From a virus: DNA of 64,000 nucleotides. The notes under the pieces were generated by a model. That model did no database searches. It was not told where the DNA came from and was given only the letters and a program-made list of their open reading frames with translations. Shown piece by piece: positions 1 through 64,000 of this stretch. Made by a program: the position numbers and the translations under genes. The stretch is taken from positions 1-64,000 of IMG/VR virus record IMGVR_UViG_3300032046_000001; one strand, written 5' to 3'. Numbering within the stretch: position 1 is the first letter of the stretch; every line of letters starts with the position of its first letter.

Positions 1-484
1 CTGTATTAAGTATGTCAATCTTATTATCAATAATATTAACTTCAGTATTTATATCATTTGTTGTATTAATAATTACGTCTGATTTATTATCAATAATATC
101 AATTTTTTCATTAAGATTAGTACAATCAGTTGATAGAATGTCAATCTTATTATCGATAATATTTGTTGTATTAATAATTATATCCGATTTATTATCAATA
201 TCTGTAACTATATCCAAGATACTTGTAGTATCAGTATTATTGATATATATCTCTTCGCTGGCATATAATGGTTCGTCTTGACCATCATCCCACAATATAA
301 TTAAATTAACAGGATCATCAAAATTTATATCAACACCATAAATTCCAGAATCTATTTGAACTTCAAATACTCCAGATGTTGTACGGGATTGATAAGTTGA
401 TCCATCACTATTGATGAGGGTATACCCAACTGTTGTTAATCCAGAATAATCGAAACCAAAATTCACACTTCTTAGAATATACAT
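1..484 (-). CDS. Virion fibre-like coiled-coil protein, partial (C-terminus beyond the left edge)
   Basis: An open frame starts with ATG at 484 and runs off the left edge without a stop, giving about 161 residues. Residues 1-80 look like a small beta-rich domain. From about residue 85 on there are repeats of the type DNKSDIIINTT and IDNKIDIL with regular isoleucines, typical of a trimeric coiled coil in phage fibres. The repeat is also visible in the DNA as two similar stretches near 12-90 and 130-200. The start lies one base after the stop of the upstream homing endonuclease gene, whose last codons supply a GGAAT ribosome site. A fibre or whisker role is inferred from composition only. Confidence 0.6.
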   Translation of the reverse strand, partial: MYILRSVNFGFDYSGLTTVGYTLINSDGSTYQSRTTSGVFEVQIDSGIYGVDINFDDPVNLIILWDDGQDEPLYASEEIYINNTDTTSILDIVTDIDNKSDIIINTTNIIDNKIDILSTDCTNLNEKIDIIDNKSDVIINTTNDINTEVNIIDNKIDILNT

Positions 485-485
485 A

Positions 486-1112
486 TCAATATTCCTTATA
501 AAAATGATTATAAATATGATTCCACGATTTTCCATTTTTTATATACGAAACCATTACCGTTGAAATATCATATAATTTTGATATTTCAATATTTTTAAAT
601 CCCAATTTAATCAACATGTGAATTTGATGTATTTGTTTTTCTATTAATTTTGAAGGTCTATTTTCTTTAAGTATTTCACTCAATTTATTTTTATGTTCTT
701 CTGATAATTTTTTATCTTTATGTGATTCACTCATTTTCTTTTTAGATTCTTCTGAAAAATATTTACCAATATGATGTAATTGTTGATGTTCTCCATGAGA
801 TATCAATTCGAGATTATTTAAAATATTATTTTCTTTTATTTCATCTTTATGATGAACATCACACTCTTCTGTTATTTCTCCAATAAAAGTTTCATACATT
901 AATCTATGAATTTTAAATGTTTTTGTTTTATTTTTTTTGTATAATTTGATATTAAAATAATATTTAATATCTTTATACTGTTTTAATATTTTTTCTTTTC
1001 CAAATTTTAATGATTTAACTCTACCTAAATTACTAATCATATAATCTGGATAATCTTTTATAATTTTCCAAACTTCATTTTCTAAATCTAAATTATTATA
1101 ATTATCACTCAT
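486..1112 (-). CDS. HNH homing endonuclease (NUMOD4-HNH-NUMOD3-HTH)
   Basis: 208 residues. A NUMOD4 segment (EVWKIIKDYPDYMISNLGRV, about residues 14-33) is followed by an HNH core with the CDVHHKDE and NNILNNLELI signatures (about residues 85-105). NUMOD3-type repeats follow (YFSEESKKKMSES and LSEEHKNKLSE), then a C-terminal helix-turn-helix (EISKLYDISTVMVSYIKNGKSW). Such proteins cut DNA at cognate sites and spread their own gene. It sits between two virion genes and its stop is one base from the next start. The ATG has a GGAG site. A structured RNA lies just upstream (1156-1210). Its HTH tail is closest to that of the HNH gene at 42754-43404. Confidence 0.9.
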   Translation of the reverse strand: MSDNYNNLDLENEVWKIIKDYPDYMISNLGRVKSLKFGKEKILKQYKDIKYYFNIKLYKKNKTKTFKIHRLMYETFIGEITEECDVHHKDEIKENNILNNLELISHGEHQQLHHIGKYFSEESKKKMSESHKDKKLSEEHKNKLSEILKENRPSKLIEKQIHQIHMLIKLGFKNIEISKLYDISTVMVSYIKNGKSWNHIYNHFYKEY

Positions 1113-1155
1113 TTTTTAAATTCTCCAGTTTGAATTTTACCAGTAAATAAAATTA

Positions 1156-1210
1156 TAAGAGAGCGGGATTACTGGTTATCCTTTTCGAGTGATCATCTCT
1201 ATCTCTCTTA
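1156..1210 (-). ncRNA. Three-way-junction RNA element, copy A
   Basis: Read on the minus strand: an 8-bp outer stem (UAAGAGAG with CUCUCUUA), joint AUA, a short hairpin GAG/CUC, joint GAAAA, a second hairpin GGAU/AUCC, then CG back to the outer stem. The loop of the first hairpin is A plus the palindrome UGAUCA. It lies between the stop of the gene at 1265 and the HNH start at 1112. Three other copies with the same layout occur in this window. No known RNA family was recognised. Confidence 0.7.
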
Positions 1211-1264
1211 TTATTTTTAGGTTGTTAATCAACTATAATCTTTACAGTTTTTATCATCTTATCC

Positions 1265-1816
1265 TCATACTAAACTTTCAACCTTACAACATCCAGATGT
1301 TCTAAATTTTAATAAACTACTCAAATCATCATTAACCGTAAGACTTAAACGATCTAACGTTCTACCAATTAATTTTACTGGTTCTGCGTATACTAATCTC
1401 ATTTTTAATATTGAATTTGTTCCATCTCCGCAAAATTGAACAATATCAGTATTTGAGATTGACATAAAATCAAATAAATCTTTGATATTGTAAGTAGCCC
1501 TAATTTTTTCATCTTGAATTCTGTTATACACGATCCCGTTTGTTAATTTGGTAAGATTTAATAATTTATTATATGAAAGATTTGGAAATGTCGCATTTTC
1601 AGTTGCTCCTACAACAGTTGTAATACCAGTGTATGGTCCAACTAATGTAAAATTTAAGGAACATATATAGACAATTTCATCAGGTAGTGGATCTAGTATA
1701 AAGATAATAGGACCACCCGTTTCTTGAATATGAATATAATCAAGGAAAAAATCAGGAGGTGGAGACCCAATTACCTGCACTCTTAATTGATTGATCGTTT
1801 GTTCAATTAAATTCAT
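1265..1816 (-). CDS. Hypothetical protein, probable virion component
   Basis: 183 residues of unrecognised family. It is rich in beta-type segments and has a proline stretch (GSPPPDFFLD) near residue 17 and a C-terminal GCCKV. It is the first of several small genes with virion-like composition between the RNA polymerase genes and the left edge. It lies 27 bases after the previous gene and has no strong SD, so it may be translated by coupling. A tail or capsid-surface role is inferred from neighbourhood only. Confidence 0.6.
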   Translation of the reverse strand: MNLIEQTINQLRVQVIGSPPPDFFLDYIHIQETGGPIIFILDPLPDEIVYICSLNFTLVGPYTGITTVVGATENATFPNLSYNKLLNLTKLTNGIVYNRIQDEKIRATYNIKDLFDFMSISNTDIVQFCGDGTNSILKMRLVYAEPVKLIGRTLDRLSLTVNDDLSSLLKFRTSGCCKVESLV

Positions 1817-1843
1817 ATTTGATAATGGAATGGTAAATTTTTG

Positions 1844-2374
1844 TCAGACATTTAATGTAGTAATATTTATATAATTTGCAATATTTACAGCTATTCCAAC
1901 AATTGTTCCAGTTGTAGTATTCCATCCGTATATATTTACATACTTAGTTCCAGTTCCCCACGAAGTAATATAAATCCATCCAGTGATTGCCGTGTATCCT
2001 GTAAAATCAAAAGATCCAGCACCTGGTGTCATTGACATTGTATTGTTTGTTGCCGTTGCGCTCCCATCAATTGATTTAGTTCCATTATAATGTTGTGTTG
2101 TTGAAGCAAAATTCCACGTACCTGAAATTGCAGATGTATTCCATTCACCAGAACCAGAACCGACATTTTCATTATAAACAAGAACAGGAGTTCCTCCAAA
2201 TGTCGCATTTTGATTCATTTCGATTCCGTATGTTGTATTTAAAAAATAATGAGATTGGAATTCATATTCTGTTAAATTTCGGGTAGCACAGATTAACGCA
2301 TTACCATATTGATTATTAACATCTACTTTCGCCGAATCACCAGTTTTGATATCTGTGATAATTGATTTAATCAT
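1844..2374 (-). CDS. Hypothetical virion-like protein, Gly/Thr/Asn-rich
   Basis: 176 residues, low in charge and rich in Thr, Gly, Asn and Tyr after about residue 55. Segments such as FDFTGYTAITGWIYITSW resemble beta-sandwich (jelly-roll, carbohydrate-binding-like) folds found in phage tail and capsid decoration proteins. No catalytic motif was seen. It lies 22 bases after the gene at 2397-2945, which has a similar composition. Function is not recognised. Confidence 0.6.
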   Translation of the reverse strand: MIKSIITDIKTGDSAKVDVNNQYGNALICATRNLTEYEFQSHYFLNTTYGIEMNQNATFGGTPVLVYNENVGSGSGEWNTSAISGTWNFASTTQHYNGTKSIDGSATATNNTMSMTPGAGSFDFTGYTAITGWIYITSWGTGTKYVNIYGWNTTTGTIVGIAVNIANYINITTLNV

Positions 2375-2396
2375 TCATTCACCATCTGATATTTAA

Positions 2397-2945
2397 CTAA
2401 AAAGCTTCATGAAAAAATATAGATAGCGTCATATTGATCTTAATACTTCCAGTCACTGCTGAAAAAGCAATTGAGGTATTTTTTGGAACTATAAAGTTAC
2501 TTATCCAATCAATATTGATCATGCCAACAGTTCCTCCATTAATTACAAGTCGATCAACTGTATTTCCACCAGTTAATCCTGTGATATTATTTCCTACAAC
2601 ACATTCAGCGTCGGCAGTATTTGCCGACCCGCAGTATTTATTAATTGGAACATAGGTCGTTCCAACTGCGGTTCCTATTGGTAGTAAAACAAAATTTATT
2701 GCCTCAACACTTGGTGTATAGAGCTGAATCGACGTAATGATTAAATCATCATCTCCTGTATTTTTCAAATAAAAGAAATAATAACCAGCTCCACCCGGAG
2801 TTTGTTCAATAACACAATTATATGCGCGTCTTTCTACGTGGTTTACATGGTGTTCAACTGGTGAACTTATTGATAGTGTTTCCAAAAAATTTTCATCATT
2901 TACTTTAGCTCGGTGTCCTGTTCCTGTTCCATCATCTATCGTCAT
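2397..2945 (-). CDS. Hypothetical virion-like protein
   Basis: 182 residues of unrecognised family. The N-terminus is polar (MTIDDGTGTGHRAKVND), followed by alternating beta-type segments and a Gly/Asn-rich region (NNITGLTGGNTVD). The composition matches an extracellular, beta-rich virion protein. It is followed directly by the similar gene at 1844-2374. No enzyme motif is visible. Confidence 0.6.
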   Translation of the reverse strand: MTIDDGTGTGHRAKVNDENFLETLSISSPVEHHVNHVERRAYNCVIEQTPGGAGYYFFYLKNTGDDDLIITSIQLYTPSVEAINFVLLPIGTAVGTTYVPINKYCGSANTADAECVVGNNITGLTGGNTVDRLVINGGTVGMINIDWISNFIVPKNTSIAFSAVTGSIKINMTLSIFFHEAF

Positions 2946-2980
2946 GTTTTTATTACCTCTTGATTAAATTGTTAATTTTT

Positions 2981-3199
2981 TTAGATTATATCTGATTCTT
3001 CTAATACGTCATCTGTTAATAAACTCAAATGGGTTCTTATTAATTTAAGTTCTAATAACATCTCTTGAAAAATATCAATCATACTCAGATTATTTATCTG
3101 TAAAGAACCATCATCATATCCTTTCAAGTTTATTTTTTCATCTTCTTGATTCAAAACCTTTAAAGTCTGAGGTGGTGCTGGCGTTGGTGTTGCACTCAT
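2981..3199 (-). CDS. Small hypothetical protein downstream of the RNAP beta gene
   Basis: 72 residues, beginning MSATPTPAPPQTLKVLNQED. The ATG at 3199 is preferred over the upstream ATG at 3223 because AAAGGAG lies five bases before it and the longer form would overlap the beta gene. The N-terminus is Pro/Thr-rich, and the C-terminal half is helical (FQEMLLELKLIRTHLSLL) and may form a coiled coil. It begins 11 bases after the beta stop, so it is probably co-transcribed. Function unknown. Confidence 0.65.
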   Translation of the reverse strand: MSATPTPAPPQTLKVLNQEDEKINLKGYDDGSLQINNLSMIDIFQEMLLELKLIRTHLSLLTDDVLEESDII

Positions 3200-3209
3200 A
3201 AATTCTCCT

Positions 3210-6200
3210 TTAGTCACTTTCAAGCATCAAAGATGTAAAATACGCATTTAGTAAATCTCTTGCTGGATTAGCTTTTGGATATCTATATTCAGCATGTCCA
3301 GTTTGAATAATATCACTTATAATCTCGTTCTTTGTTATGTGATCGTCAGACATCGGACCAAATAATTCTTGAAGAGCTAATAAACAACCATAAGAAATGA
3401 AACTGAGAGATTCTTGTTCACCCAATCTTTGACCACCTTCGTGTCCTTTACCAGCAGTTGGTTGTAAAACTTTTCCAATAACTGGACCTGTACTACGAGA
3501 GTGAACCTTCATGTCACCCATATGCTCAAGTTTATAAATATACATATAACCGAATGGACACTCATATGAAGTATACGTCTTATACTCTGGTAAATATATT
3601 TTATATTTTGATTTTAATCCAAGTATCTTAAGAACATCACGAATCATTTTAAAATTTGGACCCTTAAATGGTGGAACTATGATTGGAAACGCATAATTCT
3701 TTTTAATTTGTTCCCACATAATTCCCATCTGAGAGTCACTTAATTTAGCCACATTATTGAGAAATCCAGTACTTATGGCCTGATTTTTCGATGTATCTAA
3801 CATTGGAAGAACTTTTCTTGCTATATCTAAAAATTCTCTTTTATTTTTAGTCTTTAAGAAAATTTCAGCTAACTTTCTTGATATTAAACCACAATACATC
3901 TCGTATACTTGTCCCATATTCATACGACTTAATATACCAAGTGGATTAATGATAAAATCAAGTTTTTCACCCCAAGGTGTTCTTGGCATTAATTCTTCTT
4001 TTTCAATTAAAGAAATTATTCCCTTATTTCCATATCGATTACAAAGTTTATCTCCAAGATTAATTATAAGTTCTTGTCTTATTTTAAATCGAATCAAGAT
4101 ACCTTCGATAACTTTACCACGATTGGTATATTTTTCTTTAGGAGGTTTATTATATTTTTTATCGGTTCTTTCAATTAGTCCATTTAACTGTATGAATTTA
4201 TTTGGATCTTCAATGTTTGAAAAAACCTCAATTTCTGCAATTAAACCACCAGGACTTTTTTTAATATATTGACCTGCTGTGATATCAGTTGTTTCGTCTT
4301 CTTCAAAACCAATCAACTCTTCAATTTCACCAATTGTTTTTCTAAGTAATGGTTCACCACGAGTTGTCATTTTACCCATATCATTTACATAGAGAAGTCT
4401 ATCTTTTTCTGATAATGTGATATCTTCTTCAACAAGATGTAATGATGTCAATTTATCTTCTTTAACCAATCTCTCATTAATAACAACACCATCATCAAAA
4501 TTATAACCTTTGTATGGAAAGATTGAAACGGCAAGTGTTCTACCAAGTGATATCATTCCATTACTGATAGAACTACCCTCGGCAATAATTGAGTCTTTTT
4601 TAACTTGTTGTCCTTTTTTAACAACTACATTAAACATACTCAACGTGTTTTTACCACTACCAGATTTTAATGGGACAGGAGTAATATTAACTTGACTCTT
4701 TTTACCATCTTTACAAATCATTGTGATCTCATCATTCGTTATTTCAGAGATACGACCATCACATGGTGCCCTCTTGATAAAACTATCAGAAAGAACACTT
4801 GGTAATATAGATTCATATCCTGTTTGAACTATAGGTGGTTCTGGATTTTTTAATGGTAATATTTGTCTTGATTGTGCAGCAGCCATGATAACTCTAGCAC
4901 CTTCATTATTTTCAATGAAAGGAATCATACATGTTGATGTACTGAGCATACCCGACTTTTCACTATTATTAAGCTCCTTAACCTTGATTAAGCCACGCGC
5001 AGATGTAAGATGGGCATCTATACTTAGTTGCTGTATAATGCCGATATTTGGACCTTCAGGTGTGTCTAATGGATCAATATTTCCAAAGTATGTACTATGA
5101 ACATTTCGAGATTCCATTTGAACTGCCTCTTTTCCAGGAATACCACCAATTGATTTTCCAACTGGTGATACTTTGGATAAAGTTGCCATCTCTTCAAGAG
5201 GATTACCATATTCCATATTAACCACAATTTCAGAATTTATAAAGTCAGATATGACCTTAGTTGGAACAATCTGAAATTTTGCATTCTTATTTCCAGCTAA
5301 TACTTGTTCTTTATAGTTGGTATAAGCAGCCAATATTTGTTTTTGTGCCAAGTGAACCAGAATTTCAGAATTTCGAATTCTCTGATTTGATAAATCATTT
5401 CTGGCTTGAACATAACCAGATATAACACGTTGTGCCATATACTTCATAATTTCATCAAGAGTTATTGGTAAATTTTGATTCATCAATACTTGACGAACAA
5501 CAGGATCAACGATATTATCAAGATTTGTTCTAACTTTATAAGTTGAATTTATTTTACCTGTAATTTTGATAATTAAATCATTAAAATATTCGTTAGTTCC
5601 AAATGGTTTGTCAATTTTATATTCGCCAACTTTAGCTCTAATAAAAGAATTCACAATTTCTTTTTTCAATTCAGTATCAACGTTCTCAAAAATTACAGTT
5701 GTATCTGAATTAATTTTAACTGCCAATTCAGCCTTTCTTGGTTTAGATTTTGATATGGTATATTTGATTCCAAAATCTTTCAAAACTTTATCAAATCCAA
5801 AACTATATGCCATCAAAACAAGAAATGGAAGTTTATAAGAGGCAATATATATTTCCAAATAATTTATCTTTTTTGTTTTCTTACTCCAAATATGAAAACT
5901 CGAATATGAACTTTCAAATTTAGCATCATATGGTTTTGGAAAAGTAATCGGATTTAATATAATTTGATTAATTAGACATTTCTTTTGTCCATTAATTCTG
6001 AATGTTCCCGACACTGGATCAATTTTTGGTAGTTCAATTTTAATCTCTTGAACATTACCGTTTAGATCCTTTAATTTAACTATCAACATAACTTCATCAG
6101 ATTTTTCAATTTCACCATACTTCATTGGTTTATCAACTATATTTAAAGACTCTACTTTAAGAGGTACTTCTTTAGTTTCCAATATTTTAAATGAATTTAA

Positions 6201-7313
6201 CATGTCTTTTTTCAAATTAATCTCAAAATCAATCTGGCGTTTTTTGAAGAGATGTGTTGGTGATTTTTCATCAACCATTTTTGGAATATTCATTGATTGA
6301 TTTACTATATTTTCAGAAGTTATGATTGTTTTTTCCTGTGGAATAATTTCATCAGCAAAGTTTTTATCAATAACTTTTAATGCAGATTCTACCTTATTTT
6401 TAGGAATCGCATCAATAATTTTAGTCGCTCTTATAATATTACCAGAAGTTTTATGTAGGATTGAACTGGCAGCTAATTTAACGATATCCTCATATGGTAC
6501 TTCTTTGGCCAAAAATCGATCTATTTTTCTCGGATCTGTTTTAAGATAAGAGACAACTGAACTTTTAACCGCTTCTTTATTTTCAGGCTTAATGAGTTTA
6601 TTATCAATTACTTTATTTGTAATTCTTCTTGATATATCATCAATTTCATTTTCAGTTTCTTCATCAATATCAATCGGAGTTATTTTACGTAACAAAGTTA
6701 TTATTTTATTTATTTGAAATTCTTTATTTTTAAAAATTAAACGATACGTTGTATTATTTTCACCAACCATTGCAAAAACAACATAATCAAATGGAAATTC
6801 AACTTTTTCATCCTTCAACATCTGAAGTATTGGAAAGAACTTCCTATTAACAAAAGAATTCATGTCTTTTGTTAAATCAACAGAATATATTAATACTTTT
6901 TGATAATTTTGTGGGAATGATAATAAAAGATTAAAACTATTTTTAATTAATACTCCAGATCGTTGACGATAATTAGTTGGTCTAAATAATGCGTCAATTT
7001 TTCCAAGATACTGTGATAAATCAAAAATAAAACTTTTATTTTCAGGAATACGTTGTTTCTGTGAATATGGTAATAAACCTAATTGTTTATATTCTTTAAT
7101 CAATTCAGTTGTAGCAATAGTACGTGGTATTTTTGTAATCGGAACAACAACTATTCTAAAATCAGCAAGTCTTAATCCAAGCTTTGGATAATCATCAACA
7201 AATCTACCATTCTCAGAAAAGTATGTGAGTAGATATGGATTATTTGGAATCAGAGGAAACGCGAGAGAATTCGCAACTTGTGAATATAATCTAAAATTAC
7301 TAAATCTTATCAT
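3210..7313 (-). CDS. rpoB: DNA-directed RNA polymerase beta subunit, full length
   Basis: 1367 residues, close to the E. coli beta length. The C-terminal two thirds carry the classic conserved blocks: DPLDTPEGPNIGII (rifampicin-pocket region), YKGYNFDDGVVINERLV, GDKLCNRYGNKGIIS with both catalytic-centre lysines, NPLGILSRMNMGQ, and HARSTG-type HSRSTGPVIGKVLQP followed by GGQRLGEQESLS near the end. The N-terminal lobe (about residues 1-350) is divergent and lysine-rich. The start overlaps the stop of the beta' C-part by four bases, so the two are translationally coupled. In phiKZ/AR9-type phage polymerases beta is itself split, so an unsplit beta is notable. No alpha or omega gene is in the window. 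Confidence 0.95.
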   Translation of the reverse strand: MIRFSNFRLYSQVANSLAFPLIPNNPYLLTYFSENGRFVDDYPKLGLRLADFRIVVVPITKIPRTIATTELIKEYKQLGLLPYSQKQRIPENKSFIFDLSQYLGKIDALFRPTNYRQRSGVLIKNSFNLLLSFPQNYQKVLIYSVDLTKDMNSFVNRKFFPILQMLKDEKVEFPFDYVVFAMVGENNTTYRLIFKNKEFQINKIITLLRKITPIDIDEETENEIDDISRRITNKVIDNKLIKPENKEAVKSSVVSYLKTDPRKIDRFLAKEVPYEDIVKLAASSILHKTSGNIIRATKIIDAIPKNKVESALKVIDKNFADEIIPQEKTIITSENIVNQSMNIPKMVDEKSPTHLFKKRQIDFEINLKKDMLNSFKILETKEVPLKVESLNIVDKPMKYGEIEKSDEVMLIVKLKDLNGNVQEIKIELPKIDPVSGTFRINGQKKCLINQIILNPITFPKPYDAKFESSYSSFHIWSKKTKKINYLEIYIASYKLPFLVLMAYSFGFDKVLKDFGIKYTISKSKPRKAELAVKINSDTTVIFENVDTELKKEIVNSFIRAKVGEYKIDKPFGTNEYFNDLIIKITGKINSTYKVRTNLDNIVDPVVRQVLMNQNLPITLDEIMKYMAQRVISGYVQARNDLSNQRIRNSEILVHLAQKQILAAYTNYKEQVLAGNKNAKFQIVPTKVISDFINSEIVVNMEYGNPLEEMATLSKVSPVGKSIGGIPGKEAVQMESRNVHSTYFGNIDPLDTPEGPNIGIIQQLSIDAHLTSARGLIKVKELNNSEKSGMLSTSTCMIPFIENNEGARVIMAAAQSRQILPLKNPEPPIVQTGYESILPSVLSDSFIKRAPCDGRISEITNDEITMICKDGKKSQVNITPVPLKSGSGKNTLSMFNVVVKKGQQVKKDSIIAEGSSISNGMISLGRTLAVSIFPYKGYNFDDGVVINERLVKEDKLTSLHLVEEDITLSEKDRLLYVNDMGKMTTRGEPLLRKTIGEIEELIGFEEDETTDITAGQYIKKSPGGLIAEIEVFSNIEDPNKFIQLNGLIERTDKKYNKPPKEKYTNRGKVIEGILIRFKIRQELIINLGDKLCNRYGNKGIISLIEKEELMPRTPWGEKLDFIINPLGILSRMNMGQVYEMYCGLISRKLAEIFLKTKNKREFLDIARKVLPMLDTSKNQAISTGFLNNVAKLSDSQMGIMWEQIKKNYAFPIIVPPFKGPNFKMIRDVLKILGLKSKYKIYLPEYKTYTSYECPFGYMYIYKLEHMGDMKVHSRSTGPVIGKVLQPTAGKGHEGGQRLGEQESLSFISYGCLLALQELFGPMSDDHITKNEIISDIIQTGHAEYRYPKANPARDLLNAYFTSLMLESD

Positions 7314-7990
7314 TTCTTCTTCTCCGCTATCGTTCCTGTTAAAACTTTTTCTAAAATTGTTTTCTCACCAGACACATCCGAAATTAATCCAGTATTGATT
7401 GATTTTCCTATATTCTCAAATGCCAAACCTTGTACGAAACCAGACTGGAAAACAATATCTTTCATATTAATAAGAACTGGATTCCACTTTTTTCCTAATC
7501 TGGCTGGTATTGATAAATTATTTTTATCTCGAAGAGCATTGCTAATTAAGACTTCTTGATGAACTAAATCCATTCCAGAAACATCTTTAAAAGCGTTGTT
7601 CAATTTTAAGATTAAATGGTCAACATCTTTAAAAATTTCACGACCACCCATTAATCTTTCAACAAACGCAACTTGTTTTTTAACATCTTCAACTTCAAGA
7701 CTGGCTTCCAATATTATAGATTGTTCTGGATAATTAAGTTTAATTTCTTTACTGTCTTTCACCATATCACTAATTTGAACAGTGACGGCATAATCTAAAA
7801 TTATATGAAATTCAAGATCCTTAAATATGATTCTTGAAATTAAATTTTTGACCCATATAGTTCCATCGTCTTGATTAATATTTATAGAGTCTTCAAGATC
7901 ATAGTCTTCTAAATTAATTATCAAAGTACATGGTTTGACACAATTTAGAAAGTTTTCATTTTGGTAAATATAATCTGTTATTTTCTTCAT
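7310..7990 (-). CDS. rpoC: RNA polymerase beta' subunit, C-terminal part (split gene)
   Basis: 226 residues. The last 90 match the layout of the bacterial beta' C-terminus. DLVHQEVLISNALRD corresponds to the HIEVIVRQMLRK region, and FVQGLAFENIGKSINTGLI followed by KTILEKVLTGTI corresponds to the SFQETTKVLTEAA and GLKENVIIGRLI region. The first 110 residues are not clearly alignable by eye and may replace the jaw. The gene follows the beta' N-part by 47 bases with its own SD (AGGAATC) and ATG, and overlaps the beta start by ATGA. This makes it a natural split of beta', not an assembly frameshift. The assignment rests on motif order, gene order and size. Confidence 0.8.
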   Translation of the reverse strand: MKKITDYIYQNENFLNCVKPCTLIINLEDYDLEDSININQDDGTIWVKNLISRIIFKDLEFHIILDYAVTVQISDMVKDSKEIKLNYPEQSIILEASLEVEDVKKQVAFVERLMGGREIFKDVDHLILKLNNAFKDVSGMDLVHQEVLISNALRDKNNLSIPARLGKKWNPVLINMKDIVFQSGFVQGLAFENIGKSINTGLISDVSGEKTILEKVLTGTIAEKKK

Positions 7991-8037
7991 TATTTGATTC
8001 CTATATTTTAGATCGAGTAATGACTTTCTCTAAAATA

Positions 8038-10380
8038 TTATTCTAATTCGATTAAGGGATCATTTGATAAAATATCTTTTATCATTTCTTTCTTTTTTAC
8101 TTTTACAACACCACCAGTATGGAATGTTCGCATGATTGCCTGGGTATTAACTTCTCCCAAAATTTGTGATGCGATAATTCCTATAAATGGACTCTTATGA
8201 CGTTTCAAAAGATCGCCATAACAAGTATGACAGATTTTAGGTGATATACAATATATTGGTGTTCTTAGATGAATAACATCACCAATATTAAAATCACTTG
8301 GATTGAATGGAACAACCTTACCATTTTTAATAATATATCGTCCATTTAATCTACCGATCATATCACCGTCAAGTTTTATAGTGATTGTTCTACTGGTTCC
8401 GCAATCTTTCTTAAACAAATCAGCTTCAACTGGATTAAGAACATATGATAATTTTCTCGCCATGTATCCTGTTGTTGCAGTATTTAAAACTCGGTCAGCC
8501 AAACCTTTTCGTGCTCCAGGAGCAGCCTTGAAAAATTCAATTGGTGTTAGTCCTTCAGCGAATGAACCTTTGATGGGTTCGAGAATATTACCTTTAGTAT
8601 CAGCAATAACACCTTTAGCACACAAAATCTGAAGTGGTTGTGTCCAACCTTTACCGGCACCAGATTCAATTAGGTCATATAATCCAGTATTTTGTAGATG
8701 TTTTTCAAGAATAACTTTCATCTGTTGAAGAATATTATCGGCAGTCTCAGTATCAGCACCAGTTAATTTCTCTTTTAATTCATAAATTTCTTTCGGAACT
8801 TCAATATCGTCTAAGGTTATTGTTGGTGCAATAATTGTAGCAAATTTAAAACCCATTTTTGATAACTTGGAAACAGATTCAATAATAATTTCCTGGTCAT
8901 ACTTTTCAACCAATTTTGAAATTATTTTAGTTGCGATTTTTTTATTAACTACATCGTTAACAAATGGAAAATCTTTTGGTAACGCACTATTTAAAATTGC
9001 CTTTCCCATCGTTGTAGCTTCACCACGATATCTCACTGGAATATAAGGATCGACAGCATCATCCAGATCTTTTTCCGAAACAACAATTGGTGATCTAGAA
9101 TATGAAATATTTTTTGTCATCAAATATAAACCAGCATACATGTCTTTACTTAGAGCAAATACAAAAGATTTAGAAGAATCAGAAGCTTCAAGCCGCATCA
9201 TTCTTGTTTTAACTTCTTCTTGAGCTTCATCTGTCAATGGTGTATATATTGCCATTTGATCTCCATCAAAATCGGCATTAAAACCACCAACCTGTAAAAC
9301 ACAAATTTGAAGCGTATCACCTTCAACAAGAACTGGATGAAATGCTCTTACTGATGACATGTGTAAAACAGGATCTCGTTTACAAATTACTACTCGATCT
9401 TTCATTACCAATTCAGCTACATCCCAAAATATTTTATGTAATTTTGGTGGCAATTTATCACCAGCAACGATTGCTTTAATTATTCTTCTTATACTATCAA
9501 CAGATATTTCAGTTTTAATGAATTTTTTGATTTCACTTGATAATTCTTCTCTATTTATTCTGTTCGTATATAATAGAACGTGCATAATAAATGGTTCAAA
9601 TAAATTAACTGCGATACGGAATGGTACACCAACCTGATTAATTTTTAAATTTGGTCCAGGTGTAATAACCGCTCGTCCAGAAAAATCAATTCTTTTACCC
9701 AACATTTGACTTCTTATAAGTCCATTTTTCTTTTCAACTTTTGTTCTAATAAATTTATCATGTTCTACTATAGCTAATTGAAGTCCGTAAGAAAGAAGAT
9801 CAAATAAAATTCCAGAACCTCCAGAACTTCTAACTTGAATAGCTTTCCTGATTATCGATTGATAGACATCGTTAAGTTTGTCGATCATCCAGTTGCCATC
9901 TTCTTCTTGAAAACTTGGCCGAAAATCTGGAGGAATAATGGGAATTTTATCGATAAATAGAGTTCCATCCTTATAAGATTTATGAAGAAGATTTATAAAT
10001 TTTTCTCGTGTTTCTGTTTCTCCCCTGAATTTTATATCTGGAAATATTTCTATAAATTTTGATAAACCAGTTAATTCGCCATCAGAATCTTGAACCAAGT
10101 CACCATTCACTTTTAAAGTAAAATTTTCAGATGCTGAAATAAAAAGATCAATCTTTCTATTTAATTGAAGAATTATTTTTAAAGCGGATGGATGAATAAC
10201 TTTTGTGTGCAAATCTATATAGGAAAATGTCTTTCGTCGTTCTTGTGATTCTAAATTTCCAAAAATTCTTTCCGAAAATAATCCATCATTATTAAATTCG
10301 TTAGGTCTTGAAAAAATTTCGGCAGATGTAACTGGAGATAGACCTTTAGAAAATTTGTCTAAATCTAAAAATTTCAACAT
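8038..10380 (-). CDS. rpoC: RNA polymerase beta' subunit, N-terminal catalytic part (split gene)
   Basis: 780 residues. The absolutely conserved NADFDGDQMA metal-binding loop is at about residues 367-376. Upstream are RSQMLGKRIDFSGRAVITPGP and FRPSFQEEDG (clamp and lid region). Downstream is a bridge-helix segment (RKGLADRVLNTATTGYMARK). The second zinc site is intact (KDCGTSRT plus CISPKICHTCYG). The protein stops just after the trigger-helix motif GEVNTQAIMRTFHTGG. The N-terminal zinc-binding domain normally found after the GLF.RIFG motif is absent: here GLFSERIFG runs straight on to a cysteine-free segment. The remaining C-terminal part is encoded at 7310-7990. Confidence 0.95.
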   Translation of the reverse strand: MLKFLDLDKFSKGLSPVTSAEIFSRPNEFNNDGLFSERIFGNLESQERRKTFSYIDLHTKVIHPSALKIILQLNRKIDLFISASENFTLKVNGDLVQDSDGELTGLSKFIEIFPDIKFRGETETREKFINLLHKSYKDGTLFIDKIPIIPPDFRPSFQEEDGNWMIDKLNDVYQSIIRKAIQVRSSGGSGILFDLLSYGLQLAIVEHDKFIRTKVEKKNGLIRSQMLGKRIDFSGRAVITPGPNLKINQVGVPFRIAVNLFEPFIMHVLLYTNRINREELSSEIKKFIKTEISVDSIRRIIKAIVAGDKLPPKLHKIFWDVAELVMKDRVVICKRDPVLHMSSVRAFHPVLVEGDTLQICVLQVGGFNADFDGDQMAIYTPLTDEAQEEVKTRMMRLEASDSSKSFVFALSKDMYAGLYLMTKNISYSRSPIVVSEKDLDDAVDPYIPVRYRGEATTMGKAILNSALPKDFPFVNDVVNKKIATKIISKLVEKYDQEIIIESVSKLSKMGFKFATIIAPTITLDDIEVPKEIYELKEKLTGADTETADNILQQMKVILEKHLQNTGLYDLIESGAGKGWTQPLQILCAKGVIADTKGNILEPIKGSFAEGLTPIEFFKAAPGARKGLADRVLNTATTGYMARKLSYVLNPVEADLFKKDCGTSRTITIKLDGDMIGRLNGRYIIKNGKVVPFNPSDFNIGDVIHLRTPIYCISPKICHTCYGDLLKRHKSPFIGIIASQILGEVNTQAIMRTFHTGGVVKVKKKEMIKDILSNDPLIELE

Positions 10381-10431
10381 TATATTTTAGTCTCCGTTTC
10401 AGTAAATTACATAATCTTCAAAAAAAAATAA

Positions 10432-10863
10432 TTAGAAATAATTTTTTAACCGCTTGATAAACTTGGTCACATTTGCTTTTTTTGCGGCCATATCACTCGG
10501 TTTTGGAATTTCTTTTTCAAATTTATTATTAAGACTATTTAATTTTTGAAGTATCACTACAAGATGGTCTTGATCAACAACATCATTACCCATTAATTTA
10601 TTTACCATTTTCATTGATAATTTAATTATCGCGGGATCAACAGAACCCATACGGTTACAAATCGGAAAAAAGGGAACTTCTCTTCCCATTTGTTTCATCA
10701 TTAAAAAACACTTCGGATTTTTTTCAAATAATTTTTTTCTGTTATCTTGCGACATTAACCATTTTAGTTGATATTCATAATTTATTGGATTAGACATTAC
10801 TTCATCTATCTTTTTAATTAGTTCTTCCAATAGTTGAAATTGTTCATTTAATTTTTTAATCAT
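10432..10863 (-). CDS. Hypothetical protein upstream of the RNAP genes
   Basis: 143 residues with the start at ATG 10863, which has GGAG nine bases upstream; the ATG at 10890 lies inside a hairpin and has no SD. Mostly helical and basic, with a central FLMMKQMGREVPFFPICNRMG segment and a lysine-rich C-terminus (MAAKKANVTKFIKRLKNYF). No family recognised. It is 51 bases upstream of the beta' N-part and transcribed with it, so a transcription accessory role is possible but unsupported by motifs. Confidence 0.65.
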   Translation of the reverse strand: MIKKLNEQFQLLEELIKKIDEVMSNPINYEYQLKWLMSQDNRKKLFEKNPKCFLMMKQMGREVPFFPICNRMGSVDPAIIKLSMKMVNKLMGNDVVDQDHLVVILQKLNSLNNKFEKEIPKPSDMAAKKANVTKFIKRLKNYF

Positions 10864-10887
10864 TATTTTTTGACTCCTATAAATAGT

Positions 10888-10921
10888 CATATAAAGCCCC
10901 TTTTAAAGAAGGCTTTATATG
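10888..10921 (-). terminator. Perfect 11-bp intergenic hairpin, no U-tract
   Basis: CATATAAAGCC and GGCTTTATATG form a perfect inverted repeat around a 12-base loop, directly after the stop of the gene at 10932. There is no clear run of U after it, so it could be a processing or stabilising hairpin and not a true terminator. Confidence 0.5.
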
Positions 10922-10931
10922 ATTTAATTAG

Positions 10932-11207
10932 TTATCGAAGTTTTAATCGTGCCTCGGTTAAACGTAATTTTACATATTCTTCACAAGTCCGAAACCAACT
11001 TTCATCAAGATCTGAATGTACTGGAGTTCTATTATCATCACCAATTACAATTTTATATGTCCACTCTGACATCTCAGCATAGGTTTTTACTATAAGTCTT
11101 ACATAATTCAATTCTTCATTCATAGGAATAACCGCATGTATATAACATGATTGTCCAATTTGATATCGTTGATACTCGTCCCTATCAATTATCATTAGTC
11201 TTTTCAT
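10932..11207 (-). CDS. Small hypothetical protein
   Basis: 91 residues of unrecognised family (MKRLMIIDRDEYQRYQIGQS). Alternating beta and helix, with Trp and Tyr residues and a basic C-terminus. Its 5' end overlaps the 3' end of the HD-hydrolase gene by 23 bases, which suggests coupled translation. Followed by a strong hairpin. Function unknown. Confidence 0.6.
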   Translation of the reverse strand: MKRLMIIDRDEYQRYQIGQSCYIHAVIPMNEELNYVRLIVKTYAEMSEWTYKIVIGDDNRTPVHSDLDESWFRTCEEYVKLRLTEARLKLR

Positions 11208-11709
11208 TCATCAACCTCCCAGGTATGCCAAAATGTGCCGGAATTTTTTTATTCAATCGATTCACAATATCTTCTTTATCATATTTCATTTTTCGATTTG
11301 GATTTCTACCCATTCGATCCCATCTTGCTAATTGAACTAATTCGGGCAACCAGGGATGAGAACTGAGAAATTGACATTTAGAAAGTTTTGACATTTCACC
11401 TTCGATATATGACCATATTCTCATATGATGTTCGATTAAAAAAAGAGTTTTTACACTAACGTAATTTCTTAAAAGTTTAACTCCAATTTCTGCATGACCA
11501 TGTGACTCTACAAGTTTTCCAATATCATGCAACATTGCTGCTAAAATTAAATCAGTATCATCACTTTCTTTAAATGCGTGGGACATAACTTGTAAAGAGT
11601 GATTTAAAACATCACCTTCAGGATGATACTTATTATTTTGTTGTATACCATCACACATATCGAGAAAATTAAAAATTTCTTTCATATGTTCAACTGTAAA
11701 TAACTCCAT
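11185..11709 (-). CDS. HD-domain metal-dependent phosphohydrolase
   Basis: 174 residues with HD-superfamily order: H37 (LNHSLQV), H61-D62 in MLHDIGKL, H72 in the SHGHAEIG segment, HH in IEHHMRIWS, and a late aspartate in LARWDRMGRN. The family hydrolyses phosphate esters, commonly of nucleotides or RNA ends, using bound divalent metals. The closest-looking architecture is the HD domain fused to tRNA nucleotidyltransferases and related cytosolic enzymes. ATG 11709 has GAGGTGAT upstream. The nearby RlaP-type nucleotidyltransferase (12258-13340) hints at a shared nucleotide or RNA-end job. The substrate cannot be told from sequence. Confidence 0.8.
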   Translation of the reverse strand: MELFTVEHMKEIFNFLDMCDGIQQNNKYHPEGDVLNHSLQVMSHAFKESDDTDLILAAMLHDIGKLVESHGHAEIGVKLLRNYVSVKTLFLIEHHMRIWSYIEGEMSKLSKCQFLSSHPWLPELVQLARWDRMGRNPNRKMKYDKEDIVNRLNKKIPAHFGIPGRLMNEKTNDN

Positions 11710-11718
11710 AACATCACC

Positions 11719-11976
11719 TCATCGAATAACTGGACTTACAACAATACTTCTTTTTACATCTCTTCTTAATGAGTTATACCATGATCTTGAAAGGTTATAT
11801 TTATATTTTTTTCCGAATTGTTTAGCACTATAGTGTGGTTCATCTAAAATATATATGCGCCTGTGCATATTATAAAAATAAGTCTGAAGTACTAATTTTG
11901 CAATATCGGCCTGTTTAGAAGTTTCAAATTCTAATATTTCTATACAACTTGTATTTTCAATTAAAACATAATACAC
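11719..11976 (-). CDS. Small paralogous array protein 1
   Basis: 85 residues with a GTG start at 11976. It shares with four neighbouring small proteins (11982, 13360, 13616 and 13912) a layout of an opening beta segment with YY or YH, then a helix starting around a K/N-rich turn with A-K/A-E (SKQADIAKLVLQTYFY), then a second beta segment with a R-I/V-x-V/I pattern (HRRIYILDEP), then a variable basic helix. No enzyme motif and no Cys pair. Unknown function; the paralogy suggests tandem duplication and rapid divergence. Confidence 0.6.
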   Translation of the reverse strand: MYYVLIENTSCIEILEFETSKQADIAKLVLQTYFYNMHRRIYILDEPHYSAKQFGKKYKYNLSRSWYNSLRRDVKRSIVVSPVIR

Positions 11977-11981
11977 GTTAA

Positions 11982-12218
11982 TTAATCCCCATTTCTAACA
12001 TGATTTTTTTTCACTGATCTTATTATTTCACACATCCAGTTTCTACCAAGATTGGTATATTCGGATAAATATTCGGGTTCTGACTCAATAATTCTACAAT
12101 GTATTCCACCATTAAAATAAGTATGAATTATCAGTTTACCAATCTGTGCATCTTTTAATTTTTTTAACTTTAATTTATAATTACGTCCACCAGAATTAAA
12201 TAATATATGATACACCAT
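11982..12218 (-). CDS. Small paralogous array protein 2
   Basis: 78 residues. Same layout as the gene just downstream: a beta start (MVYHILFNSGG), a helix with LKDAQIGKLIIHTYF, a beta segment CRIIESEPEYLSEY, then a basic tail. The helix motif IGKLIIHTYF aligns with IAKLVLQTYF of array protein 1, showing these two are the closest pair. The start is nine bases after a perfect hairpin and has no adjacent SD. Function unknown. Confidence 0.6.
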   Translation of the reverse strand: MVYHILFNSGGRNYKLKLKKLKDAQIGKLIIHTYFNGGIHCRIIESEPEYLSEYTNLGRNWMCEIIRSVKKNHVRNGD

Positions 12219-12226
12219 AAATTATA

Positions 12227-12250
12227 GAGGGGATCTTTCAATCCCCTCTC
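12227..12250 (-). promoter_or_regulatory. Perfect 9-bp hairpin just before a start codon
   Basis: AGAGGGGAT and ATCCCCTCT pair perfectly around a 6-base loop between the nucleotidyltransferase stop (12258) and the ATG at 12218. The only purine-rich SD-like sequence (GAGGGG) is inside the stem, so the hairpin may control translation of the next gene or act as a weak terminator. Confidence 0.5.
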
Positions 12251-12257
12251 AACTCCT

Positions 12258-13340
12258 TTAAAATATAGATAAAATTCTTGAAATAATTTTTTTATATCCA
12301 GTTTCTTCTTTTACTTCTATTGAATCGATAACCGACTCTTCGGGTTCAGTTCCATCTAAAACTTCCAGTTTAGAGTCAAAACTTCTTTTGATAAAATCAT
12401 CATAAATTTCATTGATGAATTCATCCCAATATGTTCCATCACATTCTTTGGGTAAATCAGTTTTGTCCGCCAATGATACAACTTCATCAACTAACTCATC
12501 TAATATGGGAGCTACTTCTTTATACGGAATCTCACCTTTTTTAACTTGTCGGAGATAATCCCTTTCCTTCAATGGGAAAGTTATGGTTCTTTCAAGATAT
12601 AACTGTTTTAATTGATAACCAGCTCTAATGGCATGAGATACTGCCCGCCAATCAATATTTTTATTCTCTTCAGCGTCTTTTGAACGCTGACCATACGTGT
12701 CATAAAACTTTTTGACCATCTCCAACGCATACTTTACTCGAATTGTTTCTTGAATCTTCCGGTTGCAAACTTCAACTGTTCTAAATCGGTTACGACCTTC
12801 AGCGGGATATATTTTGATATTTATCCCTTTAGGAATCCCATCAAATACATCTTTGACTTTTATTGCTGGTTGATCGGTGAATTGTTCAAAATATTTGATG
12901 ATCTGTTTCGCATCATATAACCGACTACCTTTTATGCCATATTTGGCCGCTTGGCCTCTGGCATAGTCAACAAATGTTGCGATATTTTTTGTATAAAATC
13001 TTCCACGTTCACCGACAATTTTCTCCCAGATGTCACTGGTTTGAAGTAAATAATCTGGAGGACAATGAAGCATGTCCATTGCGATTATATTACCTTCTTT
13101 AGCCATCTTTAAAAAGAATAATAACGAAAAAAACTCAATATCAACATCCGCTTTCGTATTTTTCACTGTCTGGTTCTTTTTCGTATTGTACCGTAAACTA
13201 TTTTTAACGGTTTGAAAATATAAATCTTTCTTCGATGGAATATATACACCTTTAAAATCTTTATCACTTGTTGGTGTACGTGTTCCATACAAACTACTAC
13301 CATATGGCATTTTCACAATAACATTATCCATTTTTAACAT
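12258..13340 (-). CDS. RlaP-type nucleotidyltransferase
   Basis: 360 residues. The N-terminus has the polymerase-beta-type active-site signature GSSLYGTRTPTSDKDFKG (G14-S15 and D26-x-D28), plus a third acidic residue in DVDIEFFSL. The long C-terminal helical region includes IRAGYQLKQLYLERTITFPL, as in the predicted nucleotidyltransferase family PF10127 (RlaP) known from large phages. Such enzymes transfer a nucleotide to an unknown acceptor, perhaps RNA. ATG 13340 has AAAGGA five bases upstream. It lies within the array of small paralogous proteins and close to the HD hydrolase. The substrate is unknown. Confidence 0.8.
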   Translation of the reverse strand: MLKMDNVIVKMPYGSSLYGTRTPTSDKDFKGVYIPSKKDLYFQTVKNSLRYNTKKNQTVKNTKADVDIEFFSLLFFLKMAKEGNIIAMDMLHCPPDYLLQTSDIWEKIVGERGRFYTKNIATFVDYARGQAAKYGIKGSRLYDAKQIIKYFEQFTDQPAIKVKDVFDGIPKGINIKIYPAEGRNRFRTVEVCNRKIQETIRVKYALEMVKKFYDTYGQRSKDAEENKNIDWRAVSHAIRAGYQLKQLYLERTITFPLKERDYLRQVKKGEIPYKEVAPILDELVDEVVSLADKTDLPKECDGTYWDEFINEIYDDFIKRSFDSKLEVLDGTEPEESVIDSIEVKEETGYKKIISRILSIF

Positions 13341-13359
13341 AGTATCCTTTCATAACTTT

Positions 13360-13629
13360 CTAACTTTCTGATAATTGATTCACTACATTTTCACGAAATC
13401 TTTCATAAATTTTTCGTTCGAAATTTCCATAAATATAACTCAATAAATCACCATCATATGATGAACCAAGATTATGCACGGATACAAATTGAACCAATTC
13501 TGGTTTTATTACATATCGATACTGATAGTCTGCTAAATACATCTTAGAAAAATTCATATAGGCTTCTGCCATTCGCCTATTATTCATCTTTCTATACCAA
13601 TAATGACTTCCATCATTACGCCAGATCAT
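13360..13629 (-). CDS. Small paralogous array protein 3
   Basis: 89 residues. Layout as in the other array members: a Tyr/Trp-rich beta start (GSHYWYRKMNNRRMAEAYMNF), then MYLADYQYRYVIKPELVQF, then a helical tail. The NNRRMAEAY helix start aligns with NKKLAEEYR of array protein 4. It overlaps the 3' end of array protein 4 by 14 bases. Function unknown. Confidence 0.6.
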   Translation of the reverse strand: MIWRNDGSHYWYRKMNNRRMAEAYMNFSKMYLADYQYRYVIKPELVQFVSVHNLGSSYDGDLLSYIYGNFERKIYERFRENVVNQLSES

Positions 13630-13915
13630 TAAATAACATTAATCCATGAAAATATTCCTGAAATTTTTCAGATGTCAATTTATTATTATAACGAGATCTA
13701 ATCGAATGAACAACATCATTTTCGAAAGAATTATCTAATTTTGAGTAAAATGAACGTGTTTTATTAGAGATAGATGATCTAACTTTTATTCGAAAGTTTC
13801 GTTGAGTGAAATATAGAACTAAAATATTTCTATATTCTTCGGCTAATTTTTTATTTTTAAATTCACTATAATAAATATATATACCATCATCTTCTAATGT
13901 TACATAGTATTTCAT
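13616..13915 (-). CDS. Small paralogous array protein 4
   Basis: 99 residues. MKYYVTLEDDGIYIYYSEF is followed by NKKLAEEYRNILVLYF, then a beta segment NFRIKVRSS and a variable, charged C-terminal helix. It overlaps array protein 3 by 14 bases and array protein 5 by 4 bases, so the three are translationally coupled. No recognised domain; possibly a small effector or anti-host protein, but nothing in the sequence proves it. Confidence 0.6.
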   Translation of the reverse strand: MKYYVTLEDDGIYIYYSEFKNKKLAEEYRNILVLYFTQRNFRIKVRSSISNKTRSFYSKLDNSFENDVVHSIRSRYNNKLTSEKFQEYFHGLMLFNDLA

Positions 13916-14187
13916 GATATTTCTCTATAGTAACGTTTCATATTAAAAGATCTCATCTCTCTCACAATTTCATTATAGAGATCTCTCGGCATTTCTTCAA
14001 TTCTGAAACTGTTATATAAATTTTTTTCTGTTATTTTATTAGAATCATCTAAAACTTTGTATCGGTACTGTGTTTCATGCGCATCACCATACAATTTCAA
14101 TTCAGTACCAAATCGATGTGCGCATGTCTTATTACGAAACCGAATAAAATACATTGGTACAGTATTTAATAGAAATAATATAGACAT
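13912..14187 (-). CDS. Small paralogous array protein 5
   Basis: 91 residues. PMYFIRFRNKTCAHRFGTEL is followed by YRYKVLDDSNKITEKNLYNSF and a basic tail. The segment FRNKTCAHRF-x-x-ELKLY lines up with F-x-NKKLAEEYR-x-x-LVLY of array protein 4. It is the first gene of the coupled run 14187-13360 and has an AAAGGAG site upstream. Function unknown. Confidence 0.6.
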   Translation of the reverse strand: MSILFLLNTVPMYFIRFRNKTCAHRFGTELKLYGDAHETQYRYKVLDDSNKITEKNLYNSFRIEEMPRDLYNEIVREMRSFNMKRYYREIS

Positions 14188-14210
14188 TCAACATCCCACT
14201 CCTTTAATAT

Positions 14211-14888
14211 TTATTTAATCTTTGAATCTTCTCGATTAAAATAATTAATATCATTATATGATACTTCAGTACATCTAAGACCAATAACTGATAATGAATT
14301 TAACATGATGAATCCACCTCTAAATGAATTCCTAAATAGATCAATATTAACACCAGAAGCTCTAGATTTACCAATATTATATTTTTGAGATATTGTTGAA
14401 TTTGTAAAAATTTTATTTAACAAGAATCTAATTGAATCAATTTCCATTCTTTTTGTAAGTTCACAATAAATATGAAACGATGTCTTACCTGTAAATCTTA
14501 TCTGTTTATTTAAAAAAATCGGAAATCGATTTAAAATATCATAACAATCAACTGTTGCCTTTTTACCTAATTCGAAATCGTTTGTATCAATATCAACAAT
14601 ACATATGTTTTCATGTCTTTTCATTGTTGTATGAAGTGACAACGTTCGTCCGGTTATCACTATATCATAATTTTTATTATTGAGTTTGATAAAATCTGTT
14701 GTTTTACTTTTTCTTTTGACCAGTATGGAATCATCAACTTTAAAGAAAGTCATTATGTCTCTATTTTTGGCTTGATCTAAAATTGGTAGTTTGTATTTTT
14801 GATAATGATTCCATATATCTAATTCCGTCAAACCATTCGGATAAAACTTATTTTTGATTATAACAGTCTGAGGATGTTTAGGATACAT
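14211..14888 (-). CDS. LigD-type (archaeo-eukaryotic primase superfamily) polymerase domain protein
   Basis: 225 residues. Three motifs of the LigD polymerase domain are in the right order. ICIVDIDTNDF (D99, D101) corresponds to the VFDLDP metal-binding motif. FTGKTSFHIYCEL (132-144) corresponds to KTSGGKGLHVYVPL. NIDLFRNSFRGG (181-192) corresponds to the IDYLRN motif with the third aspartate. The N-terminal TELDIWNHYQKY and GRTLSLHTTMKRH segments also fit the family. LigD-Pol fills gaps and adds nucleotides at DNA ends in bacterial non-homologous end joining; other AEP members prime DNA. Here it stands alone with no ligase domain. Two LigD-type phosphoesterases are encoded 16 kb away. Identification is by eye from motifs. 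Confidence 0.72.
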   Translation of the reverse strand: MYPKHPQTVIIKNKFYPNGLTELDIWNHYQKYKLPILDQAKNRDIMTFFKVDDSILVKRKSKTTDFIKLNNKNYDIVITGRTLSLHTTMKRHENICIVDIDTNDFELGKKATVDCYDILNRFPIFLNKQIRFTGKTSFHIYCELTKRMEIDSIRFLLNKIFTNSTISQKYNIGKSRASGVNIDLFRNSFRGGFIMLNSLSVIGLRCTEVSYNDINYFNREDSKIK

Positions 14889-14929
14889 TATAATTTATAC
14901 CTTATATTGTTTCTGTTATACATTCATTT

Positions 14930-16483
14930 TTAAAACGATTTTTTCAATTCTGATTGAATAACCGCAAAATAATTTTTCATGGCATCAGCAAAAAAGTAAG
15001 TATAAAATATTATGACATCTTTTTCAAGTTTCTTTCTGTCATAATAAACCTGTTCACCAGTCATGATATTTAAAAACTTAGTCCCATATACTCTTCCAAT
15101 GATTTGTTCGTATAAACATCTTTGGTTATGACACTGTTCAAAACCCTGATAATTTTTAAGACGATTATATTCATTAACAAATGTGTGTGCTAAATCATCT
15201 TTGATCTTATAAGTTGTCTTTACTGGAACAGTAGAAGATGGATCAGGATAACATTCTAATAATTGAAATAATACATCAAAATTACTGAATGTTTTTGATA
15301 ATAAATATCTGATATATACTGATAACATTGCTGATGTTTCTGGATTTAATGATCTAAAATGACTATATTGAATGCCTGTTAACTTAGCCAGTATTGGAAA
15401 AACTAAATATTCAATTAATGGTGAGTCTTGTTTAATTTTTCCCATACGTTCTTGAAATTTAACTAATTTTTGGTCATAATTCATTATTTGAGAAGTTGTC
15501 ATACTTTCAAGTAATTGATGTACATAACTGACCGATACTGATTTAATACGACCGATAGTATCATTTGAAGCATATGATTTTAAATTATTTATTTTGATAG
15601 TTTGAATATCAACATTTGCCTCGTCGTTATAAACAATCGTAGATTTATAAACGCTTCTCAATATCCATATAATTGCGGTATCAACAACCGTAACAAAAAA
15701 AGTGATTGGATTACGATCGTGTTGACAAAGTACCATGATATTATTCATCAAAAAATTAAAAATTTCGACGATATATAAATCAATCTCTTTACATTGGATC
15801 ATTTTTATGTATTCCCACATAAACTGATCCGTTTGTTTATAACGATATGTTTTTATTTTTATTATTTCAAATATTTTATTTATTATTTCTTTTGAATTAT
15901 TTATACTTTGTAAAAAAGTATTAAAAATTTTCTTGTGAATTCTCATATCTAATCTCAGATTTGAATTTGAGATTAATGAATATACCTTCAAATATGATGA
16001 TAGTTTGATGATCTCGTATATTTCAGTTTCTGTGAAAAGAATGCTCGTCTTTTTAACTTTATCTTCATTAACAAACAAAGATAAATTTAAATTAAGTCGT
16101 TCTATATATTGATTAACAAAATCAACAATAATTGGAACGTTTTTTGAAATAGCCTCTGCTCTAATATCTTCATATTTTTCCAGATTGGGGCATACAGACT
16201 TTAAATTTGAAACACTTCTCTCAGTTAAATCCGTATTACACTCAGACTCTGGATTCTTCATACAATAATTACATGTATGAATAAATTGTTGTTTCATAAA
16301 ATTAGAAAACCAATCTTCACACTCACTTCCAAGTGTCGATATCATTCCTTCGATAAACCCGGTAATTAATTCGAATTTATTGGAAATCGAAGACGGTGTA
16401 ATTAAATCTAATTCTGCAATAACTTCCTCATCTTGATAAATAAAATACTTCTTCTTATGGACAATCTGTTCAAATTTTATCAA
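14930..16483 (-). CDS. Hypothetical protein, 517 residues, TTG start
   Basis: 517 residues with a TTG start at 16483 preceded by GAGGA eight bases upstream. Largely helical. It has a Cys-containing segment near residue 75 (HTCNYCMKNPESECN) that could bind a metal, and a late Tyr-rich region (YYDRKKLEKDVIIFYTYFF). No family recognised. It lies after a terminator that follows the amidase gene, so it likely has its own promoter or is read through at low level. A virion or replication role cannot be decided. Confidence 0.65.
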   Translation of the reverse strand: MIKFEQIVHKKKYFIYQDEEVIAELDLITPSSISNKFELITGFIEGMISTLGSECEDWFSNFMKQQFIHTCNYCMKNPESECNTDLTERSVSNLKSVCPNLEKYEDIRAEAISKNVPIIVDFVNQYIERLNLNLSLFVNEDKVKKTSILFTETEIYEIIKLSSYLKVYSLISNSNLRLDMRIHKKIFNTFLQSINNSKEIINKIFEIIKIKTYRYKQTDQFMWEYIKMIQCKEIDLYIVEIFNFLMNNIMVLCQHDRNPITFFVTVVDTAIIWILRSVYKSTIVYNDEANVDIQTIKINNLKSYASNDTIGRIKSVSVSYVHQLLESMTTSQIMNYDQKLVKFQERMGKIKQDSPLIEYLVFPILAKLTGIQYSHFRSLNPETSAMLSVYIRYLLSKTFSNFDVLFQLLECYPDPSSTVPVKTTYKIKDDLAHTFVNEYNRLKNYQGFEQCHNQRCLYEQIIGRVYGTKFLNIMTGEQVYYDRKKLEKDVIIFYTYFFADAMKNYFAVIQSELKKSF

Positions 16484-16526
16484 ACTTTGTTCCTCTTCAC
16501 TTTTTTCATAGAGTATCCTCCCACTA

Positions 16527-16559
16527 ATAAAAAAAATCGAGATTTGGTATCTCGATTAT
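16527..16559 (-). terminator. Rho-independent terminator after the amidase gene
   Basis: On the minus strand a 9-bp stem (AATCGAGAT with ATCTCGATT, loop ACCAA) is followed directly by a T-rich run. It lies about 40 bases after the amidase stop at 16602, the expected place for a terminator of leftward transcription. Confidence 0.85.
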
Positions 16560-16601
16560 TAATATATATAGAAAAGATCTATTTTAAAGAAATTGGGAGG
16601 T

Positions 16602-17117
16602 TTATTTAACAACGAATCTTTTCAACATTGAAACTAACTTCTGTTTGTCCATGAAAGCACCAGGGCATGTTTCAAGTTCATCTTTGGATATTTCATGATG
16701 GAAATATATTCTGTGATATGTAATTGGTAAAAACTTCATAAGAGGATTTAATAGACGATACGCAATCACCTCGTATAATCTCAGATCAGGTATTTTATAA
16801 TCATAATTACCCATAACAGCGATATGAATCGCAGCATTATTAATATCAGGATCAATGTCGTCATAATCACATAAAGTTACAAATGGCCTACACATGATAA
16901 CCTGATAATCATCTTTGATCTTATCAACGACAAAATGATAATTAATATCAGCCTGTTTTTTTTCAAACATGTTACCTATTATTCCAGGTAGTTGATATTT
17001 AGACGTATCAACTTTTGATTCTGGAGCGGGATACTGGCAGGTTGTTTGATGAAGAACAATATAACGAATCTTAGTTCTTCTAATTTTTAATAAAGAATAT
17101 CGAAACGGAATTTTCAT
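16602..17117 (-). CDS. N-acetylmuramoyl-L-alanine amidase (amidase_2/PGRP type)
   Basis: 171 residues. Zinc ligands fit the family: H23 in YIVLHQTTC, H140 or H141 in FHHEISK, and C151 in ETCPGAF. NYHFVVDK and HIAVMGNYD are the usual central strands. The enzyme cuts the bond between muramic acid and the stem peptide of peptidoglycan. No signal peptide or cell-wall-binding domain is seen. It is placed among tail and baseplate genes, so it may be a tail-associated lysin acting at infection instead of, or as well as, a lysis enzyme. It is followed by a strong terminator. Confidence 0.88.
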   Translation of the reverse strand: MKIPFRYSLLKIRRTKIRYIVLHQTTCQYPAPESKVDTSKYQLPGIIGNMFEKKQADINYHFVVDKIKDDYQVIMCRPFVTLCDYDDIDPDINNAAIHIAVMGNYDYKIPDLRLYEVIAYRLLNPLMKFLPITYHRIYFHHEISKDELETCPGAFMDKQKLVSMLKRFVVK

Positions 17118-17127
17118 AATTAGTCAC

Positions 17128-17874
17128 CTAAGCACATGGTGGTGGATCTAAATTTAAACTCTTAGCATAATCGACACCACTATCTAAAGAGCTATCGATA
17201 TCTTCTACAATACCAAGCAAACTATCCAAAGCTGTTTCAATATTTAATTTCTGACTTGGACTCATATTAATATCTGTATATAATCTATATCTATCAAAAT
17301 TACCATCGGATAAAATATATAATTGTACTAAATAATTATTAAAAGCTGTTACTCTACTAGATATATCATCATCACAAAGAGCATCAACGCAGTCAATAAT
17401 TTGATATATTTTTGGAATCTTAGTAGTCAAGTTGAAGCCTTTGGGTCCATATTTATGAATCATACTATCAATCAATTGTGCCGCAGAAAATTCATAAAGA
17501 CCACTTGTTAGAGAATTAATTGTACTTGCGGCTAAATTTTTCGTCTCACTTTCAATACTTCTTAATAGAGTAACAGGATTTTTGAAATTTAAATCTTCAC
17601 ATAAAAATGGACAGTTTCTAATAATATTTAATATTTCTCTAATAGCAGCATCATCAATATCTGGAACAATATCATCAATATTATTATTAATATCTTCAAC
17701 TGCACTATTAATCGCACCAATAGCTGCATACTGCATAGTTTGAAGTGTTGTTTTTATTGTATTTATTGGTCCATAAACAGCAGCTTTGACTATAGCCAGT
17801 AATTTTAAAACAGCATCAAATTCAGTTATTAACTTTTTACACACAGTATTTCGTACTAGGGTTAATGTTGACAT
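17128..17874 (-). CDS. Hypothetical tail/baseplate-region protein
   Basis: 248 residues of unrecognised family. The N-terminal half is helical (KLLAIVKAAVYGPINTIKTT) and acidic (NNNIDDIVPDIDDA). There are several scattered Cys residues, and the protein ends LDPPPCA. It starts within the last codons of the HNH gene at 17874. The order spike gene, HNH gene, this gene, amidase suggests a tail-tip or baseplate hub component. No motif confirms it. Confidence 0.65.
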   Translation of the reverse strand: MSTLTLVRNTVCKKLITEFDAVLKLLAIVKAAVYGPINTIKTTLQTMQYAAIGAINSAVEDINNNIDDIVPDIDDAAIREILNIIRNCPFLCEDLNFKNPVTLLRSIESETKNLAASTINSLTSGLYEFSAAQLIDSMIHKYGPKGFNLTTKIPKIYQIIDCVDALCDDDISSRVTAFNNYLVQLYILSDGNFDRYRLYTDINMSPSQKLNIETALDSLLGIVEDIDSSLDSGVDYAKSLNLDPPPCA

Positions 17875-18506
17875 TATTCACCATCCAGTTTTATATGACA
17901 CCATATTTTTCCTAATTTTATTAATGAAATTGTTTGTCTACAAACTCCAAATATATTAGCGATTTCTGTCTGAGTTATTTTTAACTGTTTTATAATTGGA
18001 GAATTTGAAATTTGATATATTGTCTTAACTTGCCATTCTTCTAATTTTGAATTATTATTACTTTCTCCATTTTGAACTGAATTTTCACTCATTTTCTTTC
18101 TAGTTTTTTCTGAAGGGTGTTTTCCAAAAAGCACATGATTTTCACCTTTTGGATTATGATATATACTATGCTCTATTTTAGGCATTTTTTTTAAATTATT
18201 AATAAAATTATCTTCTTTATTTTCATTTATATGATGAACATCATAACCTTTTCCTAATTTTTCTTTGAAGGTTTCATAAACAAGATGATGAATTTTTTTA
18301 TTTAGTTTTTTATTTTTATTATATAATCTCAAACATAAATATTTCTGTTTTTTATATGGTTTTAATATGTTTCCATTTATCTTATTATACTTAAAACTTT
18401 TAATTCTACCAAAATTACTAACTTCATAATCTGGACAATCTTCTATAACTTTCCATATTTCATTTTCTAAATCATTAATATTTAAATTTTTATAAATTTC
18501 ACTCAT
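17874..18506 (-). CDS. HNH homing endonuclease
   Basis: 210 residues: a NUMOD4 segment (EIWKVIEDCPDYEVSNFGRI), an HNH core (GYDVHHINENKEDNFINNLK), a NUMOD3-like part (HPSEKTRKKMSENS) and a C-terminal HTH (TQTEIANIFGVCRQTISLIK). The tail shares SPIIKQLKITQ with the HNH gene at 36875-37567. Inserted between the spike gene and the 17128-17874 gene; its stop overlaps the next start. The ATG is preceded by AGGAAAT. No structured RNA lies upstream of this copy, as only 12 bases separate it from the spike gene. Confidence 0.9.
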   Translation of the reverse strand: MSEIYKNLNINDLENEIWKVIEDCPDYEVSNFGRIKSFKYNKINGNILKPYKKQKYLCLRLYNKNKKLNKKIHHLVYETFKEKLGKGYDVHHINENKEDNFINNLKKMPKIEHSIYHNPKGENHVLFGKHPSEKTRKKMSENSVQNGESNNNSKLEEWQVKTIYQISNSPIIKQLKITQTEIANIFGVCRQTISLIKLGKIWCHIKLDGE

Positions 18507-18518
18507 ATTTTAAATTTC

Positions 18519-19514
18519 CTATGTTTCTCGATCACCTTTAGGATTCGCAGCACTCGCTGAACTGGCCGTATCAGCGTTTGTTGCTGGTGTTGATGATCCA
18601 CTATTACTACTAACAATAGGCGCATCAACCGATATTGTCGCGGCAGACATTAAACTCAATGATCCAATTGCTTGCTCATTAATATTAAGACCACCCATGA
18701 CATTGTAGTTCATCACAGATTCAGATTTTAAATTAGCACCAGCTTTTAAACTCAAATCATCACCACTTTCACAGTTTAACGCATCACCAGATTTTAAATT
18801 TAAATTACTACCAGATTCACAATTAAGATTATTAGTTGATTTTAAGTGAATATTTTTCCCAGTTATTTTAATATCACCATCAGATTTGATTTCAATTCCA
18901 CTTTTAAAATATGCCTGTAATTTTTGTTGGTCGATGTCAATGTGAAAGAAATCACCTTTATATGTTCTTATAAGAACTTTTTGTTTTCCATCTCTTTCAT
19001 CGAAAAAAATAGTCGTTTGATTATCATCTATAGTATATACCGAGTCGGTATCACCAGATGGTGGAGTTGATATTTGTCTTTTTTTACCTGTTATCTCAAC
19101 TCTGGCATCATCAGGATCATCACTAACTACAATACATCTTCCATCATGTGATTTAAAAATAACCCATTTTTCAAATGGGTTAGTTCCAAGTTGATTTTCT
19201 GGAAGAACTTTAGCGTTTTTCAAATTTAGTGCCGCAAAATAATATGGCCTATTAATATTTCCTTTTTCAAAAAAAATGAGAACCCATGAATTTTTTGGTG
19301 GTATATAACTTGTTCCAGCATAATAAGGATCTTCTGTTGATTCTGAATTTCTTCCACCTATTGGGTTATTTGCTGGAAGTGCCCATATACCTTCTGTTTC
19401 AGATAATTCACCCATAACATCAGGAATCCAGACCATTACTTGACCAAATTTTTCTGGATCATTGTTATCAACTACTTTTGCTCTATAAATATCATGATAT
19501 TCAAAATTTTTCAT
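18519..19514 (-). CDS. Baseplate central spike, gp5/VgrG-like
   Basis: 331 residues. The N-terminal part (FEYHDIYRAKVVDNNDPEKF, GQVMVWIPDVMGE, SWVLIFFEKGNINRPYYFAAL) fits the OB-fold of T4 gp5 and VgrG spikes. From about residue 215 on there are short repeats of the form SGxxLNLKSG or ESGDDLSLKAG, typical of the triple-stranded beta-helix needle. The T4 lysozyme domain is missing. The C-terminus is Ser/Ala/Thr-rich. The protein pierces the outer membrane at the tail tip. It lies next to baseplate genes and an amidase that could replace the missing lysozyme function. Confidence 0.88.
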   Translation of the reverse strand: MKNFEYHDIYRAKVVDNNDPEKFGQVMVWIPDVMGELSETEGIWALPANNPIGGRNSESTEDPYYAGTSYIPPKNSWVLIFFEKGNINRPYYFAALNLKNAKVLPENQLGTNPFEKWVIFKSHDGRCIVVSDDPDDARVEITGKKRQISTPPSGDTDSVYTIDDNQTTIFFDERDGKQKVLIRTYKGDFFHIDIDQQKLQAYFKSGIEIKSDGDIKITGKNIHLKSTNNLNCESGSNLNLKSGDALNCESGDDLSLKAGANLKSESVMNYNVMGGLNINEQAIGSLSLMSAATISVDAPIVSSNSGSSTPATNADTASSASAANPKGDRET

Positions 19515-19525
19515 TTTAATCTCTA

Positions 19526-20416
19526 TTATTTCTTAAAAATCCCTTTTGATATTTCGAGTATTTTCGAATATTCTGATTCATTATACTTGGAAATAAAAGT
19601 TGGAACAATATTTGAACCAGATAGTGAACTTGTTGTAATGATTGATATAAATCTCGACAAATCTTCTAAAGCTGGAAGAAAACCATATCCAAAAAGTTTT
19701 AATATTTTAGATGAAAAAATATATGGGTTAATTCCAGGCATCACTTTAAAATGACTCAATGAATTGATAAAATCCTTGATTTGATAAAAATCAAAATTAT
19801 CCAATTCATCCATACTGAGTGATTTATAATTGAATGTTGATGCTGTTCCTGAAAGTTTATACATTGATTCATTATCAACATCAAAAAAGGATTTTAAAAT
19901 ATAACAATTCGTTAAAAATTTTAATTTGGGAATTTCGGTAGAGTATATACCTAATAAACCATAATCTTTACCGAATAATCTGATAAAAATACTCATGAGA
20001 AAATTTGATATTGTCACAAAATATTTTTGATCTATCTTATACTTACCTGAAACTAACTTGGCAAAACATACAGTGTATACCAATGCTGCATATATGTTTT
20101 TAGGATCATATCTAGATAAATCAGTTGAACCCATTGATTGTAAATTAATAATCATCCCATCTGTAGTTGTATTATATGTCACAGGCAATAAATATTTTGG
20201 AATATTAACAATCTCAATTTTTTCTCTTTTTTTAATATCAGATATTAAATTAAAAATTACTGGTTTCGTAAAATGATCTATTCTATTTTCGATTAACTTT
20301 AAAATAACAAATATTTTTCTTGGTCCACCTTCTGTTTTATAACTATCAATCACGGATCTTGAAAGACTTAAAATATTTGGTAGATCCTTTAACAAACTAA
20401 ATTCTTTTTTTATCAT
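19526..20416 (-). CDS. Hypothetical protein in the baseplate cluster
   Basis: 296 residues of unrecognised family, mixed helix and strand, Lys- and Phe-rich. Segments such as LFGKDYGLLGIYSTEIPKLKF and ALVYTVCFAKLVSG are not diagnostic. It lies between the gp53-like wedge gene and the spike gene with 11-14-base gaps, so it is probably a baseplate or tail assembly protein by position. Confidence 0.65.
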   Translation of the reverse strand: MIKKEFSLLKDLPNILSLSRSVIDSYKTEGGPRKIFVILKLIENRIDHFTKPVIFNLISDIKKREKIEIVNIPKYLLPVTYNTTTDGMIINLQSMGSTDLSRYDPKNIYAALVYTVCFAKLVSGKYKIDQKYFVTISNFLMSIFIRLFGKDYGLLGIYSTEIPKLKFLTNCYILKSFFDVDNESMYKLSGTASTFNYKSLSMDELDNFDFYQIKDFINSLSHFKVMPGINPYIFSSKILKLFGYGFLPALEDLSRFISIITTSSLSGSNIVPTFISKYNESEYSKILEISKGIFKK

Positions 20417-20430
20417 TTTACTATATTCCT

Positions 20431-20823
20431 TTATAAAGAAACAGATGTCAGTTCTGAAGGAGGAACTTTAGTAAAATTGTCTTTACAGATAGTAACAATA
20501 GATTGAAATGACGGAATTACTACTGTACTCATAGTAAAATCTTCTTTACTAAAGACATTATTAACGTACATTAAAACCAGCCATAATGACGGATTCCCGT
20601 ACTCATCAATTGAGAGATATTCCGGCTTCATAAAATATTTCGTATCCAATTTTTTTTCTACTGAATATTTTAACAAATAGAATAAATTTTTTTCTAACGT
20701 ATAGATATTGGGATTTGGAAATATATAAATCCCATTATCTGTACGCAGTCTTTCTCTCATATTATCGAAGTCAATACTTTGTATACTATATCGTCTGCTC
20801 TCATCATCAATAGTTACACTCAT
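20431..20823 (-). CDS. Baseplate wedge subunit, gp53-like
   Basis: 130 residues. PEYLSIDEYGNPSLWLVLM (about residues 67-85) matches the signature of T4 gp53-type wedge proteins, where PEELANAIYGNPQLYWVLL is found. It continues with NNVFSKEDF, as expected. T4 gp53 helps join wedges in the baseplate. It overlaps the upstream gene by four bases and is followed by the spike region, consistent with a baseplate operon. It is shorter than T4 gp53 (about 196 residues). Confidence 0.7.
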   Translation of the reverse strand: MSVTIDDESRRYSIQSIDFDNMRERLRTDNGIYIFPNPNIYTLEKNLFYLLKYSVEKKLDTKYFMKPEYLSIDEYGNPSLWLVLMYVNNVFSKEDFTMSTVVIPSFQSIVTICKDNFTKVPPSELTSVSL

Positions 20824-21455
20824 GACATCCCAACTTTCTCATATACATCATCAATATTTAGACCTGGATAATTATCTTTCTCCCATTTAATATTGGAGCA
20901 AGTTACCGCCATTCTCTCATTAATAACTTCCATATCACTATCATCAATATATTGACCATACTCTTCTATAAATAATCTATAACTTCCCTTAATTAAACCA
21001 ATAGGGATTTTTAAAAATCCAGCATGAAATTTTTCATGTATTGTTTTAACAAGAGGAATATATCCAAGTTGATTACAGAAATGAATTCTCATAACTTCTG
21101 ATGCAACATCAAAACTACTAAAAGACTCATTAGTATCTATTTTTTTATTAATGACCGTCTTAGTAATTGAAAATAATGAAATTGGATGATGATGAATATC
21201 AATTGATACCTCGTCATTGATTTCATGCGTTACAAAACAAAAATTATTTTTAAGTACATTTACCAAGTAGTCACGCCATTCCTTGTATTCTGGACACATA
21301 CGAATTAACTTTTCACAATTTTTAGTAAATTTAAAAAATTCTTTTTCATTTTCAAAATTACTAATTTTTAATGAAATACTAAATGGATAATCATCACTAT
21401 ATAATTCAAGTTTATCAACATTTGATAATATACTGGTATCGATTTGTTCATTCAT
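20820..21455 (-). CDS. Hypothetical protein with His-rich motif, baseplate cluster
   Basis: 211 residues. A segment VSIDIHHHPISLFSI (about residue 84) and a later IHEKFHAGFLKIP are suggestive of metal binding, loosely like JAB/MPN proteases, but the full glutamate-HxH-S-D signature is not evident. It is coupled to the gp53-like gene by a 4-base overlap. Function not recognised. Confidence 0.62.
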   Translation of the reverse strand: MNEQIDTSILSNVDKLELYSDDYPFSISLKISNFENEKEFFKFTKNCEKLIRMCPEYKEWRDYLVNVLKNNFCFVTHEINDEVSIDIHHHPISLFSITKTVINKKIDTNESFSSFDVASEVMRIHFCNQLGYIPLVKTIHEKFHAGFLKIPIGLIKGSYRLFIEEYGQYIDDSDMEVINERMAVTCSNIKWEKDNYPGLNIDDVYEKVGMS

Positions 21456-21467
21456 TTTTAACTCCCT

Positions 21468-22451
21468 TTAGACAAGATATTTATCAAGTTTTTCCAGGGT
21501 GGTTGTTTCAGTAACAATCTTTCCAGGTTTTTTCATTAATTTAAAAAATGGACTAGATGACTTTTTAACATCTTCTAAATCGTCAAAAACTTTACCATAC
21601 TCAGAACCCAATGCACTATACATGAAATTATATTGAACCGTAGAACACAAACCTTGAAATTCTTTCATACAGAAGTATGCTCTCTTATTAACATCATCAC
21701 AGATAACAAACGAAGACCAACCTAAACTATATAATCTTCTTATATTCGCGGTCCTCTCTAAGAAACTATATCCAAGATCCATCATATTCAAAACAGTAAA
21801 AATATTGTCTTTATGTACTGTTCTTGCCATAATAACATCTTTCTTTGGATCACCACTTATAGTTAATTGGGTAAAAGGAAGATGTGTCCAACGTACAACT
21901 GCCCACATTGTTTTGAGAAATTTTCTTCCGAGAATGGATAGTCTTGATTGAAGGAAATTCATTGATTGATCTGACATGATTAAATCGATAAGAGCAGCAT
22001 CAGACTGAACAGGAAACGGAATTGTTTTAATACCAGCGATTCTTGTACCAGCAAAAGTATCAACTTTAATCCATGTAGGTTCTAAACTTACAGAACTAAA
22101 ACTTGGTGGTTCTACTTTAACATCAATTTTTACTGTCGCTTTTTCACCTTGAGATATTTTCTTATCTTTTTCTGGTGCAGCGGGCATATTAATAACAACA
22201 CTTGGTGGTTTCTTACCTTGTTCTAATATGACACCATCGTCACTTCTATGATCATTTGTCTCAGCTTCATGTAGTTTTAACATACCTTTCTGAAAGAATA
22301 ATGATCTTTTACCTCTTGCAAAATTATTCGCAGCTTTGACAATATCATCCATCTTATAAATTAACACAAACTTCTCAATTACTTTTGAAATACCCGGCAA
22401 AACATTTGCGGAGACATTACTAGATACCAACATTGGGTAAACCACAATCAT
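21468..22451 (-). CDS. Hypothetical structural-region protein
   Basis: 327 residues starting at ATG 22451 (MIVVYPMLVSSNVSANVLPG). The longer form starting at 22478 would lie inside the HNH gene. GAGGAT in the end of the HNH gene serves as SD. There is a low-complexity linker (about residues 75-120, with PPSVVINMPAAPEKDKK), then a globular C-terminal part. Such a head-linker-body layout fits a tail or virion-injected protein. No family recognised. Confidence 0.62.
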   Translation of the reverse strand: MIVVYPMLVSSNVSANVLPGISKVIEKFVLIYKMDDIVKAANNFARGKRSLFFQKGMLKLHEAETNDHRSDDGVILEQGKKPPSVVINMPAAPEKDKKISQGEKATVKIDVKVEPPSFSSVSLEPTWIKVDTFAGTRIAGIKTIPFPVQSDAALIDLIMSDQSMNFLQSRLSILGRKFLKTMWAVVRWTHLPFTQLTISGDPKKDVIMARTVHKDNIFTVLNMMDLGYSFLERTANIRRLYSLGWSSFVICDDVNKRAYFCMKEFQGLCSTVQYNFMYSALGSEYGKVFDDLEDVKKSSSPFFKLMKKPGKIVTETTTLEKLDKYLV

Positions 22452-23035
22452 CTTAAATCCTCCTCTATATGATTCCAATTCCTTTTATTTTTAATATTAG
22501 AAATTGTCAATCGACTAACTCCAAACATATCAGCTATTTCTTGTTGAGTTAATATTCCTTCTTTTAATAATAATTTTATTTGAATAACTTGTTCTTCTGT
22601 TAATTTATGATTTGGATGATTTTCTCCTTTGACATTATAATGATTTTTAGACATTAATTTTTTTGTTTTGTCAGAAAAATGTTTACCCAAATTTGGACTA
22701 TTATTTTTATTATTATGAAAACTATTATGTTCTAATTTTGGCATTAATTTTAAATTTTCTAAATTATTATTTTCTTTATCTCCATTAATATGATGAATAC
22801 ATTCATCATTCTTTAATTTATAATTATTAAAAGTTTCATAAACTAATCTATGAATATAATTTAAATTATATTCATTATTTTCTTTATATAGCTTTATATT
22901 ATAATACTCATTAATATTTTTTAATTTTTTTAATATTTTACCACATTTATACCTTTTAAAACTTTTAATTCTGCCTAAATTACTTATAAGGTAATCTCCA
23001 TTGTATCCATCGATTTCTTTCCAAGTTTCATTCAT
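22448..23035 (-). CDS. HNH homing endonuclease
   Basis: 195 residues: NUMOD4-like ETWKEIDGYNGDYLISNLGR, an HNH core (ECIHHINGDKENNNLENLKL), NUMOD3-like HFSDKTKKLMSKN, and the HTH tail GILTQQEIADMFGVSRLTIS. The tail DNA is nearly identical to that of the GIY-YIG gene at 34470 and the HNH gene at 46287. The stop codon overlaps the next start (22451). GGAG precedes the ATG. Confidence 0.9.
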   Translation of the reverse strand: MNETWKEIDGYNGDYLISNLGRIKSFKRYKCGKILKKLKNINEYYNIKLYKENNEYNLNYIHRLVYETFNNYKLKNDECIHHINGDKENNNLENLKLMPKLEHNSFHNNKNNSPNLGKHFSDKTKKLMSKNHYNVKGENHPNHKLTEEQVIQIKLLLKEGILTQQEIADMFGVSRLTISNIKNKRNWNHIEEDLR

Positions 23036-23047
23036 ACTATCTCCAAT

Positions 23048-23899
23048 TTAAAGTATAAATTTTGATTTTGGTTTAATATTTTCTATATTTTCTTTACAGT
23101 ATTTTTTATATGGGCAGAATGTACAATCACTCGTATTTTCTTCTCTTGGAAGAGTATTTTTCTTCAAACTATCAGAAATGATAAATGATTTATTCAAAAA
23201 TGATTCAGCAATTGAATCATTCAACGGTAGATTATTAAATGGAAATACAGTTTTTAAATTACGTCCAATATACACAATTGAAATATTTTTTATTTTATAA
23301 TTATAATCATTATTTAATATATACGAATAAATAAGACCTTGATGATAATGTGTTAATTCATATTTATTTTCAAATTTTTCATTATCCATTGTCTTTAACT
23401 CATATAACGTATTTCCCTTTATTGCGTCAACTCTGCCCTTTACATTATATTTTTTACTTATTACCGTTTTTTCAATCTCATCAAACTTATATAATTCTTG
23501 TACAATTTTGTGTACTAAATTTCCAACTTTTTTAATAAGATGTAGATATGAAAATTTGAATGTATTTTGAAGATCAATGTTATATTTTTTACACTGAAAA
23601 TAAACTTTTTTAGGACACGAGATCAAATCACTCACTGAAATATAAGTTTTTTCATAATTATTAGAACGGTTGTGTTCTTTAATTAATTCATTTCTCATAG
23701 CTTGTTCAAGTCTATTAATATCAAAACCTGAGTCTTCGCTATTTGAAATTGAAGGTTGAACTTGTAACTCGTGTGGAAGTTCTTGTATATGTTGAGTGTG
23801 AGGAATCTTTTCCATAAGAAAAGATTCCTCGATTTTATTTTCTGTTTTATTTTTTTCTAAATTCTCTAAGAATGCCAAAATTTCATTAAATTCGTCCAA
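23048..23899 (-). CDS. Cas4/RecB-type PD-(D/E)XK nuclease with Fe-S cluster cysteines
   Basis: 283 residues. The nuclease core shows KGRVDAIKG (aspartate near residue 154) and LYELKT (E-x-K near 163). Cysteines fit a Cas4/AddB-like 4Fe-4S cluster: one in LISCPKKVYF (about 96) and three in DCTFCPYKKYC (about 258, 261, 267). The first 70 residues are acidic and unlike Cas4 and may be a partner-binding tail. Such enzymes resect DNA ends. It is encoded four genes downstream of the UvsX-type recombinase, so a recombination or end-processing role is likely. No CRISPR array is present. Confidence 0.8.
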   Translation of the reverse strand: MDEFNEILAFLENLEKNKTENKIEESFLMEKIPHTQHIQELPHELQVQPSISNSEDSGFDINRLEQAMRNELIKEHNRSNNYEKTYISVSDLISCPKKVYFQCKKYNIDLQNTFKFSYLHLIKKVGNLVHKIVQELYKFDEIEKTVISKKYNVKGRVDAIKGNTLYELKTMDNEKFENKYELTHYHQGLIYSYILNNDYNYKIKNISIVYIGRNLKTVFPFNNLPLNDSIAESFLNKSFIISDSLKKNTLPREENTSDCTFCPYKKYCKENIENIKPKSKFIL

Positions 23900-23908
23900 A
23901 ATATCACC

Positions 23909-24127
23909 TTATTCTTTATCTTCTTTTTCTTCACTTTCTTGATATGGATTCCATTTAGAAGCTGGATATTTACCTTGGGTATAACCAGCTTTATGAAGTG
24001 CCATTTGTTTTGCGCCAGTTCTAGCAGCAACATCTTTTACTACTGAACTAGATTGTGGTTTTTTTACTATAGATGGTTTAGATGCTGTTTTAATACCAGC
24101 ACCAGTTGGATTTGGTTGTCCTGACAT
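23909..24127 (-). CDS. Small basic hypothetical protein
   Basis: 72 residues starting MSGQPNPTGAGIKTASK. The ATG at 24127 is preferred; a TTG at 24145 would add six residues. It is Lys/Ala/Ser-rich and low in hydrophobic residues with an acidic tail (YQESEEKEDKE), so probably disordered. It is followed 9 bases later by the Cas4-like gene. Function unknown. Confidence 0.55.
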   Translation of the reverse strand: MSGQPNPTGAGIKTASKPSIVKKPQSSSVVKDVAARTGAKQMALHKAGYTQGKYPASKWNPYQESEEKEDKE

Positions 24128-24174
24128 TATTCCAGCTTCACCCAAAGTCTCATCATGTAGATTATTTACCTCAG

Positions 24175-24759
24175 TTAGTTTTTTTTTACATCACGATTTA
24201 AGATCTCAAGACTTGTCTCAATTAAAGAGTCCCTCAAAATCTTATAAGCATCTTCGATGATTTTACCAGTCCACGAATTGAGTTCTTTGTAATTCGTTGA
24301 CTCATTGATCGCTCTAGATACTAAGAGATTATCGACAGCCAATGAAAAAGCTTTCTCTTTAATCCGAGTCTTAACTTCTTCCTCAAGATCAACTTTCTTA
24401 TTCTCAGTTAAACTCTCGACAAGCCTATCCTTAATACTTGTTTTACCCCGTGGAGTATCCAATAAAGAAAGAGCGTTCTTTCTAGCTTGTTTAGCACTCT
24501 TAACTGCCATCTCATTTAACTGTTTCACATTGACTTTTTCTTGAATTACTTCAGGACTGTGATCAATCAACTTGTACATCTCAATAATCGTACTCAACAA
24601 TGCACCCTTAGTTGCTACATACTCTTCAACCAAAGCTGCATTACACACTTCACAATCCTCTTTCAACTCAATGTTCTTTAATGGTTTACCAAATAAAACA
24701 TAGTCGATTGAATAAAAATTTTCAAGGATTCTGATTTTTGTTTCTTTACTTAACGACAT
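24175..24759 (-). CDS. Hypothetical helical protein
   Basis: 194 residues, almost all helical, with an early Cys pair (EDCEVCNAALVEEYV) and long charged helices (KVDLEEEVKTRIKEKAFSLAVDNLL). The base composition here is slightly less AT-rich than in its neighbours. It lies 17 bases after the KH-domain gene and is likely cotranscribed with it. No family recognised. Confidence 0.65.
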   Translation of the reverse strand: MSLSKETKIRILENFYSIDYVLFGKPLKNIELKEDCEVCNAALVEEYVATKGALLSTIIEMYKLIDHSPEVIQEKVNVKQLNEMAVKSAKQARKNALSLLDTPRGKTSIKDRLVESLTENKKVDLEEEVKTRIKEKAFSLAVDNLLVSRAINESTNYKELNSWTGKIIEDAYKILRDSLIETSLEILNRDVKKN

Positions 24760-24776
24760 TGTATATCCTCCAAAAA

Positions 24777-25070
24777 TTAATTCTTTTTATAATTAAAACT
24801 AGGAACCTCATCATCTAAAATTTCCAAAGATATCTTCCTCAGATCATTTGAAAAGTGAGTGTTTTTCATGGCAGAAACAATAGTACGTAATGCCTCAATC
24901 GTTTTTCCTTTTCTACCAATAATCTTACCATAATCCAATTTGGCAGCCTTAACTTGACATATAATTGTGATTGTGCTTGTGATTATTGTGATTTCGACTT
25001 TCTCTGGTTCATCAACAAAACTACAAATAATCGGGGTTAATTTATCTTTCAAAAATTCTGATATACTCAT
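24777..25070 (-). CDS. KH-domain RNA-binding protein, KhpA-like
   Basis: 97 residues. LDYGKIIGRKGKTIEALRTI has the type II KH GxxG loop (G52-R-K-G55) followed by the typical helix, as in bacterial KhpA/YlqC proteins, which are about 80 residues long. KhpA binds single-stranded RNA and affects small RNAs and translation. A phage copy could act on phage or host transcripts. The gene follows a promoter-like motif at 25134 and has its own 5' leader of about 60 bases, rich in A/T runs. Confidence 0.75.
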   Translation of the reverse strand: MSISEFLKDKLTPIICSFVDEPEKVEITIITSTITIICQVKAAKLDYGKIIGRKGKTIEALRTIVSAMKNTHFSNDLRKISLEILDDEVPSFNYKKN

Positions 25071-25133
25071 ATTTAATACTCCTTACACGTTTTTTTGCCA
25101 ATTTTAATTTTTTTTTGAAAATTATTTTTCATT

Positions 25134-25152
25134 TATATTTTGTTCCCAATAC
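25134..25152 (-). promoter_or_regulatory. Promoter-like motif TTGGGAACAAAAT, copy 1
   Basis: On the minus strand TATTGGGAACAAAATATAAA lies between the dUTPase stop (25161) and the KH gene start (25070). Three other copies (35250, 49756 and a variant at 54928) also lie just upstream of leftward genes. The repeated placement suggests a phage promoter or processing site. Confidence 0.45.
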
Positions 25153-25160
25153 TTACATTC

Positions 25161-25787
25161 CTACTTTCCAGTACTTCCAAAACCACCATCTCCACGTTCA
25201 GTATCATCCAATTCATTAACTTCAGTAATTTTAAGTACATTAGATGAAAGAACAGGACAGATAACACCCTGAGCGATACGATCTCCAGCCTTGATTTGAT
25301 AACCATCTTGACTAATACCAAAATGAATAGTTTGTTCATTTTCATTAAAATATGTACATTGATTTAAATTATACTTAACGACAGTCATAGGAATGATTAA
25401 TTCACCTCTATAGTCATTATCAATAGTACATGGAGTATTAGGCATCGTAACACCAAATTTTCTAGCGAGACCAGAACGTGGGCGAATCTGCATTTCAAAA
25501 GTAAATGGATAGGTTTCATCAGGATTGGGGAGTTGAACACACAGTCCTGTTCGAACTGGTGTAATAACTCCAGGAACTAAATAACAATCTTCAATAGATA
25601 CTAAGTCAAACCCTGAAGAACTTGGGGTTGAAAACTTAGGAATAACAGCAGATTCGTGCATCTTTTTGAAAGACACACAAATCTCCGTTTCTATAACAGG
25701 AATATGAGCTTCACAAGCTTGTTCCTGTAATAGTCTAACTAAATCAATTTCATTCACATTCTCACCTATAATTGGTATATTATTCAT
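25161..25787 (-). CDS. dut: dUTP diphosphatase (dUTPase)
   Basis: 208 residues with all five trimeric dUTPase motifs in order: SSSGFDL, RPRSGLA, TIDNDYRGE, GDRIAQG, and the C-terminal RGDGGFGSTG. The enzyme turns dUTP into dUMP and pyrophosphate, keeping uracil out of DNA and feeding dTMP synthesis. An N-terminal extension of about 55 residues precedes the core, longer than the usual form of about 150. It lies directly downstream of the UvsX gene in the DNA metabolism block. Confidence 0.93.
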   Translation of the reverse strand: MNNIPIIGENVNEIDLVRLLQEQACEAHIPVIETEICVSFKKMHESAVIPKFSTPSSSGFDLVSIEDCYLVPGVITPVRTGLCVQLPNPDETYPFTFEMQIRPRSGLARKFGVTMPNTPCTIDNDYRGELIIPMTVVKYNLNQCTYFNENEQTIHFGISQDGYQIKAGDRIAQGVICPVLSSNVLKITEVNELDDTERGDGGFGSTGK

Positions 25788-25800
25788 TATTCATTTCTCC

Positions 25801-27051
25801 TTATAATTCGTTTGGTTCGAGTATTTCTTTACGGATTGTATCTTTCACCAATTCGTCAAATGCGGTTCTAAAATCCATATCGGTCTCATATGTAATTGGA
25901 GCTTCTTTAACACGATATTTCTTGGTTGGATAATTTAGTAAATTATGCCATTGCCCTGTATCAATTTTCTTCTTATCCATTAAAAATTTATAATTAGACC
26001 AAAAATTTGAAAACCCGTGATTTAAACCACCTATAATTTCTACCTCAATATTTGAGGGATATAATTTGTTTTTAATGCATTTCATACTAGACATTATTCC
26101 ATTATATCCAATTTTTTCAACAAGTTTACTATCAAAACTTTTTTGTTTTAAATCGATTAACTGAAAAGTATTAAATTTGATCGATTTACCACCGGGCATA
26201 TTTTGATTTTGATTCATATATTTTAAATCATTAGTTGGTTTATTATACGGATTAATTGAAATTATATCTCTCAACTGATTAATAGCCAATAAACAAACAT
26301 TATACTGACTCAATTTCATAACGTACTTTGGAACCAAGAATGAATATAATCTTGATTTAAATCCCATTACTTTGTTAAGATCATCCGTCTCTAATTCTTT
26401 GTTACACATTGTATTTGCGATTGAATCCCAAACAACTATTGCTGGTCTATCCTCTTTTCTTTTATCTTTAAAAGTACACAAACTTTCTAAAAGTTGAAAA
26501 AGTTTTTCAACAGTAACACCAACGTGTGGTCTAATTTTAGGTTGGACAACACCAAGATTAAATAATCGAGCAACCGACATTGAATACTCAGCATCTAAAT
26601 ATATTATTGCAATATCACCACTATATTTTTTTTGTATGTTTCCTAAAAATTGACCAACAAACATTGATTTACCAGAACCTGGAGGTCCAATAACAACATT
26701 TAAAGCACCACTTGCAAATCCTCCTCCTAAAATACCATCAACAAGATCAATACCAGTTGGAAGAATATCTTTCACTCCAGTATCGAGTTTCAAATCTGTT
26801 GTTTTTTCTAAAAAATTATATAATTCATCATATAATTCTTTGACATCATCTGGGGATGCTTCAAATGTCTCATCTTCAGTCATGGATGATATATCTGAGG
26901 TATTTGTTTTTGATTTTCGTTTCTTTCTTGGTTTTACAACAACCTCATCGATATTTTTTAATTGAATATCACTTAATACAGCATTCTTGTCAATTTCCAC
27001 CTGAACAAATTCTGATTCTTCTCCACTATATTCTAATTCTTCATCATTCAT
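25801..27051 (-). CDS. uvsX: RecA/UvsX-like recombinase
   Basis: 416 residues. The RecA core starts with LPTGIDLVDGILGGGF, then Walker A GPPGSGKSMF (about residues 119-128), YLDAEYS, and Walker B AIVVWDSIAN (about 204-213). The first 60 residues are charged, with a basic patch (KPRKKRKSK). It promotes strand exchange and recombination-dependent replication. The start overlaps the preceding gene by four bases. It is close to the Cas4-like nuclease and RuvC genes. It could also be called phage RecA; UvsX is favoured from the T4-like gene set. Confidence 0.85.
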   Translation of the reverse strand: MNDEELEYSGEESEFVQVEIDKNAVLSDIQLKNIDEVVVKPRKKRKSKTNTSDISSMTEDETFEASPDDVKELYDELYNFLEKTTDLKLDTGVKDILPTGIDLVDGILGGGFASGALNVVIGPPGSGKSMFVGQFLGNIQKKYSGDIAIIYLDAEYSMSVARLFNLGVVQPKIRPHVGVTVEKLFQLLESLCTFKDKRKEDRPAIVVWDSIANTMCNKELETDDLNKVMGFKSRLYSFLVPKYVMKLSQYNVCLLAINQLRDIISINPYNKPTNDLKYMNQNQNMPGGKSIKFNTFQLIDLKQKSFDSKLVEKIGYNGIMSSMKCIKNKLYPSNIEVEIIGGLNHGFSNFWSNYKFLMDKKKIDTGQWHNLLNYPTKKYRVKEAPITYETDMDFRTAFDELVKDTIRKEILEPNEL

Positions 27052-27407
27052 ACAACATTCTCCTTGTTCATAAGTTTGTTTTTATTCAACAATTCAATCT
27101 TTGTTGCCAATGACCTGATATCAATACTTTCTGTACCGTTATCGTCATTTTCATCTAATTTTCGTTTTAATTCAATTTCATCTTTCAAACTTTTATTGAT
27201 CTCTTTACGAATATCAAGAATGGAATTAAATAAAGCCGTTGTAGCTTTCACTTTCTCTTCAAAGAATCTTATAAATCTGTTATCAACCTTATCTGGAAAA
27301 AGTAAGTAAACTTTCTTTTTAAGTTCTTCTAAGTCAATAATCATTGCCTTAAGTGCGTCTCTATTTTCTTTAAACTCACTTATAAGGGCATCTAAATTTT
27401 CTATCAT
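27048..27407 (-). CDS. Hypothetical coiled-coil protein upstream of UvsX
   Basis: 119 residues, nearly all helical with heptad-like Leu/Ile spacing (LDALISEFKENRDALKAMI, KLDENDDNGTESIDIRSLA). Overlaps the UvsX start by four bases, so expression is coupled. It might be a recombination mediator by position, but nothing in the sequence shows it. Confidence 0.6.
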   Translation of the reverse strand: MIENLDALISEFKENRDALKAMIIDLEELKKKVYLLFPDKVDNRFIRFFEEKVKATTALFNSILDIRKEINKSLKDEIELKRKLDENDDNGTESIDIRSLATKIELLNKNKLMNKENVV

Positions 27408-27417
27408 TTATTCATTC

Positions 27418-27627
27418 CTATTCTTGAATAAATTTCATTTTACCAGTAATATCCAGTCTATTTCTCATCTCACCATGTTCTAAAATATTACCTCTTTCAT
27501 CAACATAGTCGCATGAAAAATCGGTATCTCTTGGTGCCGTTCCATGACAAAAACCAAAACCATCAAGTTTATGATGATATGGACATTTGCCAGAATACGG
27601 ACATATTTCATTGGCTTTCAATATCAT
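27418..27627 (-). CDS. Small Cys/His-rich protein
   Basis: 69 residues. The N-terminal half has C-x5-C-x3-HH and later Cys residues (ICPYSGKCPYHHKLDGFGFC, FSCDYVDE), a likely metal-binding fold. The C-terminal half is charged. It lies between NrdD and the coiled-coil gene. Function unknown. Confidence 0.62.
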   Translation of the reverse strand: MILKANEICPYSGKCPYHHKLDGFGFCHGTAPRDTDFSCDYVDERGNILEHGEMRNRLDITGKMKFIQE

Positions 27628-27639
27628 TGTCTATCTCCT

Positions 27640-29616
27640 TTATATCTCCAATTGTTCGAATCTTCTTCGAGGAAATTCATATTCTCTGCGTTCTTTAACC
27701 CAGTTATTAATGGGTGTTAGATAACCTACAACCCTTGTATACTTCTCATTTATTTGTTCTCCACATATTGGACACAATGCTCCATTAGTTACAGAAACAT
27801 GTCCGTTAGAACATTTAGCGAAACATGCGTTAAGAGCAAAATGATCTAATCCACAAGATGTCGCAAACGATATGAGATCTACCATTTGTTTTTTACTTGT
27901 TTTAGCACTGATGTTCAAATGACTAATTACGCCTCCTCCGAAGAACTTAGACAATTTCCCATCAATCTTTGCTCTTGAAATCAAATCAATGTTTTCCCAA
28001 AGTGGGACAAATTGATTAGAATATAATATACTTTCACTATCACCAAAATACACTTTGTCTTTTTTAGCCAAGTTTATAGCGGCACCTTCACCTGGGATCT
28101 GTTCCAGATTAAAAGGAACTTGGTACTCACCAGCCAAATCATTTAATAGATCATTACAATATTTAAAAAGTTCAATCGCTTCATCTTGAGACTGAACTAA
28201 ATCAATACCTAATGTTTTAAACGCTTCATATATTCCGTTAAAACCAATCGTACTAAAAAACATTGTGTCAAGATCAAGCCATTTCATAGGCTTAAAAAAT
28301 TGAAGAAAATTCTGATTAATTCTATCTTTTATTAGTGCTCGATGTGCAACTAATATTTTGGCCGAATCATACATTGCACGTTTAAGCGATTCCTTAAATA
28401 AATCGAGAGTTTTGGTCTTTCTTGCAAGTCTTACAAGATTGATTGTAACAACCCTATGACTACCTAAATTCAATCCACCATTACCAAAACTATCAATTCC
28501 TTTATATTTCATAAGTTCAGTTTTATTATTAATCATTCGACAACAACTTGCAATCTTGGCTTTATCATTTGTTATGAATATGTTAAATACACCCTCCGTA
28601 TTATATTCAGCCAAGTCTTCTAAGAATGCCTTATCTCCAACTTCACGATTCTCAGCATCAATAAACAAACTTACTGTCACAATTGGGAATCGATATGGAA
28701 TATTAGTAAGAGGATCTTTCTGAGATATAAATTTCATGAAAACACGTTGAACAGCCATAATCACTTCGATTATATCAAGTGGAGAAGTACCATCGGGATA
28801 ATAATAATTTTTAAACATGTTTTCTAATGTTTTTCTACAATATAAAGAAACATTGGAAAATGGGCTATCACCACCAATTCTAAAATTATTATTGGCAACA
28901 TGTACAAATGATTGAAAATCATTTTCGATTTTCTTTTCAATCTCACATATCAAACTATCTGGCCATAATTTTTCTTCAAAGGTTACACCAGTTTCCATTG
29001 TTGTTAGCAAATCATTAATACTACTAACCATCTCATTAACTTCTTTATTGATATACCATGCATAATTAACTAAAAGATCACCAAAGGCAACAGCACCAGC
29101 GAATTCTTGAGACATTGACATAAGATGTTCAATACACTGTGCTATAAATGATGATGCTCTCTTAGGTGGTTTACTACTCAAAGTTCCATATGGTCGCCCA
29201 TTCAACATAATGTTATATGTTGATATAGCAACACAATATGGAACATTAATCTTCGTTAAATCATGTGGATAGAACTTTCCATCAAGACAACTTGAAATTA
29301 ATCGATTTGCCTCTTCTAATCCAAATATTTTTTGGACATATTTCCACAATAAATAATACCCATCTAATTTCATCAGTCCTTTCATAATTTCTGATGAAAA
29401 AGTATTTAAATTTTTTAACTGGCCAACATTAGCATTAGGATCAACAGAAATATCACTTGTGTGATTTTCAAAATATTGCCGACTAATCGTGGCAATATCT
29501 AATTTATCTCTCGATATTCCTGATAACTCTAAATAGTCTTTTCCCTTTGGTGTGTTATTAAATTTATTGTATAAATCATTAAACTCTGATGGAAAATTCA
29601 TTTCAATCCTAAGCAT
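27640..29616 (-). CDS. nrdD: Anaerobic ribonucleoside-triphosphate reductase, catalytic subunit
   Basis: 658 residues from ATG 29616, with AGAGGG upstream. An ATG-like start at 29643 would overlap the NrdG end. The C-terminus has the zinc-binding CFAKCSNGHVSV and CPICG pairs and the glycyl-radical segment RVVGYLTP (about residues 626-633). Core segments SMSQEFAGAVAFGDLLVNYA and GSHRVVTINLVRLARKTK fit the family. The enzyme makes dNTPs from NTPs without oxygen after activation by NrdG, which is encoded directly upstream. This implies an anaerobic or facultative host. Confidence 0.93.
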   Translation of the reverse strand: MLRIEMNFPSEFNDLYNKFNNTPKGKDYLELSGISRDKLDIATISRQYFENHTSDISVDPNANVGQLKNLNTFSSEIMKGLMKLDGYYLLWKYVQKIFGLEEANRLISSCLDGKFYPHDLTKINVPYCVAISTYNIMLNGRPYGTLSSKPPKRASSFIAQCIEHLMSMSQEFAGAVAFGDLLVNYAWYINKEVNEMVSSINDLLTTMETGVTFEEKLWPDSLICEIEKKIENDFQSFVHVANNNFRIGGDSPFSNVSLYCRKTLENMFKNYYYPDGTSPLDIIEVIMAVQRVFMKFISQKDPLTNIPYRFPIVTVSLFIDAENREVGDKAFLEDLAEYNTEGVFNIFITNDKAKIASCCRMINNKTELMKYKGIDSFGNGGLNLGSHRVVTINLVRLARKTKTLDLFKESLKRAMYDSAKILVAHRALIKDRINQNFLQFFKPMKWLDLDTMFFSTIGFNGIYEAFKTLGIDLVQSQDEAIELFKYCNDLLNDLAGEYQVPFNLEQIPGEGAAINLAKKDKVYFGDSESILYSNQFVPLWENIDLISRAKIDGKLSKFFGGGVISHLNISAKTSKKQMVDLISFATSCGLDHFALNACFAKCSNGHVSVTNGALCPICGEQINEKYTRVVGYLTPINNWVKERREYEFPRRRFEQLEI

Positions 29617-29655
29617 AATTTCTAACCCTCTTATAAACTTCAATTTGATTTTTCA

Positions 29656-30165
29656 TTAATAGACTCCTTTATTAATTTCTAAATTTTCTATATTCTCTAT
29701 TTTCCCATTAATCCAACATCTTTGATTTAATGATGCTGGAAAACCACTATTCTTTTTCATTTGATCATATGGACCATCAATGATTATATCAATATTATTT
29801 TTAAAATATTCATCAATATTTTCAAATAATTCTCCTGTATATAAGATAGTTCTTAAACTTCTTGATTTACAAAAATCAATCAATTTTTTAAGTTGAATTT
29901 TATAGGTTGGTAAAAAATCTCCACCACAAAAACATACACTACTAATCAGACACAATCGATTTTCAATTAATTCTTGAATTTCATCTAAAAAAAATAACAT
30001 ATGATTTGTTTCGGTCAATTCTTGTATCTCTGGATTCTGACATCCATGACATTTCCGAATACAACCTACTACAAACAGGGTTAGACTTATTGTTTCAAGC
30101 GTTGGGTCATCATTTGTATTTATTTCATATGATGCAATTGGTAAGGTTTCGGGAGATATCTCCAT
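29656..30165 (-). CDS. nrdG: Anaerobic ribonucleotide reductase activating protein (radical SAM)
   Basis: 169 residues. The radical-SAM signature C-x3-C-x2-C is seen in VGCIRKCHGCQNPE, followed by VCFCGGDFLP for SAM binding and IIDGPYDQMKK, typical of NrdG. It uses a 4Fe-4S cluster and S-adenosylmethionine to install the glycyl radical on NrdD. It lies just upstream of nrdD, in the usual pairing. Confidence 0.93.
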   Translation of the reverse strand: MEISPETLPIASYEINTNDDPTLETISLTLFVVGCIRKCHGCQNPEIQELTETNHMLFFLDEIQELIENRLCLISSVCFCGGDFLPTYKIQLKKLIDFCKSRSLRTILYTGELFENIDEYFKNNIDIIIDGPYDQMKKNSGFPASLNQRCWINGKIENIENLEINKGVY

Positions 30166-30256
30166 TTATACTTTCCTTTTCACTTTTAAAATTTAAGACA
30201 GGAGAATCCTTCTTATATATTTGTAGTCACTCTGAAAAAAATAAAGTCACTATAAA

Positions 30257-30571
30257 TTATATTTTGCTCGGTTTTCTTATTAGATCTTCTACTTCCTTGA
30301 AGCCCTCTTCATAAAATTTTTGTTCGTTTGGATCTAATTCAAATAATACACGTAAAAATTCTCCAACATGCACCTTCTCTTCTCTGGCTATATCTCTCAT
30401 AACTTTTTTAAATAGAGGATTATTAGAAGCGTTCGATAACTGTTCATAAAGTTGAATTGCCTCCGATTCAGCAGCTATGCTGAATCTTAACGCTCTTGTC
30501 ATTTCTTCTGTCGATAGCTTAGTATCTCTACTTAAATCATTTCCCTTAAACGGGGTTCCAAAATCAGGCAT
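30257..30571 (-). CDS. Ferritin-like (rubrerythrin-type) di-iron protein
   Basis: 104 residues. Two helices carry a di-iron pattern: FSIAAESEAIQLYEQL (E near residues 35-41) and MRDIAREEKVHVGEFLRVLF (EE-x2-H). The short length with a C-terminal tail (LDPNEQKFYEEGF) is like the small ferritin-like cargo proteins of encapsulin systems, which need to oligomerise to form a full four-helix site. A role in iron storage or oxygen/peroxide defence is inferred, fitting the oxygen-sensitive NrdD/NrdG enzymes encoded upstream. No rubredoxin domain is present. Confidence 0.75.
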   Translation of the reverse strand: MPDFGTPFKGNDLSRDTKLSTEEMTRALRFSIAAESEAIQLYEQLSNASNNPLFKKVMRDIAREEKVHVGEFLRVLFELDPNEQKFYEEGFKEVEDLIRKPSKI

Positions 30572-30582
30572 TCATTTCTCCT

Positions 30583-30972
30583 TTAATCTTTTATTCCAGC
30601 TCCACTTTCCATCTTATCAAGTCTTGTATAATAATCAGGAATCTCGGCTATATGAGCTTTCGCTATCATTTTAGAAATCACAGGATTATCAATATGTTCT
30701 TTCTCTACTTCAATTCCTCTTTCAAGTTGTTTAGAATCATATTTGTCATCAGGATCATCTCCATGTTTTAAATTTATAAGACTTGATAGTAATTTATAAA
30801 TTTCAACCTCTAATTTGTGAGGAGATAAACCCAATTGATTAGCGAAGTCATGTATTTGTTCATCACTCTGTATTTTATTTTTCTGAAAAAATTCAATAAT
30901 TTTATTTTGTACATTTTTATTATTTTCTTCTGCCTCGTTTAGAACTAATAAGTAATCTTCAATTAGTTTCAT
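30583..30972 (-). CDS. Small phage protein, DUF5661-like
   Basis: 129 residues. The C-terminal half has the pattern LERGIEVEKEHIDNPVI then IAKAHIAEIPDYYTRLDKME, which I recall from small conserved phage and bacterial proteins of the DUF5661 type. The function of that family is unknown. Its start overlaps the second LigD-PE-like gene by 14 bases. The exact domain name needs a profile search. Confidence 0.6.
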   Translation of the reverse strand: MKLIEDYLLVLNEAEENNKNVQNKIIEFFQKNKIQSDEQIHDFANQLGLSPHKLEVEIYKLLSSLINLKHGDDPDDKYDSKQLERGIEVEKEHIDNPVISKMIAKAHIAEIPDYYTRLDKMESGAGIKD

Positions 30973-31333
30973 TATAATTTCCTCTAAAAATCAAATAATG
31001 ATTTTCTTTACCTAAAACATAAACAAAATGATATACTCCTTTTAATTGAGATCCATAAAAATTTATCACAATATGTTTTTTATTATATTTTAAAATTTCA
31101 CATCCACCAGAATCAATTTTGATTATTCTTCCAGTTTTGGTTTTACCAGTAAAAAGAGCACTGGTTTCAGAATGATTTTTAGTTCTAATCATCAACGATT
31201 TCTTATTTTCAAGTGGTATACCCTTCACAACGGCAAAACTAATCCATTTATTTTTTTTAACTTTGATTCTTATATCATAGTGTTTTTTTTTATTTATTTG
31301 GTGTTCCATCAATATAAATTTTGTTTTTGTCAT
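30959..31333 (-). CDS. LigD-type 3'-phosphoesterase domain protein, second copy
   Basis: 124 residues. LigD PE motifs: FILMEHQ (H11), KKHYDIRIK (H18, D20), FAVVKGIP, MIRTKNHSE (H54), and HIVINFYGSQLKGVYHFV. In bacterial LigD the PE domain removes 3'-phosphates and ribonucleotides from DNA ends with a His/Asp-bound manganese. It is about 35% like its neighbour at 31334-31729 by eye, so the two are tandem paralogs. The RT/KxxH segment is intact, so both may be active. Confidence 0.75.
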   Translation of the reverse strand: MTKTKFILMEHQINKKKHYDIRIKVKKNKWISFAVVKGIPLENKKSLMIRTKNHSETSALFTGKTKTGRIIKIDSGGCEILKYNKKHIVINFYGSQLKGVYHFVYVLGKENHYLIFRGNYNETN

Positions 31334-31729
31334 TTAAACCATCTTGCCTTTGAAAAATAAATAAGTTTTATCTTTTTCACTTTTTCCAATACTTGCCATA
31401 GAAATGAAGTGATAAATCCCATTTAATTTAACACCATGAAAATTTATAACTATATGATTTGGTTTATATTTCATAACCTCACAATTTCCTTGATCTTCAA
31501 TTTCTAAAAAACCAGCACCATAACCAGATTTAATTTCACCTGTAAGTAGAGCTTCTTCCTCACTATGCCATGTTGTTCGAACTACCATTCTTTTTTCTCC
31601 AGCATTCGTTGGTGGTCCTTTTCTAATAGCGAATGAATCCCAGTCTTTTCGTCCAGGTACTTGAAAACGCAAATCGTAATGTAGTCCTGCCTTCTTTGCG
31701 GTATGTTTCATTAAAACAAATCTTTCCAT
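31334..31729 (-). CDS. LigD-type 3'-phosphoesterase domain protein, first copy
   Basis: 131 residues. Clear LigD PE signature: FVLMKHTAKKAGLHYDLRF (H9, H17, D19), SFAIRKGPPTNAGEKRMVVR, TTWHSEEEALLTGEI (H55), GYGAGFLEIEDQGNCE and VINFHGVKLNGIYHFI. The length fits a lone PE domain with no ligase or polymerase part. Stand-alone PE proteins are known in some archaea with split NHEJ modules. It abuts the second copy, with the stop and ATG touching. A role in cleaning 3' ends for repair or for genome circularisation is inferred. Confidence 0.82.
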   Translation of the reverse strand: MERFVLMKHTAKKAGLHYDLRFQVPGRKDWDSFAIRKGPPTNAGEKRMVVRTTWHSEEEALLTGEIKSGYGAGFLEIEDQGNCEVMKYKPNHIVINFHGVKLNGIYHFISMASIGKSEKDKTYLFFKGKMV

Positions 31730-31731
31730 TA

Positions 31732-32295
31732 TTATTCCTTTTTTTCAAAAATAATATCTTTTGGATCTATTCTTCCATTTAAAGGTGCGATTGCTAAATG
31801 AGGAACATGTGAGAATAAGAACCGTCCTCCTTTCTTTTTTTCAAATACTTTTTGATTCATTGTTTTTTTCATTTTTAAAACATCTTTTAAAGTTAATGAT
31901 GTCCACTGACGGGAAGATACGATACCAAGACCATAATATGTCCAATCTGGTTTAAAAACATCTAAAGATATTTTAGTTAATATCATATGTTTTACAAATT
32001 CATCTCGTTCTTTATGAAGTCCGGGTGTTACTGGTTCACATAAAAACCATATAACTTTTGAGGCATTTTTACCATTAGCTTTATCAAAAAGTTGAAAAAA
32101 AAGTTCAGGGTTTTTTATGAGATCATCTTTAGACAAATGGGATTTTTCTATTCTCCCTCTGTCTAAATATTTCTCAGCCGAATTAACGAATTTATCGATA
32201 AGACCAACATGATAAAGACCATACAGTGACAATAACCCATATTTTTTTATGAGTTGATAATTATTTTTGTCTATGTACGAATAAAGATATTTCAT
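31732..32295 (-). CDS. Hypothetical protein next to the LigD-PE genes
   Basis: 187 residues of unrecognised family. The opening (YSYIDKNNYQLIKKYGLLS) resembles the 'N-x-I-x2-GLLS' opening of some ADP-ribosyltransferase-like proteins, but no catalytic triad can be placed. Later segments are KVIWFLCEPVTPGLHKERD and PDWTYYGLGIVSSRQW. It is two bases upstream of the first PE gene, so the three form a unit and probably act in one pathway. Confidence 0.6.
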   Translation of the reverse strand: MKYLYSYIDKNNYQLIKKYGLLSLYGLYHVGLIDKFVNSAEKYLDRGRIEKSHLSKDDLIKNPELFFQLFDKANGKNASKVIWFLCEPVTPGLHKERDEFVKHMILTKISLDVFKPDWTYYGLGIVSSRQWTSLTLKDVLKMKKTMNQKVFEKKKGGRFLFSHVPHLAIAPLNGRIDPKDIIFEKKE

Positions 32296-32308
32296 TTTTA
32301 TTTAACCT

Positions 32309-33172
32309 TTATTTATAATTATTTTTTGTTGTTGCCCCAGGAATCTCCTCCCAATCTTTTAAAGTTCTAACACGCTTATTTGTTTTAATTGCAGCCTTTA
32401 GTGTGTTTAATTCAAAATTATTTTTATCTGCCCATTGTACTAAAGCATTGATATCTTTGATAAAACATTTTCCACCAAATCCTCGATCACCATCATGACC
32501 AGGAACATCAGCATGACTATTACCAATCCTACCATCAGCTAAAAACATCTTTTTCAAATCATCATATTTAATCCCTAATTTTTCAGCGATATCATAAATT
32601 TCATTTAAATATGAAACTTTCAATGCGAAAAAACAATTAGCCATATACTTAACTAACTCGGCACCTTCCCAAGTTGTTTTATAAATGGGCGTATGAACAA
32701 ATCGATTCTTATATAAAGCCTCAACCTTATTTAATGATTCTTCATCATCACCACCAAGAACAATCCTTGCAGTATTAATAAAATCCAATTTCGCTGTTCT
32801 TTCTGTCAAAAATTCAGGATTAAAAATTAGATTGTGATTTGTAAACTTTTCAGCCAATCCTCTTGTTGTACCAGGAAGAATAGTACTTTTTAAAATAATT
32901 ATTTTTTTACTATTAGCAACATCATCAATGCTTTCTAAGGCATCACACACGGCTGTTAAATCTTGTTTACCATTATCATCCATTGGAGTTGGAACACATA
33001 CAAATAAGAAATCAGACCCATTTACTGTCTCTTCTAATGTATTTGGAGTTATTTGAAACTTGTCATATATTCTGATTTCGGAATGTAATGAAAATCCATA
33101 AGCAACTGCTGAACCGACAAAACCACAACCAATAATTCCAATTTTATATTTTTCTCTATTATTTTTTCCCAT
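32309..33172 (-). CDS. UDP-glucose/GDP-mannose dehydrogenase-like protein, truncated
   Basis: 287 residues. A Rossmann NAD-binding N-terminus (IGIIGCGFVGSAVAYGF) and the central domain with FNPEFLTERTAK and GFGGKCFIKDINAL (catalytic Cys near residue 235) are present. The C-terminal UDP-sugar-binding domain of normal members (about 390-430 residues) is missing. The enzymes oxidise the sugar C6 to a uronic acid in two NAD-dependent steps. The short form might be a dehydrogenase with a different substrate or work with host enzymes. Nearby sugar genes in the window (hldA-like, GT9) fit a glycan-altering role. Confidence 0.82.
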   Translation of the reverse strand: MGKNNREKYKIGIIGCGFVGSAVAYGFSLHSEIRIYDKFQITPNTLEETVNGSDFLFVCVPTPMDDNGKQDLTAVCDALESIDDVANSKKIIILKSTILPGTTRGLAEKFTNHNLIFNPEFLTERTAKLDFINTARIVLGGDDEESLNKVEALYKNRFVHTPIYKTTWEGAELVKYMANCFFALKVSYLNEIYDIAEKLGIKYDDLKKMFLADGRIGNSHADVPGHDGDRGFGGKCFIKDINALVQWADKNNFELNTLKAAIKTNKRVRTLKDWEEIPGATTKNNYK

Positions 33173-33191
33173 TTATAAATTCTCCAATATC

Positions 33192-33359
33192 TTAAAATAT
33201 ACGTGGATCTATTTCATTTTCATCAATACGTATAAACCAAGGATTATAGTCTTTGTTTATATTTTCATTAATTAATTTTTTTTGATCTTCTGTTAGTTCT
33301 TGTGGTTGACCAAAAATTTTCAGAAGTTCTTTTGTTTTTATTTCTATTGGCTTTCCCAT
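33192..33359 (-). CDS. Small hypothetical protein, 55 residues
   Basis: A short frame starting MGKPIEIKTKELLKIFGQP. The ATG overlaps the last codons of the upstream zinc-finger gene, and the frame fills the gap before the dehydrogenase gene. It contains DYNPWFIRIDENEIDPRIF at its end. No family recognised. Support comes from tight packing and codon-like composition. Confidence 0.5.
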   Translation of the reverse strand: MGKPIEIKTKELLKIFGQPQELTEDQKKLINENINKDYNPWFIRIDENEIDPRIF

Positions 33360-33682
33360 TTAATATCACTCCATTTTGTTGTTGGTACTTTCCATCCTCT
33401 CGCAATCCAGAGTTCTTGTCTAAGTTTTTGAAATGTTTTTCGTTCTTCGTTATCTTTATTATGAAATACTTTATTAAAAATAAAATAACATTCTGAACTA
33501 CAAGAACATCCACTTCCATGAAACCACGAATTGATTCTTCTAAGACATATACAACAACCATTGATATATGGTGCTTTTTCATCTGGTTCAGGATCTTTAT
33601 ATGACAATATTTTTTCTTTTAATTCATCTAATGTCATTTCAACTTTATCTGAATCTTCATCACCAATCAAATATTTTTTCAT
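33344..33682 (-). CDS. Small zinc-finger protein
   Basis: 112 residues. A treble-clef-like cysteine set is seen at about residues 43-64: GCCICLRRINSWF, then GCSCSSECYFIF. A similar set (CYLCGR with CTQECKKLY) occurs in the gene at 44631-44966, so they may be distant paralogs. The N-terminal part is acidic (LKEKILSYKDPEPDEKAP). A nucleic-acid or adapter role is possible. Abuts the gene at 33682. Confidence 0.62.
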   Translation of the reverse strand: MKKYLIGDEDSDKVEMTLDELKEKILSYKDPEPDEKAPYINGCCICLRRINSWFHGSGCSCSSECYFIFNKVFHNKDNEERKTFQKLRQELWIARGWKVPTTKWSDIKWESQ

Positions 33683-34017
33683 TAATCTTTATGTCCTTTT
33701 GAATTCAAAATTTTAACGACACCCAACAAAGTGTGTGTGTTTTTGACTTGTCCTGATGTAAAAGTAATATTAAAATGTTTTCCGAGCATATCAAAAAATC
33801 TCAATTTTTGTTGATCATTAAACATCAAACCTTTAAATGAAACATCATAACCTCTTTGTTTTAAATAATGAATAACATCCTCTCTTTCATCTTCGGGAAC
33901 AATACTTAATATAATACGATCCAATATATCACCAATATATTCTTTTTTTCTACCAAATAATTCATTTAAATAATTTCCTAAAATTCCATCATTACTTTCA
34001 ATCGAATATTTTGTCAT
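33682..34017 (-). CDS. Hypothetical protein between RuvC and zinc-finger genes
   Basis: 111 residues of unrecognised family. EDEREDVIHYLKQRGYDVSFKG and LRFFDMLGKHFNI suggest helix-strand alternation. The start overlaps the RuvC gene end by 20 bases. No motif found. Confidence 0.6.
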   Translation of the reverse strand: MTKYSIESNDGILGNYLNELFGRKKEYIGDILDRIILSIVPEDEREDVIHYLKQRGYDVSFKGLMFNDQQKLRFFDMLGKHFNITFTSGQVKNTHTLLGVVKILNSKGHKD

Positions 34018-34480
34018 TTTTTACAACATCCTCCCACGCCATTCTTGCAAGAGAATAAGCGTCGGCTAAATTGTCATCAGAGAACTCAATGCCAAATTTT
34101 TTATAAACCTGTAACAGCATCAAATTTTTCTTGGCATTACCACTACCAGTAATAAATTTTTTTAATACTTTTGGTTCGATAACTTTGAAATTTAAAGATT
34201 CTTTCTTCATCATGATTCTAATATAATAATGAAGAGCACCCAATTGAATAAGGGTATTTCCCTTCGAATTAAATGATACTCCTTCTATATTAATAATAGA
34301 ATCTTTTTGAGTATATTTTTGAATTTCTTTCCATATACTTATAAAACGAGCTTCAATTTCTTCAGTACTTTTGGTATTAAATAATTTTGATTGTATTATA
34401 TTGCCTCTTTCATCGAGAACAATAATTCCAGTTCCGGTTAGCGAAGGATCTATGCCTATAAATATTTTTTTATCCAACAT
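33998..34480 (-). CDS. ruvC: RuvC-type Holliday junction resolvase
   Basis: 160 residues from ATG 34480, with GGAAGGAG in the tail of the upstream homing endonuclease gene as SD. The RuvC/RNase H-like fold is shown by IFIGIDPSLTGTGIIVLD (first Asp, D11), a central glutamate in INIEGVSF, IEPKVLKKFITGSG, and the late acidic NLADAYSLARMAW. It resolves four-way DNA junctions in recombination and packaging. The homing gene is fused in overlap with its start. Confidence 0.87.
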   Translation of the reverse strand: MLDKKIFIGIDPSLTGTGIIVLDERGNIIQSKLFNTKSTEEIEARFISIWKEIQKYTQKDSIINIEGVSFNSKGNTLIQLGALHYYIRIMMKKESLNFKVIEPKVLKKFITGSGNAKKNLMLLQVYKKFGIEFSDDNLADAYSLARMAWEDVVKNDKIFD

Positions 34481-35219
34481 GTGACCAACTCCTTCCAATT
34501 TTTATATATGAAATTGTTCTTCGACTAACTCCGAACATATCAGCTATTTCTTGTTGAGTTAATATTCCATCTTTCAATAATAATTTTATTTGAATAACTT
34601 TTTGTTCGGTTAATTTTGAATTTGGATGTTTTTCACCTCTAAAATCAGCATGGTTTTCACTCAATTTCTTTTTGTGTTCTTCTGAAAGTGAAAATCCTTT
34701 CTTTTTTTCACTTATTTTATTTTTTGATTCTTCTGAGTGGTGTTTTCCAAGCATTGATTTTGGATGTTTTTCACCTCTAAAATCAGCATGGTTTTCACTC
34801 AATTTCTTTTTGTGTTCTTCTGATTTAGGTCGTCCTTTTCTGTCACAACTCATTTTCTTTTTCGATTCGTCAGAAAAGATATAACCACTTATTCCATCAC
34901 CACCATCAGTTATATTAACAAGAGATCCAGTTTTTAAATTAATTCTACCAATTTCATTAATTAATTGTTTTTCAAATTTAAATGAATTTTCTTCATTTAA
35001 ATTTTCATATAATTTAAAAACAATTGGTTCTAATCCAGACTGTTTAATTTTATTTATTTTATTTTTAAATAATCTACATCGACTATTGTCTAATTCTTTG
35101 TATCTATTATCTTTTCCTTTACCAATATATATTGGTTCAAAAATAAAACATACATCATTATAACAATATCTTCCAGATTTTCTTGGATCTAAATAAATAT
35201 AAATGTAAAATTTGTTCAT
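34470..35219 (-). CDS. GIY-YIG homing endonuclease with NUMOD3 repeats and HTH tail
   Basis: 249 residues. The N-terminal GIY-YIG fold is read from KFYIYIYLDPRKSGRYCYND and EPIYIGKGKDNRYKELDN, with the catalytic glutamate in FEKQLINEIGR. Three or more NUMOD3 units follow, such as SDESKKKMS, SEEHKKKLSENHADF and HHSEESKNKISEK. The C-terminal HTH (GILTQQEIADMFGVSRRTIS) is the same module as in the HNH genes at 22448 and 46287. A 64-base exact duplication lies within the NUMOD3 part. The last codons (SWSHVG) hold the SD and ATG of ruvC. Preceded by a promoter-like motif at 35250. Confidence 0.9.
   Translation of the reverse strand: MNKFYIYIYLDPRKSGRYCYNDVCFIFEPIYIGKGKDNRYKELDNSRCRLFKNKINKIKQSGLEPIVFKLYENLNEENSFKFEKQLINEIGRINLKTGSLVNITDGGDGISGYIFSDESKKKMSCDRKGRPKSEEHKKKLSENHADFRGEKHPKSMLGKHHSEESKNKISEKKKGFSLSEEHKKKLSENHADFRGEKHPNSKLTEQKVIQIKLLLKDGILTQQEIADMFGVSRRTISYIKIGRSWSHVG
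34621..34822 (-). repeat. 64-bp exact direct repeat inside the GIY-YIG gene
   Basis: Bases 34621-34684 and 34759-34822 are identical as far as I can read. They encode two copies of a NUMOD3 unit with SEEHKKKLSENHADF. The lack of silent changes points to a recent duplication. Confidence 0.8.
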
Positions 35220-35249
35220 TAAATAAACTTCTCCAATTAATAATCATCT

Positions 35250-35268
35250 TTTTATTTTGTTCCCAATT
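35250..35268 (-). promoter_or_regulatory. Promoter-like motif TTGGGAACAAAAT, copy 2
   Basis: On the minus strand AATTGGGAACAAAATAAAAA starts right after the stop of the kinase gene (35269) and about 30 bases before the GIY-YIG start at 35219. Confidence 0.45.
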
Positions 35269-35835
35269 TTATAGGTATAAGATTTCAAAAATTTTAATCC
35301 TGTCTTCCATAGAAGATTCTTTTGTAAAAGAGACATATTCAATGTCAAAATTCTCATATACACCTTTTAGTATATAGTCGAAAAGAATATATTTATTTTT
35401 ACTTTTATTTCCACTACGAAAACCATCATCTAAATTAATATTCTCCAAAATTGGAAAATAAAATATTTTATCATATATATTTGTTTTTACAAATAATGAA
35501 CAATAATCATATATTTTATTCCTCAAATAGTCACTAACTGTGTCATGATAATATAAAATATATAAAAATATATCAAACACAGTTCTATCAGTAATTAATA
35601 TCTCTTTGTTTCTTTTTGTTTTTAAAATATTTATGTGATTTTCAATTATCATCTCTTGAAATTTATCACGATCTTGATCTAATACTTCTCCAGGATTGTT
35701 TACTCCAAGAGCTTCACATGCTTCTGTCGTACCCTCACTACAAAGAGCAATCTTATTAGGATATTTTTGGACTAACTCTTTTGCTAAAGATGTTTTGCCA
35801 ACACCACATGTTCCAGAAAATGCTATTATTTTCAT
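35269..35835 (-). CDS. P-loop nucleotide/nucleoside kinase (AAA_28/NadR-like)
   Basis: 188 residues. Walker A is GTCGVGKTSLAK (about residues 8-19). A later DR motif (ILITDRTVFDIFLY, about 83-96) fits AAA_28/NadR and deoxynucleoside kinase-like phage proteins. A lid-like GFRSGNKSKNKY segment follows. It probably phosphorylates a nucleoside or nucleotide to feed DNA synthesis; the substrate is not readable. It is followed by a promoter-like motif and preceded by a 13-bp perfect hairpin. Confidence 0.78.
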   Translation of the reverse strand: MKIIAFSGTCGVGKTSLAKELVQKYPNKIALCSEGTTEACEALGVNNPGEVLDQDRDKFQEMIIENHINILKTKRNKEILITDRTVFDIFLYILYYHDTVSDYLRNKIYDYCSLFVKTNIYDKIFYFPILENINLDDGFRSGNKSKNKYILFDYILKGVYENFDIEYVSFTKESSMEDRIKIFEILYL

Positions 35836-35861
35836 AAAAAATTATTCCTTCCATGAGAGAT

Positions 35862-35892
35862 GACTGCTTAGTGATTAAATCACTAAGCAGTC
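35862..35892 (-). terminator. Perfect 13-bp hairpin between genes
   Basis: GACTGCTTAGTGA and TCACTAAGCAGTC form a perfect stem around a 5-base loop after the stop at 35907. No U-run follows, so it could be a terminator of unusual type or an RNA-processing hairpin. Confidence 0.5.
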
Positions 35893-35906
35893 TAATTTCA
35901 ATTTAT

Positions 35907-36131
35907 CTATCCTGGATAATAACTCGTAAATACTTCATTAATTTCCTTTTCCTCAAAATCATAATCTTCTGGGAAATTATATAAATCATCACATGAGTAA
36001 CCATTATCATTAATTTTTAATTTTTCTTCAATATATTTTTTTACTTGTTCAAACGCATGTTCTTTTGATTCAGCTACCACATAAAAAGAATGTGTTTCAT
36101 ATTCATAAATTCTCCAACAGTATACCTTCAT
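35907..36131 (-). CDS. Small hypothetical protein
   Basis: 74 residues: beta-type start (MKVYCWRIYEYETHSFYVVA), a helix with SKEHAFEQVKKYIEEK, then an acidic tail. The layout faintly recalls the small array proteins at 11.7-14.2 kb, but no sequence match is clear. Function unknown. Confidence 0.58.
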   Translation of the reverse strand: MKVYCWRIYEYETHSFYVVAESKEHAFEQVKKYIEEKLKINDNGYSCDDLYNFPEDYDFEEKEINEVFTSYYPG

Positions 36132-36161
36132 TATTCGATCTCCTTTAAAATTATTAAGTAA

Positions 36162-36881
36162 TTAACCCTTATCAAATGTGACATTGGGTAAACTACCAAG
36201 AGTCATCTTATCAACAAGATCTCTCTTCATTTCCTTACCTTCTTCTAATATTTCAGCTCCAAGAGGAATTTCACCAAACGGGGTTCTTAAATTTCCACCA
36301 CCATATCTTTGACGAATACGACCAATCAATATCATAATATCAGCAAGAGCAAGTTGACAAAATAATAATTGAAATTCATTTGGAATTTTTCTCAGATCTT
36401 CAGGATGGTTGCGTTCGTACTCAATAGTTATATTCCTAACATTAATTGGTGTTGGTGAGATGCGTACAATATTTGGATGGAAGAACTCGATCGTTCTATC
36501 GTAATTAGAGAATGTCTTCAACATACCCGCAATTTCGGTATCAAGTGCCCAACTTCTTAGTTCTCCTTGTGTAAATGGACCAAGAGGAGGAAATCCATTA
36601 ATTAAGTAATCACTCATATCTCCATACATGTTTTTAACATTGAGTATTTCCAATCCTTCTGGATCTTCAATATAGTACTCATTTCCACGTCCTGGTACTT
36701 GTGCGCTTTCAAGTAATGGATTCAAATATACTTTGTTTGTGTCAGGAAAATATCGTGAGAATTCACGAAGGGTATAATTTTTAAAATAATCGATAATTTT
36801 AGAATCATCTAATTCCAGAACCATGAATGAAAATCCTAAATTATCTTTTATATACTCTAAGACGCGCGTCTGAGTTAACAA
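36162..36881 (-). CDS. Virion protein, possible neck/head-completion protein
   Basis: 239 residues if translation starts at TTG 36881, which has AAGGAG seven bases upstream inside the HNH gene; a longer TTG start at 36908 is possible. The sequence (VLEYIKDNLGFSFMVLELDD, TLREFSRYFPDTNKVYL, LLFCQLALADIMILIGRIRQ, TPFGEIPLGAEILEEGKE) resembles conserved virion proteins of T4-like and other large myoviruses placed near the neck. No family name can be given with certainty. It overlaps the HNH gene end by seven bases. Confidence 0.6.
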   Translation of the reverse strand: MLTQTRVLEYIKDNLGFSFMVLELDDSKIIDYFKNYTLREFSRYFPDTNKVYLNPLLESAQVPGRGNEYYIEDPEGLEILNVKNMYGDMSDYLINGFPPLGPFTQGELRSWALDTEIAGMLKTFSNYDRTIEFFHPNIVRISPTPINVRNITIEYERNHPEDLRKIPNEFQLLFCQLALADIMILIGRIRQRYGGGNLRTPFGEIPLGAEILEEGKEMKRDLVDKMTLGSLPNVTFDKG

Positions 36882-37567
36882 TGGATGTCTCCTTCTATTA
36901 ATGACCAACCTTTCCCAGATTTTATTCTAGAAACTGTTGATATACTAATGTTAAATATATTACTAATTTCTTTTTGAGTTATCTTTAACTGTTTTATAAT
37001 AGGAGAATTTGTAATTTTGTAAATAACTACAACTTGCCATTCTTTTAATTTAGAATTCGAATTATTTTCTCCTACATTTTTTTGACTTATTTTTAATTTT
37101 GTTTTGTTAGAAAGAAATTTTCCAATTCGTTTATTTCTCATTATTTCTTTTGATTTATTCGAATGTTTTTTTCCAAACATTGGATTCGACTCATCTTTAT
37201 TACCATTAATCATATGAAACACTCTATGTTCTTTTTTAGTCATTAAATTTAAATTTTCATAATAATTATCTTCTTTATTTTCATTAATATGATGAATACA
37301 CTCGTTTGATTTTAATTTATAATTATTAAAAATTTCAAATAGTAAAATATGAATTGACTTATTTTTAACTTTTCGATTTTTACACAAAACAATATAAAAA
37401 TATCCACTACTATCTTTATTTTGTCTTAATATTCTTCCTTCTTTGTATCTTTTAAAACTTTTAACTCTACCAAGATTACTGACTTGATAATCTGGATAAT
37501 CTTCTATAGTTTTCCAAACTTCATTTTCTAAATCACTAATGTCTAAATTTTCAAATATTTTAATCAT
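36875..37567 (-). CDS. HNH homing endonuclease
   Basis: 230 residues from ATG 37567 (MIKIFENLDISDLENEVW). NUMOD4 (EVWKTIEDYPDYQVSNLGRV), HNH core (ECIHHINENKEDNYYENLNL), NUMOD3-like (KHSNKSKEIMRNKRIGKF) and HTH (TQKEISNIFNISISTVSRIK). It shares the SPIIKQLKITQ linker with the HNH gene at 17874. A structured RNA (37606-37661) lies directly upstream. Its 3' end carries the SD of the following virion gene. Confidence 0.9.
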   Translation of the reverse strand: MIKIFENLDISDLENEVWKTIEDYPDYQVSNLGRVKSFKRYKEGRILRQNKDSSGYFYIVLCKNRKVKNKSIHILLFEIFNNYKLKSNECIHHINENKEDNYYENLNLMTKKEHRVFHMINGNKDESNPMFGKKHSNKSKEIMRNKRIGKFLSNKTKLKISQKNVGENNSNSKLKEWQVVVIYKITNSPIIKQLKITQKEISNIFNISISTVSRIKSGKGWSLIEGDIHC

Positions 37568-37605
37568 TTTATAATCGCCTGTCAATTATTTCCTGAAATT
37601 AATTT

Positions 37606-37661
37606 AAAGAGAGCAGGAAGTTCAGGATTACTTCTTTTCGACGGCCAATCTATCTCTCTTT
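37606..37661 (-). ncRNA. Three-way-junction RNA element, copy B
   Basis: Minus strand: an 8-bp outer stem (AAAGAGAG with CUCUCUUU), AUA, a short hairpin GA/UC with loop U plus UGGCCG (self-complementary if the end U-G wobble is allowed), GAAAA, a second hairpin GAAGU/ACUUC, then CUG. It lies directly after the stop at 37667 and before the HNH gene at 37567. Confidence 0.7.
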
Positions 37662-37666
37662 TTTAT

Positions 37667-38002
37667 TTAAATGCTATTCCATAATACCATTGCTCTTTCT
37701 TTTCGTGGAACTTCTTGTTTTTCGCGTTCTATATCTAATTCGAGTTTCTTTTTTAATGGTGTTATTTCATCTATTTTTTTACCACATCTTAAACAAATTT
37801 TTTTGATATATCGTTTATCAAAATCTATAGGATCTTTTATTAATCTACAAGGTGGGGATTCTGGAGGCATAGGACGACCGTCAGTTATTTTTTTACAGTC
37901 TTCAAGATATCTTTGATGATGTTTTATATTACTTATTAATTGTACTTCTGTAATTCTTTCTAATATTTCCCAATCATGAAAACCTAATTTACACCAGTTC
38001 AT
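37667..38002 (-). CDS. Small zinc-ribbon protein, DUF1660-like
   Basis: 111 residues. The opening MNWCKLGFHDWEIL and a later ICLRCGKKIDE give a split Cys/His set like the small phage proteins with a 'GHDW...C-x2-CG' pattern. A 45-residue insert separates the two halves. Overlaps the PurC gene by 14 bases. Function unknown. Confidence 0.62.
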   Translation of the reverse strand: MNWCKLGFHDWEILERITEVQLISNIKHHQRYLEDCKKITDGRPMPPESPPCRLIKDPIDFDKRYIKKICLRCGKKIDEITPLKKKLELDIEREKQEVPRKERAMVLWNSI

Positions 38003-38882
38003 TATCTAATATATCTCTTGTCTCACTTCGAATCGTATAATCATTATCATTTTTAGATTCATAAACTTGAAGGAGTCCATAAGTCAAATCAAATAATCTT
38101 CTAATCTTGGCATATACTTCTTTAGTATCACCTAAGTCTCTTCGAAAAACATCTTTATCTAATTTTTCATTAGTCTTGAGATCCCACAAACGACAAGTAT
38201 CAGGTGATATTTCATCAGCTAATATAAGATGTTGATCTTCAGTTCTGTGACCAAATTCGAGTTTCATATCGACCAGTAAAATTCCATGTTTTTCAAAAAA
38301 TTCTTTGATGTGAATATTGATAAGTTTAGTTAAATTTTTTATTTTGAATAAAATAATATCAACTTTACACTTATATATTGGAAGATATTCTTTTTCAGTT
38401 GGAACCTTTCTTATTAATCCCAATTTTCTAATATGGTCTTCTGTAATCATTGGATCGTCCAATTCATCACTTTTATAATAATACTCTATAATAGGTTCAA
38501 CTATTGGTGTTCCTTCTTCTATATCAAGTCTTTTTGATAAACTTCCAGCAACAACATTTCGAACAACAACTTCAATTGGAAGTATATTGACTCTATTAAC
38601 TAACATCTCCCTATCATTTAATTTAGTAATAAAATGAGTACTGATGTTATTACTGTGCAAATGAGAAAATAATATAGATGAAGAACTATTATTACAAATA
38701 CCCTTATCTTCAATTACAGCCTTCTTCTTTCCATTGAAAGCTGTTGCGTCATCATTAAATCGTTGTATTAAAATATTAGGATCATTAGTTTCAAATAATG
38801 TCTTTGCCTTACCAGAATAAAGTTCTTTTCCTCTTTTAATATGACCCCATTTAGGATCAGTATAATCAAATAAATCGTTCAT
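37989..38882 (-). CDS. purC: SAICAR synthetase (PurC)
   Basis: 297 residues from ATG 38882, preceded by GAGGAG. The family is clear: ELYSGKAKTLFETND, FNDDATAFNGKKK, SKRLDIEEGTPI, VDMKLEFGHRTEDQHLILAD, and EISPDTCRLWD. The enzyme joins aspartate to CAIR with ATP, a middle step of purine synthesis. In the phage it would act as an auxiliary metabolic gene to raise purine supply. No other pur gene is seen in this window. It lies just downstream of the 5'-3' exonuclease gene. Confidence 0.93.
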   Translation of the reverse strand: MNDLFDYTDPKWGHIKRGKELYSGKAKTLFETNDPNILIQRFNDDATAFNGKKKAVIEDKGICNNSSSSILFSHLHSNNISTHFITKLNDREMLVNRVNILPIEVVVRNVVAGSLSKRLDIEEGTPIVEPIIEYYYKSDELDDPMITEDHIRKLGLIRKVPTEKEYLPIYKCKVDIILFKIKNLTKLINIHIKEFFEKHGILLVDMKLEFGHRTEDQHLILADEISPDTCRLWDLKTNEKLDKDVFRRDLGDTKEVYAKIRRLFDLTYGLLQVYESKNDNDYTIRSETRDILDNELV

Positions 38883-38889
38883 ATTCTCC

Positions 38890-40035
38890 TCAAAAATTCT
38901 CAAAATCAAAATCACTTCTATTAGAAAATAAGATATCAACATCTTCTTCTAATACTTCTACATTCCCTTTTCTTAGTGCCTTGTACATTGTATTTGACTC
39001 GGTGAAATTATCATTATTCAAAATATTAGTCACATAGTTTCTTTTAGCGATAATTTCTGTATTCGGTGGATCTTTAAAAACTTCGGATATTATTTTAAAC
39101 CACACCAATCTTAAATTATTAGATATAATTGAAGTTTTATTTTCTTCTTCAATTATTTTTGATATAGTTTTATCATTACTATTTTTTATAAATATTTTTT
39201 TCTTATTGAGAACATTATGATATAAATCTTCCATACTACCAACACACTCAATTAGACCACTGATTATTTTTGGAATGGTTTTAGGACCAATACTTTTAAT
39301 CTTAGGAACATCATCAGTTTTATCACCAAGTACAGCCATAACCAATGGAAAATATTTATCTGGTATGTCAACTTTAAATTTTAAATATGTTGACATAATT
39401 TCACCTTTTTTAACTATCTTTATTTTCTGACCTGATTTACAAAATTGATATATGTCACTTCCGAGAGAAATAGTCTGAAATAAATCATGATCATTTGAAT
39501 AAATTATATTACATGAATCTTGTAATGTAATCAATGAATTACTTATAAGATAGTATGGAATAAAATCAGCTTCGAAATTTTGTAACAAAAATAATTTACA
39601 ACTTGGAATTTTATTTATAACTTTTTCGGATAATTTCAAATTATTTTGAATAGTAGAAAAAAATACATCTTTGTCTATTTGATTAAGATTAAATAAATCA
39701 CCAATTTTACGATTACTTTTATAATTTTTATCAATATTCGTATGATAATATGAATGTCCCATTTCTGCGAAAAATATGAAATTAATATCGAGACTACGTT
39801 TTATCGCATATTTTTTATGGAATGAAAGAAAAGATATCAAAGACTCAAAAATAGAAGTATCAATAAATTTAGAATATTTTGTAGATTCTACAATATTAAC
39901 AACAAATTCTTCCAAATAGAGACAATTTAAGATGTTACGTAAATCTATAAATAAATTTAAAATTTTATAATTATTAGAATATGATAAAATGTTGTCTAAA
40001 ATCGAATATGTGGGGTAATAAGAAATGACGTTCAT
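38890..40035 (-). CDS. 5'-3' exonuclease / flap endonuclease (T4 RNase H-like)
   Basis: 381 residues from ATG 40035. The FEN/5'-nuclease layout is visible: an early LFIDLRNILN, FFAEMGHSYYHTNIDKNYKS, an acidic FEADFIPYYLI, IIYSNDHDLFQ, and AVLGDKTDDVPKIKSIGPKTI, which is the helix-hairpin-helix. It removes RNA primers and flaps in lagging-strand synthesis. The start overlaps the end of a 17-codon remnant of a GIY-YIG gene (40032-40085), in the same style as intact homing genes overlap their neighbours. The start at 40050 would lie inside the remnant. Confidence 0.85.
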   Translation of the reverse strand: MNVISYYPTYSILDNILSYSNNYKILNLFIDLRNILNCLYLEEFVVNIVESTKYSKFIDTSIFESLISFLSFHKKYAIKRSLDINFIFFAEMGHSYYHTNIDKNYKSNRKIGDLFNLNQIDKDVFFSTIQNNLKLSEKVINKIPSCKLFLLQNFEADFIPYYLISNSLITLQDSCNIIYSNDHDLFQTISLGSDIYQFCKSGQKIKIVKKGEIMSTYLKFKVDIPDKYFPLVMAVLGDKTDDVPKIKSIGPKTIPKIISGLIECVGSMEDLYHNVLNKKKIFIKNSNDKTISKIIEEENKTSIISNNLRLVWFKIISEVFKDPPNTEIIAKRNYVTNILNNDNFTESNTMYKALRKGNVEVLEEDVDILFSNRSDFDFENF

Positions 40036-40085
40036 AACTGTCCTGACCATCGAGGATCTAAATAAGTATAAATATAATAATTCAT
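40032..40085 (-). pseudogene. Remnant of a GIY-YIG homing endonuclease gene (17 codons)
   Basis: Encodes MNYYIYTYLDPRWSGQL then stop. This matches the first residues of the intact GIY-YIG protein at 34470-35219 (MNKFYIYIYLDPRKSGRY). The SD (GGAG) and ATG are kept. The rest of the endonuclease is gone. Its stop codon overlaps the exonuclease ATG (TTATGA), so it may now act as a leader peptide for coupled translation. Confidence 0.75.
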
Positions 40086-40119
40086 AAATAATCTCCTGTT
40101 AATTATTTCCTGAAAAGAA

Positions 40120-40178
40120 AAAGAGAGAAGGAAGTTCAGGATTACTTCTTTTTCGAGCTTAAGTCTCTATCTCTCTTA
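40120..40178 (-). ncRNA. Three-way-junction RNA element, copy C
   Basis: Minus strand: outer stem AAGAGAG with CUCUCUU, AUA, hairpin GAG/CUC with loop A plus the palindrome CUUAAG, GAAAAA, second hairpin GAAGU/ACUUC, then CUU. It lies right after the stop at 40186 and before the GIY-YIG remnant. The second hairpin is the same as in copy B. Confidence 0.7.
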
Positions 40179-40185
40179 TTATCCA

Positions 40186-41676
40186 TTAAGAAACCTTCCC
40201 AAATCTTGAGTAATATAATCTTGATTTAATAACATCAAATTTATCAGCAAATTTAGAACCATAACGTTTCTTGGATTCATCTTTTGTCATCATACCCCAT
40301 TGTTCTGGAACTAATTTGACAGCAACATCACCAATAACAACTTTTAATTTACGATCATGTTCTAAAATAATATCAAAACCAGTTTCCTTAGATTCTTCTT
40401 GAATCATAAGACCAATATTGGCAAAATTTAAAATTCGTTGAAATACTTCAGAAAACTTTGCACCATATTTTTCTCTAACCTGTACTGGTGTTGATTGTAA
40501 CCAGTTAACATAACTTTGTTTAACTTCTATATCATCAATTGAAACTTTTAAACCATCTGGTTCTAAAAAGAACTCAATCGATTTAAATTTAGGAATAAAA
40601 ACAGTATCAAGAACTTCACCTGTGTCTGTACCACAAAGTTGTAAACAAACAGGATCGCTCATTTCTCTATCAAATTCATAGTATTTGTTTCTAACCACTT
40701 TTACAGTAATGTTTTTATTGTTATTTCTATATAATTTTTTCAGTACATTAGTTATCTTAATGGTATCAACAGAACCATATAGTAGGTCAGCACTATTATC
40801 TTCAAAAATCAAATTCATATTACATTGTAAATGATGAAGTTGATCAGACACATTCAATATATCAGTCTTTTCTTTTATTTCAGAGTCTTTCTCTTTAACT
40901 CCAAATTTAACAGTAGGTGTTTCATTTGTTAGATCAAGCAGACATGTTAATTCATGACACTCATCAAGTTCTGTATTGCCAATTTCATCTATGACTTTTT
41001 TCAAATCATTACATGTTTCAATTTTATCTTGTTCTGGAATTAGATCTTTAGTTTCTTTTTCAACAGTCACTAAAACAAGATTAGGTTCAGTTGTTTTATC
41101 AACAGTAGCAACAATCTTTGCTCTATCACCATCACGATCAATAATTTCTTTTTCAAATCGATCTTCAGTTTCTCCAGAAATTTTTGTCACATCTTTTATC
41201 ACGTTTTCTTCTTCCTCGACAACTTTTTTAAACTTTTCCATTTCTTTTATAGTTTTTTCATTTTTCTTATCTATCAATTTACCACATGATTCAACAATCT
41301 TTTCAAGTGGAACATTGATATTGCCAGAATTTTCTTTTTCTAAAAATTTTCTATACTGATTTACAAATGTTTTATTATTTGGATCGTTATTTATTTTTAA
41401 AAACTCTTCAGGATCAGGATATTCATTTGGGTAGAAGTCTAAATCGAAAACATTTATTGGCATGATTACGTCAAATTTATAATCTGATGGTAATGTAAGT
41501 ATTTTATCATTTCGTCCAACTTTTTCTAAACTGAAAACGAGTCTTGGAATATCTTCAGATTCATCAACATGACATATAATATAATAATCTTTGTTCAAGA
41601 TATGTTCACATTTCTGACCAGCTTCAAGTAGGATCAATCTTATTTTATTAATTTCATCTCGTTCAAATGGAGTCAT
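40186..41676 (-). CDS. Hypothetical protein with repeated W-x-Y module
   Basis: 496 residues. The acidic, low-complexity middle (about 120-290) is rich in E, K, D and V. The C-terminal third has two copies of a module seen in the two following genes: EVKQSYVNWLQSTPVQVREKYGAKF and AVKLVPEQWGMMTKDESKKR followed by YGSKFADKFD. The pattern is a strand, then S/P-x2-W, a loop, K-Y-G-x-K-F and a helix. No enzyme motif. Possibly a virion or assembly protein; the role is unknown. Confidence 0.62.
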   Translation of the reverse strand: MTPFERDEINKIRLILLEAGQKCEHILNKDYYIICHVDESEDIPRLVFSLEKVGRNDKILTLPSDYKFDVIMPINVFDLDFYPNEYPDPEEFLKINNDPNNKTFVNQYRKFLEKENSGNINVPLEKIVESCGKLIDKKNEKTIKEMEKFKKVVEEEENVIKDVTKISGETEDRFEKEIIDRDGDRAKIVATVDKTTEPNLVLVTVEKETKDLIPEQDKIETCNDLKKVIDEIGNTELDECHELTCLLDLTNETPTVKFGVKEKDSEIKEKTDILNVSDQLHHLQCNMNLIFEDNSADLLYGSVDTIKITNVLKKLYRNNNKNITVKVVRNKYYEFDREMSDPVCLQLCGTDTGEVLDTVFIPKFKSIEFFLEPDGLKVSIDDIEVKQSYVNWLQSTPVQVREKYGAKFSEVFQRILNFANIGLMIQEESKETGFDIILEHDRKLKVVIGDVAVKLVPEQWGMMTKDESKKRYGSKFADKFDVIKSRLYYSRFGKVS

Positions 41677-42359
41677 TTCTGAATCTCCCCAAGCTTCTCA
41701 GATATCTCTTTTTCTTTAGTAAATAAATTCCACTCTTTTGATTTATCTATTTTTTCTTGTCCAACTTCATCTACAATTTTATAAGAATAAATTTTTTCAA
41801 CTGCTTCTGTATGATGCTTTTCATAATCTACAGCAGCAGCATGAAGATCTTCATAATTATCTTTTTCATTAGGAACTTTTACAATCTTGGTTTCACCATC
41901 AACATTTTGAATATCAAGTACCACTGATTTATCCATAGATTCTTTTAATTTTTTCTTGGTTTCCGTCATCTTTTTTACACGATCAAGAGGACGTACAACT
42001 AATTTACCATTCGTATCAAAAAACATTTCAGTCTCTTGAATACTATCATCTATTTTTGTGATTGTATCCAAAATCGTATGTGCCAAGTTTTTAATTTTAC
42101 TTAGATAAGGATCAAATATGTGTCCACATTCTTGTTGAAAATATGCGTCATTAAGATGAGTCCATTCTTGATATGTCATAGAAATTGAATATTTTCCAAG
42201 TGTCACAGTTAAATTATCTGGTTCAGCCGAAATTGTGATTAATGAATTGAGATAATCATAATCTCTTTGAATGTCTTTTTCTAATTTAAGTAAGGCATAA
42301 TCAATCATATCCTTGTGTTTATAATACTCTCGTTTTGGTTTCCTATTCACCTTCGGCAT
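41673..42359 (-). CDS. Hypothetical protein with W-x-Y module
   Basis: 228 residues. A basic N-terminus (MPKVNRKPKREYYKHKD), then one module copy (YSISMTYQEWTHLNDAYFQQ followed by IFDPYLSKIKNLA), then long charged helices and a linker. It overlaps both neighbours by a few bases, so the three genes (42347, 41673, 40186) are coupled. The shared PYLSKIK segment links it to the gene at 42347-42736. Function unknown. Confidence 0.62.
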   Translation of the reverse strand: MPKVNRKPKREYYKHKDMIDYALLKLEKDIQRDYDYLNSLITISAEPDNLTVTLGKYSISMTYQEWTHLNDAYFQQECGHIFDPYLSKIKNLAHTILDTITKIDDSIQETEMFFDTNGKLVVRPLDRVKKMTETKKKLKESMDKSVVLDIQNVDGETKIVKVPNEKDNYEDLHAAAVDYEKHHTEAVEKIYSYKIVDEVGQEKIDKSKEWNLFTKEKEISEKLGEIQK

Positions 42360-42736
42360 TTTTGGTGATGTTCATCATATAACTCATGAACAAATTCTTT
42401 AAATTCGATTTCAATATTTCTATATAATCTTTTTTTATTAACTTCGATCATGACTTGAACATAGTAACTATCTTCGTTTCTATAAAATTCAGAAATTTTA
42501 ACTGAATCATAGAACCGTGTCACTTCTAAAGCACGATCTTTTATTTTAGATAAATATGGAATGAGTAAGTTCCATTTTTCTTGTTTGATATAATCTGGAT
42601 AATTATTTTCATCAAAGGTTAACCATTCATCATAATCATATGGACCAAACCATTGTCTACCATCTTGTAAAATTGCTACTATACTATAATCACCATTAAT
42701 CTCAATATTTTCATCTACATAATCTTTTAAATACAT
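42347..42736 (-). CDS. Hypothetical protein with W-x-Y module
   Basis: 129 residues. Module copy: GPYDYDEWLTFDENNYPDYI followed by LLIPYLSKIKDRALE. It is the shortest of three genes carrying the module and may represent its minimal form. GGGAGA precedes the ATG, just after the HNH gene stop. Function unknown. Confidence 0.62.
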   Translation of the reverse strand: MYLKDYVDENIEINGDYSIVAILQDGRQWFGPYDYDEWLTFDENNYPDYIKQEKWNLLIPYLSKIKDRALEVTRFYDSVKISEFYRNEDSYYVQVMIEVNKKRLYRNIEIEFKEFVHELYDEHHQKCRR

Positions 42737-42753
42737 TTTTTAAATCTCCCAAT

Positions 42754-43404
42754 TCATATAACATTGTACCATGATCTTCCATTTTTAATATTTGAAATAG
42801 TACTCTGATCAATATTATATATTTTTGATATATCTTTATTTTTAAATTTCAATTTTAATAACATTTTAATTTGGATAATTTGTTTAATAACTAATTTATG
42901 ATTTGTATTATTTTCTCCTATAAATTTTCCATTAAGTGATTCACTTATTCTTTGTTTTGTTATATCAGATCTATGTTTTCCAAAATTTGGATTATTTTCT
43001 CCTTTCATGTGTTCGCTAATTTTTTGTTTGTGTCTATCTGATAATTTTCTTCCTATTGTGTTTTTATTATTAATTTTATGTAAACTATTATGATCTGATT
43101 TTGTTTTCTTTTCTAAATTTTTCCAATAATTATTTTTTATATTTTCATCTTTGTGATGGACACACTCATCCTGTTTTAATTTATCATTATAGAAAGTTTC
43201 ATAAACTAATATATGAATTTTTTTACTTTTACCATGATCATTTCTATATAAACTAATCTGAAAATAACCATGAGAATCTGTACATAATTTTAATATTTTT
43301 TCTTTATTAAATTTCAGTGACTTTATTTTTCCAAAGTCACTGATCAAATAATCTGAATATTCATTAATTATTTTCCATGTTTCTTTATTCTTCATCTTCA
43401 TCAT
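42754..43404 (-). CDS. HNH homing endonuclease
   Basis: 216 residues. NUMOD4-like (ETWKIINEYSDYLISDFGKI), HNH core (ECVHHKDENIKNNYWKNLEK), NUMOD3-type (LSDRHKQKISEHM, RSDITKQRISES) and an HTH tail (NKDISKIYNIDQSTISNIKN) like that of the gene at 486. It begins inside the last codons of the DnaJ-type zinc-finger gene, so no RNA element precedes it. Confidence 0.9.
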   Translation of the reverse strand: MMKMKNKETWKIINEYSDYLISDFGKIKSLKFNKEKILKLCTDSHGYFQISLYRNDHGKSKKIHILVYETFYNDKLKQDECVHHKDENIKNNYWKNLEKKTKSDHNSLHKINNKNTIGRKLSDRHKQKISEHMKGENNPNFGKHRSDITKQRISESLNGKFIGENNTNHKLVIKQIIQIKMLLKLKFKNKDISKIYNIDQSTISNIKNGRSWYNVI

Positions 43405-43663
43405 CTTCGGTTATTTCATCATCATAACCATCTTGAAATTCACTGTCTTCATCAACATTTTCATATCTCTCAACCAATTCTAAGATATCAATACCAGTAT
43501 GTGTAGGTATTGTCCCACTCCCAGAACAAATTGGACATGTCGTAGTTGGTTCTGGTTCATCGCCGTTCCAACCATTAAGATCCCATTCTAAAAATTTCGG
43601 ATTTATAACTTCACATGTCCCATTACAAAAAGGACATACTGTTTCTAAATAATCTTCTTCCAT
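43385..43663 (-). CDS. Small DnaJ-type zinc-finger protein
   Basis: 92 residues. Two C-x2-C-x-G units as in DnaJ: VCPFCNGTCEV and CPICSGSGTIPTH, separated by a 25-residue insert. The C-terminus is strongly acidic (DDEITEDDEDEE). It may be an adapter that binds protein or nucleic acid. The end overlaps the HNH gene. Confidence 0.65.
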   Translation of the reverse strand: MEEDYLETVCPFCNGTCEVINPKFLEWDLNGWNGDEPEPTTTCPICSGSGTIPTHTGIDILELVERYENVDEDSEFQDGYDDEITEDDEDEE

Positions 43664-43718
43664 AATTTACCTCTCCCAATAAATGATAATCATTTTTAAA
43701 TCTCAATTCACCATTTTG

Positions 43719-44528
43719 TTAGATTAAACATGTTCCACAATTAGGGCAAAATTTAAAATTAGTTTTATATTTTCTTCCACATGTAGGACATTGAATATTT
43801 GTTTTTAAATAGATTGGTTTTGATACTTCAGTCTGATTTGTTTTACCTTTCAATTTGATAACCATAGTATATATTGTTGATTCTAATTCACCAATATATC
43901 CATAACTAAAACCTTGATTAGATATTGATCCTTTAACAGTGATGCCATCATTAGGTTGTTCTACTGTGCTCGCATAGTATGCGTTTGAAATAGTAGAGCA
44001 TTGTATATTGTCGGCACAATGTGGTGAATCACACAAACTACGACCAAGGGTCATACCTCTAACAGTAGATCCATCAAAAGTATTATCGAAATAATAATAT
44101 TTTTCATTCCAGTGCCATTCTGATGAATCAATCATTCTGAATGGAACACCAGGAGTTATATACGATTGTTTATCTTTTTCAAATTGAAATTTAATTTCAA
44201 TTAAACCATCATCTATTTTATCTCCACGAAAATTTGATATTTCTTGAGTCTTTTCAATAAATTTAAATTTATTGCCTTGATTGAAATTATTATTTATAAT
44301 AAATCTCTCAATATTTGTTTCAATATCGGGATATAAAATAATCTGATTTCCATCTAAAACATCAGTACCATCTATTTTAATAGAAGCAACGGCTTTCTTT
44401 GTTCCAAGAGATTTGAGCGATAGTTTATATTCATTTCCAAATGGAATATAAACCGTATCATCATATTCTCTTAAAATTTTTCCATTATCATCTTTTACTA
44501 CACATATAAGTTTATTCTTATACATCAT
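43719..44528 (-). CDS. Hypothetical protein with C-terminal double-Cys zinc ribbon
   Basis: 269 residues from ATG 44528; GGAGAG lies seven bases upstream, and the longer form from 44555 lacks an SD. The N-terminal part is beta-rich (KNKLICVVKDDNGKILREYD). Residues about 145-200 hold scattered Cys and aromatic residues. The C-terminus has a zinc ribbon (IQCPTCGRKYKTNFKFCPNC). No family recognised; a virion or surface role is possible. Confidence 0.62.
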   Translation of the reverse strand: MMYKNKLICVVKDDNGKILREYDDTVYIPFGNEYKLSLKSLGTKKAVASIKIDGTDVLDGNQIILYPDIETNIERFIINNNFNQGNKFKFIEKTQEISNFRGDKIDDGLIEIKFQFEKDKQSYITPGVPFRMIDSSEWHWNEKYYYFDNTFDGSTVRGMTLGRSLCDSPHCADNIQCSTISNAYYASTVEQPNDGITVKGSISNQGFSYGYIGELESTIYTMVIKLKGKTNQTEVSKPIYLKTNIQCPTCGRKYKTNFKFCPNCGTCLI

Positions 44529-44630
44529 TGAATCTCTCCTTTTATTTAAGGCCATCAGTTAAGACCTAATTTTTTTAAACTGATTAAATTTAGAGATTCT
44601 AAATGATTATCATTTATTTGGGAAAATTAT

Positions 44631-44966
44631 TTAATCTTTATATTTATTAGTCATGTGTTGACTAAATTCTGAAATTTCATAATTTCCTGATTCATAGCTC
44701 TGTTTCTGTCTATCAGAAAATTCTTTTTTCTGAAGTTTCCTTTGTTCTTCTCTCTCATAATGAAGTTCATGACTTATTTCTATTACTTCCATTTTATTTA
44801 ATGATTCATATAATTTTTTACATTCTTGAGTACATAAATAATTAATTATTGGATAATCATCATATGTTATTCTTCCACATAAATAACATCTATTCATATA
44901 TTTTTTTATATCACCATGTGACAACTCATCATCAAATTCAAGTATTTTATTTTTTAATTCATTCAT
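44631..44966 (-). CDS. Small zinc-finger protein
   Basis: 111 residues. A treble-clef-like set: MNRCYLCGRITYDDY then NYLCTQECKKLYE, followed by a long charged helix. It looks distantly related to the gene at 33344-33682. The 100 bases before it hold two weak AT-rich hairpins near 44554-44603 and no gene. Function unknown. Confidence 0.6.
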   Translation of the reverse strand: MNELKNKILEFDDELSHGDIKKYMNRCYLCGRITYDDYPIINYLCTQECKKLYESLNKMEVIEISHELHYEREEQRKLQKKEFSDRQKQSYESGNYEISEFSQHMTNKYKD

Positions 44967-45010
44967 GGTTTTTATTTTTTCTCCATTTTTATTATTATTT
45001 TAAATTTATA

Positions 45011-45265
45011 CTATCTCCGTGCTTGTGATCGCACTCTTGCACTATACTTTCTCATTAATTGTTCTTTTGCTTTTTTATACATAGCTTTGTAACGCAACAT
45101 ATTTTTGTAAAGGGGATCATTTTTCTTTCTAGCAGCACTACTTGCTAAAGAACCTATAGCACGATTGATTTTTGCCTGTCTAGAAATTGTTGATCTTGAT
45201 GTTCTCTTGACTTCTTCAAGATTATCATCAAAAAGCTCTTCTAAATACTGTTCCAATAGAGTCAT
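45011..45265 (-). CDS. Small basic hypothetical protein
   Basis: 84 residues with a strongly basic C-terminal half (RYKAMYKKAKEQLMRKYSAR), an acidic N-terminal helix (LLEQYLEELFDDNLEEVKRT) and an Ala/Ser-rich middle. Possibly DNA-binding. No family recognised. Confidence 0.58.
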   Translation of the reverse strand: MTLLEQYLEELFDDNLEEVKRTSRSTISRQAKINRAIGSLASSAARKKNDPLYKNMLRYKAMYKKAKEQLMRKYSARVRSQARR

Positions 45266-45313
45266 ATTAAATTCCTCTAAAATTATGTTATCATCAAATA
45301 AAAAATAATTTGA

Positions 45314-46297
45314 CTATAGATTCAAATAATCTAAAATCTCATTTATATTTGTTGAATTTATTCCAATTTTACCAACTACAATACCAGCCACTATATTCGC
45401 CAATTCAACTGATTCTTCTAATGACAATATTTCTGATAAATATGATAATGTAAGTGTTGATATTACTGTATCACCCGCACCACTTACATCATAAACTTCT
45501 TTAGCTTTAGTTGGTAAACTTATCATTTTGTGTCCATCGTTTCTTATAATAGATATTCCATCTTTTCCCCGTGTAACTATAAGATAATCAAGATTTAATT
45601 TATGATATAATTTCATTCCAGCTTTATATATTTTATCTTCAGTATCAACAACCATCTTAGAAATTTTTGATAGTTCTTTTAAATTGGGTGTTAAAAAATT
45701 GGCATTTTTATATTTAAGATAATTAGATCCTTTAGGATCTATAAAAATTAATTTATTATTTTTTTTACACGTATTAATTATTTTCTGAGTCAATTTAAAA
45801 GTCAAAACTCCTTTTAAATAATCAGAAATAATAACTGCCGAACATTTGTCAATATGACTATTGACAAATTCTAATATTAATTTTTCTAATTTAGAATCTA
45901 TTTCTCTCGTTGATTCTTTATCAAATCTAATTAATTGATAATTTTCTGAAAAAATTCTATTTTTTATTGTTGTTGGTCTGTCATAATCTATAAAAATACC
46001 ATCAATTGAACACACATTCTTTAATTTATTTAATACAAATTCTCCATTTGAATCATTTCCGATTATTCCACATGGAATAACATTTCCACCTAATGATAGT
46101 ATATTAGATATAACATTTCCACTTCCACCAATCATTTTAAAAGTTTTTTCAATATCCACAATAGGAACTGGAAATTCTGGAGAAATGCGTTCTACTTTAC
46201 CAATAATATATTTATCTACCATAATATCTCCAATAACTAATATATTATGATAATTAAATTTAGAAAATATATTTTTAATTTTTTCTTTACTGAACAT
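45314..46297 (-). CDS. hldA: D-glycero-beta-D-manno-heptose-7-phosphate kinase (HldA/RfaE1-like)
   Basis: 327 residues, PfkB family. ILVIGDIMVDKYIIGKVERI and SPEFPVPIVD are signatures of the HldE kinase domain. GGSGNVISNILSLGG and the anion-hole motif DVSGAGDTVIS (about residues 268-278) are intact. The adenylyltransferase domain of full HldE is absent. The enzyme phosphorylates heptose-7-phosphate at C1 on the route to ADP-heptose. With the GT9 gene at 62194 it suggests the phage supplies heptose for LPS-like glycan change. The start lies in the end of the HNH gene (CAT-GTT codons). Confidence 0.87.
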   Translation of the reverse strand: MFSKEKIKNIFSKFNYHNILVIGDIMVDKYIIGKVERISPEFPVPIVDIEKTFKMIGGSGNVISNILSLGGNVIPCGIIGNDSNGEFVLNKLKNVCSIDGIFIDYDRPTTIKNRIFSENYQLIRFDKESTREIDSKLEKLILEFVNSHIDKCSAVIISDYLKGVLTFKLTQKIINTCKKNNKLIFIDPKGSNYLKYKNANFLTPNLKELSKISKMVVDTEDKIYKAGMKLYHKLNLDYLIVTRGKDGISIIRNDGHKMISLPTKAKEVYDVSGAGDTVISTLTLSYLSEILSLEESVELANIVAGIVVGKIGINSTNINEILDYLNL

Positions 46298-46901
46298 GAT
46301 ACCAGATTTTTCCTCTTTTTATATCCGAAATCGTTATTCTACTAACTCCAAACATGTCAGCTATTTCTTGTTGGGTTAATATTCCTTCTTTTAATAATAA
46401 TTTTATTTGAATTACTTGTTCTTCTGTTAATTTGTGTTGTGGATGATTTTCACCTTTATAATTTAATTTTCCACTTTTAAACTCTTCTTTTCTCGTTTTA
46501 CTTATTTTAATTTTTGTTTCATTTAATAATATTTTTCCTTTGTTATGATATTTTGAGTGTCTTGAATGTGGTTCAGATTTCAAATTATCAATAAAATTAT
46601 TTTCTTTATCTTCGTTTGTATGATGAACATCATAATTTTTTTCTAATTTTTTGTTGAAAGTTTCATAAACTAATCGATGAATAACTTTAGTTTTAGATTT
46701 CTTATTCTTATTATGTAAATCAACATAAAAATATCCCTTATGATTTCTACACTGTTTTAATATTCTACAATCAGTACCTTTCCATTTTATAAAACTTTTA
46801 ATTCTCCCAAGATTACTAACTTGATATTCTGGATATTCTTCAATAGTTTTCCAAACTTCATTTTCTAAATCATTAATATCTAAATTTTCATATATTTTCA
46901 T
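46287..46901 (-). CDS. HNH homing endonuclease
   Basis: 204 residues from ATG 46901 with AAGGAG upstream; a start at 46952 would run into the RNA element. NUMOD4 (EVWKTIEEYPEYQVSNLGRI), HNH core (NYDVHHTNEDKENNFIDNLK), then the HTH tail (GILTQQEIADMFGVSRITIS) shared with the genes at 22448 and 34470. Its final codons (WYHVQ) contain the start codon of the kinase gene in another frame. The RNA element 46935-46988 is directly upstream. Confidence 0.9.
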   Translation of the reverse strand: MKIYENLDINDLENEVWKTIEEYPEYQVSNLGRIKSFIKWKGTDCRILKQCRNHKGYFYVDLHNKNKKSKTKVIHRLVYETFNKKLEKNYDVHHTNEDKENNFIDNLKSEPHSRHSKYHNKGKILLNETKIKISKTRKEEFKSGKLNYKGENHPQHKLTEEQVIQIKLLLKEGILTQQEIADMFGVSRITISDIKRGKIWYHVQ

Positions 46902-46934
46902 TATAACTCCTTGTATTATTTTCCTTGAATGATT

Positions 46935-46988
46935 AAAGAGAGCAGGTAGCAAGGTCTACTTTTCGAGCGATCGACTCTATCTCTCTTA
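46935..46988 (-). ncRNA. Three-way-junction RNA element, copy D
   Basis: Minus strand: outer stem AAGAGAG with CUCUCUU, AUA, hairpin GAG/CUC with loop U plus the palindrome CGAUCG, GAAAA, second hairpin GUAG/CUAC with loop ACCUUG, then CUG. It starts five bases after the stop of the baseplate gene at 46993 and ends about 34 bases before the HNH start. Confidence 0.72.
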
Positions 46989-46992
46989 TTAT

Positions 46993-48741
46993 TTACGGAC
47001 TAATATCATATATGTATATTTCAACAACATCACTATTGTGTTGACCGTCAAAAATACCATGTGTATCAAAATCTGCCCAACCGCCAGCTAATATATAATT
47101 TAATGAACCATCAACCGATGTTGAATCAATATTTATATACTCATACGCATTAGATGATGTTGCGTCGTGAAAATTCATAATATCTTCGATTGTTTGTTCA
47201 ATATACATTTGAATATTTTCATCATCTGTCGATGCACCAATATCAAAATATGAACCACAATCATAAGTTTCTCGCGGATCTAATAAACTACACGTTGAAT
47301 CTGAACATAATACACATGCAGTACTATCAGCAACATCAAAATCAATTACAATTTCTGTTCGATTGTCATATACTTCATCTTCCATTACCAACGAATCAGC
47401 AACAGGATTATTAATAATATAAGCAGCTTCTAAACTTATTAGTCTGGCATGATATGGTTTGAAAAAATTAATAACTTTATTTAATTCAGTTAGTGATTCA
47501 ATACCAAGTACAGTAGTTGCAATATTAAAATCAGCACTAATATTGAGTATCATCCAGTCATTTAAATCTTGAAGTAGTAAAGATAATAAAGTCAAACCGT
47601 GTCCTGACAAAAGATAACTTCTAACACTAAGATATAAATCCGAATTTATGGTTTGTAATAGTGTTGCAAGTGTTGTTCGAGTCAGTGATGTAAAAAAATT
47701 TGTTGACTGACTTCTCGTAAATAAATCATTAAATTGACTTATTCTTAAATCTCGTAAACTTCTTGAATCATTTTGTGTTGGATCGGTTGAATATAATCGT
47801 TGTGTTAAATTTTCATATTGTGAAAGAATGATACTGGTTTCTAAAACTGATGTTCCATCATAACAAGAAAAAAGTGGATCTGTCGAACCATTAGTGCGAT
47901 CATAATATTCATCAAAAAGATAGACTATTGACAAATATAATTCTAATAATGACACATTAAAATTTAATTCTGTCAATTTTATATCTGGCGTTAGCGTACC
48001 ACCAGATGAATATGTTATATATTGATCTTGAATATGTCGAGATAAAATAGACATAATCACATTTAGACTTGATAAGTTATATCTTGGTCTTAATGAAAAA
48101 TATGGTGATTTTGATGGTAAACCAATTATATTAGTAGTCAGAAGATTTCTGATGTTTGTCTCAGTTAATAACCAATGAGGATCAAGTTGAACAATATCAT
48201 TAAAAGCTATATCAGCAAAAGGAACATCAATAACTCCTGGAGGTAAATATCGTTCACTTCGGAAAACTAATCTATTCGATGAATCAAGTTCTAACCAATA
48301 TTCAGCAAGATCAATATCGATAAGACCATAATATCCCATTATATCAATAATAGATTCTGGTGTGCCTTTAATCTTATATAAATTAACAAGATCTAAAAAA
48401 AAATTAGCTTTGGTGAGAAATGATAATGGTTTGGTTGAAAAATTATAACCAAAACTTTTAAATAACTCATCAAGTTGAGTTTCAGGCATTGAGAAAATAT
48501 CAGATACTTGTTTTTGAGTAGATATTATGGTTCTGTGAGATGCATACCAGTTTATAAGAAAATTTCTTAATCTTTTATAATCTTGTGTGCTGTACACTAA
48601 TTGATCGATCGTATTTTCGAAAAGCTGTGTTGATGTTCCCTGTTCACTCTTTGATAATACTTGTGTATTTATATCGAGATTAGAGACCGTTGTTCCATCG
48701 ATATAATTCATTATGTTAAAAAAATCTGTAACTGAAAACAT
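46993..48741 (-). CDS. Baseplate/tail protein, P2 gpI-like wedge component
   Basis: 582 residues. Markers of gpI-type wedge proteins in large phages are LYKIKGTPESIIDIMGYYGL (about residues 115-135) and INFFKPYHARLISLEAAYII (about 430). The N-terminal half includes FLINWYASHRTIIS, and the C-terminal 130 residues are acidic with a Cys cluster (ACVLCSDSTCSLLD), perhaps a fibre attachment region. By analogy it joins the baseplate wedges to the tail sheath base. Followed by RNA element D. The assignment rests on short motifs. Confidence 0.65.
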   Translation of the reverse strand: MFSVTDFFNIMNYIDGTTVSNLDINTQVLSKSEQGTSTQLFENTIDQLVYSTQDYKRLRNFLINWYASHRTIISTQKQVSDIFSMPETQLDELFKSFGYNFSTKPLSFLTKANFFLDLVNLYKIKGTPESIIDIMGYYGLIDIDLAEYWLELDSSNRLVFRSERYLPPGVIDVPFADIAFNDIVQLDPHWLLTETNIRNLLTTNIIGLPSKSPYFSLRPRYNLSSLNVIMSILSRHIQDQYITYSSGGTLTPDIKLTELNFNVSLLELYLSIVYLFDEYYDRTNGSTDPLFSCYDGTSVLETSIILSQYENLTQRLYSTDPTQNDSRSLRDLRISQFNDLFTRSQSTNFFTSLTRTTLATLLQTINSDLYLSVRSYLLSGHGLTLLSLLLQDLNDWMILNISADFNIATTVLGIESLTELNKVINFFKPYHARLISLEAAYIINNPVADSLVMEDEVYDNRTEIVIDFDVADSTACVLCSDSTCSLLDPRETYDCGSYFDIGASTDDENIQMYIEQTIEDIMNFHDATSSNAYEYINIDSTSVDGSLNYILAGGWADFDTHGIFDGQHNSDVVEIYIYDISP

Positions 48742-48797
48742 TATTTAGTCTCCATAAAGTTATTTACTATCTATCTAAGTATCTATTTTCTTATTTT

Positions 48798-49100
48798 TTA
48801 TTTATTTTTTGAATTTACATGATCCAACCATTTTTGTTGATTTGCCTGATTCATTTTCTCTCTTGTTATGGAATTTACGTTACGAGTTAATTGTTCTCTA
48901 CGTCTTTCATTTGAATCACCCGACCGAGGTTGCTGTGGCATTGATCGTCTAAATTCTCCCTGCTCATCAACAACTTCTGCCTCTTCAACTTCTTCTTCTT
49001 TTTCTTTTAAAAATTTTTTTTCCAGTAAAATATCGGCTGAACTTTCTTTATCTTTGTGTAGTTCTTTGAGTAGATTTTTATAAGTTTCGTCATTAATCAT
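48798..49100 (-). CDS. Hypothetical charged protein
   Basis: 100 residues, nearly all charged or polar (LLKELHKDKESSADILLEKK, EEEVEEAEVVDEQGEF, PRSGDSNERRREQLTR). Likely helical or disordered, possibly an assembly chaperone or scaffold between two baseplate genes. No family recognised. Confidence 0.6.
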   Translation of the reverse strand: MINDETYKNLLKELHKDKESSADILLEKKFLKEKEEEVEEAEVVDEQGEFRRSMPQQPRSGDSNERRREQLTRNVNSITREKMNQANQQKWLDHVNSKNK

Positions 49101-49102
49101 TG

Positions 49103-49699
49103 TTATGTTCCTTTATTTGTCATAAAAACGAAAAAGTTTTCGATTAAAAATGTCTCATATAATATTTCCAATGGTTTAGTTGCATCAGATATTAATATGG
49201 TATTATTATAATACTGATAATGTTCATTTATTTTTAAATCAAGATATCGATAAATCATTATTGATAAATTAGTTGTAAGTGCTGTTGAGTCAATATCGAT
49301 GAGTGTTACAGATGTTGAATCCAATCTATACTCTAATAGTTTGTTAAGCATCGTAAAATCATCACTTCTTAAATTAAAAATATTAATATTTGTTGATGAT
49401 GTTTCATCAATCGGACTTAACATATAACATTGTCCTGATGCTGGATAAATTAATAAACGATCCTTAAAAACTTGAGGCCATGCCGTTCTTGATACTATTG
49501 TATATAAATATTTATAAGATGTATAAAGTTTCGGCCAATTTTCATCAAATAATAATTGTACGAATGATTGTGGTGTTGTATAAACTTCCGCAAAAGTTGC
49601 GGGAATTGGTATATTATTTTTGTTTAGAGTCAACGACTTCAAAAACTGTTCAGAGTAATATTGAAGTTCTGGTATCAGAATGGTAGAACTTAAAGTCAT
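49103..49699 (-). CDS. Hypothetical baseplate-region protein
   Basis: 198 residues from ATG 49699 (MTLSSTILIPELQYYSEQF) with GGAG upstream. A mix of helix and strand with many Tyr and Leu residues (LYTSYKYLYTIVSRTAWPQV). It lies directly before the charged protein and the gpI-like gene, so a baseplate wedge role is likely by order. A 12-bp hairpin and a promoter-like motif precede it. Confidence 0.6.
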   Translation of the reverse strand: MTLSSTILIPELQYYSEQFLKSLTLNKNNIPIPATFAEVYTTPQSFVQLLFDENWPKLYTSYKYLYTIVSRTAWPQVFKDRLLIYPASGQCYMLSPIDETSSTNINIFNLRSDDFTMLNKLLEYRLDSTSVTLIDIDSTALTTNLSIMIYRYLDLKINEHYQYYNNTILISDATKPLEILYETFLIENFFVFMTNKGT

Positions 49700-49714
49700 T
49701 TTATCTCCAATCAA

Positions 49715-49745
49715 GAAGGGGATGAATTAAATTTCATCCCCCTTC
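49715..49745 (-). terminator. Long hairpin after the clamp gene
   Basis: GAAGGGGATGAA pairs with TTCATCCCCCTTC (one bulged base). It sits between the promoter-like motif (49756) and the next ATG (49699), so it would be in the 5' leader if the motif is a promoter. No U-run follows. Its sequence resembles the hairpin at 55299-55328. Confidence 0.45.
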
Positions 49746-49755
49746 ATAGGTTAGG

Positions 49756-49778
49756 TTTTTATTTTGTTCCCAATTATA
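49756..49778 (-). promoter_or_regulatory. Promoter-like motif TTGGGAACAAAAT, copy 3
   Basis: Minus strand TAATTGGGAACAAAATAAAA begins at the stop codon of the clamp gene (49774) and lies about 60 bases before the next ATG. Same motif as at 25134 and 35250. Confidence 0.45.
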
Positions 49779-50514
49779 ATTCATCATCCTCTTCTTGGAG
49801 TAGTGATTTAGTATATGAATTGATTTGAACACCACCAACCTCTGCTGAAAATTTACTATAACAACCTTCTTGTGTTTCATATATCTTTAATAAAATATCA
49901 CCATCATGATCGACTATAAAAGGTATTGTGATAATATGAGTTATACCATTTAATTCTTTATTTGTAGGTATTAGATCAAGTAACACAGCCTCTTGATTCT
50001 TACTCTGATGAATTGACACAATCGATGCTGTATTGTTATTAAAAACTATTTTAATATATGGATTATCAAAATTTTCCGTTATAACTTTGATACGTTTTGT
50101 AATCGTTTTATTTAATTGAACATCTAAAATCAAGTCTTCAGGATCTAATATAAATAAACTACTAAATTCTTCATTCTTGATAAATGGGTTATCTACAAAC
50201 TCAAGTATTGGAATAGAAAATTTAATTTGCGTTGATTCATCAGCAACAATATGAGAATCATTAGTAGTTGATATCTGAATATCATTATCCTTAAAAATTT
50301 TTAAAATATCTAATTTCTTTTTTATATCAATAATTGGTAGATTGATATTACCAATTATTGGAGTTAAATCCATTTCAAATAAACACAGAAGAGAATTAAT
50401 TCTTTGACGAATTAATCCTCCTTGAATATCACAATCATTACAAAGATCTTTCAAGATTGAAAGTACGCGCATGAATGTTTTAAACTTTTCAGCATCTAAA
50501 TTCACTGTCGTCAT
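49774..50514 (-). CDS. Sliding clamp, T4 gp45-like (probable)
   Basis: 246 residues with alternating strand and helix like DNA clamp folds. VNLDAEKFKTFMRVLSILKD opens the first domain, INLPIIDIKKKLDILKIFKD matches the place where gp45 has its second helix, and ITIPFIVDHDGDILLKIYE fits the late strand pair. The length is close to gp45 (228). It is encoded near a clamp loader ATPase and a primase, the usual partners. The clamp tethers the polymerase to DNA and in T4 also aids late transcription. Identification is by layout and context, not by a strict motif. Confidence 0.62.
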   Translation of the reverse strand: MTTVNLDAEKFKTFMRVLSILKDLCNDCDIQGGLIRQRINSLLCLFEMDLTPIIGNINLPIIDIKKKLDILKIFKDNDIQISTTNDSHIVADESTQIKFSIPILEFVDNPFIKNEEFSSLFILDPEDLILDVQLNKTITKRIKVITENFDNPYIKIVFNNNTASIVSIHQSKNQEAVLLDLIPTNKELNGITHIITIPFIVDHDGDILLKIYETQEGCYSKFSAEVGGVQINSYTKSLLQEEDDEL

Positions 50515-50887
50515 TTAAAAAATCACCTTTCTTTATTTTTTTTACTACAGTTAAAAATACATATGGTTTTTCTTCTTTTAAATTTCTGTAGTCAAGGGTC
50601 ACAAAAATACACTCGATTTCTTTTAACACATCAAATATTCTTTCACTTAAACTTTTTGGATCTTCAGACTCGATTGGAATGGCAAAGATCATTAAAACAC
50701 AGTCATTATTATTATAACGATGTTTAAACAAATAAACATTGTTATTTCCATACTGTAGATTTTGATTTTTATCACTTGCTAACATCATAGCCTTGAAGTA
50801 GTCTATCTTTTTTAAGTTACACTGATACTCGTAACCATTTTTTACTATATTTTTGAAACAGGTCTTTAATTTATTTTCTATGATCAT
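50489..50887 (-). CDS. Hypothetical protein between clamp and primase genes
   Basis: 132 residues of unrecognised family. Segments include LKKIDYFKAMMLASDKNQNL and CVLMIFAIPIESEDPKSLSE. Overlaps the clamp gene start by 26 bases. Position suggests a replication accessory protein; no motif supports a function. A translational repressor of RegA type was considered but no match was found. Confidence 0.58.
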   Translation of the reverse strand: MIIENKLKTCFKNIVKNGYEYQCNLKKIDYFKAMMLASDKNQNLQYGNNNVYLFKHRYNNNDCVLMIFAIPIESEDPKSLSERIFDVLKEIECIFVTLDYRNLKEEKPYVFLTVVKKIKKGDFLNDDSEFRC

Positions 50888-50900
50888 TTCTTTCTATTAC

Positions 50901-51887
50901 CTATATTATAAATTTTTCAGGAATTATCGGATATTCATTGAAATCTTTTCCTCCCTTATTATAATAAACTGACAAACTATTAATTACATGTGAATTATAC
51001 TTCTTAAGTTTTTCATAATAACTTAATTTAACATCAGCATCAGATAGGATACTAACATCAACCCTATAAATTTTTTCATTTAGAACGATACTTTTGAGTA
51101 GAGATGGGTATGATGAAGAAAGAGCTGACGCATAAAGTTTTACCTGATTTTTAATATTTAAAATATTAAAAACACTTTCACTTAATATATCAAATACACC
51201 TTCTGCTAATACTACATGATTTGAATTACTATTACAACCTTCTATTTTATAATAATCTATAAAACTTATTTTTTGAAGTTCAAGTTTGAAGTGTTTAAAG
51301 GGGGATTTGGAATCAATGTTCCGAAAAATAACAAGAGTATGGTTCTCTGTAAGAAAACCTACAAAATTGGAATTTAAATAGTCTTTCCATTTGAAAACAT
51401 TCTCATCTTTAATAAAATTTTTATTGACTTCAATAAAATTATTGATGTCAAATATTAAACCTTTTATCGATTTTAAATCGATATTTTGGAATCCTAATCT
51501 TTTCTTGATATACAATGATTTTAATTTAAATTTGTCTTCATCGAGATTAGGAGTGTAAATTTCTTTTGGTGCTAAAATCTTTTTTTCTTGTTTTAATTTT
51601 TTTGATTTAATAATTATATCAGAATCAATAAATTGTTCCGATATATCATTACCTATAATCTTTCGTATAAGAACTGAAAGATTTCCAGATTTTTTAGGAC
51701 AACTTGCACGAAAACAGTGAAATATTGGAATTTCTAAACTTATATAACAGTGATGATGATTTTTATCAGAGTCAGATTCACAATATGGACACTTTATTAT
51801 AATATTATGTGAAGTTACTTTTACACAATTATCACCTAAATTATCTTTAAGAAACTGAATAAAATTTTCATTATAAATACCAATCAA
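50901..51887 (-). CDS. DNA primase, DnaG/gp61-like
   Basis: 328 residues. An N-terminal zinc-binding part (IKCPYCESDSDKNHHHCYI, then HCFRASC; C33, C36, C58, C63). The TOPRIM core shows VVLAEGVFDILSE (catalytic Glu, about residue 225) and VSILSDADVKLSYYE (acidic DxD). A C-terminal GGKDFNEYP fits phage primases. It makes RNA primers for lagging-strand synthesis and usually partners with a DnaB-type helicase, which is not in this window. Confidence 0.85.
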   Translation of the reverse strand: MIGIYNENFIQFLKDNLGDNCVKVTSHNIIIKCPYCESDSDKNHHHCYISLEIPIFHCFRASCPKKSGNLSVLIRKIIGNDISEQFIDSDIIIKSKKLKQEKKILAPKEIYTPNLDEDKFKLKSLYIKKRLGFQNIDLKSIKGLIFDINNFIEVNKNFIKDENVFKWKDYLNSNFVGFLTENHTLVIFRNIDSKSPFKHFKLELQKISFIDYYKIEGCNSNSNHVVLAEGVFDILSESVFNILNIKNQVKLYASALSSSYPSLLKSIVLNEKIYRVDVSILSDADVKLSYYEKLKKYNSHVINSLSVYYNKGGKDFNEYPIIPEKFII

Positions 51888-51898
51888 TTATCTACCTA

Positions 51899-52291
51899 TT
51901 AACTATATACAAATTCTACATTGAAAAAATTAATTGTGACTGGTCCAAATTGATGACCATTTATTGTTTGTGTCATCGAACAACAATCGTAATGTGATTT
52001 TTCAAGATCTATAATTAAATTATATGGTATATCTGAATTTTTCATATTGATCATAACTTCCATTTTTTTAAATTGTCTTACACTAAATCCCCAACTGTGA
52101 ACTGTCGGATAATGATATCGATTTAAATATGCGTCACAGATCAGTTCAAAATTATATACAACTTTTTCATCATTCCAATCTTGATCTTTCGTGTTATTGT
52201 ATGCTGACATACTTATAAGAATCGTGTGTTGAATAAAATGTAATAAGTCAAGAGTCTCTTTCGTTAATTTAAATTTCTTATCTTCAATCAT
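51899..52291 (-). CDS. Hypothetical protein
   Basis: 130 residues of unrecognised family, with helices at the N-terminus (KFKLTKETLDLLHFIQHTI) and a beta-rich end (TQTINGHQFGPVTINFFNVE). Placed between the primase gene and small genes of the replication block. Function unknown. Confidence 0.58.
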   Translation of the reverse strand: MIEDKKFKLTKETLDLLHFIQHTILISMSAYNNTKDQDWNDEKVVYNFELICDAYLNRYHYPTVHSWGFSVRQFKKMEVMINMKNSDIPYNLIIDLEKSHYDCCSMTQTINGHQFGPVTINFFNVEFVYS

Positions 52292-52337
52292 TATTCATTC
52301 TCCTTAATTTATTTAATCTTTTTAATATAGAATCAAT

Positions 52338-52541
52338 TTATTTTTTGATATTATTTATCGCATCCGATAACATATTCACTGTAGTAATTATTTCATTAAT
52401 TTTGTCAATCATATGAACTAAATTTTTTGTTGATGGCAACGGTTGTGGATAAACATCACCATTTCGATCATAATCAACTTCGGTTGAATCTGGAAATTCA
52501 AATTCATTTAATTTTTCAATTTCATCTATTTTCATCTTCAA
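52338..52541 (-). CDS. Small hypothetical protein
   Basis: 67 residues with an acidic N-terminus (MKMKIDEIEKLNEFEFPDS) and a C-terminal helix of heptad type (VHMIDKINEIITTVNMLSDA) that may form a coiled coil. Overlaps the preceding gene by 20 bases. Function unknown. Confidence 0.55.
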   Translation of the reverse strand: MKMKIDEIEKLNEFEFPDSTEVDYDRNGDVYPQPLPSTKNLVHMIDKINEIITTVNMLSDAINNIKK

Positions 52542-52722
52542 TCACTTTCTTTAATCTTTTTAACTTTGTTAATACACGATTCGAAATATTTTTATCACCA
52601 ATATAAATTCTTGTCCAATTAAAAAATTCAATTTCTGTACAAGGAACTCTTGGATGACAATCGGTTTCTTCAGCAATAAATAACTCAACATACTCTTTAA
52701 TATCTTTATGTTTATCACTCAT
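52522..52722 (-). CDS. Small hypothetical protein
   Basis: 66 residues (MSDKHKDIKEYVELFIAEET; then a Cys pair in CHPRVPCTEIEFF). Basic C-terminal helix. Followed by the coiled-coil gene at 52338. Function unknown. Confidence 0.55.
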   Translation of the reverse strand: MSDKHKDIKEYVELFIAEETDCHPRVPCTEIEFFNWTRIYIGDKNISNRVLTKLKRLKKVIEDENR

Positions 52723-52725
52723 TTC

Positions 52726-52902
52726 CTAAAGATCTATGGTCATGACTTTGAGAATATCTTTTTCTAATTCCTGTACTTTTCTCGATAAGTATGCAACAGT
52801 CTCTTCGAGCTTTCGGATTATTTCTTTCATCTCAATAATTTCAATTATTTCATCCTGAGCAACAGTCCGAGGCATTGGAATGAATGATTCCATTTTTTCC
52901 AT
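52726..52902 (-). CDS. Small coiled-coil protein, 58 residues
   Basis: A short frame starting MEKMESFIPMPRTVAQDEII, with AGGAGA eleven bases before the ATG. It is almost entirely a heptad-type helix (KEIIRKLEETVAYLSRKVQE). It fills the gap between 52722 and 52960 and reads in phase with leftward packing. Function unknown. Confidence 0.6.
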   Translation of the reverse strand: MEKMESFIPMPRTVAQDEIIEIIEMKEIIRKLEETVAYLSRKVQELEKDILKVMTIDL

Positions 52903-52959
52903 TTTAACTTTTCTCCTATCACTAATGGTATTTTCTTTATAATATTTTCTCCGAATGTT

Positions 52960-53220
52960 TTAGGTGTTGATTTCATTAATCATCCTCGCTAAAATATCGC
53001 CATGACAGGATTTCGGTGAACACCAACAACCTAAAACTTTATCTTTCAATTCATGAAAATCTTTTAATAAATTAGGTTGTGTTCTAATCCATATTTCATA
53101 TTTCTTAATAACTTCTTCTCGTGTTCCATCTTTTCCGATTGTGAAAGGATTACCCCATTTAGATGGTCTTCCAATATAGATATCATATTTTTCTTTTTTA
53201 CAATGAACAACTCTTGTCAC
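52960..53220 (-). CDS. DUF4326-family protein
   Basis: 86 residues with the family pattern YIGRPSKWGNPFTIG, REEVIKKYEIWI, LKDKVLGCWCSPKSCHGDIL. The two Cys and the His in CWCSPKSCHGD may bind a metal. The family is common in phages and of unknown function. Its start overlaps the clamp loader stop. Confidence 0.85.
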   Translation of the reverse strand: MTRVVHCKKEKYDIYIGRPSKWGNPFTIGKDGTREEVIKKYEIWIRTQPNLLKDFHELKDKVLGCWCSPKSCHGDILARMINEINT

Positions 53221-54179
53221 TATTTACCACCTAAAAATTTAATTATTTCAAATATCATAGCCATAAAGTGCATTGAAGGTACTAACGCGCTATTATGAGC
53301 ATTGGTATATCGATTAATAATAATTTTAATAGGAACTGGCATTTCTTTCATATAAAATAATGTCATATATATTTCAGTAAAATAAAGATCATCACCATTT
53401 AATAATTCAATAATCTCACTAATGAGTTTATTAATATTATTAAATGTTTTTGCTGAGGCTAATTTAATAATTTGAAGAATAGATTCGATGATCTTCTTTT
53501 CATTTGTCACATAATGTTTTACTTTTAAAACATTTGATACCGTACTTCTTTCAATAAAATTTAGAATCTTTCTTATATCTGGATAATGGAGATCAATCAA
53601 GAATTTTAGATCTTCTTCTTTATAAGTTATATTTTCACCAATCAGAATTTTTCTACAGTAATCAGTCACATAGTCAACTGATAATTTATTAAATTTGTAC
53701 ATTTGAAGTCTTGATTGTAATGGACTCGGTAATTTATATAAATTATTTCCAGTAAATATAAATCTGGAATACTTCTGGTATCTCTCAACTATATGTCGTA
53801 AAGAATCAAAAGCATCTGGCGTCATATTATCAGACTCATCAATATAAACAACCTTGATTTTGTCACTACCAGATGGTGGCGAACTTAAAAACGGTTCTAT
53901 CACTGAACTAATAAAACCAATTCCTCTATTCTGTTGTGCAGAACCGTTTATTCTTAATAAATTACTCTTAGGTAAAGACAAGATACCATTCTTAGAAACA
54001 AGTATCTCACTTATAGTTGATTTACCAGAACCTGGAGGTCCAATAAATAATAAATGTGGAATCTCACGACTATCTATATATTCTTGAAATTTTTTTCTAT
54101 CATCGTCATCAAGAATTAGATCCTCAAGTTTATTAGGTCTATATTTAGAAACTAATAAACAACTTACAAATTCATTCAT
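53220..54179 (-). CDS. Clamp loader ATPase, gp44/RFC small-subunit-like
   Basis: 319 residues, AAA+ type. SKYRPNKLEDLILDDDDRKK opens the domain, Walker A is GPPGSGKST (46-54), Walker B VVYIDESDN (110-118), sensor 1 FIFTGNNLYK, and the arginine finger lies in SPLQSRLQMY. It loads the sliding clamp onto primed DNA. In T4 gp44 works with gp62; a small gp62 partner is not obvious, though unknown genes nearby could fill this role. Confidence 0.87.
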   Translation of the reverse strand: MNEFVSCLLVSKYRPNKLEDLILDDDDRKKFQEYIDSREIPHLLFIGPPGSGKSTISEILVSKNGILSLPKSNLLRINGSAQQNRGIGFISSVIEPFLSSPPSGSDKIKVVYIDESDNMTPDAFDSLRHIVERYQKYSRFIFTGNNLYKLPSPLQSRLQMYKFNKLSVDYVTDYCRKILIGENITYKEEDLKFLIDLHYPDIRKILNFIERSTVSNVLKVKHYVTNEKKIIESILQIIKLASAKTFNNINKLISEIIELLNGDDLYFTEIYMTLFYMKEMPVPIKIIINRYTNAHNSALVPSMHFMAMIFEIIKFLGGK

Positions 54180-54201
54180 TCAAAATCCTTTCTTTATTTA
54201 T

Positions 54202-54600
54202 CTAACACTCGCTTCCTACTTGATGAGTTCTAAGATAATGGTTTTGTATTTCTGATCTTACAAAATCATCAATTATCAGTTTTCTTGTATTTTCTTGATG
54301 TTTTTTAATACAATCACTACCAGAAATATATTTTCCCTCTTCATCGATCATATATACTTCCATTATATTAAGACCATTAACATTTTCCAAGTCATTTAAT
54401 ATGAGAGTACAATGAGCGGCTATATCAGCTCTCGTAGCAACATTAAATGATAAATCAATAATTTTATCATTATTTGAATAATTTATAATCATAAATTCGG
54501 TGATTATATAATCTTTATCATCAACTGTATAATCAGTTAAAATATTAATATTATTTTTAGATAAATAGTCTTTGATTTTTTGAGTAACACTTAGATCCAT
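54202..54600 (-). CDS. Hypothetical protein
   Basis: 132 residues of unrecognised family, opening LSVTQKIKDYLSKNNINILT. Later VNGLNIMEVYMIDEEGKY and an ending with HYLRTHQVGSEC. Lies just upstream of the clamp loader gene in the first leftward operon. Function unknown; a gp62-like partner was considered but is not supported by motifs. Confidence 0.58.
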   Translation of the reverse strand: MDLSVTQKIKDYLSKNNINILTDYTVDDKDYIITEFMIINYSNNDKIIDLSFNVATRADIAAHCTLILNDLENVNGLNIMEVYMIDEEGKYISGSDCIKKHQENTRKLIIDDFVRSEIQNHYLRTHQVGSEC

Positions 54601-54602
54601 AG

Positions 54603-54866
54603 TTATTCCTGAAAACTCTCTGCTTGTTTAATAATATCTATCATTAAAGATGAAAATAACTTCTTATAATCTTTTATATTTTTTGTTTTGATGTGTTCAA
54701 CTAAAAACTTTTTTAAATTTGAAAGAAATTCACTAAAATCAATTTCTTCTCCAGATGTTGTTTTTTCTTTTGCCATCGGACACGATTCACCTTCAATTAT
54801 AGGTGGATGAAAAAATCCACATTGAGGGCATTTAGGTGCAATTGGCATCATTCTCGGTCTATCCAT
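54603..54866 (-). CDS. Small zinc-ribbon protein, first gene of the leftward operon
   Basis: 87 residues. A Cys pair PKCPQCGFFHPPIIEGESCP suggests a metal-binding knuckle, followed by a helical part (SEFLSNLKKFLVEHIKTK). It has a good SD (AAGGAG). As the first gene after the divergent control region it may be expressed early. Function unknown. Confidence 0.6.
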   Translation of the reverse strand: MDRPRMMPIAPKCPQCGFFHPPIIEGESCPMAKEKTTSGEEIDFSEFLSNLKKFLVEHIKTKNIKDYKKLFSSLMIDIIKQAESFQE

Positions 54867-54927
54867 AAAATTTCTCCTTATATAATTTATAATATATTTC
54901 TTTTATATTATGTTATAGAATCTAAAA

Positions 54928-54946
54928 TTTTATTCCCAGTGCAAAT
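54928..54946 (-). promoter_or_regulatory. Promoter-like motif, variant copy 4
   Basis: Minus strand CACTGGGAATAAAATTTTAG is a variant of the TTGGGAACAAAAT motif and lies 60-80 bases before the first leftward gene (ATG 54866). An AT-rich stretch with TATAAC-like boxes follows. Its position in a divergent promoter region is the best support for a promoter role. Confidence 0.45.
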
Positions 54947-54971
54947 TAAAATGATAGTGATGATAACAAAA

Positions 54972-55055
54972 TCGTAGATTTTAAAAATATTGTTTTTAAA
55001 AGCTATAAACGATTACATAACTTGTTATGTAAATAGTTATGTTAAGAATCTACGA
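54972..55055. ncRNA. Structured element in the divergent intergenic region
   Basis: A 9-bp outer stem (TCGTAGATT with AATCTACGA, 54972-54980 and 55047-55055) encloses two inner hairpins: an AT-rich one near 54980-55001 and TTACATAA/TTATGTAA at 55013-55032 with loop CTTG. The nested layout suggests a folded RNA or an origin/regulatory structure. Strand cannot be told. Confidence 0.45.
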
Positions 55056-55090
55056 GATATATATCGAAGAGTAATCCAAGTTGAAGGAAG

Positions 55091-55127
55091 GTTGAATGAT
55101 CTTGAGCAAAGCGAAAGATCATTCAAC
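55091..55127. repeat. Perfect 13-bp hairpin in the divergent region
   Basis: GTTGAATGATCTT and AAGATCATTCAAC pair perfectly around an 11-base loop. It lies in the 54867-55396 stretch, which has no gene. It could be part of a non-coding RNA, a protein-binding site or an origin. No open frame with an SD crosses it. Confidence 0.55.
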
Positions 55128-55298
55128 TAAAATTATTATTACAGAGGAACGAAGTGACGATTATTAGATTATAAAGTTTTAGATACGAAGAAGCCATTAT
55201 TTTAAAAATTCATAAAATTAATTTTAACTGGGTTTATTTTTTTTATACAACCTAACATAATATTAGATTCTTGTTATTCATGTTTAATTCCTTTATAT

Positions 55299-55328
55299 GT
55301 CAAAAGGGGGATTTCATCCCCCTTTGAC
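55299..55328. terminator. Strong GC-rich hairpin before the rightward genes
   Basis: GTCAAA-A-GGGGGAT and ATCCCCC-TTTGAC pair around a 3-base loop with one bulged A. It is the most G/C-rich stretch nearby. It may end a short transcript from the divergent region (attenuator-like) or protect a 5' end. It resembles the hairpin at 49715-49745. Confidence 0.5.
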
Positions 55329-55396
55329 GAATCCCCCATTAATTTAAAAATGAGGATCTATTAACAAATATATAAATGAAAACGAAAGGATGTAAA

Positions 55397-56929
55397 ATGA
55401 AAATAGAAGAAGAAATTTTTTGGTTTAATCAGAAGTATCTTGTCCATAAAGATAATATATTTAATTCAAATGGAACAATCGATATTTCTACATCATGTAA
55501 TACACAAAACTTTCAGAATTTCTCAAGTCCAACATTTAATATTGCTATATATAATGATAAGTCTCGATATAGTGTAAATCTTCGATATCAGGATGTTGTT
55601 GACTTATTATTATCAATTGAAGAAGTATCTAAAAATATTGATGATATTTATTTGAAAGATCTAAAGGCAGAAATAGTTAAAAACTACAGTACTAAATTTT
55701 TAAAAATATTATTTAAAAAATCTAATCGTAATCAGGAAAAAGGTGTATTAATTAATATTTTAAATACACAAACAGATTTTGGTGTTATTGTACTTTATTA
55801 CAACTTCTTTACTTCAATTGTAGATTTATTAAAATCATTCAAACAAGATTATTTGAGACTATCTCTTGAAATTTCAAATAGAGCTTTAATATCAAATTTA
55901 TTTGAAGAAGTAAAACAGATTAAAAATGGAGTTAGATCATTGCCGTCTTCAATAATTGAACTTAAAAGTTTAAATAACAGTTATATACCAGAATTTAAAA
56001 ATGAAGTTCAAGAAGAATTAGACAAATATATTGAAGAACATTCGAATGATAATGAAGTTCCCTGGTTAGATGAGCAGTTACCAATAATAATTAAAGAAAA
56101 TATTATTCAAAGTATATTAGTTAATGATATATGTCAAAATGATATTTCAAATCTTGAATCACTGATGATGACATTAGTAACAGAACAATATCCTATTGAT
56201 AAAATTAAATTATTATTTTCTCAATATTTTTCGAGCAGTTTTGAGTTACTTCCTGGTATTTCAGAAAAAGATTTGAAGTCGATTCACTATTATTCAAAAT
56301 TAATTTTTATGTCTAATCTTCAAAACTACTCAAAAAACAATCAACCGATTCCGACTAGTGTTCCAATTTTAAAATATAATGCCACCAATTTTAATTTTAG
56401 TAACATTGATCTGGCATATGATCTGCTAACGATAACAATATATATCAGGCTTATGAAAACTAAATTAGAATCTAAAATTCAAGATTCTTCAATTAATAAA
56501 TCATTATTATATCTGATATTAAGAAATTTTACTGATATATTTACTTTCAGCTTTTTAGATACCAAAGAATCTAATATTATAATTAATAGTGTTATTGATC
56601 GATTTAAATATTTTAGTTCTAAAGGTTTCTTTAAAAAATTTGAAGAAATATTAAATCAATACAATCTCCCAAATATTAGTGAAACTGAAATAAGAAATTT
56701 TTTGAAAGATGGAATCATTCGAGTTATTGGTCCAAATAAGACACAATATATTAATGAACTACATACATCGGATTATAATAATAATAAAGTTAAAATTCCG
56801 TATCTAAACGAATTAAGTTTAGAAGAGATAAATAAAATAATCAAAGATGAGATTAATTTCCAACCAGAAGAACCAAGTAAGAAAACTGAAGATGGGAATT
56901 GGGTAAACTCAATATTAGAAGATGAATAA
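55397..56929 (+). CDS. Hypothetical protein, first rightward gene
   Basis: 510 residues from ATG 55397 (MKIEEEIFWFNQKYLVHKDN), with AAAGGA eight bases upstream; the ATG at 55376 has none. Mostly helical, Asn/Lys/Ile-rich, with DNEVPWLDEQLPIIIKENII in the middle and an acidic tail. No family recognised. It leads the rightward operon. The similar length to the 14930-16483 protein is not matched by clear sequence likeness. Confidence 0.65.
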   Translation: MKIEEEIFWFNQKYLVHKDNIFNSNGTIDISTSCNTQNFQNFSSPTFNIAIYNDKSRYSVNLRYQDVVDLLLSIEEVSKNIDDIYLKDLKAEIVKNYSTKFLKILFKKSNRNQEKGVLINILNTQTDFGVIVLYYNFFTSIVDLLKSFKQDYLRLSLEISNRALISNLFEEVKQIKNGVRSLPSSIIELKSLNNSYIPEFKNEVQEELDKYIEEHSNDNEVPWLDEQLPIIIKENIIQSILVNDICQNDISNLESLMMTLVTEQYPIDKIKLLFSQYFSSSFELLPGISEKDLKSIHYYSKLIFMSNLQNYSKNNQPIPTSVPILKYNATNFNFSNIDLAYDLLTITIYIRLMKTKLESKIQDSSINKSLLYLILRNFTDIFTFSFLDTKESNIIINSVIDRFKYFSSKGFFKKFEEILNQYNLPNISETEIRNFLKDGIIRVIGPNKTQYINELHTSDYNNNKVKIPYLNELSLEEINKIIKDEINFQPEEPSKKTEDGNWVNSILEDE

Positions 56930-56943
56930 AGAAAGGAAATAAA

Positions 56944-57528
56944 ATGTCTTTAAATTTAGGGAAAATTTTAAATCGAAATTATGCGATTAGAATTCCATTT
57001 TTAAATGGAAATTATGATATCAATATATTCTTTAATAAAAAATCATCATTCCTATTATTTGATGTAAATCCTGATTTTAGAGATGATATTAATATCAATT
57101 ATGGAGTTAAAATAAATATGTTTAAAAATTTACAATCATCAAAGTTTTGTGAAACTTTTTTGAATCTTCATAATTATCATGGGAAAAAACTAGACATTAT
57201 TAATCAATTTGAATCTGTTAAAGATGAGCATTTAAATGATGTTCATTTTATATTAAACGAATCAATTAATTTATCAAAGTTTGAATTTGATAATAAAACT
57301 TTTTATGATTCATTACAAATATATGGAATGACTCTCACTATTTATAATAGTGAATTTATTTTTATTATTGCTGAAAGACAAAATATTATCCCAAAATTAA
57401 ATAAAAAAGTTGTAAGAACAACGGCTATACAGATCGCAACCAATAATTCAATTAATATTTTAAATGAATTTCACGATGAACTAAAATTACATCATGACAA
57501 TATTTTTGAAATAGATGAGGATATATAA
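56944..57528 (+). CDS. Hypothetical protein
   Basis: 194 residues of unrecognised family. MSLNLGKILNRNYAIRIPFL opens the chain, with strands around NYDINIFFNKKSSFLLFDV and an acidic C-terminus. Follows the previous gene by 14 bases with an AAAGGAAAT site. Possibly a virion protein by position. Confidence 0.6.
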   Translation: MSLNLGKILNRNYAIRIPFLNGNYDINIFFNKKSSFLLFDVNPDFRDDININYGVKINMFKNLQSSKFCETFLNLHNYHGKKLDIINQFESVKDEHLNDVHFILNESINLSKFEFDNKTFYDSLQIYGMTLTIYNSEFIFIIAERQNIIPKLNKKVVRTTAIQIATNNSINILNEFHDELKLHHDNIFEIDEDI

Positions 57529-57531
57529 AAA

Positions 57532-58221
57532 TTGAAAATATTTGAAAATTTAAATTTACAAGATTTGGAAAACGAAATATGGAAAGATATTGTAGATTAT
57601 GATGGTGATTATCAAGTTAGTAACTTTGGAAGAATTAAATCATTAAAATTTAAAAATGAAAAAATATTAAGACAAAATAAAGATAACAAAGAATATTTAT
57701 TTATTAATCTGTGTAAAAATGGAAAATACAAACCTAAGAGAATTCATATTTTAGTTTATGAAACTTTTAATAATTATAAATTAAAAGAAGATGAATGTGT
57801 TCATCACAATAAAGATTGGTGTAAAGAAAATAATAATTTTGATAATTTAATAATGATGTCTAAAAAAGAGCATAATAAATTACACATGAAAGGTAAAAAT
57901 AATCATAATTTTGGAAAACATCATTCAGAAGAATCGAAAAAGAAAATAAGTGAAAAAATTACAATGAGTGAAAGTAGTAAAGGTGAGAATAATCCAAGTC
58001 ATAAATTAAAAGATGGAGAAGTTTGGTTAATCAAAAAAATATTAAATTCTGATTATTATAAATCTGGAAAAATAAGTCAAACTTTTATAGGAAAGATGTT
58101 TGGAGTTAGTTCAATGATTATTTCGTATATAAAGACTGGAAAACTTTGGTCTCACATTAAATATGATGAATTTAAAACTAATTCCCGCTTTGACTTGGAG
58201 CTTGATGACAATGATGAATAA
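57532..58221 (+). CDS. HNH homing endonuclease, TTG start
   Basis: 229 residues, starting at a TTG (57532) that takes the place of the ATG in related genes (KIFENLNLQDLENEIWKD). NUMOD4 (DYQVSNFGRIKSL), HNH core (ECVHHNKDWCKENNNFDNLI), NUMOD3 (HHSEESKKKISEK) and HTH (SQTFIGKMFGVSSMIISYIK). The C-terminus is extended by about 20 residues that overlap the following membrane-protein gene. No RNA element precedes it, as the previous gene ends three bases upstream. Confidence 0.88.
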   Translation: MKIFENLNLQDLENEIWKDIVDYDGDYQVSNFGRIKSLKFKNEKILRQNKDNKEYLFINLCKNGKYKPKRIHILVYETFNNYKLKEDECVHHNKDWCKENNNFDNLIMMSKKEHNKLHMKGKNNHNFGKHHSEESKKKISEKITMSESSKGENNPSHKLKDGEVWLIKKILNSDYYKSGKISQTFIGKMFGVSSMIISYIKTGKLWSHIKYDEFKTNSRFDLELDDNDE

Positions 58222-58396
58222 AATTTTAAAAATTATATCATATCTATTAGTACCTTTCGCTTTTTTTGGATCGTTTATATTATTACTTTTTGTGTCAATA
58301 AAAGACACAGAATGGGCAGACGTTGTTTACATGGCTAATGATATTCACAATGATATTCTATCAAAATTAAGGATAAAAAATGGCAGACGTAAATAA
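58205..58396 (+). CDS. Small single-span membrane protein
   Basis: 63 residues from ATG 58205 (MTMMNKILKIISYLLVPFAF) with GGAG upstream. One hydrophobic segment (about residues 8-30), then a charged, soluble tail ending RIKNGRRK. The layout would fit a small holin- or spanin-like protein or a membrane anchor, but no lysis genes are next to it. Overlaps the 58380 gene by 17 bases. Confidence 0.6.
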   Translation: MTMMNKILKIISYLLVPFAFFGSFILLLFVSIKDTEWADVVYMANDIHNDILSKLRIKNGRRK

Positions 58397-59606
58397 AATA
58401 ACAACTCGTTACCATTACGAATATATTAATAATATATTCAGTTCTTTTTATAAATCGGTTTTAGATTATTTTGCCACATACTTACAACCTAGATTTGAAT
58501 ATCAAGTTGTTAGTACATACGATAAAGCTGTTGAATATCTTTCAAAAAAAGATCAATATGGCCGAGAAATAGATCAACCTAATCTTCCAGCCTTAATATT
58601 AAATCCGACTGGTGATTTTGGAATATCAGATAATGGTGGTATGCAATTCTGGAGATTTCCAAATTTGGCACCAGCAATGATTAAAAGATTGTTTTATCCC
58701 ATTTATCAGGATAGTAACGTATTAGTCACTGTTGGCTTTAGTCGTATTAAAGGTGAAATGGAAATCATAACTTTAGTAAATAGTATATATGAATATATTG
58801 ATATTAAAATGTTATTTTTACAAATACTTGGTGGATATAATCGACTGATATATCCCCAATGGTTTAGTAGTTATATAATTATACCAGATTCACTTTTAAA
58901 CTATACATACAGAAATGAGTATACTGGTGAACGATATAAATTAGATTGGGAGAGTGCTGGTGCAACAGAAGTTTTAGTTAAGAGCACGAATAAAAATGAA
59001 ATTGTATGTCCTGTTAGTATTAAACCCTGGTTTAAATTAACATCTATGAGTGATGGAAGTACTAAATATGGTGGTACAGATAAGTTAGCTGACTGGAGAC
59101 TTGTTTCTACTATTGAGTATGAAGTAGAAGTTCCTTCATTTATAGTTCTCGAATCTGATTATCTTGCTGAGAATATTAATCTTAATGTCAATTTTGGATC
59201 TATATTTTCATCATATCCTAAGTATCAACCACCGGCTAATAGAGAGTTAACTAGATTTCATTGGGACTTTGGACTTGATGAGACATCCAATAGCACAATA
59301 AATTATGATGATGCTACATCAGAAATAGAATATACAAAACATTTAGTTTTCAACACAAGATACTATCATGTAGTAACAGCAATTGAAGCCGAATCAACAA
59401 CTGATGTTGATATTTCACTTCCAGAAACTATTGATGATCCCGATTATCTTTTGGTAAATTCTAAAAGTGGTCTTTTAACTTATAATGATCACTACTCGAT
59501 TATCGACGACGGAAATATTTTACGAATAAAAGTTGATTATGTCGATTTAACTGAAGGTCAAGTTATTGAACTATATGTTTACAAAGATGAATTTTCTATT
59601 GTTTGA
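58380..59606 (+). CDS. Hypothetical virion protein, probably tail/neck-related
   Basis: 408 residues. The N-terminal 200 residues are helix-strand mixed (YEYINNIFSSFYKSVLDYFA). The C-terminal half is beta-rich (VEYEVEVPSFIVLESDYLAE-like segments and LRIKVDYVDLTEGQVIELYV). The whole resembles large-phage structural proteins of the tail-completion or baseplate type. The conserved-looking GGMQFWRFPNLAPAM is not a motif I can name. ATG 58380 has AAGGAT upstream. Confidence 0.6.
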   Translation: MADVNKITTRYHYEYINNIFSSFYKSVLDYFATYLQPRFEYQVVSTYDKAVEYLSKKDQYGREIDQPNLPALILNPTGDFGISDNGGMQFWRFPNLAPAMIKRLFYPIYQDSNVLVTVGFSRIKGEMEIITLVNSIYEYIDIKMLFLQILGGYNRLIYPQWFSSYIIIPDSLLNYTYRNEYTGERYKLDWESAGATEVLVKSTNKNEIVCPVSIKPWFKLTSMSDGSTKYGGTDKLADWRLVSTIEYEVEVPSFIVLESDYLAENINLNVNFGSIFSSYPKYQPPANRELTRFHWDFGLDETSNSTINYDDATSEIEYTKHLVFNTRYYHVVTAIEAESTTDVDISLPETIDDPDYLLVNSKSGLLTYNDHYSIIDDGNILRIKVDYVDLTEGQVIELYVYKDEFSIV

Positions 59607-59829
59607 TTTAATTTCATATTTTGGTATCGTTCTTATTTTTATAGCTTATGGTTTAAATAGACTAATAAAATTCAATCCAAAAATTTATAATATATTAAAC
59701 ATGATTGGTGGTATATTGCTAACAATATATTCTATTTATATTGATAATATAGTTTTTACAGTATTAAATATTGTATGGTCAGTTATAGCCATGACTGATT
59801 TATTTTTATATCACAGAAAGGAAATTTAA
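59587..59829 (+). CDS. Small multi-span membrane protein, CBU_0592-like
   Basis: 80 residues from ATG 59587 (MNFLLFDLISYFGIVLIFIA). Three hydrophobic segments are separated by short loops, with AYGLNRLIKFNPKIYNILNM and IGGILLTIYSIYIDN. The pattern is like small bacterial CBU_0592-type membrane proteins of unknown role. A holin role is possible but not shown. Overlaps the previous gene by 20 bases. Confidence 0.6.
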   Translation: MNFLLFDLISYFGIVLIFIAYGLNRLIKFNPKIYNILNMIGGILLTIYSIYIDNIVFTVLNIVWSVIAMTDLFLYHRKEI

Positions 59830-59831
59830 AA

Positions 59832-60386
59832 ATGGAGATTGTATACGAAGATTATCCAAGTAATAATACAATATTTAAAGTTCTCGTCGCTGCTGGTATT
59901 ATAGTCAGAACTAATCATGAATCTGGTGATGAGGAATTACTTTTAATTCAACGTTCACCTGCTGATAAATGGCCACTACTTTGGGAAATTCCCAGAGGTA
60001 AATGTGATCATGTGCAGAAAAATGGTGAGAATGAAAAAATATTACATTGTTTAAAACGTGAAATAAAGGAAGAAGTTGGTTTAGATATAAGAATAATAAA
60101 ATTGATTGATATTTTTGAATATTCGTCAAAAGACAGAAAAAGAAGAGCAATACAATATAATTATTTATGTAGATTAACTAATGAAAGTCAACATATTACA
60201 CTATCAAATGAACATATCAATTATAAATGGGTAAGATCAATGTCAGAAGTACAATTGATGTTGGCAAGTGAACTGGTTAAAGTTATTGCTCAAATATTTA
60301 ATGAAGAAGATAAAATTATCAATTATCCAGAAGAGATACTTCCTATTGAAGAAAAACTTGATAAATATCTTGGTAAATTAAAATGA
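59832..60386 (+). CDS. Nudix hydrolase
   Basis: 184 residues. VAAGIIVRT and LLLIQRSPADKWPLLWEIPR lead to a Nudix box of the form G-x-n-REIKEEVGLDI, with a longer than usual spacer between the G and REIKEE (about 17 residues instead of 12). Nudix enzymes cleave nucleoside diphosphates linked to another group; phage versions may act on dNTPs, ADP-ribose or capped RNA ends. The substrate is not readable. It overlaps the next HNH gene by four bases (ATGA). Confidence 0.85.
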   Translation: MEIVYEDYPSNNTIFKVLVAAGIIVRTNHESGDEELLLIQRSPADKWPLLWEIPRGKCDHVQKNGENEKILHCLKREIKEEVGLDIRIIKLIDIFEYSSKDRKRRAIQYNYLCRLTNESQHITLSNEHINYKWVRSMSEVQLMLASELVKVIAQIFNEEDKIINYPEEILPIEEKLDKYLGKLK

Positions 60387-60949
60387 AAATATATGAAAAT
60401 TTAGATATTAATGATTTAGACAGAGAAATCTGGAAAACTATAAAAGATTTTCCAGATTATCAAGTTAGTAATTTTGGTAGAGTTAAAAGAAAAATTCATG
60501 ATAAATACAATCGTAAATTAAAAATATTAAAACAATTTAAAAGTAAAGAATATCTACGTGTTAGTTTTTTCAAAAATGGAAAAATAAAACACAAATCAAT
60601 TCATATAATAATATTTGAATCTTTTAATAATTGTAAATTAAAAAATGATGAATGTATTCATCATATTGACAAGAACAGAGAAAATAATTATTATAAAAAT
60701 TTAAAATTAATGAGTAAGAAAAAACACAATAGTCTTCATAAAAAAGAAGAAAATAAAGGAAATTTAAATCCAATGTTTGGCAGTAAAAGACCTGGAGAAA
60801 TATCTGGAAATCATAAATTACTAGAACAAGATGTTTATGACATTCGAAAATCATTAGAATTAAAATTATATACACCAAAACAATTATCTTGGATGTTTGA
60901 TGTTAGTGTAGAAACAATTTCACTAATAAAAAATAAAAAGCGTTGGTAG
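60383..60949 (+). CDS. HNH homing endonuclease
   Basis: 188 residues. NUMOD4 (EIWKTIKDFPDYQVSNFGRV), HNH core (ECIHHIDKNRENNYYKNLKL), and an HTH-type tail (YTPKQLSWMFDVSVETISLI). The NUMOD3 part is short (LNPMFGSKRPGEISGNH). It starts inside the Nudix stop (4-base overlap) and ends seven bases before the next ATG. Confidence 0.88.
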   Translation: MKIYENLDINDLDREIWKTIKDFPDYQVSNFGRVKRKIHDKYNRKLKILKQFKSKEYLRVSFFKNGKIKHKSIHIIIFESFNNCKLKNDECIHHIDKNRENNYYKNLKLMSKKKHNSLHKKEENKGNLNPMFGSKRPGEISGNHKLLEQDVYDIRKSLELKLYTPKQLSWMFDVSVETISLIKNKKRW

Positions 60950-60956
60950 TGAAATT

Positions 60957-61532
60957 ATGAAAAAGATTTTTTTAAAAATCAAGAATCCGGGAATAATGTT
61001 TCAACTCGGAAACAAAAAATTTCGATCTCCTGTTGAAATTGATGTAACTCATCTTAAAGTTGATAATATTATTTCTCAAATGAAAACATATGGGATTACC
61101 GATTTTGATATCACAACCAGTGAAGTTTCTATTCCAACAAAAGAAAAACATAAACCAAACGTAATTATTATTGATACGGATAACAAAGAGATCGAAAAAC
61201 TTAATTTAAAAATCGATCAAATGGAGAAGGTTCTAAAAGAACTTTTAAATCAAAATAAACGGGAACAAAATAATGTAGAATCTAAAAAAATTAAAGAAAC
61301 ACAAATAGAGATTAAACCTGAAGTTAAAATTCCAGTAAAACCAAAGACTCAATCACAACCACAATTACAACCAGTACAGGAGATATTAAAAAAAGTTGTA
61401 ATTGAAGAACTCGAAGAATTGGTAGAAGAACCAAAATTTAATTTTATTACTAAAGATTTTAAATTAGGAACAGTTGATCCGTTTATGACTTTACCTAATA
61501 TCGATCAACTTAAAGTACTTAAAAAAAAATAG
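60957..61532 (+). CDS. Hypothetical virion-associated protein with coiled coil
   Basis: 191 residues. The N-terminal part (IKNPGIMFQLGNKKFRSPVE) is a small globular domain. Then follow a coiled coil (EIEKLNLKIDQMEKVLKELL), a Pro/Gln-rich linker (KPKTQSQPQLQPVQ) and a short C-terminal motif (TVDPFMTLPNIDQL). This head-stalk-linker layout is usual in virion connector proteins. No family recognised. Confidence 0.62.
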   Translation: MKKIFLKIKNPGIMFQLGNKKFRSPVEIDVTHLKVDNIISQMKTYGITDFDITTSEVSIPTKEKHKPNVIIIDTDNKEIEKLNLKIDQMEKVLKELLNQNKREQNNVESKKIKETQIEIKPEVKIPVKPKTQSQPQLQPVQEILKKVVIEELEELVEEPKFNFITKDFKLGTVDPFMTLPNIDQLKVLKKK

Positions 61533-61541
61533 GAGCATATA

Positions 61542-61946
61542 ATGGCCAAAAGTTTAGAAAGTATGATTAAAAAAGCACACGCACTCGTTGACCAACTTCT
61601 TGAGAGTGTCAAAAATGAAATTCCAGAAGTACCAGATAATAGTAAAACTGCTGGTGCTAATATTAAGAAAGAATTACTTGGTGATGGAAAACCGTCTGAA
61701 GCATTAGAAGAGCATGAAGACAACTTCATGCCAGAAGTACCAGATGAAAGTAAGACTGCTGGTTCTGATATTAAGAAAGCTATCGCAACCGCTGTCAATC
61801 CAAAAGTTAAACAACCAATTGATATTAAACAACCAAAGATTGATAATGAACTTGAAACTGGTGAAAAACCTGCACCTGTACAGACATCAGCAAAACAAAT
61901 GATAAAAGATATTGTAGAAGGCACTGTTGTAAAAAAAAATCGATAA
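61542..61946 (+). CDS. Hypothetical protein with internal PEVPD repeat; probable -1 frameshift product
   Basis: 134 residues in frame 0, with AGGAG before the ATG. Two internal repeats: IPEVPDNSKTAGANIKKEL and MPEVPDESKTAGSDIKKAI. The frame ends at TAA 61944-61946 just after a run of nine A (61931-61939). A -1 slip on A-AAA-AAA would join it to an open frame that runs to 62131, giving a 196-residue protein. A rho-independent terminator follows that longer frame, not the short one. Function unknown. Confidence 0.65.
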   Translation: MAKSLESMIKKAHALVDQLLESVKNEIPEVPDNSKTAGANIKKELLGDGKPSEALEEHEDNFMPEVPDESKTAGSDIKKAIATAVNPKVKQPIDIKQPKIDNELETGEKPAPVQTSAKQMIKDIVEGTVVKKNR

Positions 61947-62131
61947 CATTAGCTGATATATCTGACTATATTGGTAATATAAAACATGCTGGTTTTAAAG
62001 ATCAAACAAAATTACAAGGAATGTTGAATAGGGCTAAAACTATAGCGGCCAAACAAGGCAAAGAAAATGATTTACCAACAGTAGTTGGGATAATTCAACA
62101 ATTCTTTAAAGAAGAAGAACTGGATTATTAG
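61931..62131 (+). CDS. C-terminal extension reached by -1 frameshift
   Basis: From the slippery run, the -1 frame encodes 64 residues: KSITLADISDYIGNIKHAGF, then KDQTKLQGMLNRAKTIAAKQ, then GKENDLPTVVGIIQQFF and an acidic end, stopping with TAG at 62129-62131. The composition is protein-like and the frame has no good start or SD of its own. Either programmed frameshifting, polymerase slippage or a one-base sequence error in the A-run explains it. Confidence 0.6.
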   Translation, partial: KKKSITLADISDYIGNIKHAGFKDQTKLQGMLNRAKTIAAKQGKENDLPTVVGIIQQFFKEEELDY

Positions 62132-62138
62132 AATGTTG

Positions 62139-62172
62139 AGGGAACTTGTTAAAACGAGTTCCCTATTTTTTA
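62139..62172 (+). terminator. Rho-independent terminator
   Basis: AGGGAACT and AGTTCCCT form an 8-bp stem (62139-62146 with 62157-62164), followed by ATTTTTT. It starts eight bases after the TAG of the frameshifted frame. Confidence 0.85.
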
Positions 62173-62193
62173 TGAAAAAGAGAAGGATGTATA

Positions 62194-63438
62194 ATGAATA
62201 ATAATGGATTGAATATGACTGGAATACAACCACCAACAAAACTTGAAATGAGCGAATTTGGAATTTCACAAAACAATGTGAGTATTGTTGAGACAGTGGA
62301 AGAAATAAAGAAGAACCCGCCTAATATCGTTGTAGCAGAATGTATGAACGACGTTGCCTTTATTCAAAATCGCTATAAATTACAGAAGATGTATAAAAAA
62401 ATACAATATTGTATGAGTCTTGGTGTATATACTCAATTACGATTTGATACTAAAAGAAATATGAAGATTCTACGACCCGGAAAATATAAATTTAAAAATA
62501 TTTATAAACCATATAATGGACAAAATTTAAATAATAAAAAATTGTTAATTTGGAGGACAGGTGGAATCGGTGATCTTTTATTTATAAATCCAATTATACG
62601 ATATATAAAAGAAATATATCCAACATGTAAGATTTCATTAGCATGTGGACCTCAATATCAACCGATGGTTGAGACATTTGAAGGCATTGATAATTTGTAT
62701 GATTTACCGTTCAACGCCTCAATTCTTTTTGATAATAATTATCATGCCATATTTGAAGGTGTTATTGAACGGACAAAAGAGGCTGAAAAAACCAACGCTT
62801 ATGTTTTATTTGCCAAGTCTCTTGGATTGAATATTCCAGTTGAAAAACTGGTTCCTCATCAGAAACCTAAAGAAGATAAAGTTGAGGAATGTAAGAAGAT
62901 TTTAGACACTTGGAAAATATCAGATAAACCATTTATATTATTACAACCAAGAGCTAGTTCGCCAATCAGAACACCAAGAACTGATTTTTGGAAACAGATA
63001 ATTAATAAATTAATCAGTCTTGATTATAATGTTATTTTGACCGATTCACCACATCAGAAAGAAAAATTAGATAACTTTATAGCAGAACTTGAAAATAAAA
63101 ACAGAGTTTTTAATTTTTGTGGACATTCAAAATCACTTGATTATACAATTGCATTAGCATCACTTGCTAATCTTATAGTAGCGACCGATTCAGCTCTAAT
63201 TCATATTGGAGCTTCATTGGGTAAGAAAGTTTTTGGAGTGTATGGTCCATTTCCTGGTGATATTCGAATGGCAACATATCCTAATTCTCGATGGGTAGAA
63301 CCACACAATTATAAATGCTGTCCTTGTTTTCGCCACGGCCACCTGAGTTGTGAGTACTCACGAAATTCATATCCTACTTGTTATGACCAAATCGACATGA
63401 ATGAGTGTTATGAAAAAATAGAAGAATTGTTAAGTTAA
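62194..63438 (+). CDS. Glycosyltransferase family 9 (heptosyltransferase-like)
   Basis: 414 residues. The GT9 core starts near residue 110 with KLLIWRTGGIGDLLFINPII, then an acceptor-domain strand, the donor-binding FILLQPRASSPIR, and the late VATDSALIHIGASLGKKVFG followed by GPFPGDIR. A Cys-rich stretch (YKCCPCFRHGHLSCEY) occurs near the end. The first 105 residues are an extra domain. GT9 enzymes move heptose from ADP-heptose to LPS core. With the HldA-like kinase at 45314 it suggests phage-encoded heptose glycosylation of host or phage surface. Confidence 0.87.
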   Translation: MNNNGLNMTGIQPPTKLEMSEFGISQNNVSIVETVEEIKKNPPNIVVAECMNDVAFIQNRYKLQKMYKKIQYCMSLGVYTQLRFDTKRNMKILRPGKYKFKNIYKPYNGQNLNNKKLLIWRTGGIGDLLFINPIIRYIKEIYPTCKISLACGPQYQPMVETFEGIDNLYDLPFNASILFDNNYHAIFEGVIERTKEAEKTNAYVLFAKSLGLNIPVEKLVPHQKPKEDKVEECKKILDTWKISDKPFILLQPRASSPIRTPRTDFWKQIINKLISLDYNVILTDSPHQKEKLDNFIAELENKNRVFNFCGHSKSLDYTIALASLANLIVATDSALIHIGASLGKKVFGVYGPFPGDIRMATYPNSRWVEPHNYKCCPCFRHGHLSCEYSRNSYPTCYDQIDMNECYEKIEELLS

Positions 63439-63448
63439 GGAATTATGA

Positions 63449-64000
63449 ATGATTAAAATATTTATTTCAGTTCGTAATCGTTTAGAAATAACAAAAAAAT
63501 GTATAGAAGCTCTTGAACGTCACTCAGTGATACCTCATGATATTTATATTTATGATAATTCTACAAATTATCGTTTACGTGAACATTGGGAGTATTTTTA
63601 TAATTTATACAAGAATGGATTGATTGTTCAGTGTATTTTTAACACAGATATATCGACATTTAATGCTTTTTCAAAAGCTGTTTCTTGTAATCAGTTTGGT
63701 CAAACTCACATGTTAGATCCAAAATGGAATCAGTGTGATTTTCTAACTATACTGGATAATGATATAATCGTTATGCCTGGATGGGATGAAATTATTAAAA
63801 AAACTTGGAAAGAAGTTAGAAATGATAATAATTTAAAAAATAAAATAAAAATTATTGGTCAAAGTCCTGGAGGAATTAAAGGATCTAAATTTGATAAAAA
63901 AATTGCTGGATATGATATTAGAATCGGAAAATATGGAGGTAGTGGATTTTGGACCGTACAATCAGATTTTTTTAAAACAATTGGCTTTCTTGATTTGACT
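63449..64000 (+). CDS. Glycosyltransferase family 2-like protein, partial (runs off the right edge)
   Basis: 184 residues in view. MIKIFISVRNRLEITKKCIE is a GT-A opening, IYIYDNSTNYRLREHW follows, and the DXD-type motif is in FLTILDNDIIVMPGWDEIIK. KYGGSGFWTVQSDFFKTIG would be the acceptor region. It probably transfers a sugar from a nucleotide-sugar donor. ATG 63449 has AAGGA upstream and the gene is ten bases after the GT9 gene, so the two form a sugar-transfer pair. Confidence 0.8.
   Translation, partial: MIKIFISVRNRLEITKKCIEALERHSVIPHDIYIYDNSTNYRLREHWEYFYNLYKNGLIVQCIFNTDISTFNAFSKAVSCNQFGQTHMLDPKWNQCDFLTILDNDIIVMPGWDEIIKKTWKEVRNDNNLKNKIKIIGQSPGGIKGSKFDKKIAGYDIRIGKYGGSGFWTVQSDFFKTIGFLDLT

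Follow-up and report, generated by a model that had tools for sequence, protein, structure and literature searches.

The RNA element that precedes homing endonuclease genes in the phage studied here belongs to the int-alpA RNA family (Rfam RF02996), and on balance we think it likely that this RNA is a cis-acting translational control leader, a two-state switch whose balance would be shifted by dimerisation through its P2 loop. The DNA analysed, referred to as the window, is a stretch of 64,000 nucleotides at the start of a virus record 312,420 bases long. A preliminary description had placed four copies of a three-way-junction RNA on the minus strand of the window, and all four are present with the fold and at the coordinates that it gave. 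Its statement that no described RNA family matches was wrong, as copy 2 passes the gathering score of RF02996.

Copies in the phage record

The four copies, their parts and the genes that follow them all lie on the minus strand. Copy 4 (46935-46988; 52.0 bits with our model R1) has a P1 helix formed by 46987-46981 and 46942-46936. Its P2 loop (46968-46974) reads T followed by the palindrome CGATCG, which we propose from the letters as a kissing site. The P3 loop ACCUUG (46950-46955) is the complement of two sites, each reading CAAGG: site A, just 3′ of P1 (46923-46927), and site B (46909-46913), which overlaps the Shine-Dalgarno sequence AAGGAG (46912-46907). A further hairpin, P4 (AUAA...UUAU; 46903-46919), read directly in this copy and supported by family-wide tests, holds site B and the Shine-Dalgarno within its loop, and a NUMOD4-HNH homing endonuclease gene follows at 46287-46901. 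Copy 2 (37606-37661), identified by both R1 and the Rfam match, has the P2 loop TTGGCCG, the P3 loop AAUCCUGA and a leader (37568-37605) with site A UCAGGA and the Shine-Dalgarno region GACAGGCG, and is likewise followed by a NUMOD4-HNH homing endonuclease gene (36875-37567). The same type of gene (486-1112) stands 3′ of copy 1 (1156-1210), which has the P2 loop A+TGATCA, the P3 loop AACCAGUA and a leader (1113-1155) with site A UUACUGGU and the Shine-Dalgarno region AACUGGAG. Copy 3 (40120-40178) combines the P2 loop A+CTTAAG with the P3 loop AAUCCUGA. In copies 2 and 3 the P3 loop CCUGA faces sites reading CAGG, and in copy 1 the loop ACCAGUA faces sites reading ACUGG.

The preliminary description had read the P2 loops of the four copies with the same letters (A+TGATCA, T(+)TGGCCG, A+CTTAAG and T+CGATCG for copies 1 to 4), and had set each copy after a stop codon and before an endonuclease gene or its remnant. 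Both points hold: the upstream reading frames end at 1265, 37667, 40186 and 46993 for copies 1 to 4, and the genes that follow are three NUMOD4-HNH genes and one truncated frame. The latter, 3′ of copy 3 (40032-40085), starts at 40085 and reads MNYYIYTYLDPRWSGQL up to its stop; it is assigned as a GIY-YIG-type endonuclease remnant by its resemblance to intact GIY-YIG proteins encoded 3′ of two further copies (those on L127 and L136). Copy 3 is itself intact while this frame is truncated, a leader outliving its gene. The outer stem AAGAGAG/CUCUCUU is a feature of this phage and not of the RNA in general, P1 being built elsewhere from other, compensated sequences.

Over the whole record, the exact core pattern gave 10 matches, against 0 with the pattern reversed, and looser searches raised the number of copies to 14. 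R1 recovers 13 of these along with relatives, and the 14th came from the structure scan. Every one of the 14 is followed by an endonuclease gene or remnant (ten NUMOD4-HNH, two GIY-YIG-type, two truncated frames). The record bears a heavy load of 24 NUMOD4 genes; the element stands before only 10 of them and is absent before 14.

Several copies (genome positions ~74,600, 172,520, 181,380 and 244,720), and also the one on contig L202, have the sequence GGGAACAAA(A/T) a few to ~15 nt 5′ of the element, which may be the 5′ border of a mobile endonuclease unit or part of a promoter. The phage also encodes a SAICAR synthetase of purine synthesis (window 37989-38942) and a divergent RNA polymerase beta subunit (window 3210-7313), whose best matches in phage records have about 22-33% identity. 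A search for relatives with the polymerase subunit found none, and no copy of the element was recovered when the locus was compared with phages by BLAST. Within the gene at 45314-46297, the DNA at window positions 46150-46276 is 77% identical to a 735-kb uncultured phage (LR756501.1).

Family membership, fold and downstream genes

The RF02996 match in the window covers 37592-37660 (copy 2) and scores 36.6 bits against a gathering score of 35.8. A first Rfam scan of the whole window reported nothing at the gathering score, the match appearing only with smaller input or laxer filters. Elsewhere in the record, genome positions 172555-172622 score 36.6 bits, above the cut-off, and 181410-181481 score 33.4, below it. 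In all, only 2 of the 14 record copies reach the cut-off; the others fall below it or have no reported match, and are joined to the family via R1. Five related contigs also exceed it (L270 with 47.6 bits, L308 with 43.8, L399 with 42.5, L282 with 39.6 and L402 with 37.9). The Rfam consensus is GC-rich. Members share with it the same three-way junction and its core, UAG...CGAAAAG...CCU, and in E. coli the copies have an integrase gene on one side and a satellite gene on the other. The family takes its name from such a context, the adjoining integrase or alpA genes of proteobacterial prophages, which is not part of the model; the E. coli copies are found in it, and the window copies, set before homing endonucleases in a jumbo phage record, are not. 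Unlike the element as drawn here, the 71-nt Rfam model ends at site A, without P4, site B or start codon, and Rfam labels the family an sRNA (Gene; sRNA), whereas the present evidence points to a cis leader. The homing-endonuclease leaders and the conserved self-complementarity of the P2 loop are new relative to the Rfam entry. In the literature searched, to which the original family description did not belong, we found no function for int-alpA RNA and only its mention as a list entry.

Relatives were gathered by scanning viral contigs with patterns that fixed the junction only (in some cases with one P2 pair or part of P1 in addition) and that put no constraint on the loops of P2 and P3 or on the sequence further downstream. 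Matches were kept only if P1 and P3 could pair, and two uncertain ones were removed. The resulting sample has at least 139 members in at least 114 clusters below 70% identity, from which core variants are missing because members were found by exact core patterns. It spans AT-rich and GC-rich phages and E. coli satellites, and further copies occur in E. coli prophages. A first loose pattern scan of viral contigs had returned chance matches only, and all 43 pattern matches in bacterial genomes were judged to be chance. A survey of ~1050 bacterial genomes with R1 found no copy among the candidates scored, which were only ~15-19 of several hundred per genome. R1 was built from 12 members, and its E-values are rough. 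A model-based alignment was used in place of an initial MAFFT one, whose 3′ half was of low quality.

Across 57 members, standard pairs occupy 94.4% of the cells of the three helices, and the covariation score is 0.803, compared with 0.199 for shuffles and 0.09-0.18 for slid controls. The stems of the preliminary description are borne out by this covariation, which together with the pattern counts (10 against 0 reversed) puts the fold far beyond chance. Its wider claim, a structured RNA tied to homing endonucleases, is supported by the same covariation and by all 14 record copies, with the restriction that the family also precedes genes of other kinds.

Among 130 downstream proteins, the Pfam domains found were HNH_3 (38), NUMOD4 (20), NUMOD3 (18), AP2 (11) and DUF4379 (10), with the GIY-YIG-type domains T5orf172, LEM-3, MUG113 and GIY-YIG at 3-5 each. 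Glycosyltransferases and helicases account for a minority of these proteins, and a large number have no assignment. Of the downstream groups that could be identified, genes of homing-endonuclease type form the largest, but the element is not confined to them. In the E. coli satellites the RNA keeps the same cis position, with an open frame after it; the next gene encodes a ~300-aa protein without a Pfam match and lies between the integrase and an HTH gene. In six E. coli prophage genomes the next gene is hypothetical, and in the two that were examined it is found between antitermination and holin genes.

The joints of the junction between P1, P2 and P3 (UA, GAAAA and CU) are conserved, and these single-stranded bases are nearly invariant across phages with completely different stems. 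Such constancy favours the main rival to the switch model, in which a ligand or protein acts on the junction: the RNA would be a riboswitch-like or protein-controlled leader whose junction, by binding a metabolite or a protein of phage or host, decides whether the Shine-Dalgarno is covered, P2 kissing being scaffolding. A P3-loop/Shine-Dalgarno pseudoknot is, moreover, the standard layout of translational riboswitches, and the preQ1-III riboswitch, in which a hairpin loop likewise pairs with the downstream Shine-Dalgarno strand, has been crystallised as a domain-swapped dimer (PMC7357161). int-alpA RNA differs from these riboswitches in that it matches no Rfam riboswitch, is without a known ligand and has its target site duplicated. 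The genes that it precedes (endonucleases, glycosyltransferases, helicases and satellite proteins) suggest no common metabolite, and the self-complementarity of the P2 loop would be left unexplained. We regard this explanation as credible but unlikely. The conserved junction could still be a ligand or protein site, something that the switch model does not need.

P3 loop pairings and the next gene

Pairing of the P3 loop with the Shine-Dalgarno region and with its duplicate is absent from the preliminary description and new here. Site A lies 3-13 nt 3′ of P1. At least one P3-loop complement of 4 nt or longer is found in 98% of the 114 clusters, compared with 59% when loops are swapped, and two separate complements of this length in 94%, compared with 25% (maximum 36%). 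The predicted pairing of the P3 loop amounts to −6.4 kcal/mol with site A and −6.5 kcal/mol with site B, the swapped values being −2.3 and −3.7 kcal/mol. A residue remains for site B after swapping because C/U-rich loops will match any Shine-Dalgarno to some extent; since site B is necessarily Shine-Dalgarno-like, part of its match is trivial, and the swap null (25%, −3.7 kcal/mol) measures that part. The two pairings share P3-loop bases in 91 of 95 cases, and because each needs the same bases they are mutually exclusive.

Between site A and the start codon, the P4 hairpin attains a score of at least 6 in 62% of leaders, compared with 17% of shuffled ones. It mostly begins 0-1 nt after site A, and in 64 of 75 cases its loop includes site B. 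The P3 loop with site B, together with P4, is thus a predicted structure able to pair with the Shine-Dalgarno of an endonuclease gene. A comparable arrangement is known for the homing endonucleases of T4 and Aeh1 (I-TevI, I-TevII, I-TevIII, segB and mobE), in which RNA hairpins sequester the ribosome-binding site (PMC2988022). There too, an RNA structure 5′ of the gene is able to hide the Shine-Dalgarno; those structures are simple hairpins whose effect a late promoter relieves, whereas int-alpA RNA is one three-way-junction family common to many endonuclease types, with two alternative pairings.

An open frame follows 135 of the 139 members (the sample being of at least that size), with the start codon mostly 24-45 nt 3′ of P1. 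This fixed layout indicates a cis action of the RNA on the gene that follows. It also makes improbable a trans-acting small RNA whose loop targets other messages, the reading in keeping with Rfam's class for RF02996: besides the nearly fixed distance of the start codon, the P3 loop co-varies with the leader of its own gene, and no terminator-like U run was seen after P1 in the members read.

P2 loops and the proposed switch

A 4-nt palindrome is present in the P2 loop of 87 of the 114 clusters and in 40 of 45 distinct loops of the same sample, while letter shuffles of these 45 loops gave a mean of 16.2 and a maximum of 28 palindromic loops (2000 shuffles). Among loops of 7 nt, all 24 distinct sequences have their palindrome in a single register, positions 3-6 (shuffles: mean 2.7, maximum 9; 5000 shuffles). 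Loops contain a self-complementary stretch of at least 4 nt in 89% of cases; between different loops the figure is 10%. Because one loop, CGGCCA, dominates the gammaproteobacterial group (30 clusters), the evidence from variable sequence rests on the others. Within the phage record, the copy at genome position 205,439 (L134:1382-1440) is the only one whose loop, AATCACGA, falls short of a proper palindrome, and it has in addition a weakened closing pair in P2 (CUU for CUC).

The loops without a palindrome are mainly of two fixed types, C-GACG-G (~20 clusters) and U-UAGC-G (6 clusters). GACG tetraloops of murine retroviral RNA form kissing homodimers in which C:G′ and G:C′ are the only pairs and an adenosine is stacked (PMC7357161; PMC5874298). 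The six TTAGCG clusters have only a GC dinucleotide for self-pairing, which by our own comparison stands at the same place as the kissing bases of GACG and may be analogous to them. Non-palindromic loops are not as common as palindromic ones, and the self-complementarity that the preliminary description had seen in four copies is kept family-wide through sequence change, as in kissing-loop homodimers. As a prediction from this comparison of sequences, P2 kissing is well supported.

In HIV-1, a six-base palindrome forms the retroviral dimer-initiation loop (DIS). Both retroviral forms, palindromic six-mers and GACG tetraloops, occur at one place in the int-alpA family. The retroviral loops belong to unrelated genomic RNAs and serve the packaging of two genomes, and the likeness is one of motif, not kinship. 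The P2 palindromes could instead be symmetric DNA or RNA sites for a dimeric protein, for example the endonuclease, and they do often resemble the six-base palindromes of restriction sites. We give this still less credence than a trans-acting RNA, as the loops differ between copies that precede closely similar endonucleases in one genome, and the GACG class is not palindromic yet is a known RNA kissing motif (PMC7357161). A self-cleaving ribozyme is very improbable: hammerheads also have a three-way junction with a GAAA-type joint and occur in prophages near integrase genes (PMC3088659), but the CUGANGA core is missing from the members read, none of the ribozyme models of Rfam, hammerhead included, reached threshold, and cleavage would leave the co-varying Shine-Dalgarno unexplained.

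In the cis-acting leader that we favour, two nearly balanced states would compete. Pairing of the P3 loop with site B would hide the Shine-Dalgarno (OFF) and pairing with site A would leave it free (ON), although which state is ON is a guess. Two mRNAs could join via their P2 loops, and homodimerisation, judged from the loop sequences, probably modulates the switch: the dimer would bias the choice between site A and site B, so that translation would track transcript abundance. Such dependence on abundance would be fitting for endonuclease genes, which other phages express at a low level or at set times. More tentatively, int-alpA RNA may represent an mRNA leader, widespread in phages, whose working form is a homodimer: like copies would recognise each other via private palindromic loops, the dimer would flip the P3 loop between decoy and Shine-Dalgarno, and a selfish gene would be translated according to the concentration of its own transcript. 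Should the dimer prove real, these leaders would join a small number of natural mRNAs of bacteria or phages under the control of RNA homodimers, and mobile endonuclease genes would have a general means to limit their own expression.

With the anatomy described here, int-alpA RNA can be tested as a translational switch, and E. coli prophages and satellites carry copies of it. In two of the prophages, L581 (~6001-6087) and L582 (~4001-4087), the element is flanked by the antitermination gene and the gene that precedes the holin, a position near the start of the late operon that makes a convenient laboratory test case.
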